Of a stretch of 56,292 nt of DNA, positions 1-56,292 are shown piece by piece (the stretch's first letter is position 1; each line of letters opens with the position of its first letter). Origin of the DNA: Prochlorococcus sp. AG-402-L18 (lineage in GTDB: Bacteria; Cyanobacteriota; Cyanobacteriia; PCC-6307; Cyanobiaceae); assembly GCA_003216725.1 (NCBI GenBank), contig QCIL01000008.1:1-56292 (forward strand). Direction: 5' to 3'. Below the pieces are notes generated by a model. The model was given only the letters and a program-made list of their open reading frames with translations, had not been told where the DNA came from and ran no database searches. Made by a program: the position numbers and the translations under genes.

Positions 1-1750
1 TTTTTCCATGAAAAAATAAGGTAGGGTTTTTGATTTTTTTAATTTTATTAATTGGAGATCTTTTGATAAATTCACTTTGGCATTGCTCAAAATTTCCTAT
101 GAGAGAGTTTAAATAATCTCTTTCAAATCTATGAGTGTTGTAATGCATATCTATTAGATCAGTTACTGGATATTTACAAATTGCAGCCTTAAATAAGTCT
201 CCATAACATAGAGAATTAAGAGCGGTTAAACCACCAGCACTATTTCCAAAAATTATAATTTTATCACCATCAACTAACTCTAATTTGAGCAGTTCCATAA
301 CTAAAGCTTTGCAATCATAGGAATCAACAATACCCCATTTTTGATTTAATCTTTCTCTATACTCCCTACCAAATCCTGACGATCCGCCATAATTAACTTC
401 AGCAACAAAAAAGCCTTTTGATGCCCAGTATTGCACTTCAGAATTGTATGAACCATCAAAATAAGCAGTTGGACCACTATGCGCTCTAACGAGAAGTGGT
501 GGCTTTTTAAACTTTTCAACCAAAGGCTTATAAATAAAAGAGTGAGTAGGTTTATTATCAAAACCTTTAAACCAAAAAGATTCTGGTTTTGAAAATTGAT
601 TTAGTAAATCAAAAGATAGCTCTAGATTAGAATTTAAAGAAATATGTTCTTGAAAATCAATTTCAAGTAAACAATCTAAAAAATTTGTTCCACAACCTCT
701 TAAAACCAGTTTTTTATCATAGACACTAAAGTTTTTGACTGAACAAAAAGGTAAATGCAACGCTTTAATAAATTTAAGATCTTGATATTGCTCCAATATC
801 CAACTGTTCTCCTTTTTTACTAAAAAAAACAAATTATTAATTAATCCGCCAAAAAATGTTATTCCAGAAACCCATTGGGGGGAACCATATTCATAAAACT
901 TTTTCTGTAACCTTTTCTTGATAGAAATATTTTCAAAATCACCTACATCGATAAATAATATGTTCCACCAAAACGAACTATCTTCAGAACATACTAAAAG
1001 TATGTCACTTATCCAATGAGGTTGGAAAAAAGAAACTTTTCTTGTTTTATTAATAGATCTATTTGAAAATTTTTTTATTTTTGTAATCTTTCTCTCACCA
1101 TTGATTTCTGCTAGAAAAAGATCATTTTTTTCCCATGGCATGTTTGGAGTATCCCACTCAATCCAGGAAAGTATTTTAACTGATGGATTTGATGATAAAT
1201 CTCCAGCAAAATTATCAAATTTTTTGATGAAATGAATATCTTGTTTTGTTTCTTTTAAATTTAAAGAAAATAAATAATCACTATTTTTAATTTCACAAAT
1301 ACCATACATAAAATTTTCTTTAGAAATTACAAATGAAGAATCAAAATTTACTTCCATCGATTTTGATAATTGCTTTGGTTGATGAAGTGATAAAAGATAT
1401 TTATTATCATTTATTATGATTTCTTTTGCAGTTTCAAAAGTTTGAAACCATAATGCTTTTGTAATTTGATCTATCCATATTAAGTAAATTTTTTTCTTGA
1501 ATTCTATACATTTATAAGATTTGCCTCCATATCCGTGGAAGTGACTTTCAATATTAAATTTATTGTTTGTTAATTGTTGAGGAGGGTAATCTTTACAATT
1601 AAAAGGTCTTGCAAAAATAGCTTTATTCAAATTTTCACCTTCACTATTAACATCTACCCAAAAAATTTTATTGCAGACTATCGATAATTCATTAAATGCT
1701 ATATTTTTCAATTGATCATTATTATAATTTGGTTTATCTTCATTACTCAT
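1..1750 (-). CDS. S9-family (prolyl oligopeptidase-like) serine peptidase, 3' end outside window
   Basis: The frame is open from an ATG at 1750 down to the window edge, giving 583 residues of a protein usually near 640. The N-terminal two thirds reads as a beta-propeller-like domain rich in W and aromatic strands. The C-terminal part is an alpha/beta hydrolase: it has RAHSGP near residue 425, a GGSSGFGREYRE stretch, and the nucleophile elbow GNSAGG with Ser at residue 504. In prolyl oligopeptidases the catalytic Asp and His follow about 90 and 125 residues after the Ser, so both should lie just beyond the window. The family cleaves short peptides in the cytoplasm, here most likely dipeptidyl/acylaminoacyl-type hydrolysis; the exact substrate cannot be read. 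It is divergent from def, with about 80 bases between them. The gene is cut by the window edge, not visibly broken. Confidence 0.85.
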   Translation of the reverse strand, partial: MSNEDKPNYNNDQLKNIAFNELSIVCNKIFWVDVNSEGENLNKAIFARPFNCKDYPPQQLTNNKFNIESHFHGYGGKSYKCIEFKKKIYLIWIDQITKALWFQTFETAKEIIINDNKYLLSLHQPKQLSKSMEVNFDSSFVISKENFMYGICEIKNSDYLFSLNLKETKQDIHFIKKFDNFAGDLSSNPSVKILSWIEWDTPNMPWEKNDLFLAEINGERKITKIKKFSNRSINKTRKVSFFQPHWISDILLVCSEDSSFWWNILFIDVGDFENISIKKRLQKKFYEYGSPQWVSGITFFGGLINNLFFLVKKENSWILEQYQDLKFIKALHLPFCSVKNFSVYDKKLVLRGCGTNFLDCLLEIDFQEHISLNSNLELSFDLLNQFSKPESFWFKGFDNKPTHSFIYKPLVEKFKKPPLLVRAHSGPTAYFDGSYNSEVQYWASKGFFVAEVNYGGSSGFGREYRERLNQKWGIVDSYDCKALVMELLKLELVDGDKIIIFGNSAGGLTALNSLCYGDLFKAAICKYPVTDLIDMHYNTHRFERDYLNSLIGNFEQCQSEFIKRSPINKIKKIKNPTLFFHGK

Positions 1751-1830
1751 TAAGAGAACTATATTTAAATTGAATTAAAAGTGCTAGTATTTTTATATTC
1801 TAACTGTTCAGTAAATACTTTTTTATTAAA

Positions 1831-2436
1831 GTGGCAAACCATTTTTCACAACTTGCAAAAAAGTCAAGGACAAATAGCAATGAAGAAAAAGTTTCCAAGG
1901 AACAATCAGGAAAACCATCCCTTGAAATATATAAGCTTGGTGATGAAGTCTTAAGACAAAATTCCAAAAGAATTAGTAAAGTTGACGAGTCAATTAGAAA
2001 GTTAGCTAGAGAAATGCTTCAAAGCATGTATGCTGCAAAAGGTATAGGCTTAGCGGCTCCTCAAATTGGCATAAATAAAGAGCTTCTGGTTATTGACGTA
2101 AATTTTGAAGATTCAGCTTCAGAGCCTCTTATTTTAATAAATCCTGAAATTACAGATTTTGGAACAACACTCAATTCATATGAAGAAGGTTGTTTGAGTA
2201 TTCCTGGGGTTTATTTAAACGTAGTACGGCCATCAACTATAAAATTAAAATTCAGAGATGAAATGGGGAGACCTAGAAAAATGAAAGCTGATGGACTTCT
2301 AGCAAGGTGTATTCAACATGAAATGGATCACTTAAATGGCATATTATTTGTTGACAGAGTAAGCTCAAAAGAAGATTTAAACAAAGAATTAATAAAAGAG
2401 GGGTTTAAAGAAAAAGATGTTATTCCTCTAAATTAA
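1831..2436 (+). CDS. def: Peptide deformylase
   Basis: Removes the formyl group from the N-terminal methionine of nascent proteins. All three signature motifs are present: GIGLAAPQIG at residues 71-80, EGCLS at 119-123, and QHEMDH at 162-167. The metal ligands are therefore Cys121, His163 and His167, with Glu164 as catalytic base. The 201-aa length is typical of cyanobacterial Def with a short N-terminal extension of about 30 residues. The frame starts at GTG; no in-frame ATG precedes the conserved core at a sensible distance. It is followed after 4 bases by the HIT gene, so the two are probably cotranscribed. Confidence 0.97.
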   Translation: MANHFSQLAKKSRTNSNEEKVSKEQSGKPSLEIYKLGDEVLRQNSKRISKVDESIRKLAREMLQSMYAAKGIGLAAPQIGINKELLVIDVNFEDSASEPLILINPEITDFGTTLNSYEEGCLSIPGVYLNVVRPSTIKLKFRDEMGRPRKMKADGLLARCIQHEMDHLNGILFVDRVSSKEDLNKELIKEGFKEKDVIPLN

Positions 2437-2440
2437 TTAA

Positions 2441-2782
2441 ATGATTAAAACGACAATATTTCAAAAAATTATAAATGGTGAAATTCCTTGCGAAAAACTG
2501 CATGAAGACGAATTTTGTATTGCATTTAATGATATAGCTGCTCAAGCTCCAGTTCATTTTCTGGTTATTCCCAAAAAACCAATAATAAGTTTGTTTGAAT
2601 GTACCAAAGACGATTCAGATTTGTTAGGCCATTTATTATTCATTGGTAGCAAAATAGCAAAGTCAAAAAAGTTAAAAGATTGGAGAACTGTTATCAATAC
2701 TGGTGAAGAGTCAGGTCAAACGGTATTTCATTTACATATTCATTTTCTATCAGGAAGAAAAATGAATTGGCCACCTGGTTAA
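2441..2782 (+). CDS. HIT-family nucleotide-binding hydrolase (HINT type)
   Basis: A 113-aa single-domain histidine-triad protein. It has the typical N-terminal IFQKIINGEIPCEKL helix and a HLHIH triad at residues 97-101, followed by FLSGR, which is the HINT/PKCI subclass. Such proteins hydrolyse phosphoramidates of AMP (for example AMP-lysine); the physiological substrate is usually unknown. It lies 4 bases after def and is probably in the same transcript. Confidence 0.93.
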   Translation: MIKTTIFQKIINGEIPCEKLHEDEFCIAFNDIAAQAPVHFLVIPKKPIISLFECTKDDSDLLGHLLFIGSKIAKSKKLKDWRTVINTGEESGQTVFHLHIHFLSGRKMNWPPG

Positions 2783-2827
2783 ACTCTCGAATTATTAAAG
2801 AATGAGCTATAAATAAATAAAAATTCA

Positions 2828-3106
2828 ATGAATACACCAAATTCAATTAAATCAGAGTCTAAAAATTTATTAATATTAATTAATAAAAACTGGGAAAATT
2901 TAGATGAATCTCAAAAACATATTCTTACTAAAATTTGGAAAATATTAACGTACAAATGGCAGTTACAAATTTTGTTCAATTTGCCATTCCTTTTATGGTG
3001 GCTAATGGATAAATCTATAACAAAAATCCATGATTTTGATACTACTATGATAAGTTATCTAAATATCCCAAAGTGGGCACTCTCGTTTATAGGTTTTAGT
3101 CAATAA
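2828..3106 (+). CDS. Small conserved-type membrane protein, function unknown
   Basis: A 92-aa protein with a charged N-terminal half and a hydrophobic, Trp-rich segment around residues 47-61 (LQILFNLPFLLWWLM) that could be one membrane helix. No domain is recognised. It sits 45 bases after the HIT gene and about 45 bases before the ABC transporter on the same strand, so it may be cotranscribed with either. Confidence 0.6.
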   Translation: MNTPNSIKSESKNLLILINKNWENLDESQKHILTKIWKILTYKWQLQILFNLPFLLWWLMDKSITKIHDFDTTMISYLNIPKWALSFIGFSQ

Positions 3107-3152
3107 ACTCTACAAAAGTTATAATTTATCCTATAAAAACTTTAGATTGTTA

Positions 3153-5135
3153 ATGAATAAAACCCTAAAAAATAAATCAAAAATAATAGATCAATTAAAA
3201 AAATTAAGGAAGTTATCGCAGCCTTTTTTCCTTCCAATAGATCAATGCAATGGATTTCAATTTATATGGCTTTTAATATCTCTTTTATTCTGTGTAGGGG
3301 GTATTGTCCTAGTTGGTCTTACAGGAATAATTAGTTTTTTTGAAAGCATTCAACCAATCTTTCTTGAAAAATATTTCGGTGGTGTTGTAAATACCATTAA
3401 TTCGATTTGGTCAAGCAGTTGGGGTTTATTATTTTCTGGATTTTTTCTTGTTGGATCAGCTAGCTTTTTTAGTTTAAGACGGCAATTAAAAAATCGCAGG
3501 TGGTTACATTGGTTATTCCTTGCAATCATAGTATTAATGCTTCTCGCAGTAAACGGCATAAATGCAGGTATTGGATTTATTGCAAGAGATTTAACAAATG
3601 CATTAGTAGAAAAACAAGAAGATGGTTTTTATAGAATTCTGGGGATATATGCTTGTTGTTTTGCAGTAGCTCTACCAATTCGCGTTTCACAAATATTTTT
3701 TACATACAAATTAGGAATCATTTGGAGAGAATGGCTCTCAAAAAGTTTAGTTAAGGACTACATGACTAATAAAGCTTATTATCAATTAAATCCTAATGAT
3801 GAAGAACAAACTGACGTAGATAACCCTGACCAAAGAATAACAGACGATACTAGAGCTTTTACAGGACAAAGCCTTTCCTTTACATTGGGAATTTTCGATG
3901 CACTACTTACTTTTTCTCTAAACATTTTAATCTTATGGAGTATTAGCAAAACATTAACATTTTCGTTATTTGGTTACGCAGCCTTTGCAACTTCTATTTT
4001 ATTAATTGCCGGTAAAAATTTAGTGAAAATAGATTTCGATCAACTTAGATATGAAGCAGATTTTAGATACGGTTTGGTTCATATCAGAGATAATGCTGAA
4101 TCAATAGCTTTTTATTCAGGAGAAAATCCAGAAAGAGGAGAAACTGAAAGACGCCTTGGAGAAGTTGTAAGAAATTTTAATTTACTCATAATTTGGAGAG
4201 TGATTATAGATGTCATGAGAAGATCAATAAATTATGCAGGGAACTTTTTTCCATATTTAATAATGGCAATTCCTTATTTTAAAGGAGAAATAGATTATGG
4301 TCGTTTTATTCAAGCAAGTTTTGCGTTTGGGATGGTTGAAGGTTCATTATTTTTTATTGTTAATCAAATAGAGGAACTAGCAAAATTTACTGCTGGTATA
4401 GGGAGATTAGAGGGATTCCAGTCTAAAGTTGAATCAATTAGTAAAAATAAACCAATAAACAACCAAAACATTGTCTCAGATTATGATTCAATACTTATTA
4501 ACAATGCTGATCTTTCTCCCCCGGGATCAGATAAAACCATTATTAGAAATTTAAATCTAAGCATTGATAGCAATCAATCATTGCTAGTAGTAGGACCTTC
4601 AGGCTGTGGTAAAACTTCCTTATTGAGAATGATTAGTGGTTTATGGGAACCAAACAAAGGGGTTATTAAAAAACCTAAAACAGGAGAATTATTATTTATA
4701 CCTCAAAAGCCTTATATGTTACTAGGCTCTTTAAGAGAACAATTATGTTACCCCACAGAAGTAAAAAAATTTAGTGATGAACACTTAACTTCAGTACTTA
4801 ATGAAGTAAATTTAAGCACGTTAGTGGATCGTTATCCTAACCTTGATATAAAACAAGATTGGCCAAGGATTCTTTCATTGGGTGAGCAACAAAGATTAGC
4901 TTTTGCACGACTTCTTCTTAATTCCCCAAGATATGCGGTTCTAGATGAAGCAACTAGTGCACTAGATATAGATACTGAAAAAAGACTTTATAATTTACTT
5001 AAAAAAAGGGATCTCTCACTGATTAGTGTTGGACATAGGCCCAGTTTAAAAGATTTTCATGAAAATATTTTAGAGTTAAATGGAAAAGGAGATTGGAAAT
5101 TATTCACGTCAAATAAGTATAATTTTAAGGACTAG
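3153..5135 (+). CDS. ABC transporter, fused permease/ATPase of the SbmA/BacA-like (YddA, ABCD) type
   Basis: A half-transporter of about 660 aa. The first part has several hydrophobic helices (about residues 30-330) and contains an EADFRYGLVHIRDNAESIAFY stretch typical of the ABC_membrane_2 family. The C-terminal ATPase has Walker A GPSGCGKTS near residue 481, the signature LSLGEQQRLAF near 575, and Walker B YAVLDEATSALD near 595. Homodimers of this family sit in the inner or thylakoid membrane; substrates in cyanobacteria are unproven (lipids, peptides and cobalamin are reported for relatives). I chose the ATG at 3153. A TTG at 3147 is in frame but adds only two residues. The hli gene follows after 9 bases, implying one transcript. 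Confidence 0.88.
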   Translation: MNKTLKNKSKIIDQLKKLRKLSQPFFLPIDQCNGFQFIWLLISLLFCVGGIVLVGLTGIISFFESIQPIFLEKYFGGVVNTINSIWSSSWGLLFSGFFLVGSASFFSLRRQLKNRRWLHWLFLAIIVLMLLAVNGINAGIGFIARDLTNALVEKQEDGFYRILGIYACCFAVALPIRVSQIFFTYKLGIIWREWLSKSLVKDYMTNKAYYQLNPNDEEQTDVDNPDQRITDDTRAFTGQSLSFTLGIFDALLTFSLNILILWSISKTLTFSLFGYAAFATSILLIAGKNLVKIDFDQLRYEADFRYGLVHIRDNAESIAFYSGENPERGETERRLGEVVRNFNLLIIWRVIIDVMRRSINYAGNFFPYLIMAIPYFKGEIDYGRFIQASFAFGMVEGSLFFIVNQIEELAKFTAGIGRLEGFQSKVESISKNKPINNQNIVSDYDSILINNADLSPPGSDKTIIRNLNLSIDSNQSLLVVGPSGCGKTSLLRMISGLWEPNKGVIKKPKTGELLFIPQKPYMLLGSLREQLCYPTEVKKFSDEHLTSVLNEVNLSTLVDRYPNLDIKQDWPRILSLGEQQRLAFARLLLNSPRYAVLDEATSALDIDTEKRLYNLLKKRDLSLISVGHRPSLKDFHENILELNGKGDWKLFTSNKYNFKD

Positions 5136-5144
5136 AGAAAAACA

Positions 5145-5375
5145 ATGAATTCAGAAAAAAAAGTTTATCCTGAGGATCTCAATGAAGAAGATAAAGATAA
5201 TCAAAAATTAAATGTAGATGAACAATTTACAGAAATAAATGATAACTATAAGTTTGGATGGAGCAGTTATTCGGAAGTAACCAATGGAAGGTTTGCAATG
5301 CTAGGATTTATAGCAATAATTTTAATTGAATTTTTTAGTCAAAAATCTTTTTTAACTTGGGCAGGAATTCAGTAA
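5145..5375 (+). CDS. hli: High-light-inducible protein (Hli/Scp family)
   Basis: A 76-aa protein with a charged N-terminal tail and one chlorophyll-binding helix. The motif E44-xx-N47-G48-R49-F-A51-M52-L-G-F, followed by Glu62, is the ExxNGRxAM motif of the LHC superfamily. Hli proteins bind chlorophyll and carotenoid in the thylakoid membrane and protect photosystem assembly intermediates under excess light or nutrient stress. Its position 9 bases after the ABC transporter suggests coexpression. Its stop codon abuts the stop of the convergent ycf66 gene with no bases between. Confidence 0.93.
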   Translation: MNSEKKVYPEDLNEEDKDNQKLNVDEQFTEINDNYKFGWSSYSEVTNGRFAMLGFIAIILIEFFSQKSFLTWAGIQ

Positions 5376-6296
5376 TTAATCATCAAATCTTGAGCTATTA
5401 TCTCTTGGTTTATTTTTTGTTGAGCTGACATTATATCTACCTTTTTGATCCTTAGAATTAGATCTACCAGGAGTCGCTGTTCTACGAGATCTGCCAGGTT
5501 TTTTGATCTCATTAATGTTTTGAGAAAATGAAGCATCTTCTACTTTTTCTTTTGGACTCTGAGATCTTATTGAAGACCTAATTGATTTATTTAATGAGGA
5601 ATCCTTAAGAGAAACATTTTTTGCCTGTTTGAAAACCTCTTGATTAGGAGATGGTCTTGAACCTCTTTTAACCTGACTTCTTGATACTCGCCTATCTCCA
5701 AAATTATTTGTTGTATCGTCATTAATTATTCTATCTTCAGAACGATTTCTTCTTCTGATTGGTTGATCATTTTCCAATTGATTAATTTCTCGTGAAGAAG
5801 ACCTTCTCCTACTTGCTGCTGATTCTGGAATAGATCTTGATGAATTTCTTCTTCGCAATCTAGGCTCCATATAGTCATCATCTCTTTCCTCATCTTGAGG
5901 TTTAAATCTTCTAAAGGACATATCAGGATTATCAAATTGATCGTAATCATCAAATCTATTTCTTGATGAATTTCTTGGCATATTAGGAATCTGATCATCA
6001 TCAAAATATGTTGACCTTCTAGCTTGATCAGTTGTAACACCTCTTAAACGAACACTTTCATATGCAAAAAATACAGTGGTTCCTGCCAATAAAAATTGTC
6101 CAAATTGAAGTATTGGATCTAACCTCCAACCTTGGAAAAACAAAATTCCCCCGCATAGCAAACCTATTGCAGCAAAGAAAACATCATAATCCCTTGCTAA
6201 TGCAGGTTTAAATGATCGCAAAAAGTACAGGCCTCCTCCACATACAGCTAGCACTATGCCAACAATACTTGCCCAATTTAGACTAGCATTGACCAC
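5376..6296 (-). CDS. ycf66: Ycf66-family protein
   Basis: A 306-aa protein. The first 95 residues carry the Ycf66 domain with about three hydrophobic segments (SIVGIVLAVCGGGLYFLRSF, VFFAAIGLLCGGILFF, FGQFLLAGTTVFFAYESVRLR). The rest is a long, low-complexity, Arg/Ser/Asp-rich tail that looks disordered. Ycf66 is found in plastids and cyanobacteria and its function is not settled. psbX lies about 80 bases upstream on the same strand, an order seen in other picocyanobacteria as far as I recall. The two may form an operon. Confidence 0.92.
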   Translation of the reverse strand: MVNASLNWASIVGIVLAVCGGGLYFLRSFKPALARDYDVFFAAIGLLCGGILFFQGWRLDPILQFGQFLLAGTTVFFAYESVRLRGVTTDQARRSTYFDDDQIPNMPRNSSRNRFDDYDQFDNPDMSFRRFKPQDEERDDDYMEPRLRRRNSSRSIPESAASRRRSSSREINQLENDQPIRRRNRSEDRIINDDTTNNFGDRRVSRSQVKRGSRPSPNQEVFKQAKNVSLKDSSLNKSIRSSIRSQSPKEKVEDASFSQNINEIKKPGRSRRTATPGRSNSKDQKGRYNVSSTKNKPRDNSSRFDD

Positions 6297-6375
6297 ATTC
6301 TTTCTCCAGAAAACATATTTATAAAGGCATAATAAACACCCTATAATTATAGTTTACTTAAAACTTTTATAAAAA

Positions 6376-6564
6376 CTAGCGTCTACGTGAAGCTGGAGCT
6401 CGATCAAGTGAATCTTTTTGGCTAACGAAAATAAGAAACGCTGTTGCAGGGATAACTATAAGTAAAGCAGCTGCGATAAAACTTCCTATCATTCCAACAG
6501 CAGAATTATTTGTGACTTCTGGTGAAAAGTCAGCGGCTATAAGTAAATTAAAAATTTGAATCAC
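6376..6564 (-). CDS. psbX: Photosystem II reaction centre protein PsbX
   Basis: A 62-aa single-span protein. The central helix has the family pattern SAVGMIGSFIAAALLIVIPA, followed by FLIFVSQKDSL and a basic end. PsbX is a low-molecular-mass PSII subunit near cytochrome b559 that supports quinone exchange at the QB site. The N-terminal extension of about 20 residues is usual in Prochlorococcus. Confidence 0.93.
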   Translation of the reverse strand: MIQIFNLLIAADFSPEVTNNSAVGMIGSFIAAALLIVIPATAFLIFVSQKDSLDRAPASRRR

Positions 6565-6644
6565 TTTTATAAATAAAATTCTGAATTTATAATACGAATT
6601 AATTCATAACTTATGGGTTATTTATTAAGATGAATTAAATAATT

Positions 6645-6959
6645 GTGATTTCATTGCTTCAAAACTATTTACCAATATTAGATTTTACACTAGGAATTTT
6701 TTTATCATTTCTAACGCTAGTTTTTTTAATTAGATTAATACTAAGTTGGTATCCAAAAGTTGACTTAAGTAAAGGACTTTGGTTTGTAATAGCCATACCT
6801 ACTAGCTTTATTTTAAATCTTACAAGAAAAATAATTCCCCCTATTGGAGGCGTAGATATAGGACCGGTGATTTGGATCGGAATAATAAGTTTTCTAAGAG
6901 AAATATTAGTTGGGCAACAAGGTTTAATAAAGTTAGCTATTCAAAAAAGTCTTACTTGA
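6645..6959 (+). CDS. YggT/Ycf19 family membrane protein
   Basis: A 104-aa protein with two hydrophobic regions and the family hallmarks IRLILSWYP near residue 30, and FILNLTRKIIPPIGGVDIGPVIW in the second half. YggT/Ycf19 (CCB3-like) proteins are implicated in membrane insertion, cell division or nucleoid partition, and in plastids in cytochrome b6 heme attachment. The start is GTG. It diverges from psbX and converges with accC, leaving 16 bases between stops. Confidence 0.9.
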   Translation: MISLLQNYLPILDFTLGIFLSFLTLVFLIRLILSWYPKVDLSKGLWFVIAIPTSFILNLTRKIIPPIGGVDIGPVIWIGIISFLREILVGQQGLIKLAIQKSLT

Positions 6960-6975
6960 GAAAGTATTGTTATTT

Positions 6976-8325
6976 TCAAAAATTTGGTAATAATTCTTCC
7001 TCAACATATTTAGTATAAACTTTACCTTCCTTAAATTTTCTTTGATTCAGAAGAGTCAAATGAAAATTTATTGTTGTGGGTATTCCTGTAACAGCGCATT
7101 CATTGAGTGCTCGCTTCATTCTTTTTATTGCTGAATTACGGTCTTTACCCCAGACTATTAATTTACCAATTAGAGAATCATAAAAAGGTGGAATCTCATA
7201 ACCTGTATATACATGGCTATCAACTCTCACTCCAGGACCTCCAGGAGGAAGCCATCCTGTTATTTTACCTGGAGATGGTCGGAAATTATGAGATGGATCT
7301 TCAGCATTAATTCTACATTCAATTGCATGACCATTTAGTTGAATATCCTCTTGATTAAATTGTAGATTTTCTCCGCTAGCAATTTTAATTTGTTCTGCAA
7401 TTAGATCAACTCCAGTAACCATTTCAGTAACTGGGTGTTCTACTTGAATCCTTGTATTCATCTCCATAAAGTAAAAGTGATTATCATCATCAACTAAAAA
7501 TTCAACAGTACCTGCACCTTCATACCCAATACTTTTTGCTGCAGCACTAGCTGCCTTACCCATTTTTTTTCTAAGAGAGGAATCAATAGCTGGACTCGGT
7601 GATTCTTCTAGCAATTTTTGATGTCTTCTTTGTACTGAACAATCTCTCTCCCCAAGATGTACTACATTACCTGACCTATCAGCCAGAATTTGAATTTCTA
7701 CATGTCTTGGCTTCTTTATAAATTTTTCCATATATAAACCATCATTACCAAATGCAGCCTCAGCTTCACCTTGAGCTGCTTTAAACATTTTTTCTAAATT
7801 TAACTTATTCTCAACTAATCTCATTCCTCTTCCTCCTCCACCTGCAGTAGCTTTTATAATTACTGGATAACCTATTTCTTCAGCTAATCTATAAGCTTCC
7901 TCAATACCTGACAATAAGCCTTTACTCCCTGGAACTGTAGGAACTCCAACACTTTCCATAGTTTCCTTAGCGGTAGATTTATCCCCCATTGATCTTATTG
8001 CATGAGGAGATGGTCCTATAAAAGTGATGCCATGATCACTACACATTTCAGCAAATTTATCATTCTCAGCAAGAAAACCATAACCTGGATGAATAGCATC
8101 GACTCCCCTTGATGTCGCTGCAGCTAAAATATTAGGAATATTTAGATAACTTTTATTACTTAATGAGTCTCCAACACAAACTGCTTCATCAGCCAACTGT
8201 ACATGTAATGCTTTTTTATCTACGGTGCTATAAACAGCAACAGTAGCAATGCCAAGCTCTCTACAACTTCTGATAATGCGTAAAGCTATTTCTCCACGAT
8301 TAGCTATTAATACTTTTTCAACCAT
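6976..8325 (-). CDS. accC: Acetyl-CoA carboxylase, biotin carboxylase subunit
   Basis: ATP-dependent carboxylation of biotin on AccB, the first step of fatty acid synthesis. The 449-aa length is standard. It has the N-terminal [14 protein letters not shown], the ATP-grasp glycine loop AGGGGRGMR near residues 161-169, [10 protein letters not shown] near 79, and the catalytic [15 protein letters not shown] segment near 290. The partner accB is at 55.6 kb in this window, so the subunits are not clustered, as is normal in cyanobacteria. Confidence 0.98.
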
Positions 8326-8637
8326 TACAAAATTAAATTGAAGAAATGAAAATGAATTTAAATTTGGAAAATACTTTTGAAAGTATCCTATAATTTTTTG
8401 AATTTCAATAGTGCATTGATTTACAATACAGCCTAAAAGGTTATTAGGGGATAATTATTTGTTTTATGCAATAGAAAATTTTGAAAAAATGAAAATTTTG
8501 AAAATTATTTGATTAAAAATCAGACATTTATAAAAATTTTTTCAGATAGAGAATCTAAAAAATATCAATCTAAGTTCTTGCTATTAATGTATGATAAATT
8601 AATGGTTTAAGAACCTGTTGGTTCACCAAAACCCTTT
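8326..8637. other. Intergenic region upstream of accC and tRNA-Leu
   Basis: No credible coding frame. A 14-base direct repeat GAAAATTTTGAAAA occurs at 8474-8487 and 8491-8504. A perfect 5-bp hairpin GAACC-TGTT-GGTTC lies at 8611-8624, ending 13 bases before the tRNA. A TATGAT hexamer at 8590-8595 could be the -10 box of the tRNA promoter. The accC promoter must also lie here on the other strand. Confidence 0.45.
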
Positions 8638-8719
8638 GCGGACGTGGCGGAATTGGTAGACGCGCACGTCTAAGGAGCGTGTGGCTTAGGCCTTGCGAGT
8701 TCAAGTCTCGCCGTCCGCA
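8638..8719 (+). tRNA. tRNA-Leu, anticodon AAG
   Basis: An 82-base class II tRNA. The acceptor stem GCGGACG pairs with CGTCCGC and discriminator A is at 8719. The D arm contains GGTAGACGC. The anticodon stem CACGT/GCGTG encloses loop CTAAGGA, so the anticodon is AAG with G37. There is a long variable arm (GGC...GCC), and the T arm is GCGAG-TTCAAGT-CTCGC. CCA is not encoded. The long variable arm and discriminator A agree with leucine identity. Confidence 0.96.
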
Positions 8720-8744
8720 TTTTATTTATTTTGGATTACCTGCA

Positions 8745-10013
8745 ATGAAAAAAGAATCAGTTGCAGTAGTTATTATTACTAACGGTCCTGGAGAATTATC
8801 AACTTGGGTTAAACCAGTAGTAGATCATCTTTACGAGATTAGAAAAGCATTGAAAGATAAGAAAAGTTTTGATTTTTCATTAAGATTAGTTTTAGTCCCC
8901 TGCCCGAATGCTAATGGTACAGAATACGAAGTTGCAAAATCGTGGAATAAATTTGATATAGTCACTAAAACAGAAAATTTTTGGAAATTATTAATTCAAC
9001 CATTCCACTTAATAAATTGGCCACGTCAAGGGATAGTTGTTTTTCTTGGAGGCGATCAGTTTTGGAGCGTTTTGTTAGCTAGAAGGTTAGCTTACAAAAA
9101 TATTACATATGCTGAATGGATTGCAAGATGGCCAAGGTGGAATAACATAATTGTCGCTAAGAATAAGGAAGTAAAAAAAGCTATTCCCCAAAAATACAGA
9201 TATAAATGCAAAGTAATTGGAGATTTGATGGCAGATGTAGCGATTAGTGAGAGTTTTTCGTTGAAGCTTAAAGGAAATAATTGGATTGCATTACTTCCTG
9301 GATCTAAAAAAGCAAAATTATCTATAGGAATTCCTTATTTTTTAGCGATGGCTGATAGTATTTCGAAATTAAATAAAAATACAAATTTAATAATTCCAAT
9401 AGCTCCAACAACCAGTTTACAGGAATACTTATTTTTCCAAAGTCACAGAAATCCTTTTTCAAAATATTATTCATCCAAGATCAAACAAGTTAAGACTATT
9501 AAAAATTCCAAATTTGATTATGTTATACAGACATCAAACAACACTAAGATTTATTTAATCGAAAAGCATCCTTGCCATGAAGTACTTAAAGAGTGTGATC
9601 TCGCTATCACTACAGTTGGAGCAAATACAGCTGAGTTAGCAGCAATTACTTTACCAATGATCGTTGTTTTACCCACCCAACATATAAATGTAATGAACGC
9701 TTGGGACGGAATATTTGGGATTCTTGGAAAAATTTCCTTTATGAATAAAATTTTTACATTTATCATTAGAAATTGGTATTTAAAAAACAAAAAGTTTTTT
9801 GCATGGCCAAATATCAAAGCGAAAAAAATTATAGTTCCAGAAAGGATTGGAAATATATCTCCTTTAGAAGTCGCAAAAGAAGCTATTTATCTTATTAAAA
9901 ATAAAAAATACCTTAAGGAACAAAAAAATAAATTATTAAAGCAAAGAGGGGAGAAGGGTGCTGCTCAAAAGTTAGCTCACATTATTGTAAATCAAATAAA
10001 AGAAATCAGTTAA
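8745..10013 (+). CDS. LpxB-like (lipid-A-disaccharide synthase related) glycosyltransferase-fold protein
   Basis: A 422-aa protein from the ATG at 8745. An in-frame upstream start at 8679 lies inside the tRNA and is not believable. The opening VIITNGPGELSTWVKPVVDHL, the GGDQFWSVLLARRL segment, KVIGDLMADVA, LLPGSKKAKL and CDLAITTVGANTAELAAITLPMIVVLPT resemble the two Rossmann-like halves of LpxB/GT-B enzymes. Cyanobacteria carry such a protein beside, or instead of, canonical LpxB; its acceptor is not established. It ends one base before the convergent PRC-barrel gene. Confidence 0.7.
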   Translation: MKKESVAVVIITNGPGELSTWVKPVVDHLYEIRKALKDKKSFDFSLRLVLVPCPNANGTEYEVAKSWNKFDIVTKTENFWKLLIQPFHLINWPRQGIVVFLGGDQFWSVLLARRLAYKNITYAEWIARWPRWNNIIVAKNKEVKKAIPQKYRYKCKVIGDLMADVAISESFSLKLKGNNWIALLPGSKKAKLSIGIPYFLAMADSISKLNKNTNLIIPIAPTTSLQEYLFFQSHRNPFSKYYSSKIKQVKTIKNSKFDYVIQTSNNTKIYLIEKHPCHEVLKECDLAITTVGANTAELAAITLPMIVVLPTQHINVMNAWDGIFGILGKISFMNKIFTFIIRNWYLKNKKFFAWPNIKAKKIIVPERIGNISPLEVAKEAIYLIKNKKYLKEQKNKLLKQRGEKGAAQKLAHIIVNQIKEIS

Positions 10014-11057
10014 TTACCAAGGATCATCAATTTCAAAAGATTCTGGTTGGGTTTTATCGATTATTTTTTTTTCATCAACTGGTTCTATATCCAATGGTTC
10101 TTGAGACCTTTGAATTGGCCTTTTTGAAGACCTTAATGATCTAGTTTGTTTTTTATCAACTAAATTAGTAATATCTTGTTCATCAATTTGCTCTTCATCA
10201 CTATTTGATGATTCCGATTGTTCTGAATAATCATCATTGTCCATATACATTTGTTTTTTATTAGTGATTTTTTCTCTTGCAGTTTCCACTTCGACGTATT
10301 CAAGTTCTTCTTCATAATTGTCTTCATCTATATAATTATTTTCTTCATAAAAATCCTCTTCCAAAGTATTTTTTTCTTCTGATTCAGAACCTGAAAGCAA
10401 TTGGTTTTCAACTGGCACAAGATTTGCTGTATATCTGTTTGAATTTTTATCTTCCCAAGATGAACCACCAACCCCTAATTTTTCTAAAAGTCCACTACTA
10501 AGTTGATTAAGCTTCTCATCAGCTCCTTCATAAACAATTATTCTATCAGTTCCACTACTTACTATCTCATCTACAGGAATTTCCCAAGTACTTAAAACAC
10601 CTTCTCCTAAAAGAGGTACACCTAATGCTCCCATAACAAGGGTAAGTAAATCTCCAGTCTCAATATCAAATGAAAATCCAAGAACTCTTCCTAAAAGCTG
10701 ACCAGATTCTGTGATTACTTGGCAATTTATAACTTTCCCATATCTCTCTGGAGAGAAACCATCACTCAAAGAATCTAAAGAGTCAACTAATATGACATCA
10801 CCAACTTGTTTTATACTCTCTAAAGGCATCCACTTTGGTAATCCTGGTAAAAATCTTGTAAGAGGATTATCCCTTAGACCTAAAGCAACTACCTCTCTTC
10901 TATCAATATCTACAACAACTTCGCCTACTACCCCTAATCTCCTTCCTGTATCAGTTGTAATAACCTGGGTCCCCATAAGTTCAGACCGCAGCCATAAACG
11001 TTCACTCGGGATGGGGTTCCTACGATTATTATTTGCGGAAGTGTTCGACAAACTCAT
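10014..11057 (-). CDS. PRC-barrel domain protein with long acidic tail
   Basis: A 347-aa protein. Two PRC-barrel repeats occupy roughly residues 20-95 (LWLRSELMGTQVITTDTGRRLGVV) and 105-175 (GQLLGRVLGFSFDIETGDLL). They are followed by a disordered, Glu/Asp-rich tail of about 150 residues. PRC barrels act in RNA processing (RimM) or in photosynthetic complexes (reaction centre H subunit); this two-barrel form is common in cyanobacteria without a proven role. It lies 45 bases downstream of smc on the same strand, so it is likely cotranscribed. Confidence 0.8.
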   Translation of the reverse strand: MSLSNTSANNNRRNPIPSERLWLRSELMGTQVITTDTGRRLGVVGEVVVDIDRREVVALGLRDNPLTRFLPGLPKWMPLESIKQVGDVILVDSLDSLSDGFSPERYGKVINCQVITESGQLLGRVLGFSFDIETGDLLTLVMGALGVPLLGEGVLSTWEIPVDEIVSSGTDRIIVYEGADEKLNQLSSGLLEKLGVGGSSWEDKNSNRYTANLVPVENQLLSGSESEEKNTLEEDFYEENNYIDEDNYEEELEYVEVETAREKITNKKQMYMDNDDYSEQSESSNSDEEQIDEQDITNLVDKKQTRSLRSSKRPIQRSQEPLDIEPVDEKKIIDKTQPESFEIDDPW

Positions 11058-11102
11058 AAATATCCTTATGTCATTTTGACGTATAAATTTAAAAAAGTGT
11101 AA

Positions 11103-14100
11103 TTATGCAGCATTTGGTAATCCAATTACTTGAGTATTGGCTCCTCTTGCCTGAGCAACACCAATTGTGCGCTCAGATGCACTTATCATAGGTCGTCTAT
11201 GACTTACGACTATAAATTGAGCATTTGATGACTGATTGGATATCAAGTGCGACAATCTTTCAACATTTATACCGTCTAAGAAACTATCAACTTCATCTAA
11301 TGCATAGAAAGGCGACGGCTTGTATTTTTGCAAAGCAAACAGAAAACTTAAAGCTGTCAATGATTTTTCGCCACCCGACATTGACGCTAATCTTCTAACA
11401 TTTTTCCCCTTAGGATGAGCCACTAAAGTTAATCCCCCCTCAAGAGGTGCATCAGAGTTTTCGAGCTGTAGGAAACCATCTCCATCTGATAAATTGGCAA
11501 ATATTTCTCTAAAGTGTTTATCTACTTCAATAAATGCTTGCATGAATGCTTCTTCTCGCATAGTTGATACAGTTTCTATTCTTAGTAACAGTTCTGATCT
11601 TTCATTTTGTAAGATTTCTAGTTTTTCAGTTAAAGAATTTAATCTTTCAGTTAATTCCTCGAGTTCTTTAAGAGCTAGCATGTTGACTGGCTCAAGACTC
11701 TGTAAATTTTTTGAAATCGTTAACATCTCTTCTTGCAATAAATCAAGATTTTTTCCTGCATATTCTCCAAAATCAGGTAAAGGATTTGGTAATTCTTTTT
11801 TATAATTATCTAACTTGATAGTTTCATTTCGCATTTCCTCATTTAAAGAACTAATGTCTCTTTCAATATATTCAATCTTTAAAGAAAACTGATTTTGTTC
11901 TTGTCTTTTATTAGAAATTGATAAATTCAACTCATCTCGTTTCCTTCTTAAGATTCCAAGATCCTTTTCAAGTTTTTGTTTTTGATCGTCGAGACATGAA
12001 AGTTCTTTATTATAAGAGGCTCTTTTTTGAGTCCATTCTTGATGATTATTAGCAAGTTCTTTAACTGCTTTATGTAAATTATTTTCTTGTAAGGATATTA
12101 AATTTAATTGATTTTTTATGCGTTCTTGATTTATTGCAACTTCATTCTTTTTATTTAACATTGCATCCCTTTCTTTAATTAATACTTCAAGATTTTCATT
12201 TAAACTATCAAAGTCATTATTAAAAGTCATCAAAGATGATTTCTGATCACTTTCATAATTATTTTTTAAATTTTGTTCTTTTTGATTTATTTTTTTATTT
12301 AAAGGTTGTAATTCGGAAATTATAGTTTCTAATTTTTTATTCAACAAATTATTCTTATTAACAAGATTTTTAATCCTTAAATTATTTTTTTCAAGTCTTT
12401 GAATAATAGTATTTAAAGAATTATTATTTACTTCGATTTCTTTATTAGAGGATGCACAGTCCTCTAAAATTTCTCTTAGATTAAAATTTAATTTATTCAA
12501 GTCATTAGATTTAGTAACTAAATTATCTTCCGATTTTCTTAAAGCTTCTTCTATTACTAATAATCTCTGTTTAATAGGATTTGCTTCATCAATTTCACTA
12601 TTAGTTCCAAACTTGTAAGCAAGATCCTTATTTACTTGGCTGCCTCCTGTAATAGCACCACTAATCTCTAAAAGCTCACCACCAATAGTTACTAACCTCG
12701 TTTTGCGTTTGGATGATTTCGCCGATTCTAAGTCTTCAAATACAAGTGTATCTCCAAAAACATATTTAAAGACATCAGTATATACATCATCGAATTTAAT
12801 AAGATTTATAGCTTTATTAACTAATCCATTCTCTGTAAAATTTTCAAACCTAGAAATTACATGGTTTTTTTTATTTTTATTCATTCTATTTAATGGTAGA
12901 AAAGTTAGTCTACCTGCTCTCTTTTTTTTAAGAATATCAATAGCCTTCGAGGCAATCTTGTCATTATCAACAACAATCTGTCCAAGTCTATTACCAGCAG
13001 CAATTTCAAGCGCGAAACGATATTTTTCATTAACTTCTCCTAATTGCGCAACATATCCATGAATTCCCTCTAAACCTGCTTCTAAAAGTATTCTTAGTGC
13101 ATATGAACCCCTTGATTCACTTAAAGCTTCCTTCCTACTCTCAAATCTTGACAAATCTTTTTCAAGTCTTAATTGTTCATTATTTAATTTTGCTTTGGTT
13201 TTATTTAATAAATCTATTTCTATTTTTAAATTTTCAATATCTGATCGAATCAAATTCAATGAATGATTTTTATTGTTAGTGATTTTTTCATTCGTTTTTA
13301 AAAATTCTAGAACTTTTTGTTTTTCTACCGATAAAGATTCTATTTGAGAAAATATTTCATTTTTCTGAATATTATTTTGTGTAATTTCTTCCTCAATATC
13401 TTTTTTACTAGATTCAATAGGTTTAATTAATAATCTTAAATTTTCTAATTCATTATTCAATTTACTATTTTTCTTGGAGATTTCTCCTGAATATCCTGCT
13501 GCTTCAGTAAGTTTTTGTCTGGATAATTTATGCTTTGATGTCAGATTTTGAATTTCAAAATTTATTTTTTCAAGATCTTTAATATTAAATTTCTCTTGTT
13601 TCTTATTTTCTAACTCAACATTTTTTTTCGCTAATTCAATCTTATCTCTCTGTTCTTGTAATCTCATGCCTTCCTGTTTATTAGCTGCAGCTGTACGCTC
13701 TAATTCTCTTAAATTTGAGTTAATACTACCAATATCTGAATTTACTTTGATTAATTTATCTTCTCCTTTGTCTTTAAGATCAGCATTCATGACTTTCATA
13801 GCCTCTTGCAATACAAGTATTTCTTTATTTAGAGATTCTTTTTGTTGATGATATTGAATCTTATTATTCTCAAAATCAGTAAATTTTTGTTTGATTAATT
13901 TTATATTTTTAACTTGCTGATCAAACAAAAGAACTTTTTCTAACTCTTTAATATAAAGTAGTTTAGTCTTTAAATCTTGATATTTTTTAGCCTTATCACA
14001 TTCGTTTTCTAATTTTGATTTTGAAGTTTGTAATTCATTTTCTAGAATTTCACATTTTTCTTGTCTTTCAAAAACATCATTAAGTTTTAAATGTGTTTGT

Positions 14101-14687
14101 TCAATTCTGCTATCAAAAAGAGCTACTCCTGCCAACTCATCAATAAGGCCTCTCCTTTCTTTATTATTCATTGATACTATTCTTGTAACGTCTCCCTGCA
14201 TAACCACATTGCTTCCTTCAGGATCAACACTTAGTTCTCTAAGAATTCTTTGGATTTGTTGCAAGGTACACTGACGTCCATCTGAAGTATATGTAGAGGC
14301 ATATGAACCTCCAGGCATCAACCTTAATTTTCTTGAAACTATCCATTCTTTTTGACCCTTGTTAAGAAAAATTGCTCCATCTTCTAATTCCAAGTGAGGA
14401 GTTTCTTCCCTAGGAGTCCAGTCTTCTAGATTAAATTTCACTGAAACTAATGTTTCAGATGATTTACCATCTTTTACTTTTGAATTATTTATCAAATCTG
14501 GTAATCTCTCTGCTCGCATACCTCTACTGTTAGCTAAACCTAAACAAAACAAAATTCCATCCAAAATATTGCTTTTTCCAGATCCGTTTGGACCAGTAAC
14601 CACAGTAAAACCTTCTTCAAGAGGGATTTTTACACTACCTCCAAAAGATTTGAAATTTTCGAACTCGACCTGATTGATATATACCAA
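11103..14687 (-). CDS. smc: Chromosome segregation ATPase SMC
   Basis: A 1194-aa protein with complete architecture. The N-terminal head has FENFKSFGG and Walker A GPNGSGKSN (32-40). Then come coiled coil 1, a hinge around residues 530-690 (GIHGYVAQLGEVNEKYRFALEIAAG is its start), and coiled coil 2. The C-terminal head has signature ASMSGGEKSLTALSF near 1100 and Walker B FYALDEVDSFLD near 1125. SMC dimers condense and organise the nucleoid with ScpA/ScpB, which are not in this window. Confidence 0.98.
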   Translation of the reverse strand: MVYINQVEFENFKSFGGSVKIPLEEGFTVVTGPNGSGKSNILDGILFCLGLANSRGMRAERLPDLINNSKVKDGKSSETLVSVKFNLEDWTPREETPHLELEDGAIFLNKGQKEWIVSRKLRLMPGGSYASTYTSDGRQCTLQQIQRILRELSVDPEGSNVVMQGDVTRIVSMNNKERRGLIDELAGVALFDSRIEQTHLKLNDVFERQEKCEILENELQTSKSKLENECDKAKKYQDLKTKLLYIKELEKVLLFDQQVKNIKLIKQKFTDFENNKIQYHQQKESLNKEILVLQEAMKVMNADLKDKGEDKLIKVNSDIGSINSNLRELERTAAANKQEGMRLQEQRDKIELAKKNVELENKKQEKFNIKDLEKINFEIQNLTSKHKLSRQKLTEAAGYSGEISKKNSKLNNELENLRLLIKPIESSKKDIEEEITQNNIQKNEIFSQIESLSVEKQKVLEFLKTNEKITNNKNHSLNLIRSDIENLKIEIDLLNKTKAKLNNEQLRLEKDLSRFESRKEALSESRGSYALRILLEAGLEGIHGYVAQLGEVNEKYRFALEIAAGNRLGQIVVDNDKIASKAIDILKKKRAGRLTFLPLNRMNKNKKNHVISRFENFTENGLVNKAINLIKFDDVYTDVFKYVFGDTLVFEDLESAKSSKRKTRLVTIGGELLEISGAITGGSQVNKDLAYKFGTNSEIDEANPIKQRLLVIEEALRKSEDNLVTKSNDLNKLNFNLREILEDCASSNKEIEVNNNSLNTIIQRLEKNNLRIKNLVNKNNLLNKKLETIISELQPLNKKINQKEQNLKNNYESDQKSSLMTFNNDFDSLNENLEVLIKERDAMLNKKNEVAINQERIKNQLNLISLQENNLHKAVKELANNHQEWTQKRASYNKELSCLDDQKQKLEKDLGILRRKRDELNLSISNKRQEQNQFSLKIEYIERDISSLNEEMRNETIKLDNYKKELPNPLPDFGEYAGKNLDLLQEEMLTISKNLQSLEPVNMLALKELEELTERLNSLTEKLEILQNERSELLLRIETVSTMREEAFMQAFIEVDKHFREIFANLSDGDGFLQLENSDAPLEGGLTLVAHPKGKNVRRLASMSGGEKSLTALSFLFALQKYKPSPFYALDEVDSFLDGINVERLSHLISNQSSNAQFIVVSHRRPMISASERTIGVAQARGANTQVIGLPNAA

Positions 14688-14777
14688 TCGTAAGTCTCAA
14701 CAACTAAGTAAGATTAGCGAATTTTCAAAAATTCTCAATAGATATATTAAGTTTATTTCTAAATTAAATTAATTACT

Positions 14778-15131
14778 TTAAGTTAATCTGCAAGATTTTC
14801 CTGAAATTTCAAACACGCCATTTAAAATAGAACCTTTTAAAAAAACTAGAAGATCTTTATCATTTGATTGAGTAGAAACTTTTATAAAAGTTCCATGATC
14901 AATCCTTCTTACAGTACCTCTTTTATTAGAGAGTTTATGTTCTAATCTGTGTAACCAAACAAGTCTATGATTAGGTTGTCTTATTACTTTAACAGAAGGT
15001 TTATTTAAAGAGGGAAGTTTAAAAAATTTCCAAGTTAAACAATCTATTTCATCTTCAATAAGAAAATCATAATGAATATCAACAGAATTATTCAAAGAAA
15101 CTTTATGTTCAAGAAGGACCCACCTGTTCAT
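14778..15131 (-). CDS. Small protein resembling the LigD 3'-phosphoesterase domain
   Basis: 117 aa from the ATG at 15131. An upstream in-frame ATG at 15170 adds 13 unlikely residues. The layout matches the bacterial LigD phosphoesterase (PE) domain: His9 in WVLLEHK, HYDF with His20 and Asp22, then LTWKFFKLPSL (compare SWAVPKGPSL), RQPNHRLVWL with His55, and RGTVRRIDHGTF (compare GTV-x-W-D-x-G-T-W). His9, His20, Asp22 and His55 coincide with the metal and catalytic residues of PE domains. The Arg just after the HYDF motif in classical PE (DFRLE) is replaced (DFLIE). PE domains trim 3'-phosphates and ribonucleotides at DNA ends. The assignment comes from motif reading only; it sits beside smc. 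Confidence 0.6.
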   Translation of the reverse strand: MNRWVLLEHKVSLNNSVDIHYDFLIEDEIDCLTWKFFKLPSLNKPSVKVIRQPNHRLVWLHRLEHKLSNKRGTVRRIDHGTFIKVSTQSNDKDLLVFLKGSILNGVFEISGKSCRLT

Positions 15132-15213
15132 TATAATATGGTACTTATAATGGCATAATTGCCACATCATTGGATTTGTTAAAAAATATATTTCTTCAAC
15201 CTAATCTCCAAAA

Positions 15214-15351
15214 TTAATTACCTGAATCAGGAACAAACCTCAAAGCAATAAATAACAAACTTCCTGCTCCGGCAATTGCTGCTGCTACTAATCCAAAATC
15301 TGTAGGAATTGTGCGAGAAGCAAAGATTAATGATGCGAGTGTGATATACAT
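15214..15351 (-). CDS. 45-aa single-span membrane protein
   Basis: An ATG at 15349-15351 opens a 45-residue frame beginning MYITLASLIFASRTIPTDFG. It ends RFVPDSGN, with a hydrophobic stretch LVAAAIAGAGSLLFIALRF suited to one transmembrane helix. The composition (Ala/Gly-rich helix, short polar tail) is like the low-mass subunits of thylakoid complexes (PSI, PSII, b6f, NDH-1), but I cannot assign it to one. It is below the size cut-off of many gene finders. Confidence 0.65.
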   Translation of the reverse strand: MYITLASLIFASRTIPTDFGLVAAAIAGAGSLLFIALRFVPDSGN

Positions 15352-15538
15352 AATGAGATTTAAACTAATTTAATAAATTTAGTAATAGCTTAACAAAACC
15401 TTATTACAGAACGAACTAGATAAATCAAATGTAAATAAACTTTTATATGTTGATATTTTACTTAATAGAACAAATCTTGATATAAGGGTTCCAAATTAAG
15501 ATAATTAGGTCTAATCTAAAAATAATCAAGTTTAAATC

Positions 15539-16000
15539 ATGGAGACTCATAATCCTCCCAAAGAAGTAGAAGAAAAAGTTGATAACTCTGAACTTCCTGA
15601 GCAAGAAGTTATATCAGAGAAATGGTTTCTTGAAAAAATTGATAGTTTAATACCTTTAATAAAAGAAAAATGGCCTAACATAGCACAACAAACTCTTGAA
15701 GCCACAAAAGGAAGTATTGATGATTTAGTTGAAGCAATATCTAGCCATACTGGAGCCTCCGCTATTGGAATAAAACGCCAACTATTTGAAATTATTGATT
15801 CAATTAGAGAAAACAATTGGGAAATCTCAGAAAAAATTGAACCTATCGAAAGTCAATTAGAAGAATTATTAGAAGAACTTAACAATACACTTAGACCAAA
15901 AATAGAAAGTCCAATTAGGAAAAAACCAATATTATCTATTGCTATTGCAGCTGGTATTGGGTTACTAATAGGAACTTTTCTAAATAGCGGTAGAAAATAA
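15539..16000 (+). CDS. DUF883/ElaB-YqjD-like protein with C-terminal membrane anchor
   Basis: A 153-aa mostly helical, acidic protein ending RKKPILSIAIAAGIGLLIGTFLN. That pattern, a basic patch then a Gly-rich membrane helix at about 129-148, is typical of the ElaB/YqjD (DUF883) family, which anchors ribosomes to the inner membrane in enterobacteria. The N-terminal 125 residues form amphipathic helices. The next gene starts 1 base after its stop, a YqjD-YqjE-like pair. Confidence 0.65.
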   Translation: METHNPPKEVEEKVDNSELPEQEVISEKWFLEKIDSLIPLIKEKWPNIAQQTLEATKGSIDDLVEAISSHTGASAIGIKRQLFEIIDSIRENNWEISEKIEPIESQLEELLEELNNTLRPKIESPIRKKPILSIAIAAGIGLLIGTFLNSGRK

Positions 16001-16001
16001 T

Positions 16002-16388
16002 ATGGAAAAACCAAATAATAAAAACTTTGCAAACACCGCTTCAAGAATTTCAGCTATCGCAAGTTCAGTTATGGATTTGCATGTAAGAATAGCTCTTCAA
16101 GAAGTAGATAGAGAAAAAAGAAGATTAATTAGTGGCGGAATATTTTTGGTAATTGGAAGCACTTTACTATTCTTAGTTCTAATTTCCATCCATATTATTA
16201 TTTATCTTTTTCTAACATCCTATAATAATTGGAATGTTGAATATAATTTATTACTTATAATATTTATCGATTTATTTCTTGCAGGCTTAAGTTTGAAGCT
16301 TGGGGGAAAATTAGTCAAAGGTCCATATCTTCCTCAAACATTGGAGGGTTTGGGCAAGACAACAAAAGCCGTTTTAGGCAAAAAATAA
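16002..16388 (+). CDS. DUF1469/YqjE-like (holin-superfamily III) membrane protein
   Basis: A 128-aa protein. An amphipathic N-terminal segment (ASRISAIASSVMDLHVRIALQEVDREKRRL) is followed by two transmembrane helices at about 47-70 and 84-105. This is the layout of Actinobacterial_Holin-X/YqjE proteins, which are not proven holins. It directly follows the DUF883-like gene and probably works with it in the membrane. It converges with the methyltransferase gene, leaving one base. Confidence 0.7.
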   Translation: MEKPNNKNFANTASRISAIASSVMDLHVRIALQEVDREKRRLISGGIFLVIGSTLLFLVLISIHIIIYLFLTSYNNWNVEYNLLLIIFIDLFLAGLSLKLGGKLVKGPYLPQTLEGLGKTTKAVLGKK

Positions 16389-16389
16389 A

Positions 16390-17514
16390 TTACCTTATTA
16401 AATACTTTATCCATCTGCAATCAATACCCCCGTTACTTACGGGAATTTTCAATGAAGCTTTCATTTTCAAATATTTTGTTAGTTTTGGATTTCCGCTAAG
16501 CAGCCAAAATTCCCAACCTGAAAAGTGATTCTTTAGGAAGATTCCCATTTTTTCATATAAAAAAATTAATTCATTTTCATCGCCCAATTTTTTGCCATAT
16601 GGAGGATTACATATAATGATCCCAGGCATAAATTTTGATTGGAGTTCTAAAAAATCATTATTTATAAGTTCAATATAATTTTCGAGACCTGCCAATGAGA
16701 TATTTACTTTCGCCTGATCAAAAACCTTTGGATTAATTTCGCAACCAATAATTTTAGGTAATTTTGCATAATTTATAATTTTATTTTTTGCTTTATTTTT
16801 TTCATTAAGATAAATATCTTTCCTAAAGTCCAACCAATTCTCAAATAGATAAACTTGATCAATATTTATGGGGACTTCAAGAAATTGGTTAACAGCCTCT
16901 ATTAAAAAAGTTCCTGAACCGCACATAATGTCAATCAAAGGAGATTTGCCATTCCATTTAGTGGTTTTTATTAATCCAGAAGCTAAATTTTCTTTTAATG
17001 GTGCATTTCCAACTGCGGGTCTATAGCCTCTTTTATGTAAGCTTTCAAGACTACTTTGAAGACTGATAATTGCTTTATTATTATTTAAATGCAGATGAAT
17101 TATAAAATGAGGATTATCTAAAGAAATATTTGATCTTTTGTTCCAAACTGATTGTTGCAAATCGGTGATGGAATTTTTAACTTCAAGAGCAGTAAAATGT
17201 GTGTGACTTAAAGAAGATGTTCTCCCAGTTACTTGAACATTGAACGTTTTTTCATAGTGCAACCAATCCAACCAATTAAATGAATCTCTAACTCCCTCAT
17301 ATAAAGATTGCCTGTCAAAGCAAGTAAAACTTGCAATTTCTCTATAAAAACGAAATGCTAATCTGGAATAGAAATGAACTCTGTACAAAGTGGGATGATC
17401 ACATTCAAAATTAATAAATCTTTTATTAATCCTAATTTTAAACCCACCCAAATCTGAAATTTCTTCAGCTAAATATTTCTCTAGTCCCTCTGGAGCTGAT
17501 GCAACTACATTCAT
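16390..17514 (-). CDS. THUMP-domain class I RNA methyltransferase (RlmL N-terminal/YpsC type)
   Basis: A 374-aa protein. The N-terminal THUMP region (about residues 45-155) binds RNA. The SAM site PLIDIMCGSGTFLIEA lies near residues 190-205, and the catalytic IIICNPPYGKKLGDE near 295 is the N-P-P-Y motif of N2-guanine or N6-adenine methylases. Length and layout fit single-domain homologues of the 23S rRNA m2G2445 methyltransferase. The acidic/aromatic ends and MNVVASAPEGLEKYLAEEI start are typical. Confidence 0.88.
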   Translation of the reverse strand: MNVVASAPEGLEKYLAEEISDLGGFKIRINKRFINFECDHPTLYRVHFYSRLAFRFYREIASFTCFDRQSLYEGVRDSFNWLDWLHYEKTFNVQVTGRTSSLSHTHFTALEVKNSITDLQQSVWNKRSNISLDNPHFIIHLHLNNNKAIISLQSSLESLHKRGYRPAVGNAPLKENLASGLIKTTKWNGKSPLIDIMCGSGTFLIEAVNQFLEVPINIDQVYLFENWLDFRKDIYLNEKNKAKNKIINYAKLPKIIGCEINPKVFDQAKVNISLAGLENYIELINNDFLELQSKFMPGIIICNPPYGKKLGDENELIFLYEKMGIFLKNHFSGWEFWLLSGNPKLTKYLKMKASLKIPVSNGGIDCRWIKYLIR

Positions 17515-17582
17515 ATACGAAAAAACTTAATAAAAAAAACTATTCAATACTCATTTTGCCTGTCAGAATATAAATGTCCAAT

Positions 17583-17900
17583 TGGACTAGGTGATCTCAA
17601 CCGATGTTTCGGACAGCGGTTCGATTCCGCTCAACTCCACTTTTTGGGGTTGTAATGGTTTCGACGGGGCATAAGGAAGGTGACTGAAGCCTGCTCGGTT
17701 AGAGCAAAAACACAAACGCTAACAAAATCGTTAGTTTCTCCCGTCAAACAGCACCAGTTGCTGCTTGATCCTTAAGGAGATGGGGTTATGTCAGCCTTAT
17801 CAACCAAATGATACGAGGAGTCTGGAAGGGCTCCACTAATTTAAATAAATGAGAAGTTGTAGCAGATAATTTACTAATGTGTAAATATTGCTGCAATTAC
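17583..17900 (+). ncRNA. ssrA: tmRNA, permuted two-piece gene
   Basis: The 3' (acceptor) part precedes the 5' (coding) part. TTTCGGAC and the T arm GCGG-TTCGATT-CCGC lead to CAACTCCAC ending at 17640; five T residues later the classical 5' end GGGGTTGTAATGGTTTCGAC starts at 17646. The acceptor stem GGGGTTG (17646-17652) pairs with CAACTCC (17632-17638) with one G-U. GGGGCAT (17666-17672) can pair with ATGTTTC (17604-17610) as helix P2. The tag frame at 17718-17768 reads ANKIVSFSRQTAPVAA then TGA. tmRNA rescues stalled ribosomes. Two-piece tmRNA is known for marine picocyanobacteria. Both outer ends given here are approximate. Confidence 0.93.
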
Positions 17901-17995
17901 CTGTATTAAAAAGAATTTTTTTAATTTTATAAGTATAAATACTGAGAAGATTAGCTTTAAATTAATTTATCTTATTAAAAACTCTAATTTTTAAA

Positions 17996-18133
17996 ATGAG
18001 CTATAGTAAAAATTTAAATGACTTATTAATTAATTTCAAACCTAAAGTTATTAGATTTACTGGTGAAAAATTTCCTACTGAACTATGGAATAGTAGTTGT
18101 CAAATAAAAAAAAATAAGAAAATATCTAACTAA
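17996..18133 (+). CDS. Possible 45-aa protein, unknown
   Basis: The frame MSYSKNLNDLLINFKPKVIR... ends with a Lys-rich tail and stops 9 bases before the convergent aldo/keto reductase stop. It has no recognised domain and no clear ribosome binding site, but uses ordinary codons and fills the gap after ssrA. It could be a small gene or a chance frame. Confidence 0.35.
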   Translation: MSYSKNLNDLLINFKPKVIRFTGEKFPTELWNSSCQIKKNKKISN

Positions 18134-18142
18134 AAAATTTAT

Positions 18143-19126
18143 TTAATTACTTGAAAAAGGATTTTTAGGAATTTTTTTACAACAATTTTTTGAAACCTCC
18201 TGAAGAACTTTAAATTCATCTTTACTTAAATTCCACTTAAATACATTAGAGACATCTATAACTTGAGATTTTTTTCGCATGCCAACAAGTGGAATAGTTC
18301 CTTGATAGCAACACCAATTAATTGCTACTTGAGCTTGAGAAACTGATCTTTGATTTGCAATCTTTTTTATACATCTGCGCAGTTCATATGTTGGTTTTTT
18401 ATAGTTTTCAAATAGTGTATTTCGAATAAAACTATTTTCTTTATTTTCGTCCTTATCTGGATCAATGCAAAGTATTCCAAATGATAAAGGACTATAAGCA
18501 AAAAAATCAATATTATATTCTTCGCATATTTTTTTTACCTGAAATTGTTTTTTTAAATCTGGAGCAAGTAAAGAAAACTGTATCTGAACGCTTTTTAAAC
18601 TTTGATCTCTTATTGACAAGTAATTAATTAATTTCGTCAATCTTTGAGGACCTATATTTGATAAGCCGATTTGAAACTCAAATCCTTGATCTCTTAAATC
18701 GCAAAGATTGTTCAACAGTCCTAATTCTTGCCAAGGATTGTATTTTGCAGTTGACCAATGTAATTGCACTATATCTAATTTATTATTAAGCCTTTCTAAA
18801 CTTTTTAAAAAAGGTTTAGTAAAAGCTCTATTACCAATTCTCCAAGGATAAGGTGCAAGTTTGGTTGCTATTTGAATTCTTTTTTTTTTTTCAGGAGGAG
18901 TATCTAGCAAAAATTTGCCTAATAAGGATTCAGATCTGCCATCAAGATTCCCAGTACCGTAAGAATCTGCAGTATCAATTAGATCAAAGCCTCTTTTCAA
19001 AGCTTCGTTGTAAGTCTCACGTAAATCATCATCATTTTCAGATTTATAATTCCAAAAAAGCTTATTACCCCAAGACCAAGTACCTAGTCCAATTCTTTTC
19101 TTCACTAGCCTATTTAAATAAAGCAC
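18143..19126 (-). CDS. Aldo/keto reductase
   Basis: A 327-aa (beta/alpha)8 NADPH-dependent oxidoreductase. The catalytic tetrad is visible: Asp51 and Tyr56 in DLIDTADSYGTG, Lys89 in IATKLAPYP, and His123 in IVQLHWSTA. The C-terminal NADPH-binding region includes GTIPLVGMRKKSQV. The substrate is not predictable. The start is GTG at 19126; another GTG at 19105 is possible and would lose only 7 residues. Confidence 0.92.
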   Translation of the reverse strand: MLYLNRLVKKRIGLGTWSWGNKLFWNYKSENDDDLRETYNEALKRGFDLIDTADSYGTGNLDGRSESLLGKFLLDTPPEKKKRIQIATKLAPYPWRIGNRAFTKPFLKSLERLNNKLDIVQLHWSTAKYNPWQELGLLNNLCDLRDQGFEFQIGLSNIGPQRLTKLINYLSIRDQSLKSVQIQFSLLAPDLKKQFQVKKICEEYNIDFFAYSPLSFGILCIDPDKDENKENSFIRNTLFENYKKPTYELRRCIKKIANQRSVSQAQVAINWCCYQGTIPLVGMRKKSQVIDVSNVFKWNLSKDEFKVLQEVSKNCCKKIPKNPFSSN

Positions 19127-19257
19127 TTTATAAGGTTATCTAAAAATATTGAATTATTTAAAATATTTCAAAAAAAATAAGTTTTGAAGCTTTTAAAATC
19201 AATTTCTCTTGACATTAAGAAATTATTCCCCAAAGTAGAAGAAATAAAAATAAAAAA

Positions 19258-19929
19258 TTGTTCATTACAGTTTGCGGACAAAAAGGAGGTGTTGCCAAAA
19301 CTTGCACAAGTATTCACCTTGCTAGTGTTTGGCATTCTGAAGGTAAAAAAGTTTGTATAGTTGATGCTGACAAAAATAGATCAGCATTAGCATATTCATC
19401 AAGAGGCAATCTTCCATTTCCTGTTTTCCCAGTCAGTTCAGCTGCTAAAGCATCAAGATCATCAGAAATTGTCATAACTGATGGACAAGCAAGCAGTGAT
19501 CAAGAAGAACTTAAACACTTAGCGTATGGTTCAGATCTAGTTATCTTACCTACTACTGCAAAAGCAAGATCAGTAGAGTTAACAGTTGAACTGGCTAATT
19601 TATTAAACAATTTAAAAGTTAACCATGCAGTGGTGATAGTAAAAGTTGATTTTAGACAGCAAAAAGCAGCGCAACAAGCCAAAGCAGCTCTAGAGAATTT
19701 TGGTTTATATGTTTTTGATACATTTATACCCTTACTTTCAGCGTTCGATAAAGCAGAAGCTTCAGGTAATGCTGTATTTGAAGCTGTTGACGATTTAGGT
19801 AGATCAGATCCTCGTCGAATGACGGGTTGGTCTGCTTATTGTTCAATTGCCTCAAAAATTCCATGCCTGATTTCGAAGCCCTCATCCGACACCAACAACT
19901 TAAACAACCAACAACCAATCAGCGCTTAA
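19258..19929 (+). CDS. ParA/MinD-family ATPase
   Basis: A 223-aa protein with a deviant Walker A KGGVAKT at residues 9-15 (signature Lys9, Lys14), VDADKNRSALAY near 38 as the A' region, and SDLVILPTTAK near 95 as Walker B region. This is a short orphan ParA, with no parB beside it, of the kind used to position carboxysomes, plasmids or complexes (McdA-like). Start codon TTG at 19258 is the only start before the P-loop. The next gene starts inside its 3' end in another frame. Confidence 0.88.
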   Translation: MFITVCGQKGGVAKTCTSIHLASVWHSEGKKVCIVDADKNRSALAYSSRGNLPFPVFPVSSAAKASRSSEIVITDGQASSDQEELKHLAYGSDLVILPTTAKARSVELTVELANLLNNLKVNHAVVIVKVDFRQQKAAQQAKAALENFGLYVFDTFIPLLSAFDKAEASGNAVFEAVDDLGRSDPRRMTGWSAYCSIASKIPCLISKPSSDTNNLNNQQPISA

Positions 19930-20105
19930 AAGTTGTAGATAAGACTGAATTTGAGAAAGGAAAAAACGAAGAGCCAGTAATTGCAAAATCTGGATTATTT
20001 CTTAATTTTTTTGGAGGTTTGTTTGGTTCTTTAATTGGAACCTCAATAATATTGTTCCTTTATATAAATGAATATCTACCAATCGATTTACTTAAACTTA
20101 AGTAG
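19863..20105 (+). CDS. Small membrane protein overlapping the ParA gene, unknown
   Basis: 80 aa from the ATG at 19863, which lies inside the ParA-like gene, so 67 bases are shared in two frames. A charged N-terminal half (PDFEALIRHQQLKQPTTNQ) is followed by a hydrophobic C-terminal segment FLNFFGGLFGSLIGTSIILFLYI, one probable membrane helix. Overlap and coexpression suggest a membrane partner of the ATPase, but that is inference. An upstream ATG at 19827 is in frame and less likely. It overlaps the convergent argJ by 8 bases. Confidence 0.65.
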   Translation: MPDFEALIRHQQLKQPTTNQRLKVVDKTEFEKGKNEEPVIAKSGLFLNFFGGLFGSLIGTSIILFLYINEYLPIDLLKLK

Positions 20106-21336
20106 TATATTCGCTATTGATCTCAATATACCTTTTAGAAAGATCGCATCCCCAAGCTGTACCATTCGATTCGCCAGAATTTAAATTTATAATAATTTGT
20201 ACAATATCATCCAATAAATATCTACCTTTCATTTTAGACTTAATGTAGTCTGTGACTTTTTTCGAATCATATTTAATTAACTTGCCCTTTTTCAAAATCT
20301 GATCACTACCTATATATAAGTCAACGTGATTTAAATTAAATTCAACGCCTGAATTACCGGCAGCAGAAATGATTCTTCCCCAATTAGGATCACAACCATG
20401 TATCGCAGTTTTTACTAATGCAGAATTACATATAGATTTAGCAACAATAATTGCATCATCGTTATTTTTTGCCCCTTGAACTAAAACTTCTAATAAACAA
20501 TTTGCCCCCTCTCCATCCCTCGCAATATTTTTTGCCAAGTTTTGACATACAATATCAAGTCCTTTTTGTATAATTGGCAAAAATCTTTTTTCAATTTTAT
20601 TTCCTGCATTTATTCCAACAAAAGAATCATTTGTACTTGTCTCTCCATCAACTGAGATTGCGTTAAAAGATTTTTTAACCGCAATAGAAATCATTTTATC
20701 CCATACCTCTTTCTCAATACCCACATCACAAGTTAAGAAAGCAAGCATTGTAGCCATATTGGGATAAATCATTCCTGATCCTTTTGCAAATCCTGCTATT
20801 TTTATTCTTCTACCTTGAATACATGTCTCTATTAAAACTTTTTTTAAAGTCAAATCAGTAGTTAGAATAGCTTCTGCTGCATTTTGAAAGTTATTTAATT
20901 TTAAATCACTTACTAAATTCGGTAAATTTTTTACTAAATGACTTATTTTTATAGGCACACCAATTACACCAGTTGAACACATTAACACTTCTTCTTCTTT
21001 AATTCCTAAAATTTCCGCAATCTTTGCTGTAGCAATTTGAAAATGTTGAAGCCCAAGATTTCCCGTACATGCATTTGCTTGACCAGAATTAATTAGTATT
21101 GCACGTAATAGACCTGAAGATTTTTTAATCCTTTCTTCACATATATCTATACAAGAAGCGCGAACTATTGATTGGGTAAACATCCCACTAAAAATACTTC
21201 CTTCGGGAGCCAGTATAAGTGCCAAATCTTTTTTCTTAGAAGCTTTTAATCCCGCCGATATTCCAGCAAAAAGAAACCCGTTGGGTGTGTCATTACCTTC
21301 ATCAACAAACGACCAAGTGGAATCAAACTGGCTCAA
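20098..21336 (-). CDS. argJ: Bifunctional glutamate N-acetyltransferase / amino-acid acetyltransferase
   Basis: Arginine biosynthesis: transfers acetyl from N-acetylornithine to glutamate and may also use acetyl-CoA. The precursor cleaves itself between Ala and Thr in KGSGMIYPNMATMLAF, near residue 193, giving alpha and beta chains with Thr as nucleophile. The 412-aa length, DGETSTNDSFV and HGCDPNWGRIISAAGNSG are typical. Confidence 0.97.
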   Translation of the reverse strand: MSQFDSTWSFVDEGNDTPNGFLFAGISAGLKASKKKDLALILAPEGSIFSGMFTQSIVRASCIDICEERIKKSSGLLRAILINSGQANACTGNLGLQHFQIATAKIAEILGIKEEEVLMCSTGVIGVPIKISHLVKNLPNLVSDLKLNNFQNAAEAILTTDLTLKKVLIETCIQGRRIKIAGFAKGSGMIYPNMATMLAFLTCDVGIEKEVWDKMISIAVKKSFNAISVDGETSTNDSFVGINAGNKIEKRFLPIIQKGLDIVCQNLAKNIARDGEGANCLLEVLVQGAKNNDDAIIVAKSICNSALVKTAIHGCDPNWGRIISAAGNSGVEFNLNHVDLYIGSDQILKKGKLIKYDSKKVTDYIKSKMKGRYLLDDIVQIIINLNSGESNGTAWGCDLSKRYIEINSEYTT

Positions 21337-21414
21337 TCTTTTTTTTATCTTTTTAAGTTATATTAACTTCTCTTTAATACTAAAGAAACAGGTAATTAGA
21401 TTATTATTAAATAT

Positions 21415-22032
21415 ATGAATATTCTTCAAGAATTAAAAAATAACCAAAGAAGAATTGGTTTAACAGGAGGCATTGCTACTGGAAAATCAACAATAGCAAA
21501 TTACATTAGAAAAAACTTTAAAATTCCAATATTAGATGCAGATAATTTATCAAGGGAATTAATCAAACCAAACACATATGGATATAAAAAAATTTTAGAT
21601 TATTTTGGAAACCAGATAATTAATAATACCGATAATTCAGAAAAAGAAATTAACAGAAAACTTTTAAGAACAATTATTTTTAAGAGTTCAGAAAATAAAA
21701 AATGGATTGAAAACCTGCTACACCCTTTAATTAAAGAAAAAATGATAGAAGAATGTAGTAAATTCAATAATAATCAAACTATAATCTTGGTTATTCCATT
21801 ATTATTTGAAGCAAAATTTGAAGATATTTGTACTGAAATATGGTTAATTAAATGCCATAGAGAACTTCAAAAGAAAAGACTTATCACACGAGATAAAATT
21901 AGCGAAAAAGAAGCATATAAAACCATAAATCTTCAATTAAGTTTTGAAGAAAAAAGAAAACTTTCAGATGTTGTTTTAGATAATTCAGATAACCAAAATA
22001 GATGGATAAATACTTTAAAGGAGCTTCTTTAA
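21415..22032 (+). CDS. coaE: Dephospho-CoA kinase
   Basis: Last step of coenzyme A synthesis (phosphorylates dephospho-CoA). A 205-aa P-loop kinase: GLTGGIATGKST at residues 15-26, DADNLSRELI near 40, HPLIKEKM near 102 and IPLLFEAKFE near 127. It is followed after 4 bases by the convergent gatB. Confidence 0.96.
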   Translation: MNILQELKNNQRRIGLTGGIATGKSTIANYIRKNFKIPILDADNLSRELIKPNTYGYKKILDYFGNQIINNTDNSEKEINRKLLRTIIFKSSENKKWIENLLHPLIKEKMIEECSKFNNNQTIILVIPLLFEAKFEDICTEIWLIKCHRELQKKRLITRDKISEKEAYKTINLQLSFEEKRKLSDVVLDNSDNQNRWINTLKELL

Positions 22033-22036
22033 AACT

Positions 22037-23509
22037 TTAGCTATTCAACTTTTCTAAAAGAAGTTTATTTGCAAGTTTAGGGTCTGCTTTGCCTTTAGTT
22101 CTTTTCATAAGTTGACCAACAAAGAAACCAATTAATTTAGTTTTGCCATTTTTAAATGCCTTCACCTCATTTGGATGTTCAGCTATAAGTTCATTAATTA
22201 TTGGTAAAATACTTGAAGAATCAGATATCATGGCCAATCCACGTTCTTCAACTAATTTTTTCGGAGAAATATTGTTTTGAATTAGATCAGGTAATATTTC
22301 TTTTGCAATTTTTCCACTAATAGTATTTTTTGAAATCATATTAATCATTTCAGCAAGATTTTCAGGGCTAAGCTTTAATTCGCTAAAACTGAGTTTGTTT
22401 GCTTTTAAATAGCCCACAATATCACTCGTTACCCAATTTGAAGCTAGTTTGGCATCAGCATCATTAGCTACTGTCTCTTCAAAAAAGTTTGCCATGTTAA
22501 TTTCATCAGAAATTACTCTTGCATCATATGCAGACAACCCATATTCACTTACATATTTATTTCTTTTCTGTGAAGGTAATTCTGGTAGTTCTTTAAACCA
22601 TATTTCTTTTTGGGCTTTTGTTATTTCAATTGGTCCTAAGTCAGGATCAGGAAAATATCTATAATCACTACTTCCTTCTTTTAATCTCATACTTTTTGTT
22701 AATTGCTTAGCTTCATCCCATAACCTTGTTTCTTGGAAAATTTTTCCTCCATTTTCATAAACTTCTATTTGTCTGGCTATTTCATAATCACAAGCCTTTT
22801 GAATTGCAGAAAATGAATTCATATTCTTAATTTCCACTTTGGTACCAAAAGGGGCATTAGGTCCTTTTCTGACTGAAATATTGACGTCACATCTTAATGA
22901 ACCTTCTTGCATATTTCCATCTGATACTCCAAGGTATCTAACTGTTCTTCTAATTTCAGAAGCATATTCAGATGCCTCTTTACCGGTTCTAATATCTGGT
23001 TTGCTTACAATTTCACAAAGTGCTATGCCAGCGCGATTATAGTCAACTAAAGAATATTTAGAACCAGCTAACCTATCACTCCCTGCATGAACTAATTTAC
23101 CTGCATCTTCTTCCATATGAAGCCTTTCTATACCAATTTTTTTAATATAAGGTTCTCTATCTTTTTCAATTATTTCAACTTCTAACCAACCATTTTCAGC
23201 TAATGGCTCATCAAATTGTGAAATTTGATAATTTTTAGGAAGATCAGGATAAAAATATTGTTTTCTATCAAATTTACAATGTTCTGCTACATTTAAATTT
23301 AATGCTAAAGAGGTTTTTACTGCATACTCAAGAACAGTTTCATTTAAAACTGGAAGAGTACCTGGTAAACCACAAACAACTGGATCAATATGTGAATTGG
23401 GTTCATCACCAAATGCTGTTGAAGCTGATGTAAATATTTTACTTTTAGTATTAAGCTGTACATGAGTTTCTAAACCGATGACAGCTTCCCAAGATTCAAA
23501 ATTGTTCAT
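22037..23509 (-). CDS. gatB: Aspartyl/glutamyl-tRNA amidotransferase subunit B
   Basis: A subunit of GatCAB, which converts Glu-tRNA(Gln) (and Asp-tRNA(Asn) where present) to the amidated form. The 490-aa length is typical. It starts AVIGLETHVQLNTKSKIF, has KNYQISQFDEPLAENG, KVEIKNMNSFSAIQKA and YRYFPDPDLGP, and ends with the YqeY-like tail domain (GQLMKRTKGKADPKLANKLL). gatA and gatC are not in the window. Confidence 0.98.
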   Translation of the reverse strand: MNNFESWEAVIGLETHVQLNTKSKIFTSASTAFGDEPNSHIDPVVCGLPGTLPVLNETVLEYAVKTSLALNLNVAEHCKFDRKQYFYPDLPKNYQISQFDEPLAENGWLEVEIIEKDREPYIKKIGIERLHMEEDAGKLVHAGSDRLAGSKYSLVDYNRAGIALCEIVSKPDIRTGKEASEYASEIRRTVRYLGVSDGNMQEGSLRCDVNISVRKGPNAPFGTKVEIKNMNSFSAIQKACDYEIARQIEVYENGGKIFQETRLWDEAKQLTKSMRLKEGSSDYRYFPDPDLGPIEITKAQKEIWFKELPELPSQKRNKYVSEYGLSAYDARVISDEINMANFFEETVANDADAKLASNWVTSDIVGYLKANKLSFSELKLSPENLAEMINMISKNTISGKIAKEILPDLIQNNISPKKLVEERGLAMISDSSSILPIINELIAEHPNEVKAFKNGKTKLIGFFVGQLMKRTKGKADPKLANKLLLEKLNS

Positions 23510-23591
23510 CTTTAAAAGTTCCTTTCTTAATATTATTGGATATAAGTAAAAAGAGGATAAAAAAACACAAGTAAATTATATTAATAATCAA

Positions 23592-24701
23592 ATGACCACA
23601 CAAACAAAAAATTCAATTTTAATTATTGGCGGTGGACTATTAGGGTTAACTATTGCTTATGAATTTGCTAGAAATGATTTCAAAGTTTCAGTTTTAAGCA
23701 AAAATAGAAGTGATTCAGCTGGTTTTGTAGCTGCAGGGATGCTTGCTACTCACGCTGAAGGTCTTGAAAATGAATTACTAAAATTTGGACAACAAAGTCA
23801 AAGTTTAATTCCAGAATGGATTAACAATATTGAAAAGGATAGTGGAATTAATTGTGGTTTAAAAAAATGTGGCATAGTAGTCCCTTTTAGAAATATTGAA
23901 GATCTTGAAAAATTTCCTACTTTTCAATACGGAAGGTATTTAAACCAAAAAGATCTTCAAATAGAAATTAATGGAATAAATTCTATTTGGAAACATGGTT
24001 TACTTTTTGAACAGGATGGTCAGATAGATAATCGAAGAAGACTAATGCGAGCACTCGAAAGAGCGTGCTCGTTGCGAGGAGTGAAGTTTCAAGAGGGATC
24101 AGAAGTACAAGATTTGAAAATAGAAAAAAACAAAATCACTGGTGTAAAAGTTTTATGTGCGACAGGAGAACTTAAAAAAATTAATTGTGAAAAGGCAATT
24201 CTATGCGGTGGTGCTTGGAGTAAAAAAATTTTTAACAGAATTCCAGTCTTTCCTGTAAAAGGACAAATGTTATCAATACAAGGTCCGACCAATGTTTTGA
24301 AAAGAATTATTTTTGGACCAAAAACCTATCTAGTACCTCGCGATGATGGCCTTATTGTCGTTGGAGCAACAGTTGAAAAAGATTCAAAATTTAGTAAAGG
24401 AAATACTCCTAATGGTATAAATCAATTGCAAGAAGGCATTCGCTCCTTGTTGCCTGAAGCAATAAATTGGCCTCAAATGGAACATTGGTGGGGATTTAGA
24501 CCTTGCACACCAGATCTGAAACCAATACTTGGAAAATCTAACATTGAGAATCTTTTTCTAGCTACTGGACATTACAGAAATGGGGTTTTATTTTCTGCAA
24601 TAACAAGTGATCTTATTGTGAAATTAGTTCAAAATAAAACTCTTGAAGAAATAGAAAAAAACTTTTTAGAAAAATTTAGTTTAGATAGATTTGAGATTTA
24701 A
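23592..24701 (+). CDS. thiO: FAD-dependent glycine oxidase (ThiO-like) / D-amino-acid oxidase family
   Basis: A 369-aa DAO-family flavoprotein. The FAD-binding Rossmann motif IIGGGLLGLTIAYEFA sits near residues 11-26. FVAAGMLATHAEG, FPVKGQMLSIQG and the C-terminal HWWGFRPCTPDLKPILG ... ATGHYRNGVLFSAIT are typical of ThiO. Glycine oxidase supplies the imine for thiazole synthesis in thiamine biosynthesis. The name rests on motif pattern; another amine substrate is possible. Confidence 0.82.
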   Translation: MTTQTKNSILIIGGGLLGLTIAYEFARNDFKVSVLSKNRSDSAGFVAAGMLATHAEGLENELLKFGQQSQSLIPEWINNIEKDSGINCGLKKCGIVVPFRNIEDLEKFPTFQYGRYLNQKDLQIEINGINSIWKHGLLFEQDGQIDNRRRLMRALERACSLRGVKFQEGSEVQDLKIEKNKITGVKVLCATGELKKINCEKAILCGGAWSKKIFNRIPVFPVKGQMLSIQGPTNVLKRIIFGPKTYLVPRDDGLIVVGATVEKDSKFSKGNTPNGINQLQEGIRSLLPEAINWPQMEHWWGFRPCTPDLKPILGKSNIENLFLATGHYRNGVLFSAITSDLIVKLVQNKTLEEIEKNFLEKFSLDRFEI

Positions 24702-24704
24702 ATT

Positions 24705-25163
24705 TTAAGTTTCAGATCGCCATTGCAAATCAGAAGTTACCCACTCACATAATTCCTCTTCATCAAACCATAGATTAATTTCAAATTTTGCTGTATCTTC
24801 GCCATCAGAACCATGAATAATATTCCTGCCAATATCGATAGCTAAATCACCTCTAATTGTTCCGGGATCTGCTTCCAGAGGTTTTGTTGCACCTATTAAT
24901 TTTCTAGCACTTAAAATGACCCCTTCGCCTTCCCAAACCATTGCAACAACAGGACCACTGGAGATAAAATCTACTAAATCTCCAAAAAAGGGTCTTTCTC
25001 TATGAACTCCATAATGATTTTTAGCAAGCTCTTTAGAGGGGATTAATTGCTTTAAACCTACCAATTTAAATCCTTTTTTTTCAAATCTGCCTATAATCTC
25101 TGCAACATATCCTCTTTGAACTCCATCTGGTTTAATTGCAATAAAGGTTCTCTCTTTGGTCAT
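24705..25163 (-). CDS. ndk: Nucleoside diphosphate kinase
   Basis: Transfers gamma-phosphate between nucleoside triphosphates and diphosphates. The 152-aa length is standard. It has [13 protein letters not shown] at the N terminus and the phosphohistidine in [12 protein letters not shown] (His117). It is separated by 3 bases from the convergent thiO-like gene. Confidence 0.98.
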
Positions 25164-25286
25164 TTAATTAATAATCACTCTCTGTATATTCAACTTTTGG
25201 GTGGTAACTTGGCAAGTAATCATTAAAATAAAAGATATTGTTTTGATTTATTTTCAAACACATTTCTTAATTACTTAAAACATAAA

Positions 25287-27233
25287 TTGACCAATTTTGA
25301 GCCAAAAAAATTAAATAAAAATTGGACTATTAAAGATAGTATTTCATCCTACAACATTGATCAATGGGGAGATAAATATTTTTCTATTAATGCTAAAGGA
25401 AATATTTCAGTAACTAAAAATATACAATCGGGGAAAAAGATTGATCTTTTTAAGGTTGTCAAAGAACTCAAAAGCAGAGAAATAAATACACCATTAATTA
25501 TAAGATTTAACGATATCTTAAAAGATCGAATAAATTCATTACATGACGCTTTTTTAAAAGCAATAAAAACTTATAAATATAAAAACATTTATCAAGGCGT
25601 TTTTCCTATTAAATGTAATCAACAGAAAAATTTATTAGAAAAGATAATAGAGTTTGGTAGCCCATGGAATCTTGGTTTAGAAGTAGGAAGTAAATCAGAA
25701 CTACTAATTGGCCTTGCACTACTTGAAAACCAAAATTCATTATTAATATGCAACGGTTATAAAGATAAAAAATATATTGAGATTGCTACTTTAGCCAGAA
25801 AACTCGGCAAAAAACCAATAATAGTTATTGAACAACGAGATGAAGTTAAAAGAATTATTCAAGTAGTTCAGAATCTTAACGCGACCCCGTTGCTAGGAAT
25901 TAGAGCAAAGTTATCAAGTAAAAGCAGTGGTAGATGGAGCAAATCAGTTGGAGATAATTCTAAATTTGGATTATCAATCCCAGAAATTGTGTCAACAATA
26001 AAAGAACTTAAAGAGGCAAATCTGATAAACGAAATGAAGTTGCTTCATTTTCATATAGGAAGTCAAATAAGTGATATTGCTGTAATCAAAGACGCATTGC
26101 AAGAAGCTAGTCAAATATATGTTGAACTATCCAAACTTGGTGCTCCAATGGAATATATCGACGTTGGGGGAGGATTAGGGATAGATTACGATGGAACAAA
26201 AACCTCTTCTAGCACTTCTACGAATTATTCTCTTCAAAATTATGCTAACGATGTAATTGCAACCATTAAAGATTCATGTGAATTAAATGATATTGATCAT
26301 CCAACTATTATCTCAGAAAGCGGAAGAGCAATAATTAGCCATTGTTCCGTTTTAATTTTTAATGTATTAGGAACAAGCCGTGTAAGTTCCAAGCTACAAA
26401 TTTATGATGAAAAAAATCAATCATTAATCATTTCAAATTTACTTGAAACTTACTACGAACTAAAAAAACTTAATAATAAAAAGATAAATTTATCTCAAAT
26501 AATTGAATTATGGAATGATACAAAAAAATTTAAAGAAGATTGCTTAGTATCTTTTAGATTAGGATTTTTAAGTTTAGAAGAACGGGCTTATGCTGAAGAA
26601 CTGACCTGGGCTTGCGCAAAAGAAATTGCTAAAAAACTGAATAATGATGAAATCAATCACCCTGATTTATATGAAATTACAGAGACTCTGGGATCAACTT
26701 ATTATGCAAATTTATCTATCTTTAAATCTATTCCCGATAGTTGGGCCATCAATCAAATTTTTCCAACAGTTCCAATACATAGGCACTTAGAAGAACCATT
26801 CTGCAAAGGTAACTTTGCAGATTTAACTTGTGATTCAGATGGGAAACTAAATAGTTTTATTGATAATGGAAAAATTAAATCATTACTAAATTTACATAAA
26901 CCAGAGCAGAATAAAGATTATCTAATTGGAATTTTCATGACTGGAGCCTATCAAGAAACATTAGGAAATTTCCACAATTTATTCGGCAATACAAACGTTG
27001 TACATATTGATATAACTGAAAATAATTCATATAAGGTCAAAAATATTATTAAAGAGGATACTAAATCTGAAATTTTACAATTATTGGATTACAGTTCAGA
27101 TTCTTTGGTTGAATCTATAAGAATTAATACTGAATCGGCAATTGAGCAAAAGAAATTAAGTATCGAGGAAGCAAGAAAATTAATTGATCAAATCGAGATG
27201 AGTCTAAGAAAAAGTAGTTATTTATCAGAATAG
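25287..27233 (+). CDS. speA: Biosynthetic arginine decarboxylase
   Basis: A 648-aa PLP enzyme making agmatine from arginine for polyamine synthesis. The PLP lysine lies in [15 protein letters not shown] (near residue 111). [11 protein letters not shown] and [15 protein letters not shown] mark the barrel, and [26 protein letters not shown] is typical of SpeA. The start is TTG at 25287. Its last 16 bases overlap the convergent alaS. Confidence 0.97.
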
Positions 27234-29878
27234 CTTTCTAATGTTTTGAGCAAATGATTTTTTGCGTAATCTAAAGCAACATTTAACTTATCAATATCTT
27301 TAGCACCTGCTTGAGCAAAGTTAGGTTTTCCTCCACCACCTCCCGAACAAATTCTTGCAATCTCATTAATTAATTTACCTGCATGCAAACCTATTTTTAA
27401 TGTATCGTCACCCAAAGAAACTACAAATAACAACTTTCTGTTTTCTGAGTTAGGTATTCCCCCAAGAATAACTATTGATTTATTTCCTAAATGAGAAGTT
27501 AAATTTAAAGCCGCAGATTGCAAAGAATTTCCATCTAGGCCATCAATCTGATTTACTAATATTGAAAAAGAATTTACTATTTCAGCGGATGATTTTAGAG
27601 AAGAGTATTTAAAATATGCAATTTCATCTTTCATTTTTTGTATCTCTTTATTTTTATTTATGATTTCTAATTGCAAATGATTAACCCTCTCAAAAACTTG
27701 ATTAGGATTTGCTTTTAACAAATCACTTAATTGATTTACTAGAGCATTTCTATCACTAAAATAGTCAAAGGCTGATTGGCCGGATAATGCCTCAATTCTT
27801 CTTACACCAGCTGAGATTCCTTCCTCACTAATTATTTTGAAAGAACCTAATTCAGATGTAGTTCTAACATGTGTTCCACCACATAGTTCCATTGAAACTC
27901 CTGGCACATTAACAACACGTACTTCATCATCATATTTTTCTCCAAACATAGCCACTGCACCCATCTCAATGGCCTCATTTTTGGACATATTTTTTATTTC
28001 TATAGTATGGTTTTCCATAATCCAAGAGTTAACGAGATTTTCAATCCTAGAAATTTGATCTTTAGAAATAGGATTAGAAGAATTAAAGTCAAATCTTAAT
28101 TTATTAAAGGCTACTAATGAACCTTTTTGTCCAACACTTGAATTAACAACTGACTTGAGAGCAGATTGTAACAAATGGGTAGCTGTATGATTTGCAGCAG
28201 CCTTAGCTCTATTAGAGGATTTGACATTAGTCTTAACGTGTTGTCCAATAGTTAATATTCCTTTTTTGATCTTTCCATAATGTAAAAACACATTTTTCTT
28301 GCATATAACATTATCGACTAAGACCTCAACATCTTTTGAAAATATCGTTCCAATATCACCAACTTGACCGCCAGATTCTCCATAAAAACTTGTCTGATCA
28401 AGAACAATTAAAACTTCCTTACCTTCACTTGCTTGCTTAACTAATGTTGAATTAAAAAATATGCCTTTTACTTCAGCTTCCGAAAGAAGTGAATCATAAC
28501 CTTTAAAAACAGTTTTGTTAAATGAATCTATTTCTCGCTCTAATGAACCCTCTAATGTCAAATCAATATTAGTTGAGGCAGCTTTAGCTCTCTCTTTTTG
28601 AGCATGCATTTCTTCCTCAAAACCCTTTACATCTACGCTAATATTATTTTCTTCAGCAATTTCTACAGTAAGTTCTAGCGGAAATCCATAAGTATCATAA
28701 AGTTCAAAGGCTTTAAACCCAGAAATTATTTTCTGTCCTGAAGAAATTAACTCATCTAATAATTTCTCTCCCCTTTCGAGAGTTTCCCTAAACCTTACTT
28801 CTTCAATTTTTATCTCATTCAAAATTAAATCATTATTATTTTTTAAATCAGGATAATTCTTTTGCATTAAATTAATCCCTACAGTAGCAATTTGCTGTAA
28901 AAATTCATTTGTTATTCCTAATAATCGCCCATGTCTAACCATTCTTCTAATAAGCCTTCTTAGTATATAACCTCTGCCGAGATTACTTGCTGCTACTCCA
29001 TCAGAGATTAAATGAATAACAGCTCTTGTATGATCTCCAATAATTTTTAAAGAAATTTTCTTTTGTTCATCCGAAGAAAAATAATCAATATTTGCAATCT
29101 CACAAGTTTTTTGAATAATAGGAAAAATTAAATCTGTCTCATAATTATTTTTCTTTTTTTGCAATATTTGAGCCATTCTCTCAAGGCCCATTCCTGTATC
29201 AATATTTTTATATTTTAAATCTGTTAATTTCCCAGTAGAGTCTCTATTGTATTGCATAAATACAAGATTATAAAATTCAATAAAACGATTTCCATCTTCT
29301 AAATCAATATTCTGTAGACCTTTTTCAGGATTAAAATCATAATACAGTTCTGAACAAGGACCACATGGACCTGTTTTCCCAGAAGACCAAAAATTATCTT
29401 GCTCCCCTAGCATCACTATTCTATCTGGATGAATACCAATTTCATCTCTCCAAATTTTTGCAGACTCTCCGTCTTCATGAAAGACACTTACAATTATATT
29501 CTTATCAGAAAGTTGATAAACATTAGTAACTAATTCCCAAGCCCACCAAATTGCTTCTCTTTTAAAATAATCTCCAAAAGAGAAATTACCAAGCATTTCA
29601 AAAAAAGTATGGTGTCTTGCTGTAACTCCAACGTTTTCAATATCATTAGTTCTAATACACTTTTGACTAGAAGTGGCTCTTTTGGATGGTCTTTCTTTTA
29701 AACCTAAAAAGACTGGTTTAAAAGGTAGCATTCCAGCGATTGTGAGCATAACCGTAGGATCATCTGGAATTAAAGATGCACTTGGAATAATTTTATGTAA
29801 TTTTTCACTATAAAATTGTAAAAAAGCACTTCTTATCTCATCTCCAGTAATTATTTTTTTAATTAGTTGAGATGTCAT
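27218..29878 (-). CDS. alaS: Alanyl-tRNA synthetase
   Basis: An 886-aa class II synthetase with all domains. The catalytic core has [19 protein letters not shown] and [12 protein letters not shown]. The editing domain has the zinc motif [11 protein letters not shown] and [13 protein letters not shown]. The C-terminal DHHA1 domain has [20 protein letters not shown]. It charges tRNA-Ala and clears mischarged Ser/Gly. Confidence 0.98.
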
Positions 29879-29997
29879 TTATCCAGAATAAAAAGAACAA
29901 AAATTAAAGAAAAGCGTAATTTCGGTTATTTCGCAAAAATAATCACGCGGATTTATATTCTATATAACTAAAGTTAGTTTATAACGCTAATTATTCT

Positions 29998-31773
29998 ATG
30001 ATAGCCTCTGCCCAGACAAGTATTTCTAAATTGGCACAAATAAATAACAAGTTGACAGTTCAATCTCAAAATTACGCTAGTGATTCTTGTGCTATAAGAT
30101 CTTTGGATTGGGATCGAAGTAGATTTGATATTGAATTTGGTCTAAGAAATGGAACAACATACAATAGCTTCATAATTAGAGGAGAAAAACTAGCAATTAT
30201 TGATACTAGTCACGTAAAGTTCGAAGAATTATGGTTTGAAGAATTACTGAAAGAGGTAAATCCTCAAGACATTGATTATCTAATTACAAGCCATACAGAA
30301 CCTGATCATTCTGGTTTAATAGGCAATCTTATAAAATTAAATCACAATATTACAGTGGTGGGATCAAAATTAGCCCTTAAATTTATTGAAGACCAAATAC
30401 ATATTCCCTTTAAGCGTCTAGAAGTGAAAAGTGGAGAGTTTTTAAATTTAGGAATTAATCCTAATAGCGGTTTAGAACATAATATTGAATTTATAAGCGC
30501 ACCAAATTTACATTGGCCAGATACAATTTTTTCATATGATCACAGCACACATGTTCTCTACACATGCGATGCATTCGGGCTCCATTATTGTTCTGACGAA
30601 TTTTATGACACTGATCAAAAAGAAATATATGATGATTTTCGTTTTTATTACGATTGTCTAATGGGACCAAACGCTAGAAGCGTTCTGCAGGCAATTAAAA
30701 GAATAGATAAGCTACCTGCATTAAAAACAATAGCCGTAGGTCATGGACCTTTGCTTCATAACCAAGTAAATTTCTGGAAAGGAAAATATTTAGAATGGAG
30801 TAGTAATAAAAGCAAAGGAAACGAGTTTGTAGCGGTTTGCTATATAAGTGACTATGGATATTGTGATCGACTAAGCCAAGCTATTTCTCATGGAATAAGT
30901 AAGGCAGATGCGCAAGTGCAATTAATTGATTTAAGATCTTCTGATCCTCAAGAATTAACAGGATTAATTTCTGAATCAAAAGCAGTAGTTATTCCTACAT
31001 GGCCAGTAGATTCAGATAATGAATTAAAAGAATCTCTTGGTACTTTGTTTGCTGCATTAAAGCCTAAACAATTTACTGCAGTTTATGATGCATTCGGAGG
31101 AAATGATGAGCCAATAGATTCTTTAGCAAGTAAATTAAGAGAACTCGGCCAGAAAGAAGCCTTTTCACCTTTAAGAGTTAAAAATATTCCAGATCCAATT
31201 ATTTATCAACAATTCGAAGAGGCCGGAACTGACTTGGGTCAATTGATCAATAAAAAGAAAAATATTGCCTCAATGAAGAGCGTTGATTCTAGTTTAGATA
31301 AAGCTTTAGGTAGATTAAGTGGAGGATTATATGTAGTTACAGCTAGCCAGGGAGAAGGTTCCACTTTCCGACAAAGTGCAATGGTTGCAAGTTGGGTCAG
31401 TCAAGCAAGTTTTTCTCCGCCAGGTATTACCGTAGCAGTAGCAAAAGATAGAGCTATTGAATCTTATATGCAAGTTGGTAAAGGTTTTGTTGTAAATATA
31501 TTGCGAGAAGACAATTATCAAAAAATGTTTAGACATTTTTTAAAGAGATTTGCTCCAGGAGCTGACAGATTTGCTGATGTAGACGTAATAAGCAACATCG
31601 CAGAAGGAGGTCCAGTCCTATCAGAGTCTCTCGCTTTTTTAGATTGTATAGTGAGCTCCAGATTAGAGACTCCAGATCATTGGATAATTTACGGAATCGT
31701 CGAAAATGGTAATGTCTCTGACTTATCATGCAAAACAGCTGTACATCACAGAAAAGTTGCTAATCACTATTAG
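29998..31773 (+). CDS. flv3: Flavodiiron protein Flv3 (complete diiron ligands)
   Basis: A 591-aa class C flavodiiron protein: metallo-beta-lactamase-like domain, flavodoxin domain (from about residue 270), and C-terminal flavin reductase domain (from about 425; RLSGGLYVVTAS). The diiron ligands are intact: HTEPDH (His99, Glu101, Asp103, His104), a His near 172 in APNLHWPD, an Asp near 190 in TCDAFG, and a His near 248 in VGHGP. With Flv1 it reduces O2 to water using NADPH or ferredoxin downstream of photosystem I. The stop codon region is duplicated 2.8 kb downstream beside flv1. Confidence 0.94.
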   Translation: MIASAQTSISKLAQINNKLTVQSQNYASDSCAIRSLDWDRSRFDIEFGLRNGTTYNSFIIRGEKLAIIDTSHVKFEELWFEELLKEVNPQDIDYLITSHTEPDHSGLIGNLIKLNHNITVVGSKLALKFIEDQIHIPFKRLEVKSGEFLNLGINPNSGLEHNIEFISAPNLHWPDTIFSYDHSTHVLYTCDAFGLHYCSDEFYDTDQKEIYDDFRFYYDCLMGPNARSVLQAIKRIDKLPALKTIAVGHGPLLHNQVNFWKGKYLEWSSNKSKGNEFVAVCYISDYGYCDRLSQAISHGISKADAQVQLIDLRSSDPQELTGLISESKAVVIPTWPVDSDNELKESLGTLFAALKPKQFTAVYDAFGGNDEPIDSLASKLRELGQKEAFSPLRVKNIPDPIIYQQFEEAGTDLGQLINKKKNIASMKSVDSSLDKALGRLSGGLYVVTASQGEGSTFRQSAMVASWVSQASFSPPGITVAVAKDRAIESYMQVGKGFVVNILREDNYQKMFRHFLKRFAPGADRFADVDVISNIAEGGPVLSESLAFLDCIVSSRLETPDHWIIYGIVENGNVSDLSCKTAVHHRKVANHY

Positions 31774-31775
31774 AA
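31754..31775 (+). repeat. Left copy of flv3 3'-end direct repeat
   Basis: 22 bases covering the last codons and stop of flv3 plus two bases. 19 of the 22 match 34584-34605, in the same orientation. The differences fall at codon positions that keep V-(A/T)-N-H-Y-stop, as expected of two diverged copies of one coding end. Probable left boundary of the insertion. Confidence 0.65.
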
Positions 31776-31897
31776 ATGATTTAGCATCTAAAGACTTAAA
31801 ATCCATTGGTATCACTAAGTTCAAATAAAAAAATTATACTTTTAAATTCAGTTGAAAAAAATATAGATTCAAGTTATAACTAAGTTTTTTTTGATTT

Positions 31898-31918
31898 ATA
31901 GTTGAAAATCCGTTGAAA
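31898..31918 (+). repeat. Left copy of 21-base boundary repeat
   Basis: Identical over 21 bases to 34535-34555. The core GTTGAAAATCC-GTTGAAA is itself a tandem repeat with an 11-base period. It lies 125 bases after the flv3 stop. Confidence 0.75.
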
Positions 31919-32005
31919 ATTGATCTCAACATGGATATGCAATAATGCAATTTATTTTTTACTTCTTATAATTCAAAAAATGTTTATTAACTTATAGAGA
32001 ATTAA

Positions 32006-32230
32006 ATGTCTAGGAATTCAAATGGAAAAACTTTTAACAGAGATCACTTATTCGTAAAACCTCAACCACCCAGTATTCACATACACGAATCTACTAAATT
32101 AGAAAAGTTTGGAAATATTCTACTTTGGATTTTCGCTCTTTTTTGCAGTCTTCTTATTGCAATTTTTCCTCCTCTAGGTTTCATTGTTGCCGGTTTAGGA
32201 ATACTTATAATTCCGAAACTTTTTAAATAA
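32006..32230 (+). CDS. 74-aa membrane protein in the flv insertion, unknown
   Basis: The polar N-terminal 30 residues include a His-containing IHIHES. They are followed by two closely spaced hydrophobic segments (FGNILLWIFALFCSLLIAIF and GFIVAGLGILIIP), a helical hairpin. There is no recognised family. It lies between flv3 and the TPR gene on the same strand, 127 bases before the TPR start. Confidence 0.55.
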   Translation: MSRNSNGKTFNRDHLFVKPQPPSIHIHESTKLEKFGNILLWIFALFCSLLIAIFPPLGFIVAGLGILIIPKLFK

Positions 32231-32356
32231 AATCTTTTATGATTTTAAAATATCTAAGAAATGGAAAATTCTTTATAATTTCTACTAATAAAAACAAATT
32301 TACTTGATAAAAGGGATTAATAAATTTCAAAATTTCCGAAATTTTAATTTAAAAGA

Positions 32357-34438
32357 ATGGTAAATAAATCTAAAAATGAAAACGACTTTTTCTTTGAGCA
32401 AGGTTTGAAAGAATTTGAAAGTGGGTCATTTTGGGAAGCAATGAATTCCTTTGAAAAATCTCTGAAATTATATCCCTCTGAATTTAAGACTCATTATTAT
32501 CGAGGATTATCTAATTTTTTTCATGTCACTCAAACAAAAAGTGAAGGTCCTGTTAGTCCAGAATGGGCAGATGATTACTACAGAGATGCATATCAAGACT
32601 TTAATTCTGCAATTAAACTAAATACTGAAAATAAATTTTTTCCTCGAAATGATTTTTTATATTACTGGTGTTCATTAACAGAAATAAAGTTTGATAAGTA
32701 TTGGAAATTAAGTGCAGAAGAACGCTTTCAAAATATAAATCAAGCAATTAATTTGAATCCTAATAACGGTAAATATTTAGCGTTAAGAGGAAGAATTCAT
32801 GAAAAACTTGGAAATTTACACAAAGCGAATGAAGATCTTTGCAAAGCAATGGAATTAGACTTCGATGAAAAAACAATTTATTATTATTATGATTTTGTAG
32901 ATATTTCGAAAGAATCAAAAAAAGTAAAAAGCATTACTCAGAGTAACCTCGCAGAAGAACAAATAAAAGGAATAAATTTATCAAAGGAATTAGACTTCGA
33001 TGAAGAAACAATTGATATTTATGATTTTGTAGATATTTCGAAAGAATCAAAAAAAGTAAAAAGCATTTCTCAGAGTAACCTCGCAGAAGAACAAATAAAA
33101 GGAATAAATTTATTTAAAAAAAAGCAATATCAAGATGCAAATAAAATTTTTCATCAAATAATAAAAAAATATTCTAATGACTCTCTGTCTTTAGATTATA
33201 TTGGGCGTGGATTATTTTTTTTAAAGAAATATAAATCTGCCATTAGCAATTTTGACAAAGCACTAACAATAAATCCTAAAAATAGTATTGCCTATGAATT
33301 TAGGGGACGTTCGAATTCAATGTTAGGACAACATAAAGATGCAATATTAGATTTTGATAATGCCCTTAAATTGCGATCTGAAGATATAGATTTATTATTT
33401 TATAGAGGAAGAGAAAAATTCTTCTTATTACAATCCAAAGAGTCGATTAAAGATCTTAATAAAGTTATTTCAATAAATCCTAAAAATTCAGAAGCATTAA
33501 GACTATTAGGGAAAGCAAAATGTAATTTAAGCGAATTCAAAGAAGCATTTAATTTCTATGAAAAGTCAATTGAAATTGATCCTAATTTTTCAACTAGTTT
33601 TTTCTTTCGTGGACAAACTTATGTCAAATTAAAAAAATTTAATGAAGCAATTAAAGATTTTGATAAGGCAATAAAACTTGATCCTGAAATTTCTAATTAC
33701 TGGGTTTATAGAGGTGAGTGCAACTTCAATTTAGATCAATTTAATGAAGCAATTAAAGATTATGATAAGGCAATTAAACTTAATCCTGAAAATACTGAAA
33801 CTTGGTTTAACAGAGGTACCTGTAAATTTAATTTAGATCAATTTAATGAAGCAATTAAAGATTTTGATAAGGCAATAAAACTTAATCCTGAAATTTTTGA
33901 AACTTGGTTTAACAGAGGTATCTGCAACTATTTTTTAGAACAATTTGATAAAGCAATTAAAGATTATGATAAGGCAATTAAACTTAATCCTGAAAATACT
34001 GAAACTTGGTTTAACAGAGGTACCTGTAAATTTAATTTAGATCAATTTAATGAAGCAATTAAAGATTTTGATAAGGCAATAAAACTTAATCCTGAATTTT
34101 CTGAAACTTGGTTGTACAGAGGTGAGTGCAACTATTTTTTAAAACAATTTGATAAAGCAATTAAAGACTTAAATAAAGCAATTTCCCTAGATCAACAAAG
34201 TTGTAACAGTGCATATGACTTTATAGGTCGTTCAAATCTTTTTTTAGGAAAACACGAAAAAGCGATTAATGCATTTAATCAATTTCTAGATATACAAAAT
34301 TCATTTTTCTCTTTAAGGTGCCGTGGCATTTGTCAAAAAGAATTAGGTAATGAAAAATTAGCAATAAAAGATTTCAAGAAAGCAATAAAACTTGGAGATA
34401 AAGAATCAAAGGGACTTCTGAAATCATTAACAATATAA
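32357..34438 (+). CDS. Large TPR-repeat protein in the flv insertion
   Basis: A 693-aa protein built almost entirely of 34-residue TPR units: about four at the N terminus (residues 8-175) and ten or more from about 255 to the end, many of the form A-I-K-D-(F/Y)-D-K-A-I-K-L-(N/D)-P-E. No enzymatic domain is visible, so it is probably a protein-protein scaffold; the partner is unknown. Residues about 166-254 are a duplicated linker rich in acidic residues and Lys. The DNA is internally repetitive and nearly free of synonymous change between some units. It is absent from the flv3-flv1 junction implied by the flanking repeats, hence accessory. Confidence 0.8.
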   Translation: MVNKSKNENDFFFEQGLKEFESGSFWEAMNSFEKSLKLYPSEFKTHYYRGLSNFFHVTQTKSEGPVSPEWADDYYRDAYQDFNSAIKLNTENKFFPRNDFLYYWCSLTEIKFDKYWKLSAEERFQNINQAINLNPNNGKYLALRGRIHEKLGNLHKANEDLCKAMELDFDEKTIYYYYDFVDISKESKKVKSITQSNLAEEQIKGINLSKELDFDEETIDIYDFVDISKESKKVKSISQSNLAEEQIKGINLFKKKQYQDANKIFHQIIKKYSNDSLSLDYIGRGLFFLKKYKSAISNFDKALTINPKNSIAYEFRGRSNSMLGQHKDAILDFDNALKLRSEDIDLLFYRGREKFFLLQSKESIKDLNKVISINPKNSEALRLLGKAKCNLSEFKEAFNFYEKSIEIDPNFSTSFFFRGQTYVKLKKFNEAIKDFDKAIKLDPEISNYWVYRGECNFNLDQFNEAIKDYDKAIKLNPENTETWFNRGTCKFNLDQFNEAIKDFDKAIKLNPEIFETWFNRGICNYFLEQFDKAIKDYDKAIKLNPENTETWFNRGTCKFNLDQFNEAIKDFDKAIKLNPEFSETWLYRGECNYFLKQFDKAIKDLNKAISLDQQSCNSAYDFIGRSNLFLGKHEKAINAFNQFLDIQNSFFSLRCRGICQKELGNEKLAIKDFKKAIKLGDKESKGLLKSLTI
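32852..33118 (+). repeat. Tandem duplication of about 132-135 bases in the TPR gene
   Basis: Two adjacent copies starting at GAATTAGACTTCGATGAA (32852 and 32987), differing by a one-codon indel and a few substitutions. They encode ELDFDE...YDFVDISKESKK twice. The reading frame is kept. Confidence 0.9.
33641..34184 (+). repeat. 102-base tandem TPR-coding repeats
   Basis: Units start at 33641, 33743, 33845, 33947, 34049 and 34151, exactly 102 bases (34 codons) apart. The stretch 33749-33892 is identical, or nearly so, to 33953-34096, two units later. This implies very recent unit duplication or gene conversion. Confidence 0.9.
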
Positions 34439-34534
34439 TCAACAATCAAAAAAAGATATATGTCCATAATTATTTATTAGTAGGTATAATCGACTGATAC
34501 ATAACGGTTTTCCAAGAATTAAATGTTCTGGTCG

Positions 34535-34555
34535 ATAGTTGAAAATCCGTTGAAA
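34535..34555 (+). repeat. Right copy of 21-base boundary repeat
   Basis: Identical to 31898-31918. It is followed 14 bases later by TTGGTATCACTAAG (34570-34583) and then by the flv3 3'-end remnant. Confidence 0.75.
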
Positions 34556-34582
34556 GTGCATATCACCCCTTGGTATCACTAA

Positions 34583-34605
34583 GAAGTCACTAACCACTAT
34601 TAGAA
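34583..34605 (+). pseudogene. Remnant of the flv3 3' end next to flv1
   Basis: Read in frame, GAA GTC ACT AAC CAC TAT TAG gives E-V-T-N-H-Y-stop, against K-V-A-N-H-Y-stop at the real flv3 terminus. It lies 16 bases before the flv1 start, which is where an undisturbed flv3 would end. The simplest reading is that the insertion displaced the original terminus and supplied a new one. Confidence 0.6.
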
Positions 34606-34619
34606 TATAATCCCTTAAC

Positions 34620-36422
34620 ATGTCAGAAATTAATAAAAACTTAATCTTAAAAAATAAAAACATATCAAAATTTGAAATTACCGAAAATTTTATTTGTATC
34701 AGATTCTTAGACCAAGATAAAGAAAGATTTGAACTTGAATTTAATCTTGAAAAAGGAACCTCTTTTAATACTTTTTTCATTAAAAGTTATGAAGAACTTT
34801 TTATTATTCATCCACCTGAAAAAAAATATTTAAATTCATTTAATAAAGTAATCTCAAAGTTTTTCGATCAATTTAAGTTAAACAAAATCAACGTCATTTC
34901 TGGACATATTAATCCCCAAATTATTGAGACTATAAAAAATATAAGTTCTCAATTTCAGAACACAACTATTATTTGCTCTAATCCAGGTTATAAACTTATT
35001 AGCGAACTTTGGAATCAAAGAAATCCTAACTTAGAAAACTTTGTTGAAATTCAATTACCTGAAATAAAAATAATCAAAAAAGAACTTAATTTAGAATTAG
35101 ATAACATTTCACTCGAGCTAATTCCTATTCCAACAGCACGTTGGCCTGGAGGTTTAATAATTTATGAACGCAATCAAGAGATTCTTCTAAGTGAAAAAAT
35201 TTTCTCTGCACACATTGCATCTGAATTTTGGTCTGAAATAAATCGACTTAGTACAGAAATAGATAGAAAACATTTTTATGATTGCTTGATGGCACCTATG
35301 TCTAATCAAGTAGTATCAATAACTGAAAAAATTGCAAATTACGATATTAAAACTATTGCACCGTTACACGGCCCCGCGATCGAATATAGCTTAAAAAGCT
35401 TTTTAAATGACTACATTAGATGGGGTGAAAATCTCTCAACAAATAATCCTAAGATCGCTCTAATATATGCAAGTGCATATGGAAATACAGCCTCAATAGG
35501 TGATGCATTGGCTAAAGGGATAAATAGAACTTCTGTTGAAGTTGAAAGTATTAATTGTGAATTTACGCCAAATGATGTCCTTATAAAATCTATCCACAAT
35601 GCTGATGGTTATTTAATTGGATCTCCCACACTGGGTGGTCATGCCCCAACTCCTATAGTCAGTGCACTAGGAACATTATTATCAGAAGGTAATAGAGATA
35701 AACCAGTGGGAATTTTTGGTAGTTATGGTTGGAGTGGCGAAGCAATAGATTTACTTGAATCAAAACTAAAAGACGGTGGTTTTAAGTTTAGTTTTGAACC
35801 TATAAGAATTAAATTCAGTCCAAATAAACCAAAGATAAAAGAACTAGAAGAGATAGGAACTCACTTTGGGAGAAAAATTATAAAAAAAACAAAGAAAAAA
35901 AATAGAAAATCAGATACCGGAATGATTACAAGTAAAACCGATCCGAAATTACAGGCACTTGGAAGAGTTATCGGTTCACTTTGCGTTCTAACTGCCTCAA
36001 AAGGAAAAGATGATAATAATATGAAAGGCGCTATGCTTGCATCTTGGGTTAGCCAAGCAAGTTTTTCTCCACCAGGATTAAGTATTGCAGTAGCAAAAGA
36101 TAGATCCGTAGAATCTCTCCTTCAAATTGGTGATTCATTTGCTTTAAATATTTTAAGTGAGAAAGACTTTAAAGAACCTTTAAAAAGATTCACGAAACCC
36201 TTTGCACCAGGAGAAGATCGATTTGAAGGATTAAATATTGAATTAACTCCTAATGAACAAATAATCATTCCTGAGTCTTTAGCATGGTTAGATGCCACTG
36301 TTAAAGAGAGAATGGAATGTGGAGATCATTGGGTTATATACGCTGAGGTGCAACACGGTAATATACTAAAATCCGATTGTCTAACAGCAGTTCATCATCG
36401 AAAAACTGGTGCTAACTATTAA
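34620..36422 (+). CDS. flv1: Flavodiiron protein Flv1 (diiron ligands replaced)
   Basis: A 600-aa protein with the same three-domain layout as flv3: lactamase-like, flavodoxin (IALIYASAYGNTASIGDALA near 280), and flavin reductase (RVIGSLCVLTASKG near 445). The metal site is degraded: HINPQI (His96, Asn98, Gln100, Ile101) in place of HxExDH, Arg in PTARWPGG in place of His, Glu in LLSEKIF in place of Asp, and only the last His (PLHGP) retained. Such substitution is characteristic of Flv1/Flv2, which act as the non-canonical partner of Flv3/Flv4. Expected role: Mehler-like O2 photoreduction with Flv3. Confidence 0.92.
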   Translation: MSEINKNLILKNKNISKFEITENFICIRFLDQDKERFELEFNLEKGTSFNTFFIKSYEELFIIHPPEKKYLNSFNKVISKFFDQFKLNKINVISGHINPQIIETIKNISSQFQNTTIICSNPGYKLISELWNQRNPNLENFVEIQLPEIKIIKKELNLELDNISLELIPIPTARWPGGLIIYERNQEILLSEKIFSAHIASEFWSEINRLSTEIDRKHFYDCLMAPMSNQVVSITEKIANYDIKTIAPLHGPAIEYSLKSFLNDYIRWGENLSTNNPKIALIYASAYGNTASIGDALAKGINRTSVEVESINCEFTPNDVLIKSIHNADGYLIGSPTLGGHAPTPIVSALGTLLSEGNRDKPVGIFGSYGWSGEAIDLLESKLKDGGFKFSFEPIRIKFSPNKPKIKELEEIGTHFGRKIIKKTKKKNRKSDTGMITSKTDPKLQALGRVIGSLCVLTASKGKDDNNMKGAMLASWVSQASFSPPGLSIAVAKDRSVESLLQIGDSFALNILSEKDFKEPLKRFTKPFAPGEDRFEGLNIELTPNEQIIIPESLAWLDATVKERMECGDHWVIYAEVQHGNILKSDCLTAVHHRKTGANY

Positions 36423-36439
36423 ATTTATTTGTTTATTCT

Positions 36440-36964
36440 ATGACTGAATCAAAAGATCTAATAATCATTACAGCTAGTTGCGGGAAAAATCTAGAACTAT
36501 CAAAAAAATTCCTTGAAAAAAGTAATGAACTTAAACTCAGTGCTGAGATATTAGATCTAACAACTCTTGATATTCCATTATTTAATCCAAGAATTCATAG
36601 CAAAAACAATATCCCAGTTGAAATAGAAGCAATTAAAACAAAGCTTTTCGCAATAGAAAAATGGGTTATTTGTGCACCTGAATACAATGGATCTATACCT
36701 CCAATTCTCTCCAACTTCATAGCATGGCTATCAATTTCAGGAGACGACTTTAGGAATTTATTTAATGGTCAACCAATTGCAATTGCAACATTTTCTGGAG
36801 GAATAGGATTAGAGCTACTTACTTCCTTACGCATTCAATTAGTACATTTAGGTAGTCAAGTATTAGGAAGACAACTTTTGTCCTCTTATAATAAACCGAT
36901 AGATACCAAGACTATTGAAGATATAATTCAAAGACTTTTGCAAATGAAAAAGTTAAAAACGTAA
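36440..36964 (+). CDS. NAD(P)H-dependent FMN reductase-family flavoprotein
   Basis: A 174-aa flavodoxin-like protein. The phosphate-binding start (IITASCGKNLELSKKFLEKSNE) and the family motif CAPEYNGSIPPILSNFIAWLS near residue 78 are clear. This family reduces FMN or quinones. It lies 17 bases after flv1, so it probably belongs to the flavodiiron operon and could support electron delivery or quinone detoxification. Confidence 0.85.
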   Translation: MTESKDLIIITASCGKNLELSKKFLEKSNELKLSAEILDLTTLDIPLFNPRIHSKNNIPVEIEAIKTKLFAIEKWVICAPEYNGSIPPILSNFIAWLSISGDDFRNLFNGQPIAIATFSGGIGLELLTSLRIQLVHLGSQVLGRQLLSSYNKPIDTKTIEDIIQRLLQMKKLKT

Positions 36965-36988
36965 TATTTTAAAAACTAAAAATTAATA

Positions 36989-38776
36989 TCATTTTTTTTC
37001 ATTCCAAACTTTTAAAATTTCTCTAGCCATAGGAAGTGCATGCACAGAGCCACCACCAGGAGTATTCTGTGCAAAAGCAACTACAAGTAACTCACTTTTT
37101 TCAGAAGGAGTAAAGCAAACAAACCATGCATGATCTGAACCACCTTCACCATCTTCGGCAGTTCCAGTTTTTCCTGAAACGGGCGGCAAATTTGAAACTC
37201 CATAATTTATTGACACACCTGTGCCAGACTCAACTACTTTTCTGAGACCGCTCTTTATCAACTGAATATTAATTGGATCAATATCAATTTTAATAGGCTT
37301 TTGATTTAATAAAGATTTACCATCAATTTTAGATAAATGAGGAGTGACTAAGTAACCACCATTAGCTATAACTGCATAAGCACGAGCTATCTGGATAGGA
37401 GTGACTTGAACAACAAATTGGCCAATAGACATACTTGCTATATCTTCCGGTACCCATGGAGTTCTACCAGGTTCTCCCCATCCTCTTCCATCATTTGCCC
37501 ATTTACTATTCGCTACTAAACCTATACCCTCTTGTTCAGAGATTTCTATTCCAGATAGTGATTCAAAACCAAGCTTCTTAGAAACTTTATAAATTTCATC
37601 AACACCTACTCCATAACCAATTTGATAAAAGAACGTATTACTCGAAACTCTTAAAGCGTCTTCATAACCAATTAATCCAAAGCCTTTATCATTATGCTCT
37701 CTGAAACATTGACTCCCATATGTTATGCATGCTTTAGTTTCTAATAAAGTCTCAGAAGGAAACATTCCACTTTCTAATCCAGCAAGAGCAGTTACAATTT
37801 TCCAAACACTTCCTGGATCATAAGGATTTAAAGCTCTATTAAATAAAGGTTTATCAATTGAATTAAATAGTTCATCATATTCCGCTTGAGATTTAAAATC
37901 CTTTGAAAAAAAATTCAAATCAAAAGTAGGTTTGCTTGCTAATGCTCTTATTGCGCCATCTCTGGGATCCATCACTATTATTGCTCCTCCTTTTTTATCT
38001 TTAAGCACTTTCTCAGCAACTAATTGTAAATTTAAATCAATTGTCAACTGAATATCTTTTCCTTTTTTTGAAGGTTTTATACCCAAAGATTTTTGAAATT
38101 TGCCAACAGAGTTTACCTCAATCATTTCTCCTCCCCATTCTCCACGAATATGATCCTCGTAGACATGTTCTATACCTGTCCTCCCAATTAAGTCATTTAA
38201 TCTATAGCCTTGCTTAGAAAGAATTTTATATTCAGAATCTGTTATAGGTTGTGTATAACCGATAACATGAGATGCAACTGTTTTATATGGATAATTTCGG
38301 ATTAATTTTGTTTCAATCTCCAATCCAATAAATAAATTCTCTTTCTCCTTATATTTAATAACTTGATAAACATTTAAATCGTCAAATAAAGTTATTGCAA
38401 ATTGCTTGTTTTTTAGACCTGATTCATATTTTTTCTGAAGATATTCCATAGGAATATCCAATAAATTAGAAATACTTAATCTATATCTTTGCCAATCAAC
38501 TTCGGGGACATATTGAGGTTTGATTATTAAAGAATATTGAAATTTACTATCTGCCAAAACAAGCCCATTTTTATCTAATATTCTGCCTCTAATTGGCTGC
38601 GTTGAAATTAATCTAATTCTATTTTCATCAGACATTTTTTTATAAGTTTCATGATTTATAAGCTGCAAAAAAAATAACCTTACTAAAATCAATAAAAATG
38701 AAACTGTAGCCAAAGAATAGATAACCAATGGTTGTCTATTGAGAGAAATAAACTTCTTTTTCCTATCATTATCCAC
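36989..38776 (-). CDS. mrdA: Penicillin-binding protein 2 (elongation transpeptidase)
   Basis: A 595-aa class B PBP. An N-terminal membrane helix (about 15-33) precedes a dimerisation domain (RIRLISTQPIRGRILDKNG) and a transpeptidase domain with S-V-W-K in DPGSVWKIV near residue 322, SSN near 377 (VSSNTFF) and KTGTAE near 535. It crosslinks lateral-wall peptidoglycan in the periplasm with RodA/MreB. A 48-aa frame ends 10 bases upstream on the same strand. Confidence 0.95.
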   Translation of the reverse strand: MDNDRKKKFISLNRQPLVIYSLATVSFLLILVRLFFLQLINHETYKKMSDENRIRLISTQPIRGRILDKNGLVLADSKFQYSLIIKPQYVPEVDWQRYRLSISNLLDIPMEYLQKKYESGLKNKQFAITLFDDLNVYQVIKYKEKENLFIGLEIETKLIRNYPYKTVASHVIGYTQPITDSEYKILSKQGYRLNDLIGRTGIEHVYEDHIRGEWGGEMIEVNSVGKFQKSLGIKPSKKGKDIQLTIDLNLQLVAEKVLKDKKGGAIIVMDPRDGAIRALASKPTFDLNFFSKDFKSQAEYDELFNSIDKPLFNRALNPYDPGSVWKIVTALAGLESGMFPSETLLETKACITYGSQCFREHNDKGFGLIGYEDALRVSSNTFFYQIGYGVGVDEIYKVSKKLGFESLSGIEISEQEGIGLVANSKWANDGRGWGEPGRTPWVPEDIASMSIGQFVVQVTPIQIARAYAVIANGGYLVTPHLSKIDGKSLLNQKPIKIDIDPINIQLIKSGLRKVVESGTGVSINYGVSNLPPVSGKTGTAEDGEGGSDHAWFVCFTPSEKSELLVVAFAQNTPGGGSVHALPMAREILKVWNEKK

Positions 38777-38786
38777 AAATTGATAT

Positions 38787-38933
38787 CTACTTTTCTACAA
38801 ATTTTTTTTCTAATAAGGCGATAATTTTTTTAATATCTTCAAGTCTTTGGACTAATAATTGATAATCAATTTTTTCATCTTCTTTTTCAAATTGAGTATT
38901 CAATTTTTCTTTTGAATATAATCTTTGATCCAT
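38787..38933 (-). CDS. Small 48-aa helical protein upstream of mrdA
   Basis: The frame opens MDQRLYSKEKLNTQFEKEDE at an ATG (38931-38933) and ends with a heptad-like LLVQRLEDIKKIIALLEKK, a likely short coiled coil. It stops 10 bases before the mrdA start, on the same strand, which suggests cotranscription. No family is recognised. Confidence 0.6.
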   Translation of the reverse strand: MDQRLYSKEKLNTQFEKEDEKIDYQLLVQRLEDIKKIIALLEKKFVEK

Positions 38934-39018
38934 AAATATAATAATAATGTAAATAAAATCTTAAACTAGTTTCATTCTAAAGAAAATATTCCAAATAATC
39001 AAAAACAGTTCCAAAATT

Positions 39019-39627
39019 CTAAAAAGATTGATCTAAATTTTGTTCAAAATAAGGGTTACAGCTATTTTGTGATATACCAGCTGACCAACCAATAAAAGCA
39101 GAGATAAAAACCATTAAAATTATTGGCAAAAAAGATTGTTGTGTATTTTCTAAACTTAACCACTCTTGCCAACTTCTTATGAATCTATCTCTTTGAAATT
39201 TTCTTTTTTCATTATTTTCTTCTCTTGCTTTCTTAAGAAAAGACTTTTTAACCCACTTTTCAAAAGGAATTTTTTTTGTGATTGCCATTTTTCTCTCAAT
39301 TTCAAGTAATTGACCTGAATTTAGTTGAGGATGGAAAGTACTTATAAGTTCGAGAGTTTTTAAAAACATCTCAATAGTTGCATCTTTAATTCGCTTTTGA
39401 TCTTGACTTAAATCTAACCAATCTACTTCTGGATAAAAACGTTTTCTATTAGTCTGAATTTGTTCCTCTGGCATTTGGCCAGGTTCTCTTAACCATCTAT
39501 TAGTATTTTCATCAAACCTTCTCCAATATAAAAAAGGATTAATAAAAATTGTTTTACCTGCAATTTTGACTACGTCCTGTTGCAGATTTTTACTAATTTT
39601 ATTATCAGTATTATTTGGTTTAACCAA
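39019..39627 (-). CDS. Conserved-type hypothetical with C-terminal membrane anchor
   Basis: A 202-aa protein. The soluble, basic, Trp/Arg-rich region (INPFLYWRRFDENTNRWLREPG, WLDLSQDQKRIKDATIEMF) is followed by a long amphipathic stretch and a C-terminal hydrophobic segment FLPIILMVFISAFIGWSAG at about 166-184. It looks like a cyanobacterial tail-anchored protein of unknown function. Confidence 0.7.
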   Translation of the reverse strand: MVKPNNTDNKISKNLQQDVVKIAGKTIFINPFLYWRRFDENTNRWLREPGQMPEEQIQTNRKRFYPEVDWLDLSQDQKRIKDATIEMFLKTLELISTFHPQLNSGQLLEIERKMAITKKIPFEKWVKKSFLKKAREENNEKRKFQRDRFIRSWQEWLSLENTQQSFLPIILMVFISAFIGWSAGISQNSCNPYFEQNLDQSF

Positions 39628-39702
39628 AGTTTTAAGATTATTATTTACTTAAAGATTATCTTTATTTAAATTTTTTTCCAGAAATATCAATAAATTTTTT
39701 TT

Positions 39703-40419
39703 TTATTTAATTTTTGATAACTGCCATCGCTTCTTTAAATAATTACAATAATCGCACTTTAATGATGCCATAGGTAATTGGTTAGATCTAAGTATATTAA
39801 CCGTTTCTAGAATTTTAGTCTCTACCCAAGATGTACTACACTCTAATTTGACAAAGTATGGCTCAAATTTAAGTTGATTATTGAAAAATTTTTCATTTTT
39901 TAAGCCATTAAAATAAAGTAAATATGCCTCATCTGCAACCTTAAAACCATTTTTTCTAAATAACCATTGGTACATTTCTAATTGCCTTTTGTATCCTTTT
40001 GCGTAATCAAATTTTTCAAAAGTCTCATGCCAGTCAAAATTATTTTTTGATGTTGATTTGACATCTACTACAATAAGCTCACCATTTTTTTTTTGCCATA
40101 CATCATCTACTGCTCCCCCAAAATCATACTTATATTTTGAGCATTTATATCTTATTCCAATAAAATTATTTCTCCAATCTTTTAAATTTTTATGTTTGAA
40201 AGGGACCGCATCTATACCGTTTTTAATAAATAAAGGATGAGGCTCTTGTTTATTACGATAATAATCAAACTCATTTTTACATAGATTATCTACAGCAATA
40301 TTTAAAGTAAAAGGTAATGATGGGGGTTTTATTTGATATTTTTTATCGAGAACACAACATCGTTGACAATTAAGAAATTTTTCAACAGTAGATCTACTTA
40401 ATTTCACAAAATCTTCCAT
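39703..40419 (-). CDS. PD-(D/E)XK nuclease, RecB/Cas4-like with probable Fe-S cluster
   Basis: A 238-aa protein. The nuclease core is visible as FGGAVDDVW, then VVDVKSTSK (the D-x-K motif), then QLEMYQWLF (motif with Gln and Tyr). Cysteines at 18, 21 and 22 and a C-terminal C-x2-C (LKCDYCNYL) are placed as in Cas4, AddB and Dna2, where four cysteines hold a [4Fe-4S] cluster that closes the domain. No cas genes are nearby. Probably a core-genome DNA-processing nuclease. Confidence 0.8.
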   Translation of the reverse strand: MEDFVKLSRSTVEKFLNCQRCCVLDKKYQIKPPSLPFTLNIAVDNLCKNEFDYYRNKQEPHPLFIKNGIDAVPFKHKNLKDWRNNFIGIRYKCSKYKYDFGGAVDDVWQKKNGELIVVDVKSTSKNNFDWHETFEKFDYAKGYKRQLEMYQWLFRKNGFKVADEAYLLYFNGLKNEKFFNNQLKFEPYFVKLECSTSWVETKILETVNILRSNQLPMASLKCDYCNYLKKRWQLSKIK

Positions 40420-40535
40420 ATTCTTTTAAATTTTTAATTTAGATCAATCCTTTTTAAATTGTTTTTAAATTCATTAAGTTTATATCTAATTCAAGATAAA
40501 TCACTCCAAATGTATAATTTAATAAAACTTAAAAA

Positions 40536-42101
40536 ATGACAGGCTTCGGGAAGGGATTTGAAAAGAAAAAACAAAATAAAAATCAAGAAAAAATAATTCA
40601 TCAAGCATTTTTATATCACTCTCAAGGAAATATAAAAGAAGCTTTCAAAAACTATAAATATTGTATCGAGTCAGGAGTTAATGATGACAGGATTTTTTCT
40701 AACTGTGGGCTAATCCTTAAAACTTTAGGCGATTTAAAACAAGCAGAAAAATTACTTCGCAAGGCAGTAGAAATTAATCCTAATTCCCATACTGCATATA
40801 CGAATCTTGGTACTATATTGAAAGATCTTAAAAGGTTTAGCGAAGCAGAAATATATCATCGAAAAGCAATTGAAATTAATCCTAATTTTAGTCTTGGTTA
40901 TACAAATCTTGGCAATACTTTAAGAGAATTAAAAAAATTCCAAGAGGCAGAAAAACTTCTTAGAAAAGCAATAAAACTTGACCCTAAATCAACTATTGCA
41001 TATGCAAATCTTGGAGATATATTAAAAAGCAAGGGGAGATTTGAAGAGGCCAAAATATTATTACTTAAAACAATTGAACTCAATCCAAAATTCGTTAAAG
41101 CATTCTACTCACTGTCAAAACTTCCATTCAATAGCGATGATATTAGTTGGCAAAAATATTTACTTTCAGAAGAAATTTTAATTAAAAAAAGTGAAAAAGA
41201 ACAAATTGACATTTTTTTTGCAAGATCAAACGTTCTACATAAAGAAAAAAAATATGAAGAAAGTGCTAAAAATTTACAAATTGCAAATCGACTAAAACTT
41301 AAAATTTATCCTTCCAATATTAATAAAATAATAAATAAATCAAATTTATTACTTAATAAAAGCAATCCTGAAAAAAATATTAATAACAATAAGAAATTAC
41401 CTACAAGTATTTTTATTGTAGGAATGCCTAGAAGTGGTACAACTTTAGTAGAATCGATTATTAGTCTAAATGAAGAAGTTCAAGATCTTGGGGAAATTAA
41501 TATATTTGAGAAAGCATATCATGAGAGCATAAAAAATCATCAAAAATTTTCTCTTACAGATTTATATATACAAAAAATAAAAAAATTAGGGATTGATTCG
41601 CGTATTACATCAAATAAATGGTTATATAATTATTTATACGTTGGAATTATTGCTAATCAAATTACAAATTCCAGAATTATACATTGTTTTAGAAATCCTT
41701 TAGATAATATTCTGTCTCTTACAAGAGCAAATTTTTCAACCGGAAATTCATATTCTTCCTCACTAGTAGATTGCGCAAAAATTTATATGAATCAAGAAAA
41801 AGTAATGAACATATATAAGAATAGATTCGGATCAAGTATTTATGAAATAAATTATGACATATTAGTTACTAAGACTGAAACAACAATTAAATCATTAATA
41901 AAATGGTTGGGATGGGAATGGGATGAGATTTATTTATGTCCTCATACAAATAACAGGGCAGTTTTAACTGCAAGTGATGTTCAAGTTCGATCTCCTATTA
42001 ATCCACAATCTATAGGAGGATGGAAAAACTACAAAGATATGCTCAAGCCTGCTATTTTAACATTATCTCAAGAAGATAAATATAAAGACATGGTTACTTA
42101 A
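40536..42101 (+). CDS. TPR-sulfotransferase fusion
   Basis: A 521-aa protein. About five TPR units occupy residues 25-200 (AVEINPNSHTAYTNLGTILKDL pattern). A sulfotransferase domain starts near residue 287 with the PAPS-binding loop FIVGMPRSGTTLVESII. IIHCFRNPLDNILSLTRANF is the 3'-phosphate-binding segment. Such TPR-sulfotransferases are frequent in Prochlorococcus and are thought to act on cell-surface sugars or peptides; the acceptor is unknown. Confidence 0.88.
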   Translation: MTGFGKGFEKKKQNKNQEKIIHQAFLYHSQGNIKEAFKNYKYCIESGVNDDRIFSNCGLILKTLGDLKQAEKLLRKAVEINPNSHTAYTNLGTILKDLKRFSEAEIYHRKAIEINPNFSLGYTNLGNTLRELKKFQEAEKLLRKAIKLDPKSTIAYANLGDILKSKGRFEEAKILLLKTIELNPKFVKAFYSLSKLPFNSDDISWQKYLLSEEILIKKSEKEQIDIFFARSNVLHKEKKYEESAKNLQIANRLKLKIYPSNINKIINKSNLLLNKSNPEKNINNNKKLPTSIFIVGMPRSGTTLVESIISLNEEVQDLGEINIFEKAYHESIKNHQKFSLTDLYIQKIKKLGIDSRITSNKWLYNYLYVGIIANQITNSRIIHCFRNPLDNILSLTRANFSTGNSYSSSLVDCAKIYMNQEKVMNIYKNRFGSSIYEINYDILVTKTETTIKSLIKWLGWEWDEIYLCPHTNNRAVLTASDVQVRSPINPQSIGGWKNYKDMLKPAILTLSQEDKYKDMVT

Positions 42102-42178
42102 AATTATCTCGTTTGAAACTTGTGTTTGAAATAGTAATTAAGGGAAAGTTTATTTAGTAAAGACTATAACTTAATAAC

Positions 42179-42394
42179 TCAATCACAATAAATTAAACAA
42201 TTTTGATTTGTTGGATGGTCTCTACATTCTTTATCCCAAAAATTTTGAAAATCAGTTGGACATTTCTCAAATTCTTTGGGAATTACATTAAGGTTTAAAC
42301 CTGCATAATTAAATGCAGTTAAGTATCTTGGAAGAATATTAAATTGATTAAGTAGTCTCATAAGACCTCCTAGATCTCTAACCATATTTTCCAT
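42179..42394 (-). CDS. 71-aa hypothetical, Cys-rich C terminus
   Basis: The small acidic protein MENMVRDLGGLMRLLNQFNI... ends FWDKECRDHPTNQNCLIYCD, with four Cys in all. It has no signal peptide and no recognised family. Codon use is ordinary. It sits alone between the sulfotransferase gene and the accessory island. Confidence 0.55.
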   Translation of the reverse strand: MENMVRDLGGLMRLLNQFNILPRYLTAFNYAGLNLNVIPKEFEKCPTDFQNFWDKECRDHPTNQNCLIYCD

Positions 42395-42850
42395 CTATTT
42401 ACTTGAAATTAATAGAGTATTAATACCCGATAAAAGTCTTTAATGTTCTTAAAAAATATCTAGACCCAATTAGTTGAAATATGAATAAAGTATAGAAAAA
42501 GTTATTTTCATAGGATTTCTCTATAAAGATATGATTTTAGCCTCACGTGAATCCCCCAAATCAAAAAAATTGGCCAGTAGATTGATAATATTCAACGTAA
42601 AAACTTCTTTAAACCCGCTTTTTTATATATCTAAACTTTGCCCACACAGACTATTCCCACCTTATAGTCAATAATATCTGCAATGCCAGAAACATATTCA
42701 TATTATAAGATTTGAGGGGGGAAAAGAGAGATCTCTTAATGCGCACCCTAAGTTTAACCCGTTTACTAAGCAGTATCTAAAGCAATGAACAAATATTATG
42801 AGTGTTTCATAGAGTTATCATAAAAATCCTAATTATTTTCCATCAAAAAT
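42395..42850. other. Long non-coding stretch at island edge, with possible decayed guaA 3'-end site
   Basis: No convincing gene. A 47-codon frame at 42531-42674 looks fortuitous. CACGTGAATCC at 42544-42554 nearly matches the CACGTGAAACC boundary repeats at 43666, 43677 and 47365. CTAAACTTTG at 42631, then ATTCCCAC...ATAGTC at 42653-42670, resembles the guaA downstream/3'-end block (CTAAACTATG, CTCCCAC...ATAGT) with a 12-base deletion. AGAGATCTCT near 42730 is a palindrome. A rhomboid terminator or an old insertion scar would fit. Confidence 0.4.
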
Positions 42851-43468
42851 TTAAATTAAAAATAATAAACATCCAACAATAAATCCACTTATATGACCCA
42901 ATAAACTAACTCCAGGTAAGAAAGAGAAAATCAATCCTATAAAGCAAATTGTTTTGGACATTTTTTGAATTTCACAATTTGATTTTAAACTAATTTTTTT
43001 ACCTAAAAAATAATTCTTTCCATAAAAAGAAGTTAATAATAAAAATCCAAATAAAGCATAAATTATTCCACTAAAACCTAAAGCAGCATAATTTGGATAT
43101 ATATTAAAAAAATACGATAAAATCTTTTCGTAAATCCAAATTACAAAAAAATTTAAAAAAGGACAAATTAAAAGAAATTTTATATAAAACAAACTGCTTT
43201 TACTTCCTAGCCTCATTAAAAAATTTCTAGTGATAATTATTCCCCCAAGATTACTTAATAAATGATTTAAATCTGCATGAACTAAAATTGATGTAAAAAT
43301 TCTATGAGGCTGATCACTAATTAATCTTGGGACGAAGTATAAAACTTCTTTATCGAAAACTTTAATTAAATCTGTAAAAATAAAAACTGATATTAGAACA
43401 GAAGCACTAACTACAAACTGCCAATCATATTTAGATATTGAATTATTAAAAAGCATAATTAGAAACAT
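42851..43468 (-). CDS. Rhomboid-family intramembrane serine protease
   Basis: A 205-aa protein with six hydrophobic segments. Rhomboid marks are HADLNHLLSNLGG (His64, His69, Asn73), the active Ser133 in ALGFSGIIYALFG, and the partner His192 in SLLGHISGFIVG. It cleaves substrate helices inside the membrane; substrate unknown. It lies between two guaA-like end sites, so it may be accessory cargo from an earlier insertion, or core. Confidence 0.83.
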   Translation of the reverse strand: MFLIMLFNNSISKYDWQFVVSASVLISVFIFTDLIKVFDKEVLYFVPRLISDQPHRIFTSILVHADLNHLLSNLGGIIITRNFLMRLGSKSSLFYIKFLLICPFLNFFVIWIYEKILSYFFNIYPNYAALGFSGIIYALFGFLLLTSFYGKNYFLGKKISLKSNCEIQKMSKTICFIGLIFSFLPGVSLLGHISGFIVGCLLFLI

Positions 43469-43533
43469 CTTTATTCTAAATTAAAACAATATTATATTTA
43501 ATAAAAAAAATGACCTTATAGGCGATTCCGTGG

Positions 43534-43595
43534 GAAACCAATTTTTTAAAACTATTCCTGGATTTATGACAAATCCATCATTCCCACTCAATAGT
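43534..43595 (-). repeat. Distal copy of the guaA 3' end and downstream flank
   Basis: Aligns without gaps over 62 bases to 47370-47431 with 47 identities, perfect at both ends (GAAACCAATT; CCACTCAATAGT). Read on the minus strand, 43578-43598 gives G-T-I-E-W-E-stop, exactly the GuaA C terminus. This is the expected signature of an attachment site left when an element integrates at the guaA 3' end. Confidence 0.8.
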
Positions 43596-43665
43596 CCCTC
43601 TAAAAGGGTTAATAAAAAAAGCAGTTACATCAATGGATCTGGGTTAATAATATCATAAATTTTGC

Positions 43666-43687
43666 CACGTGAAACCCACGTGAAACC
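43666..43687 (+). repeat. Two tandem 11-base repeats CACGTGAAACC
   Basis: Perfect tandem copies at 43666-43676 and 43677-43687. A third copy is at 47365-47375, overlapping the start of the guaA-proximal att-like repeat. A near match is at 42544. They may be recombinase or accessory-protein binding sites. Each contains the palindrome CACGTG. Confidence 0.7.
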
Positions 43688-43766
43688 AGCCCCTAATAAC
43701 TCAAATAATGAATTATTAAGAGCTGTAGCTACTGCAGGAAATATATTTTAGAAATTACATTTCATA

Positions 43767-44051
43767 CTAATCTAGTCTTTTTCTGATAGTTGAAAATTCG
43801 TCATCTGTTATTACATCATATTTTTTAAGAGTTATAAGAGCATGAATTTTTTTCAGACCGTCTATTGAATTAGATTCATATTCAGCATAAGAGGATTTGT
43901 CAAAACTAACTCTTGAATAAGGAGCAATATCAGTTGAATCAATTGCATGCCTAACTAAATAAGAAATTGATACTCCTGGTCCAGCTTTATCCTTTAGCTT
44001 TTTATGTTGATCTTTTCTAATTTGAACTGTTAGTCTACTAAGTTTTTCCAT
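43767..44051 (-). CDS. Ribbon-helix-helix DNA-binding protein with SHOCT-like C terminus
   Basis: 94 aa from the ATG at 44051. An upstream ATG at 44069 overlaps the previous gene and leaves no ribosome site, whereas GGGGGA sits about 10 bases before 44051. The N-terminal RLTVQIRKDQHKKLKDKAGPG followed by SISYLVRHAID is the beta-strand plus two helices of the CopG/Arc fold. The C-terminal GLKKIHALITLKKYDVITDDEFSTIRKRL matches the SHOCT short helical domain. Likely autorepressor or element regulator. Last gene of the island operon, about 170 bases from the guaA-end repeat. Confidence 0.78.
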   Translation of the reverse strand: MEKLSRLTVQIRKDQHKKLKDKAGPGVSISYLVRHAIDSTDIAPYSRVSFDKSSYAEYESNSIDGLKKIHALITLKKYDVITDDEFSTIRKRLD

Positions 44052-44052
44052 A

Positions 44053-44364
44053 TTAATTATTTCCCCCATGCTTGATCACTTTTATATTTCCATTTTTTTC
44101 AAGACTCTGTAGCCATTCCTGTATAGCATGATCTTGTTTATCCTCACTTAAATTTCTGAACTTTTCCTCAAGTATTAGAATCTGGTCCTGTAAACCTTTC
44201 ATCTGATGATTAAGAGCAAAAATTTTATCCTGCAAGCTTTTAACTTCATTATTATGTCCATAAACTTGATTTTTTAAATGAGATATTAGTTTTTTATTAT
44301 TAGCAGTATCAATAAAAAATAATTTTTTAAATTTTAAAAATTCTTCAGCTATAGATAAATTCAT
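44053..44364 (-). CDS. 103-aa coiled-coil protein in island operon
   Basis: Residues about 25-75 form a heptad coiled coil (VKSLQDKIFALNHQMKGLQD, ILILEEKFRNL), and a basic end follows. It has an unusually good ribosome binding site, AGGAGG 4 bases before the ATG. The 3' end nearly abuts the RHH gene. It could bridge the nuclease and DNA-binding protein; no family recognised. Confidence 0.65.
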   Translation of the reverse strand: MNLSIAEEFLKFKKLFFIDTANNKKLISHLKNQVYGHNNEVKSLQDKIFALNHQMKGLQDQILILEEKFRNLSEDKQDHAIQEWLQSLEKNGNIKVIKHGGNN

Positions 44365-44368
44365 TGTT

Positions 44369-44374
44369 CCTCCT
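44369..44374 (-). promoter_or_regulatory. Strong Shine-Dalgarno AGGAGG before the coiled-coil gene
   Basis: AGGAGGAACAATG on the minus strand. Consensus sites like this are scarce among the core genes around it, which suggests foreign origin or strong translation. Confidence 0.75.
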
Positions 44375-45095
44375 AAAATAAATCACTAACGTCAACAACC
44401 TTTTCGCTATTCTCTAAAACTGCATGCTCACAACCCGTTTTCCATTTGCAAAAACGACAGTTTTGATAATTAGCATTAGCAATAGGTAATTCATCATTAC
44501 CAGAAATTGAGAGGATTTCCCTAATTCTTTTTCTAGTTGGTTCTGGAAGAACTTCAGCTAATGCTTCAGGACCAGTAATAGTTAGAAATTCAATACTATT
44601 TTTATTAAATCCTCCTTCCTGATCATAATTTCCGTAACATAGTGCAAAACCAAATATTTCAGGCACAGGATTACCTTTTGCCCTTGCTACACCCTGTATC
44701 ATGTGGCCGTACAAACCAACCTGAATCCAATGCGAAAGCTTCTTTTTGCCGGATTTTGCGTCGCAAATCATCAACTGACCATTCGGAAATTTACAGATCG
44801 CATCTGGAACACCAAATAATGTATTTCCACATAAATTGACGGATTGTAATGGTAACTCCATATCAATTTCTGCATGCGGAAACTTATCCAATATGTTTAG
44901 TTTCAAATGATTCAAGATAGCTGTGTGCCTCAATTCCCATTTAGCGAGAAATTCGTTATCAACCGGTGCTTTATATCTTGTAGTCATCCAAAGGGACAAA
45001 TTACAAGAGTTTGCATAACTAGCAGCCTCTGCTACTGAACTAGGACCAAGGCATTCATAACCTTTGGCCTTTTTATTAAATTGTGAAAAATCCAT
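44373..45095 (-). CDS. PD-(D/E)XK nuclease, Cas4/RecB-like, in island operon
   Basis: A 240-aa protein. The core is GVPDAICKFPNG (Asp), then LMICDAKSGKKKL (D-x-K), then a Q-V-G-L-Y-G motif. A C-terminal C-x2-C-x5-C (NCRFCKWKTGCEHA), plus an N-terminal Cys (15 or 30), could bind a [4Fe-4S] cluster as in Cas4. The layout suggests a 5'-3' or single-strand DNA exonuclease. Base composition is visibly richer in G+C than neighbours (for example 44700-44820), a sign of transfer. There is no helicase or cas partner. It may act in element replication, recombination or defence. Confidence 0.75.
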   Translation of the reverse strand: MDFSQFNKKAKGYECLGPSSVAEAASYANSCNLSLWMTTRYKAPVDNEFLAKWELRHTAILNHLKLNILDKFPHAEIDMELPLQSVNLCGNTLFGVPDAICKFPNGQLMICDAKSGKKKLSHWIQVGLYGHMIQGVARAKGNPVPEIFGFALCYGNYDQEGGFNKNSIEFLTITGPEALAEVLPEPTRKRIREILSISGNDELPIANANYQNCRFCKWKTGCEHAVLENSEKVVDVSDLF

Positions 45096-45115
45096 TATTA
45101 GATGTTGTAAAAATT

Positions 45116-45598
45116 TTAATTTTTTTTATTTGGTAAAAATATTGCTATTGCTGCAGGGATCTCTCTCACGTTGCATTGCTCTGCAATACTCATTATTAGA
45201 TTTTCCAAATAGTCATCCCTCTGGCCTGGTTGGGAATTAATTACTGCACCAGGTTCAGTCACTGCATTAGCTAGATAACTATTAATTAGTTCTTGAACTT
45301 CAGATGATTGAAACTCTGGAGCTCTTAATCTTAAATAATTACTGCCAGGATCAACTTTTAAAGTTTCATCAATTAAAGATTTAGCTAAACCAGGAGTATA
45401 TTCATTCTCTAAATCAATTAGACAATTACCTAATGTATCTGAGATAGGATCATAAAATGAACCAAAGGTAAATTCACCATACTTACTACGTAAAATATTG
45501 GAATTGACTCCTTTTAATATTCCCTCCTCACAAAGAAGAAGGTTTCTATCAGAACCATTTAATTCTGAAGTTAGATTAAGTTTCTCTTGCTGACTCAA
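45116..45598 (-). CDS. 160-aa unknown protein, first gene of island operon
   Basis: An acidic soluble protein with no recognised domain (starts MSQQEKLNLTSELNGSDRNL; contains FTFGSFYDPISDTLGNCLID and EIPAAIAIFLPNKK). The start is TTG at 45598 with GGAGG at 45608-45612, ideally placed. It lies 20 bases before the nuclease gene, so likely cotranscribed and perhaps a nuclease partner. Confidence 0.65.
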   Translation of the reverse strand: MSQQEKLNLTSELNGSDRNLLLCEEGILKGVNSNILRSKYGEFTFGSFYDPISDTLGNCLIDLENEYTPGLAKSLIDETLKVDPGSNYLRLRAPEFQSSEVQELINSYLANAVTEPGAVINSQPGQRDDYLENLIMSIAEQCNVREIPAAIAIFLPNKKN

Positions 45599-45723
45599 TT
45601 TACTAATCCTCCATCTGATAGAAGGCTTCAGGATTGTGAACAGTCCTTGAAAAATAATTTTTAATTTTTAAAAATTCTTTAAAAGAAATGAATTTTTGAT
45701 TCTTTTCTTTGTCAGGCTCATCT

Positions 45724-45733
45724 GAGCATGCTC
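45724..45733. promoter_or_regulatory. Palindrome GAGCATGCTC, possible operator
   Basis: A perfect 10-base palindrome, 126 bases upstream of the minus-strand operon start. It is preceded by GCTCATCTGAGC (45716-45727), so GAGC/GCTC half-sites alternate three times. Clustered half-sites are typical of ribbon-helix-helix operators; the RHH protein of the same operon is a natural candidate ligand. Inference only. Confidence 0.4.
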
Positions 45734-45734
45734 T

Positions 45735-45815
45735 AATAGTCATGTAATACCTCGTAGGGTGTTATTTGCCTTCGGGCTAAGGCTTAGGGAGTCCTACCTC
45801 TCTGAGCCTTTTTCT
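45735..45815 (+). ncRNA. Candidate structured small RNA of the island
   Basis: The plus strand has a C(UUCG)G tetraloop hairpin GCC-TTCG-GGC (45768-45777) directly before a 10-bp stem with T run. GTAGG (45754-45758) can pair with CCTAC (45793-45797) in the loop of that stem, forming a pseudoknot. No plus-strand gene precedes it, so the terminator has no other obvious client. The 5' end is unknown and may lie up to about 45600. Confidence 0.5.
45780..45813 (+). terminator. Rho-independent terminator
   Basis: AGGCTTAGGG (45780-45789) pairs with CTCTGAGCCT (45800-45809), including two G-U pairs, around a 10-base loop; five T residues end at 45813. The T run is only on the plus strand, which fixes direction. 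Confidence 0.8.
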
Positions 45816-46007
45816 ATTGAAGGGTATTAAAAATATAGCAAACAATTTATTTTAAAGTCTAGAGAATTTATACTTTATACACTTTGTAACATAGACCAAT
45901 TTATAAAGTTATAACTATCTTTACAAAATTAATTAAATTTTTTTAAAATAAATATTCAAAACTTATTTTATGAAATATAATTAATTTATAATCAAATATA
46001 ATTTTTA

Positions 46008-47342
46008 ATGTCTACATTTTCAGAAATTATAGTCAGAAATTTTGATGAAAAAGATATATCTTTAGCTATAGAAAAATTACAAGTATGCGAAGATCTCATC
46101 TCTGAAGATTTAGTAGATTGCGTGGTTCTATATGAGAGTACTTCCATAAGAAACAGAAATAATATGAAAGAAGTTGCATCTAGACGTTTATCTGGAATGC
46201 TTAATCAAATTGATAATTCTGATGGCTGGAAAATATTTATTCAATTTTTTGATATTCGAACTAGTGAAAATGAGTTTCCAAAATTAGCAATGGTTATGCC
46301 GTTACTTGATACTCCTGTTAAACCAGCTTTACCATGGAGTTTGCCTGAGCGTTGCAACATTTTTACAGAAAAAAGAGAAGATTTATTATTAAACCCAGAA
46401 AATTACAGTAACGGTATAGCTTTTGAAGAATTTATTGGTGAGATTATTACCTTTGATCCAGTAGTTGCTGAAACTATAAAACGAATGCAAATGGGAGTGC
46501 ACAGAAATAAAGCGATAATTCATTTACTAATGAATCTTGGACTAATGGAGGCTCTTAATTTAGAGCCAAAACTAAGATCTTATAATATTGATCAAACAAT
46601 AAAAGAAGAAAAAGCATACCCAACAATTAATGGAGATTCATTAAAGGAATACGTAAAAAAAATCTTTTTAAAACACTATCTTAAAGAAAAAGAAAATGTA
46701 GAACGTCAAAAAATTTTTCCTGAAATAAAAGAAATAAAAATGAGTTCTTGGAATAATCTTCTTAGAGCTGCGGAGAAATTAAATAACTCTATTTTGAAAG
46801 TTAAAGAAAAATATTTAAACTCAATTACTACCCATCAATTTAGTGAAAAGCTGCAAGTATTTGATGCAATAAGAAATTTTTTAAAGTTAAATAAATTAGA
46901 TGAAGAAACTCCATTATCAATTCCTGAACTGCAATCAAAATATAAGGCTTATGGATTAGTTAAAAAAATATCTAAAGGACCAGGAATGGCAAGTGTAAAA
47001 AAAGATTATTTAGCTTGGTTAACTAGAGAAAAAATGAAAGAAAATCAGAAACTTGACCCTTATAACAAAAAAATTTCAATAGAAGAATTAAAGGAATCAT
47101 TGGGAGTTAAAATACAAGATATCGAAGATGCAATTTCCTTCCTGAAGATTGAATTGCCAGAGGAAGATCCACGTCTTAAATTTGAAGATGAATATAAAAT
47201 TAGAACATATTTATTTGATAAGTTTAATCCTTACAAAATTCAATCTGCTAGATCAAGAGCATCAAATAGCGAAAATGCTTCTGCCAAGAAGTTAAGAAGT
47301 AATAGAGATAAACTAAAGCTTAGTAAAGAGAATTCAAAATAA
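46008..47342 (+). CDS. 444-aa protein of unknown family in the integrase position of the guaA island
   Basis: A soluble, charged protein. The N-terminal 150 residues are mixed alpha/beta (SEIIVRNFDEKDISLAIEKL, WKIFIQFFDIRTSENEFPKL). The middle is helical (FDPVVAETIKRMQMGVHRNKAIIHLL). Towards the C terminus ISIEELKESLGVKIQDIEDAISFL looks like a helix-turn-helix, and a basic tail follows. I do not see the R...HxxR...Y set of tyrosine recombinases, nor serine recombinase or DDE motifs. It ends 72 bases from the guaA stop, convergent, where guaA islands normally encode their integrase, so a DNA-handling role is plausible but unproven. Confidence 0.7.
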   Translation: MSTFSEIIVRNFDEKDISLAIEKLQVCEDLISEDLVDCVVLYESTSIRNRNNMKEVASRRLSGMLNQIDNSDGWKIFIQFFDIRTSENEFPKLAMVMPLLDTPVKPALPWSLPERCNIFTEKREDLLLNPENYSNGIAFEEFIGEIITFDPVVAETIKRMQMGVHRNKAIIHLLMNLGLMEALNLEPKLRSYNIDQTIKEEKAYPTINGDSLKEYVKKIFLKHYLKEKENVERQKIFPEIKEIKMSSWNNLLRAAEKLNNSILKVKEKYLNSITTHQFSEKLQVFDAIRNFLKLNKLDEETPLSIPELQSKYKAYGLVKKISKGPGMASVKKDYLAWLTREKMKENQKLDPYNKKISIEELKESLGVKIQDIEDAISFLKIELPEEDPRLKFEDEYKIRTYLFDKFNPYKIQSARSRASNSENASAKKLRSNRDKLKLSKENSK

Positions 47343-47369
47343 AAAATTTTTCCCAACTAACAGCCACGT

Positions 47370-47431
47370 GAAACCAATTTTTCTAAACTATGACTAGGTT
47401 TATAATCTAATTGTCACTCCCACTCAATAGT
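47370..47431 (-). repeat. Proximal copy of guaA 3' end and flank (att-like)
   Basis: Overlaps the last 18 bases of guaA and 44 bases beyond. It matches 43534-43595 at 47 of 62 positions without gaps. One CACGTGAAACC repeat overlaps its outer edge (47365-47375). Confidence 0.8.
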
Positions 47432-49000
47432 TCCGGGGGGCTTACTAGTAATATCGAAAACTACTCTATTAACCTCAGTAACTTCATTAACTATTCTATT
47501 AGATATCCTTTCTAGGATTTCATAAGGAATTCTTGACCAATCTGCTGTCATTCCATCTTCACTAGAGACACATCTCAAAACAATTGGCCAAGAATAAGTT
47601 CTTTTATCTCCCATAACACCTACAGTCTTAACAGGAAGTAAAACTGCAAATGCTTGCCAAATATCATTATAAAGACCGGCTTTTTTTATTTCATCTCTCA
47701 CTATCCAATCTGCATCTCTCAAGCAATTTAGTTTTTCAAGAGAAACTTCACCTAAAATTCTTATTGCCAAACCTGGGCCCGGAAATGGATGCCTTTTAAT
47801 TATTTCATCAGGCAATCCAAGATTCTTACCAAGTTCTCTAACTTCATCTTTAAAGAGTTTTCTAAGAGGTTCAACTAGTTTAAATTGCAAATCTTTTGGT
47901 AACCCTCCAACATTATGATGACTTTTAATTTTTACAGCAATCCTTTCTCCTGTATTTGGATCAATATTAGTTCCAGCACTCTCAATAACATCTGGATAAA
48001 GCGTACCTTGAGCTAAATACTGAAAAGGACCAAGTCTATTACTCTCCTCTTCAAAAACTTTAATAAATTCTCCGCCAATAATCTTTCGCTTTAATTCAGG
48101 ATCAGTTACACCCTTTAATTTACTAAGAAATCTTTCCCTAGCATTTATATATTCAACTTTAATATGAAATTTCTTATCAAAAAATTTCATTAAAAATTCA
48201 GGTTCACCTTTTCTCATAAATCCTTGATCAATAAACATACATGTAAGCTTATTGCCAATTGCCTTATAAAGAAGAAAAGCAAGTGTAGAAGAATCCACTC
48301 CACCTGAGAGCGCAAGTAATACCTTCTTTGAACCAACTTGGTCCCTAATCCTTGGTATCGCCTCTTCTAAAAATTTTTCAGTTGTCCAATCAGGGTTACA
48401 ATTAGCAATTGAATAAACAAAGTTTTTAATAATAGTCATCCCAAACTCTGAATGTATAACTTCGGGATGAAATTGAACGCCAAATAATTTTTTTTCTTGA
48501 TGTGATATCGCAGCATGTAATGTATTTTCAGTATGAGCAATTTTTAAAAAGCCATGGGGTAATTTAACAATCGAATCACCATGACTCATCCACATAATTG
48601 ATTGATCCTTAACTTCTGATAATAAGTCACTTTGTGAGTCAATAGTGATTGGCGCTCTCCCATATTCGCCTTTATTTTTTGCACGAGTAACAGTTCCACC
48701 TAATTCTTTTACCATTAATTGCATGCCATAACATATCCCAAGGATTGGGATACCTAATCTAAAAATTTGTTCATCACATGTTGGGGCATTTTCTTCATAT
48801 ACAGAATTTGGTCCTCCGCTCAAAACAATACCCTGAGGATTAATGTCTTGAATATCTTGAATTCCAATCAGGTTACTAACTACAAGAGAAAAAACATTCG
48901 TTTCTCTTATTCTTCTAGCGATTAATTCTGAATATTGAGATCCAAAATCTAATATTAAAATTGAAGGATCTCTTTCTTTTTTTAATAAATTTTGACTCAT
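47414..49000 (-). CDS. guaA: GMP synthase (glutamine-hydrolysing)
   Basis: Converts XMP to GMP. A 528-aa protein with the glutamine amidotransferase domain first (Cys90 in [10 protein letters not shown], His in [13 protein letters not shown]). Then comes the ATP-pyrophosphatase P-loop [14 protein letters not shown] near residue 230, and the dimerisation domain ending KPPGTIEWE. The gene is intact; its 3' end is duplicated at 43.6 kb as an island attachment scar. Confidence 0.98.
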
Positions 49001-49048
49001 GTTTAAAAGTTACCTTAATTTATTCACAAAAGCATGATAAGAATCAGA

Positions 49049-50197
49049 TTATAAATCTTTAAAAAGCGAAATAAATTCTTGACCATTGGTTCCCGACCAA
49101 CGAACTTTTCTTTTCCTATCAAAAATAATTGAAGCAATATTCATATCAGTTTTTACATATCTATTAATATATTCAAAAGAGCGCTTTTCAACAGAGGTTG
49201 ATATATTTTCCCATAATTTATCAGCAATAGAAATACTATATTTTTCAAGAATTAACAAAGCATTTTCAATAGTATTAGCTTTAGAAAGCTCTCTGATAAT
49301 ATTATGCGATACATTCTGTTTAACTGCTAAATAAACAAGAATCTCTAATCTTGCATCAGCTAAATGATTATGAGTATGGAATATTCCTCCAGCTAATTTA
49401 ATTAATTTTCCATGATAACCAAAAAGAATTACAGTTTTTACCTTTTTTATTGCAGCATCGACTAATAATGGACCTAGCCAATTGCCAACTTTAATAATTG
49501 GAAATTGGCTTTTAGAACTTCTTGCCAAATTTAATCCATTTTCTCCAATCACGAAAATAATTGTTCCGCAAAACTGATTAGAAACTATTTCCTCTAAATG
49601 TAATTTCGCATTTTGTAATTGTTCTGGTGAGGCACTCGCATATGTTTCTGCGCTAGTACCAATAATTGACAAACCCTCAACAATTCCAAAAGATTTATTA
49701 CTAGTTCTCTCTGCTAAAAACTTCCCATTTGGAAATACAATTTCCAAATTTAATTCATAACCTTGAGGAATGATTTCCAATATATTTTCGTATATAACTT
49801 CTTTTGCGAATGTTGATATGCAAATCTTTGATGAATTTTGATCAATGCCAACTCCGTACCCAGGAATAATATTGATACGATCAGTTTGGTTAATATTTTT
49901 ATTTAAAATTTTCTTTAAAGATGCTATCGTCCATATCTCTAGATTTTGAGTTAAATCAAGATCTAGACCAGAATCTGCAAAAGCAATTGCAAGAGTTGAT
50001 TTTTGTCCATTTATAAAGCTAGCAGAACTCACCTTAATCTTTCTAATTATTTTTTCACTGGGAATTGAGATTAATTCATAATCTTCGTATGAAAACCCAA
50101 GCAATTTTTTTACTGCTGATTTTGCAGCGCCTGCGACCCATAATGGTAAAGAAAATCCTTTTTTCAAATTAAGTAATTGAAAAATATCTAATGACAA
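49049..50197 (-). CDS. cbiD: Cobalt-precorrin-5B C1-methyltransferase
   Basis: Anaerobic (cobalt-early) corrin synthesis: methylates C1 during ring contraction steps. A 382-aa protein with PLWVAGAAKSAVKKLLG near the N terminus and the CbiD signature VILFGYHGKLIKLAGGIFHTHNHLADAR near 255-282. It lies 48 bases upstream of guaA on the same strand. Prochlorococcus makes pseudocobalamin, in keeping with this gene. Confidence 0.92.
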   Translation of the reverse strand: MSLDIFQLLNLKKGFSLPLWVAGAAKSAVKKLLGFSYEDYELISIPSEKIIRKIKVSSASFINGQKSTLAIAFADSGLDLDLTQNLEIWTIASLKKILNKNINQTDRINIIPGYGVGIDQNSSKICISTFAKEVIYENILEIIPQGYELNLEIVFPNGKFLAERTSNKSFGIVEGLSIIGTSAETYASASPEQLQNAKLHLEEIVSNQFCGTIIFVIGENGLNLARSSKSQFPIIKVGNWLGPLLVDAAIKKVKTVILFGYHGKLIKLAGGIFHTHNHLADARLEILVYLAVKQNVSHNIIRELSKANTIENALLILEKYSISIADKLWENISTSVEKRSFEYINRYVKTDMNIASIIFDRKRKVRWSGTNGQEFISLFKDL

Positions 50198-50227
50198 CTA
50201 ATCTTAGAATGACTTATTAACTAAAAA

Positions 50228-51391
50228 GTGGCCATACAACAAAAATTATCATTGATGATTCCTGGTCCTACACCTGTGCCAGAAAAAGTTTTACAAGCAT
50301 TAGGCAAGCATCCAATAGGACATAGAACTAAAGATTTTCAAGATCTTGTAGAAAGCACAACAAAGAATTTACAATGGCTCCATCAAACCCAAAACGATAT
50401 TTTAACAATTACTGGAAGTGGAACTGCTGCAATGGAAGCAGGAATAATAAATACTTTAAGTAAAGGGGATAAAGTTCTTTGTGGAGAAAATGGCAAATTT
50501 GGTCAAAGATGGGTTCAGGTTGCCAAAGAATTTGGACTAGATGTAATTAAAATTGAAGCAAAATGGGGTTCACCTCTTAACCCTGATGATTTCAAAACAA
50601 TATTAGAAAAAGATACTGAAAAAGAAATAAAAGCAGTAATTCTCACTCATTCTGAAACCTCAACAGGAGTAATTAATGATCTAAAAAAAATCAGTACTCA
50701 CATTCGTAATCATGAAAAAGCATTATCTATAATTGATTGTGTAACTAGTCTTGGAGCTTGTAGTGTTCCTGTAGACGAATGGGAATTAGATATTGTTGCT
50801 TCTGGATCCCAGAAAGGTTACATGATACCTCCAGGTTTAAGTTTCATCTCCATGAGTGACAAAGCATGGCAAGCATCTGAAAAATCAAACTTGCCTAAAT
50901 TTTATTTGAATTTAAAATCCTATAAAAAAAGTCTTTTAAACAACAGTAATCCATATACACCTGCTGTAAATTTAGTTTTTGCATTAGATGAATCTCTAAA
51001 AATGATGAGAGATGAAGGCTTAGAAAACATTTTTAAGAGACATAATCGACATAAACTCGCTATAAGTAAAGCAGCCTTAACCCTAAAACTTAAATTATTT
51101 GCTGATGAAAATTATTTGAGTCCTGCCATAACTGCTATTGAAATAGATGACATTAATGCAGAAGACTTTAGAAAAACAATAAAAAAAGAATATGATATTT
51201 TGTTAGCTGGTGGGCAAGATCATTTGAAAGGGAAAATATTTAGAGTCGGACATCTAGGTTATGTTAATGATAGAGATATAATTTCTGTTGTAGCAGCAAT
51301 AAGTAATACTTTACTAAATCAAAATAAAATCAGCTCTAAAGAGGCAGGCGAAGCACTTAAAGTCGCTTCTAACTATCTAAAAATAAATTAA
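50228..51391 (+). CDS. Class V aminotransferase (alanine/serine-glyoxylate type)
   Basis: A 387-aa PLP enzyme with MIPGPTPVPEKVLQALGKHPIGHRT at the start, SGTAAMEA, and PLP Lys196 in ASGSQKGYMIPPGLS. It transaminates glyoxylate to glycine with alanine or serine as donor, a photorespiratory step; it is often annotated in cyanobacteria as 'soluble hydrogenase small subunit'. The start is GTG. It overlaps the convergent next gene by 4 bases. Confidence 0.9.
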   Translation: MAIQQKLSLMIPGPTPVPEKVLQALGKHPIGHRTKDFQDLVESTTKNLQWLHQTQNDILTITGSGTAAMEAGIINTLSKGDKVLCGENGKFGQRWVQVAKEFGLDVIKIEAKWGSPLNPDDFKTILEKDTEKEIKAVILTHSETSTGVINDLKKISTHIRNHEKALSIIDCVTSLGACSVPVDEWELDIVASGSQKGYMIPPGLSFISMSDKAWQASEKSNLPKFYLNLKSYKKSLLNNSNPYTPAVNLVFALDESLKMMRDEGLENIFKRHNRHKLAISKAALTLKLKLFADENYLSPAITAIEIDDINAEDFRKTIKKEYDILLAGGQDHLKGKIFRVGHLGYVNDRDIISVVAAISNTLLNQNKISSKEAGEALKVASNYLKIN

Positions 51392-51585
51392 GTACCTGGT
51401 TCTTCAACATTTCCCCCTAATTCAACTATCTTTTTTCTAAGAATTAATGATTTTTTTTCATCACCTTTAGTTTGGGCTACAGCAAGAGCAAATTCTAATT
51501 TTTCGAGTTGATGACCCCCTTCAAAAAAAGATAATTTTTTTTTGATTGGATTTTTTGCACCTTTATAAGAAATTTTTGTTGTCAT
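51388..51585 (-). CDS. 65-aa small conserved-type protein
   Basis: A basic soluble helical protein (KLSFFEGGHQLEKLEFALAV, DEKKSLILRKKIVELGG). No domain is recognised; codon use is normal. It is followed upstream by about 220 bases of AT-rich sequence with no gene visible. Confidence 0.6.
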   Translation of the reverse strand: MTTKISYKGAKNPIKKKLSFFEGGHQLEKLEFALAVAQTKGDEKKSLILRKKIVELGGNVEEPGT

Positions 51586-51808
51586 AACATAAAAGCTTTA
51601 CATATTATTATGCCAACTAAAGGGGGTAATTTGCAGCAATAATTCGAATTAATTTTTAATTTTTAGATTTAATTAAAAAGAATATACATTTTTAACATTC
51701 TAATAACATATATATGATTATAAACAATAGATAACAAAATACTTTTAAAACGTAGCCGAGTTTAAAAATTTTTTTCTAATATTAGGTCCAAACTACTTAA
51801 ATTATTTA

Positions 51809-52321
51809 ATGTCTAATATTAATCTTATCTACTATTTAATGGTAGGAGCAATTTTTGGGATTCTTGCCTTGAAAACAGGAATTCCTGCAGCTCCTCTAGC
51901 AGGTGCCTTAATTGGATCAAGTATTCTTAGTGTAAGCGGAAAGATTGAAGTTGCCCAATGGCCTGTAGGTACAAGAACTATATTAGAAATTGCTATTGGA
52001 ACTGTAATTGGAACAAGTTTAACGAAAGATTCTTTGGTTGAATTACAAACTTTATGGAAACCAGCTATATTAATAACTTTCACATTAGTCCTCACCGGAT
52101 TAGTTATTGGTTTGTGGACTAGCAGATTACTCAAAGTAGATATTATCACGACAATTCTTGGTGCTGCTCCAGGGGGGATAAGTGGAATGAGTTTAGTTGG
52201 TTCAGAATATGGCGTTGGGCCTGCAGTAGCAACTCTTCATGCAGTTAGACTAATTACTGTTCTTTTGATTCTGCCACTAGTAGTAAAAATATTAAATCTT
52301 ATTGGAATAATAAAATCTTAA
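51809..52321 (+). CDS. AbrB-family (AbrB duplication) membrane protein
   Basis: A 170-aa integral membrane protein with about five hydrophobic helices. GAIFGILALKTGIPAAPLAGALIGSSILS and LGAAPGGISGMSLVGSEYGVGPAVATLHAVRL are family marks of the AbrB/ammonia monooxygenase-like (DUF/TIGR03082-type) proteins, here one repeat instead of the usual two. A transport or regulatory role has been suggested, none proven. Confidence 0.8.
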   Translation: MSNINLIYYLMVGAIFGILALKTGIPAAPLAGALIGSSILSVSGKIEVAQWPVGTRTILEIAIGTVIGTSLTKDSLVELQTLWKPAILITFTLVLTGLVIGLWTSRLLKVDIITTILGAAPGGISGMSLVGSEYGVGPAVATLHAVRLITVLLILPLVVKILNLIGIIKS

Positions 52322-52376
52322 ATATCACTAGACATCCCACAAAAAAAAGATACTTTGATATATATATTTTAAATTA

Positions 52377-52796
52377 ATGAAAACATACAAAAAAAGAAAA
52401 TTTATTTTGCCATTTTTTGCTATATTTGCACCCTCATTTTTTTTAATTTCAGAAATAAAGGCTGGGTCTTTCGGGGCAGAAATATTTTGCACAATGAGAG
52501 ACGGCGGTAATGATCATGAAAGCAGTTGGGAAGCAGCTTATAGCTATATCAAAAGACAAAAAGGAGGACTTTTTAAAACCTCTCCCAAACAAGCCGCTGG
52601 ACAAATTGTTGAGACTGTTGTGAGAGAAAGAGAAAAGTTTTTATATTGTGTTGAATATTTAGATAAACTACATCCAGATAGAAAACTACAACTTGAAAAT
52701 AACAGGAAAGAAAAAAGAAGGAAAAAAGAAGAATTAGTTAAAGAAAAAGAAAAAAATAAGTTATCTGAAGAAACATTTGACAGATATAGCTATTAA
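52377..52796 (+). CDS. Secreted 139-aa hypothetical
   Basis: The N-terminal signal peptide (FILPFFAIFAPSFFLISEIKAG, cleavage likely after about residue 29) is followed by FCTMRDGGNDHESSWEAAYSY and REREKFLYCVEYL, with two Cys that could bridge, and then a Lys/Glu-rich tail. Proteins with this CTMRDGG...SWEAAY pattern are widespread in marine picocyanobacteria. Function unknown; probably periplasmic. Confidence 0.7.
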   Translation: MKTYKKRKFILPFFAIFAPSFFLISEIKAGSFGAEIFCTMRDGGNDHESSWEAAYSYIKRQKGGLFKTSPKQAAGQIVETVVREREKFLYCVEYLDKLHPDRKLQLENNRKEKRRKKEELVKEKEKNKLSEETFDRYSY

Positions 52797-52965
52797 GAAA
52801 ATAATATTTAAATATAATTATTCAATCAATAAAATATTATTTAAAAGGTATTTTTTTATACATTAAATATAATTTTGTTTAAGCAAATTGATTATTTTAA
52901 ATAACAAATGAAATATTGACTTTTTAAAAATATTAGACAAAATTAAAAGAAATAAAATCATCTGA

Positions 52966-53364
52966 ATGCATTATAAAGATGCAGTCTTTTTAGAAGACTT
53001 ATGTCCTAAATTCAAATTCAGACAATGGAGAAAGTCGATTCATAAATTCACTGGGAAAAGTTGCATATATTGTGGAAAGCCTTCCGAATCTATTGACCAT
53101 GTGCTTCCAAGAAGTCAAGGAGGTTTGAGCACCACTGAAAATTGCGTACCAGCATGTCTTTCATGTAACGGAGATAAATCAGATAATAATGCACTTCAAT
53201 GGTACAGAAGACAAAAATTTTATGATCCTCGAAGAGCAATGGCCATTAGAGCATGGCTTGAAGGAGATTTAAGATTAGCTATTAGATTATTACAGTGGGC
53301 TAATCCTAGTTTTAATAAAAAACAAAATGTTAAACCAAATGACGATGAATACAAGGCTGCATAG
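52966..53364 (+). CDS. HNH endonuclease
   Basis: A 132-aa protein. C33-x2-C36 (CIYCGKP), the catalytic DHVLPRSQGG (Asp44, His45), then N59 and C64-x2-C67-N68 (CLSCNGDKS) form the zinc-stabilised beta-beta-alpha-metal fold. It resembles the solitary HNH proteins common in cyanobacteria. There is no restriction or phage partner nearby. Confidence 0.88.
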   Translation: MHYKDAVFLEDLCPKFKFRQWRKSIHKFTGKSCIYCGKPSESIDHVLPRSQGGLSTTENCVPACLSCNGDKSDNNALQWYRRQKFYDPRRAMAIRAWLEGDLRLAIRLLQWANPSFNKKQNVKPNDDEYKAA

Positions 53365-53604
53365 TCACCAAACATTGCAAACCTTAGGAGAATTATATTT
53401 ATTACATATTTTTTCAAAATCTTTTGGTGATTCTGGAAATAAAAAAATAGTAAAAAAGATTATGCAAAGTAAAAAAGTTTTTTGATAAAGTTTAAAATTT
53501 AAATTGGTCTTAGAATCGGTTAGATTAGCTTTAAGATGACCATAGTTATTATTTCTTACACTAACTAAATCTAACTTAGTTTGAGTTTTAATTAAAGTTT
53601 TCAT
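53365..53604 (-). CDS. 79-aa single-span protein with C-terminal Cys motif
   Basis: Basic N terminus, one hydrophobic segment (FLLCIIFFTIFLFP, about 45-58), and the terminal EKICNKYNSPKVCNVW. Similar C-terminal C-x(n)-YN-x(n)-VCNVW ends recur, as I recall, in several small Prochlorococcus proteins, so this is probably a real gene of an uncharacterised family. It abuts the convergent HNH gene. Confidence 0.55.
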   Translation of the reverse strand: MKTLIKTQTKLDLVSVRNNNYGHLKANLTDSKTNLNFKLYQKTFLLCIIFFTIFLFPESPKDFEKICNKYNSPKVCNVW

Positions 53605-53638
53605 CTTATTAATACATATGTACTATTTATAATACTAC

Positions 53639-54526
53639 ATGATTAATTCGACAAGTACCCTGAATAATCAATATAAATTTCTTGTTTTTGGCGGTGGTTT
53701 TAGCGGCAGTTATTTTGCTCATTCAATAAGAAAATTAGGTTGTTTCGTACTGACAAGCTCTAGAACAAAAAATAAGGATCCATATAATTTTGTTTTTGAC
53801 AGCGAAAATAACATTATCCCAGAAGACTCAATATTCGACGGAGTCACTCATATCTTAAGTTGCATACCCCCAGATAAGAATGGGAAAGATCCTGTTTTAA
53901 AAGTCTTAACAAATAAAATTAACAAATCATCACTTCGTTGGATTGGATATTTATCTACCACTGGTATTTATGGCAATACTAATGGTAATTGGGTTAGCGA
54001 GTTAGATAATCCCAATCCTTCTCAAGAAAGAAGTCTTAAAAGATTAAATTGTGAAAAAGAATGGATTACTTCAGATTTACCAGTCCAAATTTTTAGACTT
54101 CCTGGTATTTATGGGCCAGGAAGATCAACTTTAGAAGCTATCGCAAGTAATAAGGTAAATGTAATTCACAAAGATAAACAAATTTTTTCAAGAGTACATG
54201 TTGCTGATATTGCAAATGCAATTATCTATATAATTAAAAATAAATTATTTTTTTATCAAATAATAAACATCGCAGATGATGAGCCCTGCTCCCAACTAAA
54301 AGTAATTGAATATGGGTATAAATTACTTGGGTTAAAAATGCCATCTCCAGTATTATTTGAAGAAGCTAAAAAGAATTTATCTCCAATTGCGCAGTCATTT
54401 TGGATAGAAAATAGAAAAGTTTCAAATCAATTATTGTGTAAAAAATTAGGATACAAACTTATTTACAAAAACTATAGAATCGGGTTAGATAATTGTCTTG
54501 CTAATATTAACAAATTACACAATTGA
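53639..54526 (+). CDS. NAD(P)-dependent SDR/epimerase (YeeZ-like)
   Basis: A 295-aa Rossmann protein: nucleotide loop FGGGFSGSYFAHSI near residue 17, LSTTGIYGNTNG (Ser/Thr and Tyr of the active site) near 108, and RLPGIYGPGRS near 153. It belongs to the atypical extended SDR group with E. coli YeeZ; substrate unknown. Confidence 0.85.
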   Translation: MINSTSTLNNQYKFLVFGGGFSGSYFAHSIRKLGCFVLTSSRTKNKDPYNFVFDSENNIIPEDSIFDGVTHILSCIPPDKNGKDPVLKVLTNKINKSSLRWIGYLSTTGIYGNTNGNWVSELDNPNPSQERSLKRLNCEKEWITSDLPVQIFRLPGIYGPGRSTLEAIASNKVNVIHKDKQIFSRVHVADIANAIIYIIKNKLFFYQIINIADDEPCSQLKVIEYGYKLLGLKMPSPVLFEEAKKNLSPIAQSFWIENRKVSNQLLCKKLGYKLIYKNYRIGLDNCLANINKLHN

Positions 54527-54600
54527 AGGGAAATTATTATCTTTAAATAATTAAACCATTTAAAAGTTGTTACTTAAGAATATGTTTTTCAAATTTTACT

Positions 54601-55620
54601 ATGAATTATAAAAATAAAAATAGTGGAGATAAGTTTAAAATTGTCATAAGTGTTGGAGATGAATCTGGAATCGGACCAGAAATCATATTAAAAGCCCTTT
54701 CTTCAAAAGAAATTCCAAACAATATTGATATTTTAATAGTTGGATCAAAAGTAAATTTAGAAAATACATTTATGCATCTTAAAAATCTAGGATTAAAGAA
54801 TATAGTTGACCCAAATAATTTTGAAATTCATAATATGACAATTTCGATGGATAATAAAGACCGAAAAAGAAGTTATGGGGATGCTAGCTTTAAATACTTA
54901 ACTAAAGCAATAGAGATAATTCAACAATCTCCTAATTCAGCACTAGTGACAGGACCAATTTGCAAAAAATCGTGGGAAGAAGCTGGTCATTTTTATTCAG
55001 GTCAAACTGAATTATTAGCAAAATCTTGCAGAACAAAGAATGTCGGTATGCTTTTTACAGCAAAATCCCCATTTACGGGTTGGAGATTTAATACATTACT
55101 AGCAACAACTCATATTCCACTTAGTGAAGTACCAAAAAAACTTAATTCTTGTTTAATTCATTCAAAACTAGATTTACTTTCAGATTTTTGTAGCAAATAC
55201 ATAAAAAATCCAACCTTAAGGGTTGCAGGTTTAAATCCTCATGCAGGAGAAGAAGGTTTATTAGGAAGTGAAGAAGTAAATTGGATGAAACAATCTATTT
55301 CTAGTTGGAGTTTGAAGAATCAAAACGTTAATTTATCTGGACCAATTTCACCTGATACGTGTTGGAATTCATCCGCAGAAGCTTGGCACAAAAAATCGGC
55401 TAAAAGACATAATGGCATTCTTGCTATGTATCATGATCAAGGATTAATACCGATAAAAGTTATAGCCCTCAACTACTCAGTAAATACAACAATTGGTCTA
55501 CCTTTTATAAGAACTTCTCCAGATCATGGGACAGCATTTGAAATAGCGGGTAAAGGAATAGCTCAATCACAAAGTATGGTCGAAGCAATAAAAACAGCAA
55601 TTGAGTTATCTAAATACTAA
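54601..55620 (+). CDS. pdxA: 4-hydroxythreonine-4-phosphate dehydrogenase
   Basis: Pyridoxal phosphate synthesis (DXP-dependent route). A 339-aa protein with GDESGIGPEIILKAL at the start. Metal-binding histidines are in TGPICKKSWEEAGHFYSGQTE, TTHIPL, NPHAGEEG and AMYHDQGLIP, with TSPDHGTAFEIAG near the end. It overlaps accB by 4 bases, convergent. Confidence 0.97.
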   Translation: MNYKNKNSGDKFKIVISVGDESGIGPEIILKALSSKEIPNNIDILIVGSKVNLENTFMHLKNLGLKNIVDPNNFEIHNMTISMDNKDRKRSYGDASFKYLTKAIEIIQQSPNSALVTGPICKKSWEEAGHFYSGQTELLAKSCRTKNVGMLFTAKSPFTGWRFNTLLATTHIPLSEVPKKLNSCLIHSKLDLLSDFCSKYIKNPTLRVAGLNPHAGEEGLLGSEEVNWMKQSISSWSLKNQNVNLSGPISPDTCWNSSAEAWHKKSAKRHNGILAMYHDQGLIPIKVIALNYSVNTTIGLPFIRTSPDHGTAFEIAGKGIAQSQSMVEAIKTAIELSKY

Positions 55621-56123
55621 GATTGTTTAACTCTCATTAAAACTTGTCCAAACTCTACTGGTGTTCCATTTTCAACAAGTATTTCAACAATTTCGGCATT
55701 ATACTCTGATTCAATTTCATTCATCAACTTCATAGCTTCCAGAATACAAATTGTTTGTCCAATATTTACTTTGGTTCCCAATTCGACGAAAGGATCCTCT
55801 CCAGGGGCCGAAGCCCTATAAAATGTTCCAACCATAGGAGAAGTAATATCTATAAGGCCTGAGCGCGCAGGAGGTGCTTCCTGAGAAGCGGCAGAAGTGC
55901 TAGGAATAGAAATATTTTCGTTAGTAGCTATTGAGGTTGAATTAATTTGCTTGTCAACAGAATTACTCGAGAGTAAAGCATTACCTGAATAATTCTTATC
56001 AATTGCATTTCTCTTTATTTCAAGTTTAAAATCTTCTCCCTCGAGAGTAAATTCTTGAATATCGCTCATAGTAATTTTATCTATTAAGCGATCTAAATCA
56101 TCATGATCTAATTTCATAGCCAT
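55617..56123 (-). CDS. accB: Acetyl-CoA carboxylase biotin carboxyl carrier protein
   Basis: A 168-aa protein. The N-terminal helical part (EFTLEGEDFKLEIKR) and a Ser/Ala/Pro linker are followed by the biotinyl domain from about residue 90. Biotin is attached at Lys132 in EAMKLMNEI. It works with AccC (7 kb position). The start ATG overlaps the efp stop by one base (TAATG), implying efp-accB cotranscription and translational coupling. Confidence 0.97.
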   Translation of the reverse strand: MAMKLDHDDLDRLIDKITMSDIQEFTLEGEDFKLEIKRNAIDKNYSGNALLSSNSVDKQINSTSIATNENISIPSTSAASQEAPPARSGLIDITSPMVGTFYRASAPGEDPFVELGTKVNIGQTICILEAMKLMNEIESEYNAEIVEILVENGTPVEFGQVLMRVKQS

Positions 56124-56292
56124 TAGTTTTCACGTCCAAGATAACTATCATTACGAGTATCAACCTTAATCATTTCACCTACAGATATGAATAAGGGAAC
56201 CATAACTTGAGCACCCGTTTCTAGAATAGCCGGTTTAGTGCCGCCACTTGCAGTATCTCCCTTAACTCCTGGATCAGTTTCTGTAACTTTAA
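56123..56292 (-). CDS. efp: Elongation factor P, C-terminal part (5' end outside window)
   Basis: The last 56 codons read [20 protein letters not shown], then [20 protein letters not shown] and a short end. This is domain III of EF-P with its near-invariant TDPGxKGDTxxGGxKPA segment. EF-P relieves ribosome stalling at polyproline. The gene continues beyond 56292. Confidence 0.95.

Follow-up and report, generated by a model that had tools for sequence, protein, structure and literature searches.

Background

Prochlorococcus is reportedly host to the tycheposons of Hackl et al. 2023, tyrosine-recombinase elements that carry cargo and target tRNA genes. The 3.8-kb cassette described here, which lies next to guaA in a 56,292-nucleotide stretch of Prochlorococcus sp. 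AG-402-L18 (this whole stretch is referred to as the window), resembles tycheposons in its host and in carrying cargo. However, its target is guaA, with the only tRNA and tmRNA genes of the window at 8,637 and 17,550, and the hallmark tyrosine recombinase (PF00589) has no match in the element or in the host genome. It also differs in one respect from the phage satellites (PICI, PICMI, VEIME), which have an integrase of their own; none was recognised with Pfam and PHROGs or in the host genome.

Parallels are also found among other islands. At guaA in Proteobacteria, the GIsul2 integrase has been shown experimentally to move both its own island and an inner CR2-sul2 unit through common att cores (PMC9376610). 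The guaA 3' end is thus the target in both systems, but GIsul2 and CR2-sul2 carry other genes, and the portions of that report available to us describe no element-specific doublets. In Dehalococcoides, genomic islands at ssrA lie in tandem between gene-end direct repeats, and 15 of them are described as having no integration module (PMC3146451). The arrangement of these islands, or cis-mobilizable elements, is like that of the window, whereas their recombinase is the serine enzyme DsiB and their target is ssrA. Finally, picocyanobacterial tyrosine-integrase elements that include a small serine recombinase have been described at tRNA-Phe and tRNA-Cys (PMC10187409). Our best reading of the guaA cassette is that it has no integrase gene of its own and is probably mobilised in trans.

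Duplicated gene ends and a tandem array at guaA

The host guaA gene (528 aa, minus strand, 47,414-49,000; PF00117 and PF00958) has its attachment site at its 3' end. The true gene end, GGAACTATTGAGTGGGAGTGA (47,414-47,434, minus strand; profile match 47,434-47,360, E 3e-18), is the guaA-proximal attachment core, and a second core detected by profile, GGGACTATTGAGTGGGAATGA (43,578-43,598, minus strand), lies at the junction between two cassettes. A preliminary description of this DNA had pointed to repeats at 43,534-43,595 and 47,370-47,431, and these are real: they share 47 of 62 ungapped positions, both contain minus-strand codons for G-T-I-E-W-E-stop, and the runner-up match to the right copy anywhere in the window, with both strands considered, reaches only 35/62. 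A direct-repeat search likewise returns this pair as the top repeat in 42.0-49.1 kb (65 nt, 75%). What was missed earlier is that the likeness extends about 50 bases beyond the guaA stop codon. This part is an element end, present at many guaA inserts (profile matches 47,434-47,360 and 43,598-43,525); by alignment and profile, the inner end at 47,376-47,413 (minus strand; ..ATAAACCTAGTCATAGTTTAGAAAAATT..) is common to other guaA inserts. In the host genome, the element-end profile matches in two places only, which are the two repeat copies of the window.

A second element begins at the left repeat, and the window thus holds a tandem array of about 40,420-47,434 rather than the single element bracketed by duplicated gene ends that had been proposed. 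The second element (40,420-43,577) is decayed and has no recognisable distal core in profile and repeat searches. Its inner end, CATAAATCCAGGAATAGTTTTAAAAAATTGGTTTCCCACGG (43,525-43,577, minus strand), is placed by alignment and by a profile match at 43,598-43,525 (E 3.9e-16), and it contains a rhomboid gene (42,851-43,468, minus strand), a 71-aa open reading frame (42,179-42,394, minus strand), and a TPR-sulfotransferase gene (40,536-42,101, plus strand). Beyond it lies a flanking core gene (238 aa; 39,703-40,419, minus strand), which directly follows guaA at empty sites and whose product shares 76% identity with the flank protein (237 aa) of AH-736-L23.

Empty and occupied sites in relatives

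A guaA 3' end could be fetched for 30 of 36 relatives in the same genus; the site is empty in 8 and occupied in 22. In 16 of the occupied genomes the flank gene lies 212-11,838 bp downstream, and in the other six the fetched stretch stops before reaching it (five at contig ends and one, G025, at the 16-kb limit). In AH-736-L23 (G213) the same six genes occupy an otherwise clean site; over 169 columns, the distal core of this genome and the adjoining flank align along their full length with the empty site of G017 (88.8%). The comparison across relatives had been proposed in the preliminary description, with the same genes and both repeats fixed in all related strains, and no empty site in any, as the outcome that would speak against a mobile island; empty sites exist, and insertion at the guaA 3' end is supported. 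Both AH-736-L23 and G279 have these six genes at guaA in unchanged order, and there the nuclease NUC is 84-85% identical to that of the window, whereas the W protein is 38% identical in the former and 25% in the latter. Across many genomes, differing cargo of many lengths begins at the identical base at guaA.

Gene content of the cassette

Between the repeats there are six open frames, in agreement with the earlier count. Five are on the minus strand. RHH100 (43,767-44,069; 90% identical in G213, 58% in G279) is a possible ribbon-helix-helix protein with a weak Arc-like match (E 0.055), and CC103 (44,053-44,364; 87% and 57%) is coiled-coil-like, having weak matches of that type only. NUC240 (44,373-45,095) is a PD-(D/E)XK Cas4-like nuclease (PF12705, E 1.2e-6) that matches the TIGR00372 cas4 model at E 1.2e-5, under the model cut-off. 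Among 15 relatives its D98, D112, K114, Y129, C213, C216, and C222 are invariant and Q125 nearly so, and we take these to be active-site and iron-sulphur residues. X160 (160 aa, 45,116-45,598; 70% and 63%) has no convincing family match, and S46 (45,603-45,743) is a small module protein (73% over 26 aa in G213 and 76% over 46 aa in G279).

The sixth, W444 (444 aa; 46,008-47,342, plus strand), has no clear fold match. Its residues 355-405 resemble the DNA-binding domain of pSK1 Par and, weakly, the N-terminal domain of IF-2. When five proteins of the window and two relatives of W were searched against PADLOC, the nuclease matched Cas4 models (best E 3.2e-6), the W protein of G279 matched PDC-S57 (4.2e-6), and the remaining matches were weak. 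Searches of IMG/VR and of phage records turned up neither the nuclease nor W. The six-gene cargo, with its variable W protein, Cas4-like nuclease, and small proteins, is a recurrent module that is also present at several loci outside guaA. A function in anti-phage defence or element maintenance is our best guess, held with low confidence.

Recombinases and end repeats of guaA elements

No recombinase is recognisable among the six cassette proteins (Pfam and PHROGs for all six, NCBIfam for five), which bears out the earlier report that the segment has no recognisable tyrosine or serine recombinase; nor is a transfer gene (Pfam and PHROGs for six, NCBIfam and PADLOC for five). The host genome, which is 85% complete, has zero matches to PF00589 or PF00239. 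Two features align the cassette with integrase-less, cis-mobilizable islands: flanking att copies that belong to a site occupied by integrase-bearing relatives, and the lack of an internal recombinase or transfer gene in these searches.

Across 266 genomes of the genus, five carry a near full-length guaA-type tyrosine recombinase (E <= 1e-169). All five adjoin guaA and score above the PF00589 cut-off, and their elements carry the same core as the two cores of the window and are laid out in the same way. Four of these elements (G009, G027, G214, and G158, but not G021) also have a small serine recombinase, as do the picocyanobacterial elements at tRNA-Phe and tRNA-Cys, from which they differ in targeting guaA (PMC10187409).

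Copies of CCACGTGAAACC lie near both ends of the cassette, two in tandem at 43,665-43,687 and one at 47,364-47,375. The distal pair is a doublet, GGTTTCACGTGGGTTTCACGTGG, with an 11-bp period (minus strand), and the proximal copy is a single GGTTTCACGTGG unit (minus strand); both are predicted arm-type sites. The W-cassettes of the window, G213, and G279 all have an exact distal doublet and one proximal unit, with no proximal doublet, and a sizeable share of the occupied sites has no exact proximal doublet. Many guaA elements have 11-bp-period doublets near both ends, and these match better within an element than between elements. For 13 elements with two scored ends, a set that was not selected by doublet, the own match is 15.0/18 versus 12.9 between elements; for 37 elements, a set in which 20 source regions were selected by the TTTCACGTG pattern, the values are 15.6 and 13.7 (0 of 20,000 permutations in each case). 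Seven of the 13 score 15 or less, including G021 (11), G009 (13), AH-736-L23 (13), and the window (15); G021 and G009 bear a recombinase. The doublet background is 7 in 126 kb.

The window doublet is of the TTTCACGTG type, which is present in 25/266 genomes. Among TTTCACGTG-type elements, none was found to carry a tyrosine recombinase, and the guaA recombinase profile has zero matches in 20 TTTCACGTG-pattern regions. The TTTCCCGTG doublet is present in 6/266 genomes, G214 being the only one with a guaA-type recombinase; this doublet type of one helper also bounds elements in five genomes without that recombinase. Between the recombinases of G021 and G027, whose elements have the same doublet type, identity is 64% in the first 100 columns versus 54% overall, whereas the three pairs among G009, G214, and G158, with differing types, have 36-57% versus 58-63%. 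The six other pairs are low throughout (36-44% and 35-41%).

Probable mobilization in trans and its alternatives

We consider it likely, with a probability of roughly 0.7, that 43,578-47,434 is an integrase-less cassette in a tandem array, moved in trans by the tyrosine recombinase of other guaA elements. Such a recombinase would excise and insert the cassette, with crossover at the 21-bp gene end, the putative core. Its N-terminal domain would read the 11-bp-period repeats as arm-type sites, and arm type would pair passengers with helpers, such that any recombinase able to read a given type may carry the elements of that type. Of the two options raised in the preliminary description, a satellite mobilised in trans is the better supported, and an unknown enzyme less so. 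In favor of this reading are the empty sites, the doublet statistics, the distribution of the TTTCCCGTG doublet, the recombinase comparison, the host genome without PF00589 or PF00239 matches, and the GIsul2 precedent. Counting against it are the failure to find a recombinase in TTTCACGTG-type elements, the single proximal unit of the W-cassettes, the seven elements with doublet scores of 15 or less, the occupied sites without an exact proximal doublet, and the searches of IMG/VR and phage records that returned neither the nuclease nor W.

The three guaA W-cassettes, having one proximal unit and no proximal doublet, could instead be fixed remnants that lost their recombinase, or were left behind, and ceased to move. 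Divergence of the att copies to 47/62 and a neighboring element without a distal core fit this idea, but all six frames are open, the gene order and nuclease are preserved at guaA in two relatives, the exact distal doublet persists in all three, and 8/30 relatives are empty; we regard a remnant as unlikely. It is more doubtful still that W and the Cas4-like nuclease are themselves the integration machinery of a recombinase-free element class, inserting elements not just at guaA but also near purK or next to the EVE-type gene, with W reading element-specific terminal doublets in place of a tyrosine recombinase. Were this so, one site would host many elements separated by a short end-repeat code. 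In keeping with it, neither PF00589 nor PF00239 has a match at E <= 0.001 within the fetched module loci of the 14 nuclease-bearing genomes, five of 11 module loci outside guaA have matching doublets at both ends, W where present adjoins the core gene at the boundary, and part of the W family has the Par-like DNA-binding domain. Yet the divergent W proteins of G213 and G279 accompany the same doublet type as that of the window, the 20 TTTCACGTG-pattern regions contain zero W-matching open reading frames, the W fold search gave zero matches at E <= 0.001, and several W proteins lack the C-terminal domain.

It is highly improbable that the array grew by homologous, as opposed to site-specific, recombination between common guaA-end sequences. 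The common 75-bp ends offer short homology, and the genes are mosaic (W 38% versus NUC 85% between the window and G213). Against this stand the varied cargo and lengths with an identical start base in many genomes, the matching repeats near both element ends, and the existence of recombinase-bearing members.

Implications

If mobilization in trans is right, guaA in Prochlorococcus would be a docking site for recombinase-bearing elements and recombinase-free cassettes alike, which would have one crossover core in common and differ in their short arm repeats. Consequently, a single chromosomal site could collect many small gene packages, among them a recurrent Cas4-like nuclease module, under a readable helper-passenger code. 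It would also offer a route, open to testing, by which genes for restriction-modification, surface modification, and metabolism could spread.

Occupied and empty guaA sites

The cassette of the window (43,578-47,434) lies at the 3' end of guaA. The repeat pair that the preliminary description had placed around it is borne out: the two copies share 47 of 62 bases, compared with 35 at the next-best place within the window, they were also recovered by a repeat search as direct repeat D1, and both terminate with the guaA codons G-T-I-E-W-E-stop. The six frames described between the copies are likewise present; all lie on the minus strand except that of W (444 aa), which is on the plus strand. The sole clear Pfam match among the six element proteins is a PD-(D/E)XK nuclease, which PHROGs, NCBIfam and PADLOC call exonuclease- or Cas4-like; the remaining window proteins have weak matches only in these three (the 46-aa protein was scanned against Pfam and PHROGs only).

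The guaA 3' end with its downstream stretch was fetched for 30 of 36 same-genus relatives, the assemblies of the other six holding none. Empty sites occur in 8 of the 30 (G001, G004, G010, G015, G017, G020, G024 and G033), with one conserved flank gene at most 76 bp after the guaA stop; in G020 the listed flank frame begins upstream of that stop. In 16 of the 30, 212-11,838 bp separate guaA from the flank gene (just 212-519 bp in five of them), and in six the fetched stretch stops short of that gene. Prochlorococcus AH-736-L23 (G213) carries the same six-gene set at guaA, and its distal core, a copy of the guaA gene end, together with the flank matches the empty G017 site in an alignment that spans its full length. 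The insertion thus targets the guaA end specifically. Tandem guaA-like ends 140-148 bp apart follow guaA in three loci (L051, at 657 and 797, guaA-oriented; L053, at 675 and 815; L050, at 691 and 839), and resemble empty cassettes or scars.

A tandem array in the window

The preliminary description saw one element between two gene ends; instead, the left repeat is the start of a second element. An inner end close to ATAAACCnAGTtATAGnctnAAAAAnTTGGTTTC follows the guaA stop in 16 of 22 occupied relatives, while four have a second inner-end type and two a third (the three types are our own grouping). Searched with a profile of the first type, inserts yield copies arranged head to tail, six of them in G025. 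This profile matches the window at exactly two places, 47434-47360 and 43598-43525, and these are its only matches in the host genome. After the second copy come a rhomboid gene, a small ORF and a TPR-sulfotransferase gene, and then the flank gene at 40,419; profile and sequence comparison of the window found no third core left between the second copy and the flank gene. The window therefore holds two elements in tandem, one cassette being intact and the other decayed.

Doublets at the element ends

Close to the ends of many guaA elements lies a repeat of 11-bp period, such as two units of GGTTTCCCTCA or of GGTTTCACGTG. At the guaA side it stands about 40 bp beyond the stop, at the other side some 80-100 bp ahead of the distal core. 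The background of such doublets, which are predicted arm-type sites, is 7 in eight empty-site regions (126 kb), and the exact doublet is absent from some guaA elements. In a set of 13 elements with two scored ends, selected independently of the doublet, ends of the same element match at 15.0/18 versus 12.9/18 between elements (0/20,000 permutations); scores of at least 16 were obtained in 6/13 own and 15/156 cross comparisons, and the own score is 15 or less in 7/13 elements. In a larger set (n=37) the values are 15.6 and 13.7, the cross-matches being inflated because part of the regions were picked by the TTTCACGTG pattern. This is the type of the window, which has a full doublet at the distal end and a single unit at the proximal end, as do AH-736-L23 and G279. 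With at most one mismatch it occurs at 46 places in 25/266 genomes; the reversed pattern occurs at none in the 266.

Doublets of period 11/12 also flank tyrosine recombinase genes at other loci (L357:3327 and 11178; L359:566 and 10921), which suggests that ends built in this way are general. A G+C-rich IMG/VR contig has three TTTCACGYG units in tandem with an 11-bp period (L354:590-632).

The W-nuclease module

Matches to the Cas4-like nuclease were found in 14/266 genomes, the host among them, and the module was read in 13 fetched regions and again in the window. BLAST finds a W-like frame at the expected place in 10/14, the one in G258 being a contig-end fragment; position and alignment add G263. 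G158 has a frame where W would be expected, but it fails to align as W, the G237 region starts at the nuclease, and no W-like frame was seen in the module region of G274. A site was assigned for 7/14 modules: guaA (window, G213, G279), beside an EVE-type gene (G195, G164, G238) or near purK (G224), EVE-type and purK being names that we gave from protein starts. Doublets match at both ends in five of the eleven non-guaA loci (G195, G215, G158, G164 and G238, with sequence beside the EVE-type gene counted for G164 and G238); one doublet is present in G224 and G165, and none in G263, G258 and G237, the scan having covered all of the eleven but G274.

Identity to the window's proteins is 38% for W and 85% for the nuclease in G213, and 25% and 84% in G279. 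Within the fetched module loci there is no match to PF00589 or PF00239. The N-terminal part of W is long and helical; a second model of W (mean pLDDT 81, pTM 0.55) gave no fold match in a structure search. The AH-736-L23 homologue (P0014, L002:7968-9200) is named IF-2 N-terminal domain in the public record, a name that reflects its C-terminal domain only. Two more W-like matches (G230:C7:264-938 and G192:C2:63181-63828) are in genomes without a nuclease match.

In a further group of loci (L150-L167, L078, L079, L086), the 5' side of an EVE-type gene, so named by eye, has the look of a second hotspot. It has its own common inner end and 11-bp-period doublets that differ from genome to genome; in G238, doublets of different type stand in succession.

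Candidate helpers

A guaA-type tyrosine recombinase, the proposed helper of cassettes without one, is present near full length (E <= 1e-169) in 5/266 genus genomes (G021, G027, G009, G214 and G158), in each case above the PF00589 cut-off and adjoining guaA. Two weaker long matches (G170 and G177) lie away from guaA within the fetched stretches, and the rest among the matches listed mostly cover one end of a conserved 386-395 aa frame. In G214, TTTCCCGTG doublets lie close to both ends of the 8.3-kb element; this doublet occurs in 6/266 genomes, always beside an element-end profile match, and G214 alone of the six has the recombinase. All 20 regions fetched by the TTTCACGTG pattern contain the element-end profile; none of the 20 matches the guaA recombinase profile or W. 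No helper with the window's own doublet type was found among the genomes and regions analysed. Ten of the larger proteins encoded in the 20 regions were compared with known families, and their matches include restriction-methylase, helicase-PLD, HNH, sulfotransferase, EPSP-synthase and carbamoyltransferase.

In the sole recombinase pair sharing a doublet type, the first 100 columns (N-terminal) are closer than the whole; in the three pairs that G009, G214 and G158, with differing types, form with one another, they are less alike than the whole, and no contrast of this kind is seen in the remaining six pairs. These five sequences give only a hint that N-terminal similarity may track doublet type.

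An MreB-like protein recurs as guaA-cassette cargo (PF06723 in L045; similar frames, judged by eye, in L216, L218, L219, L221 and L227), and L219 additionally encodes an EPSP-synthase family protein.

Proposed movement in trans

Among the papers listed on Prochlorococcus guaA and islands, on guaA tandem islands, on Prochlorococcus island tyrosine recombinases and on tycheposons, the original tycheposon paper apart, no account of this array was found. The simplest account of the window element is a site-specific cassette, putatively moved in trans. The CR2-sul2 unit is reported to be moved by the GIsul2 integrase (PMC9376610), and the cassette would resemble it in its proposed transport in trans. 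It would likewise resemble the Dehalococcoides ssrA islands that lack integration modules, for which mobilisation in trans has been proposed (PMC3146451).
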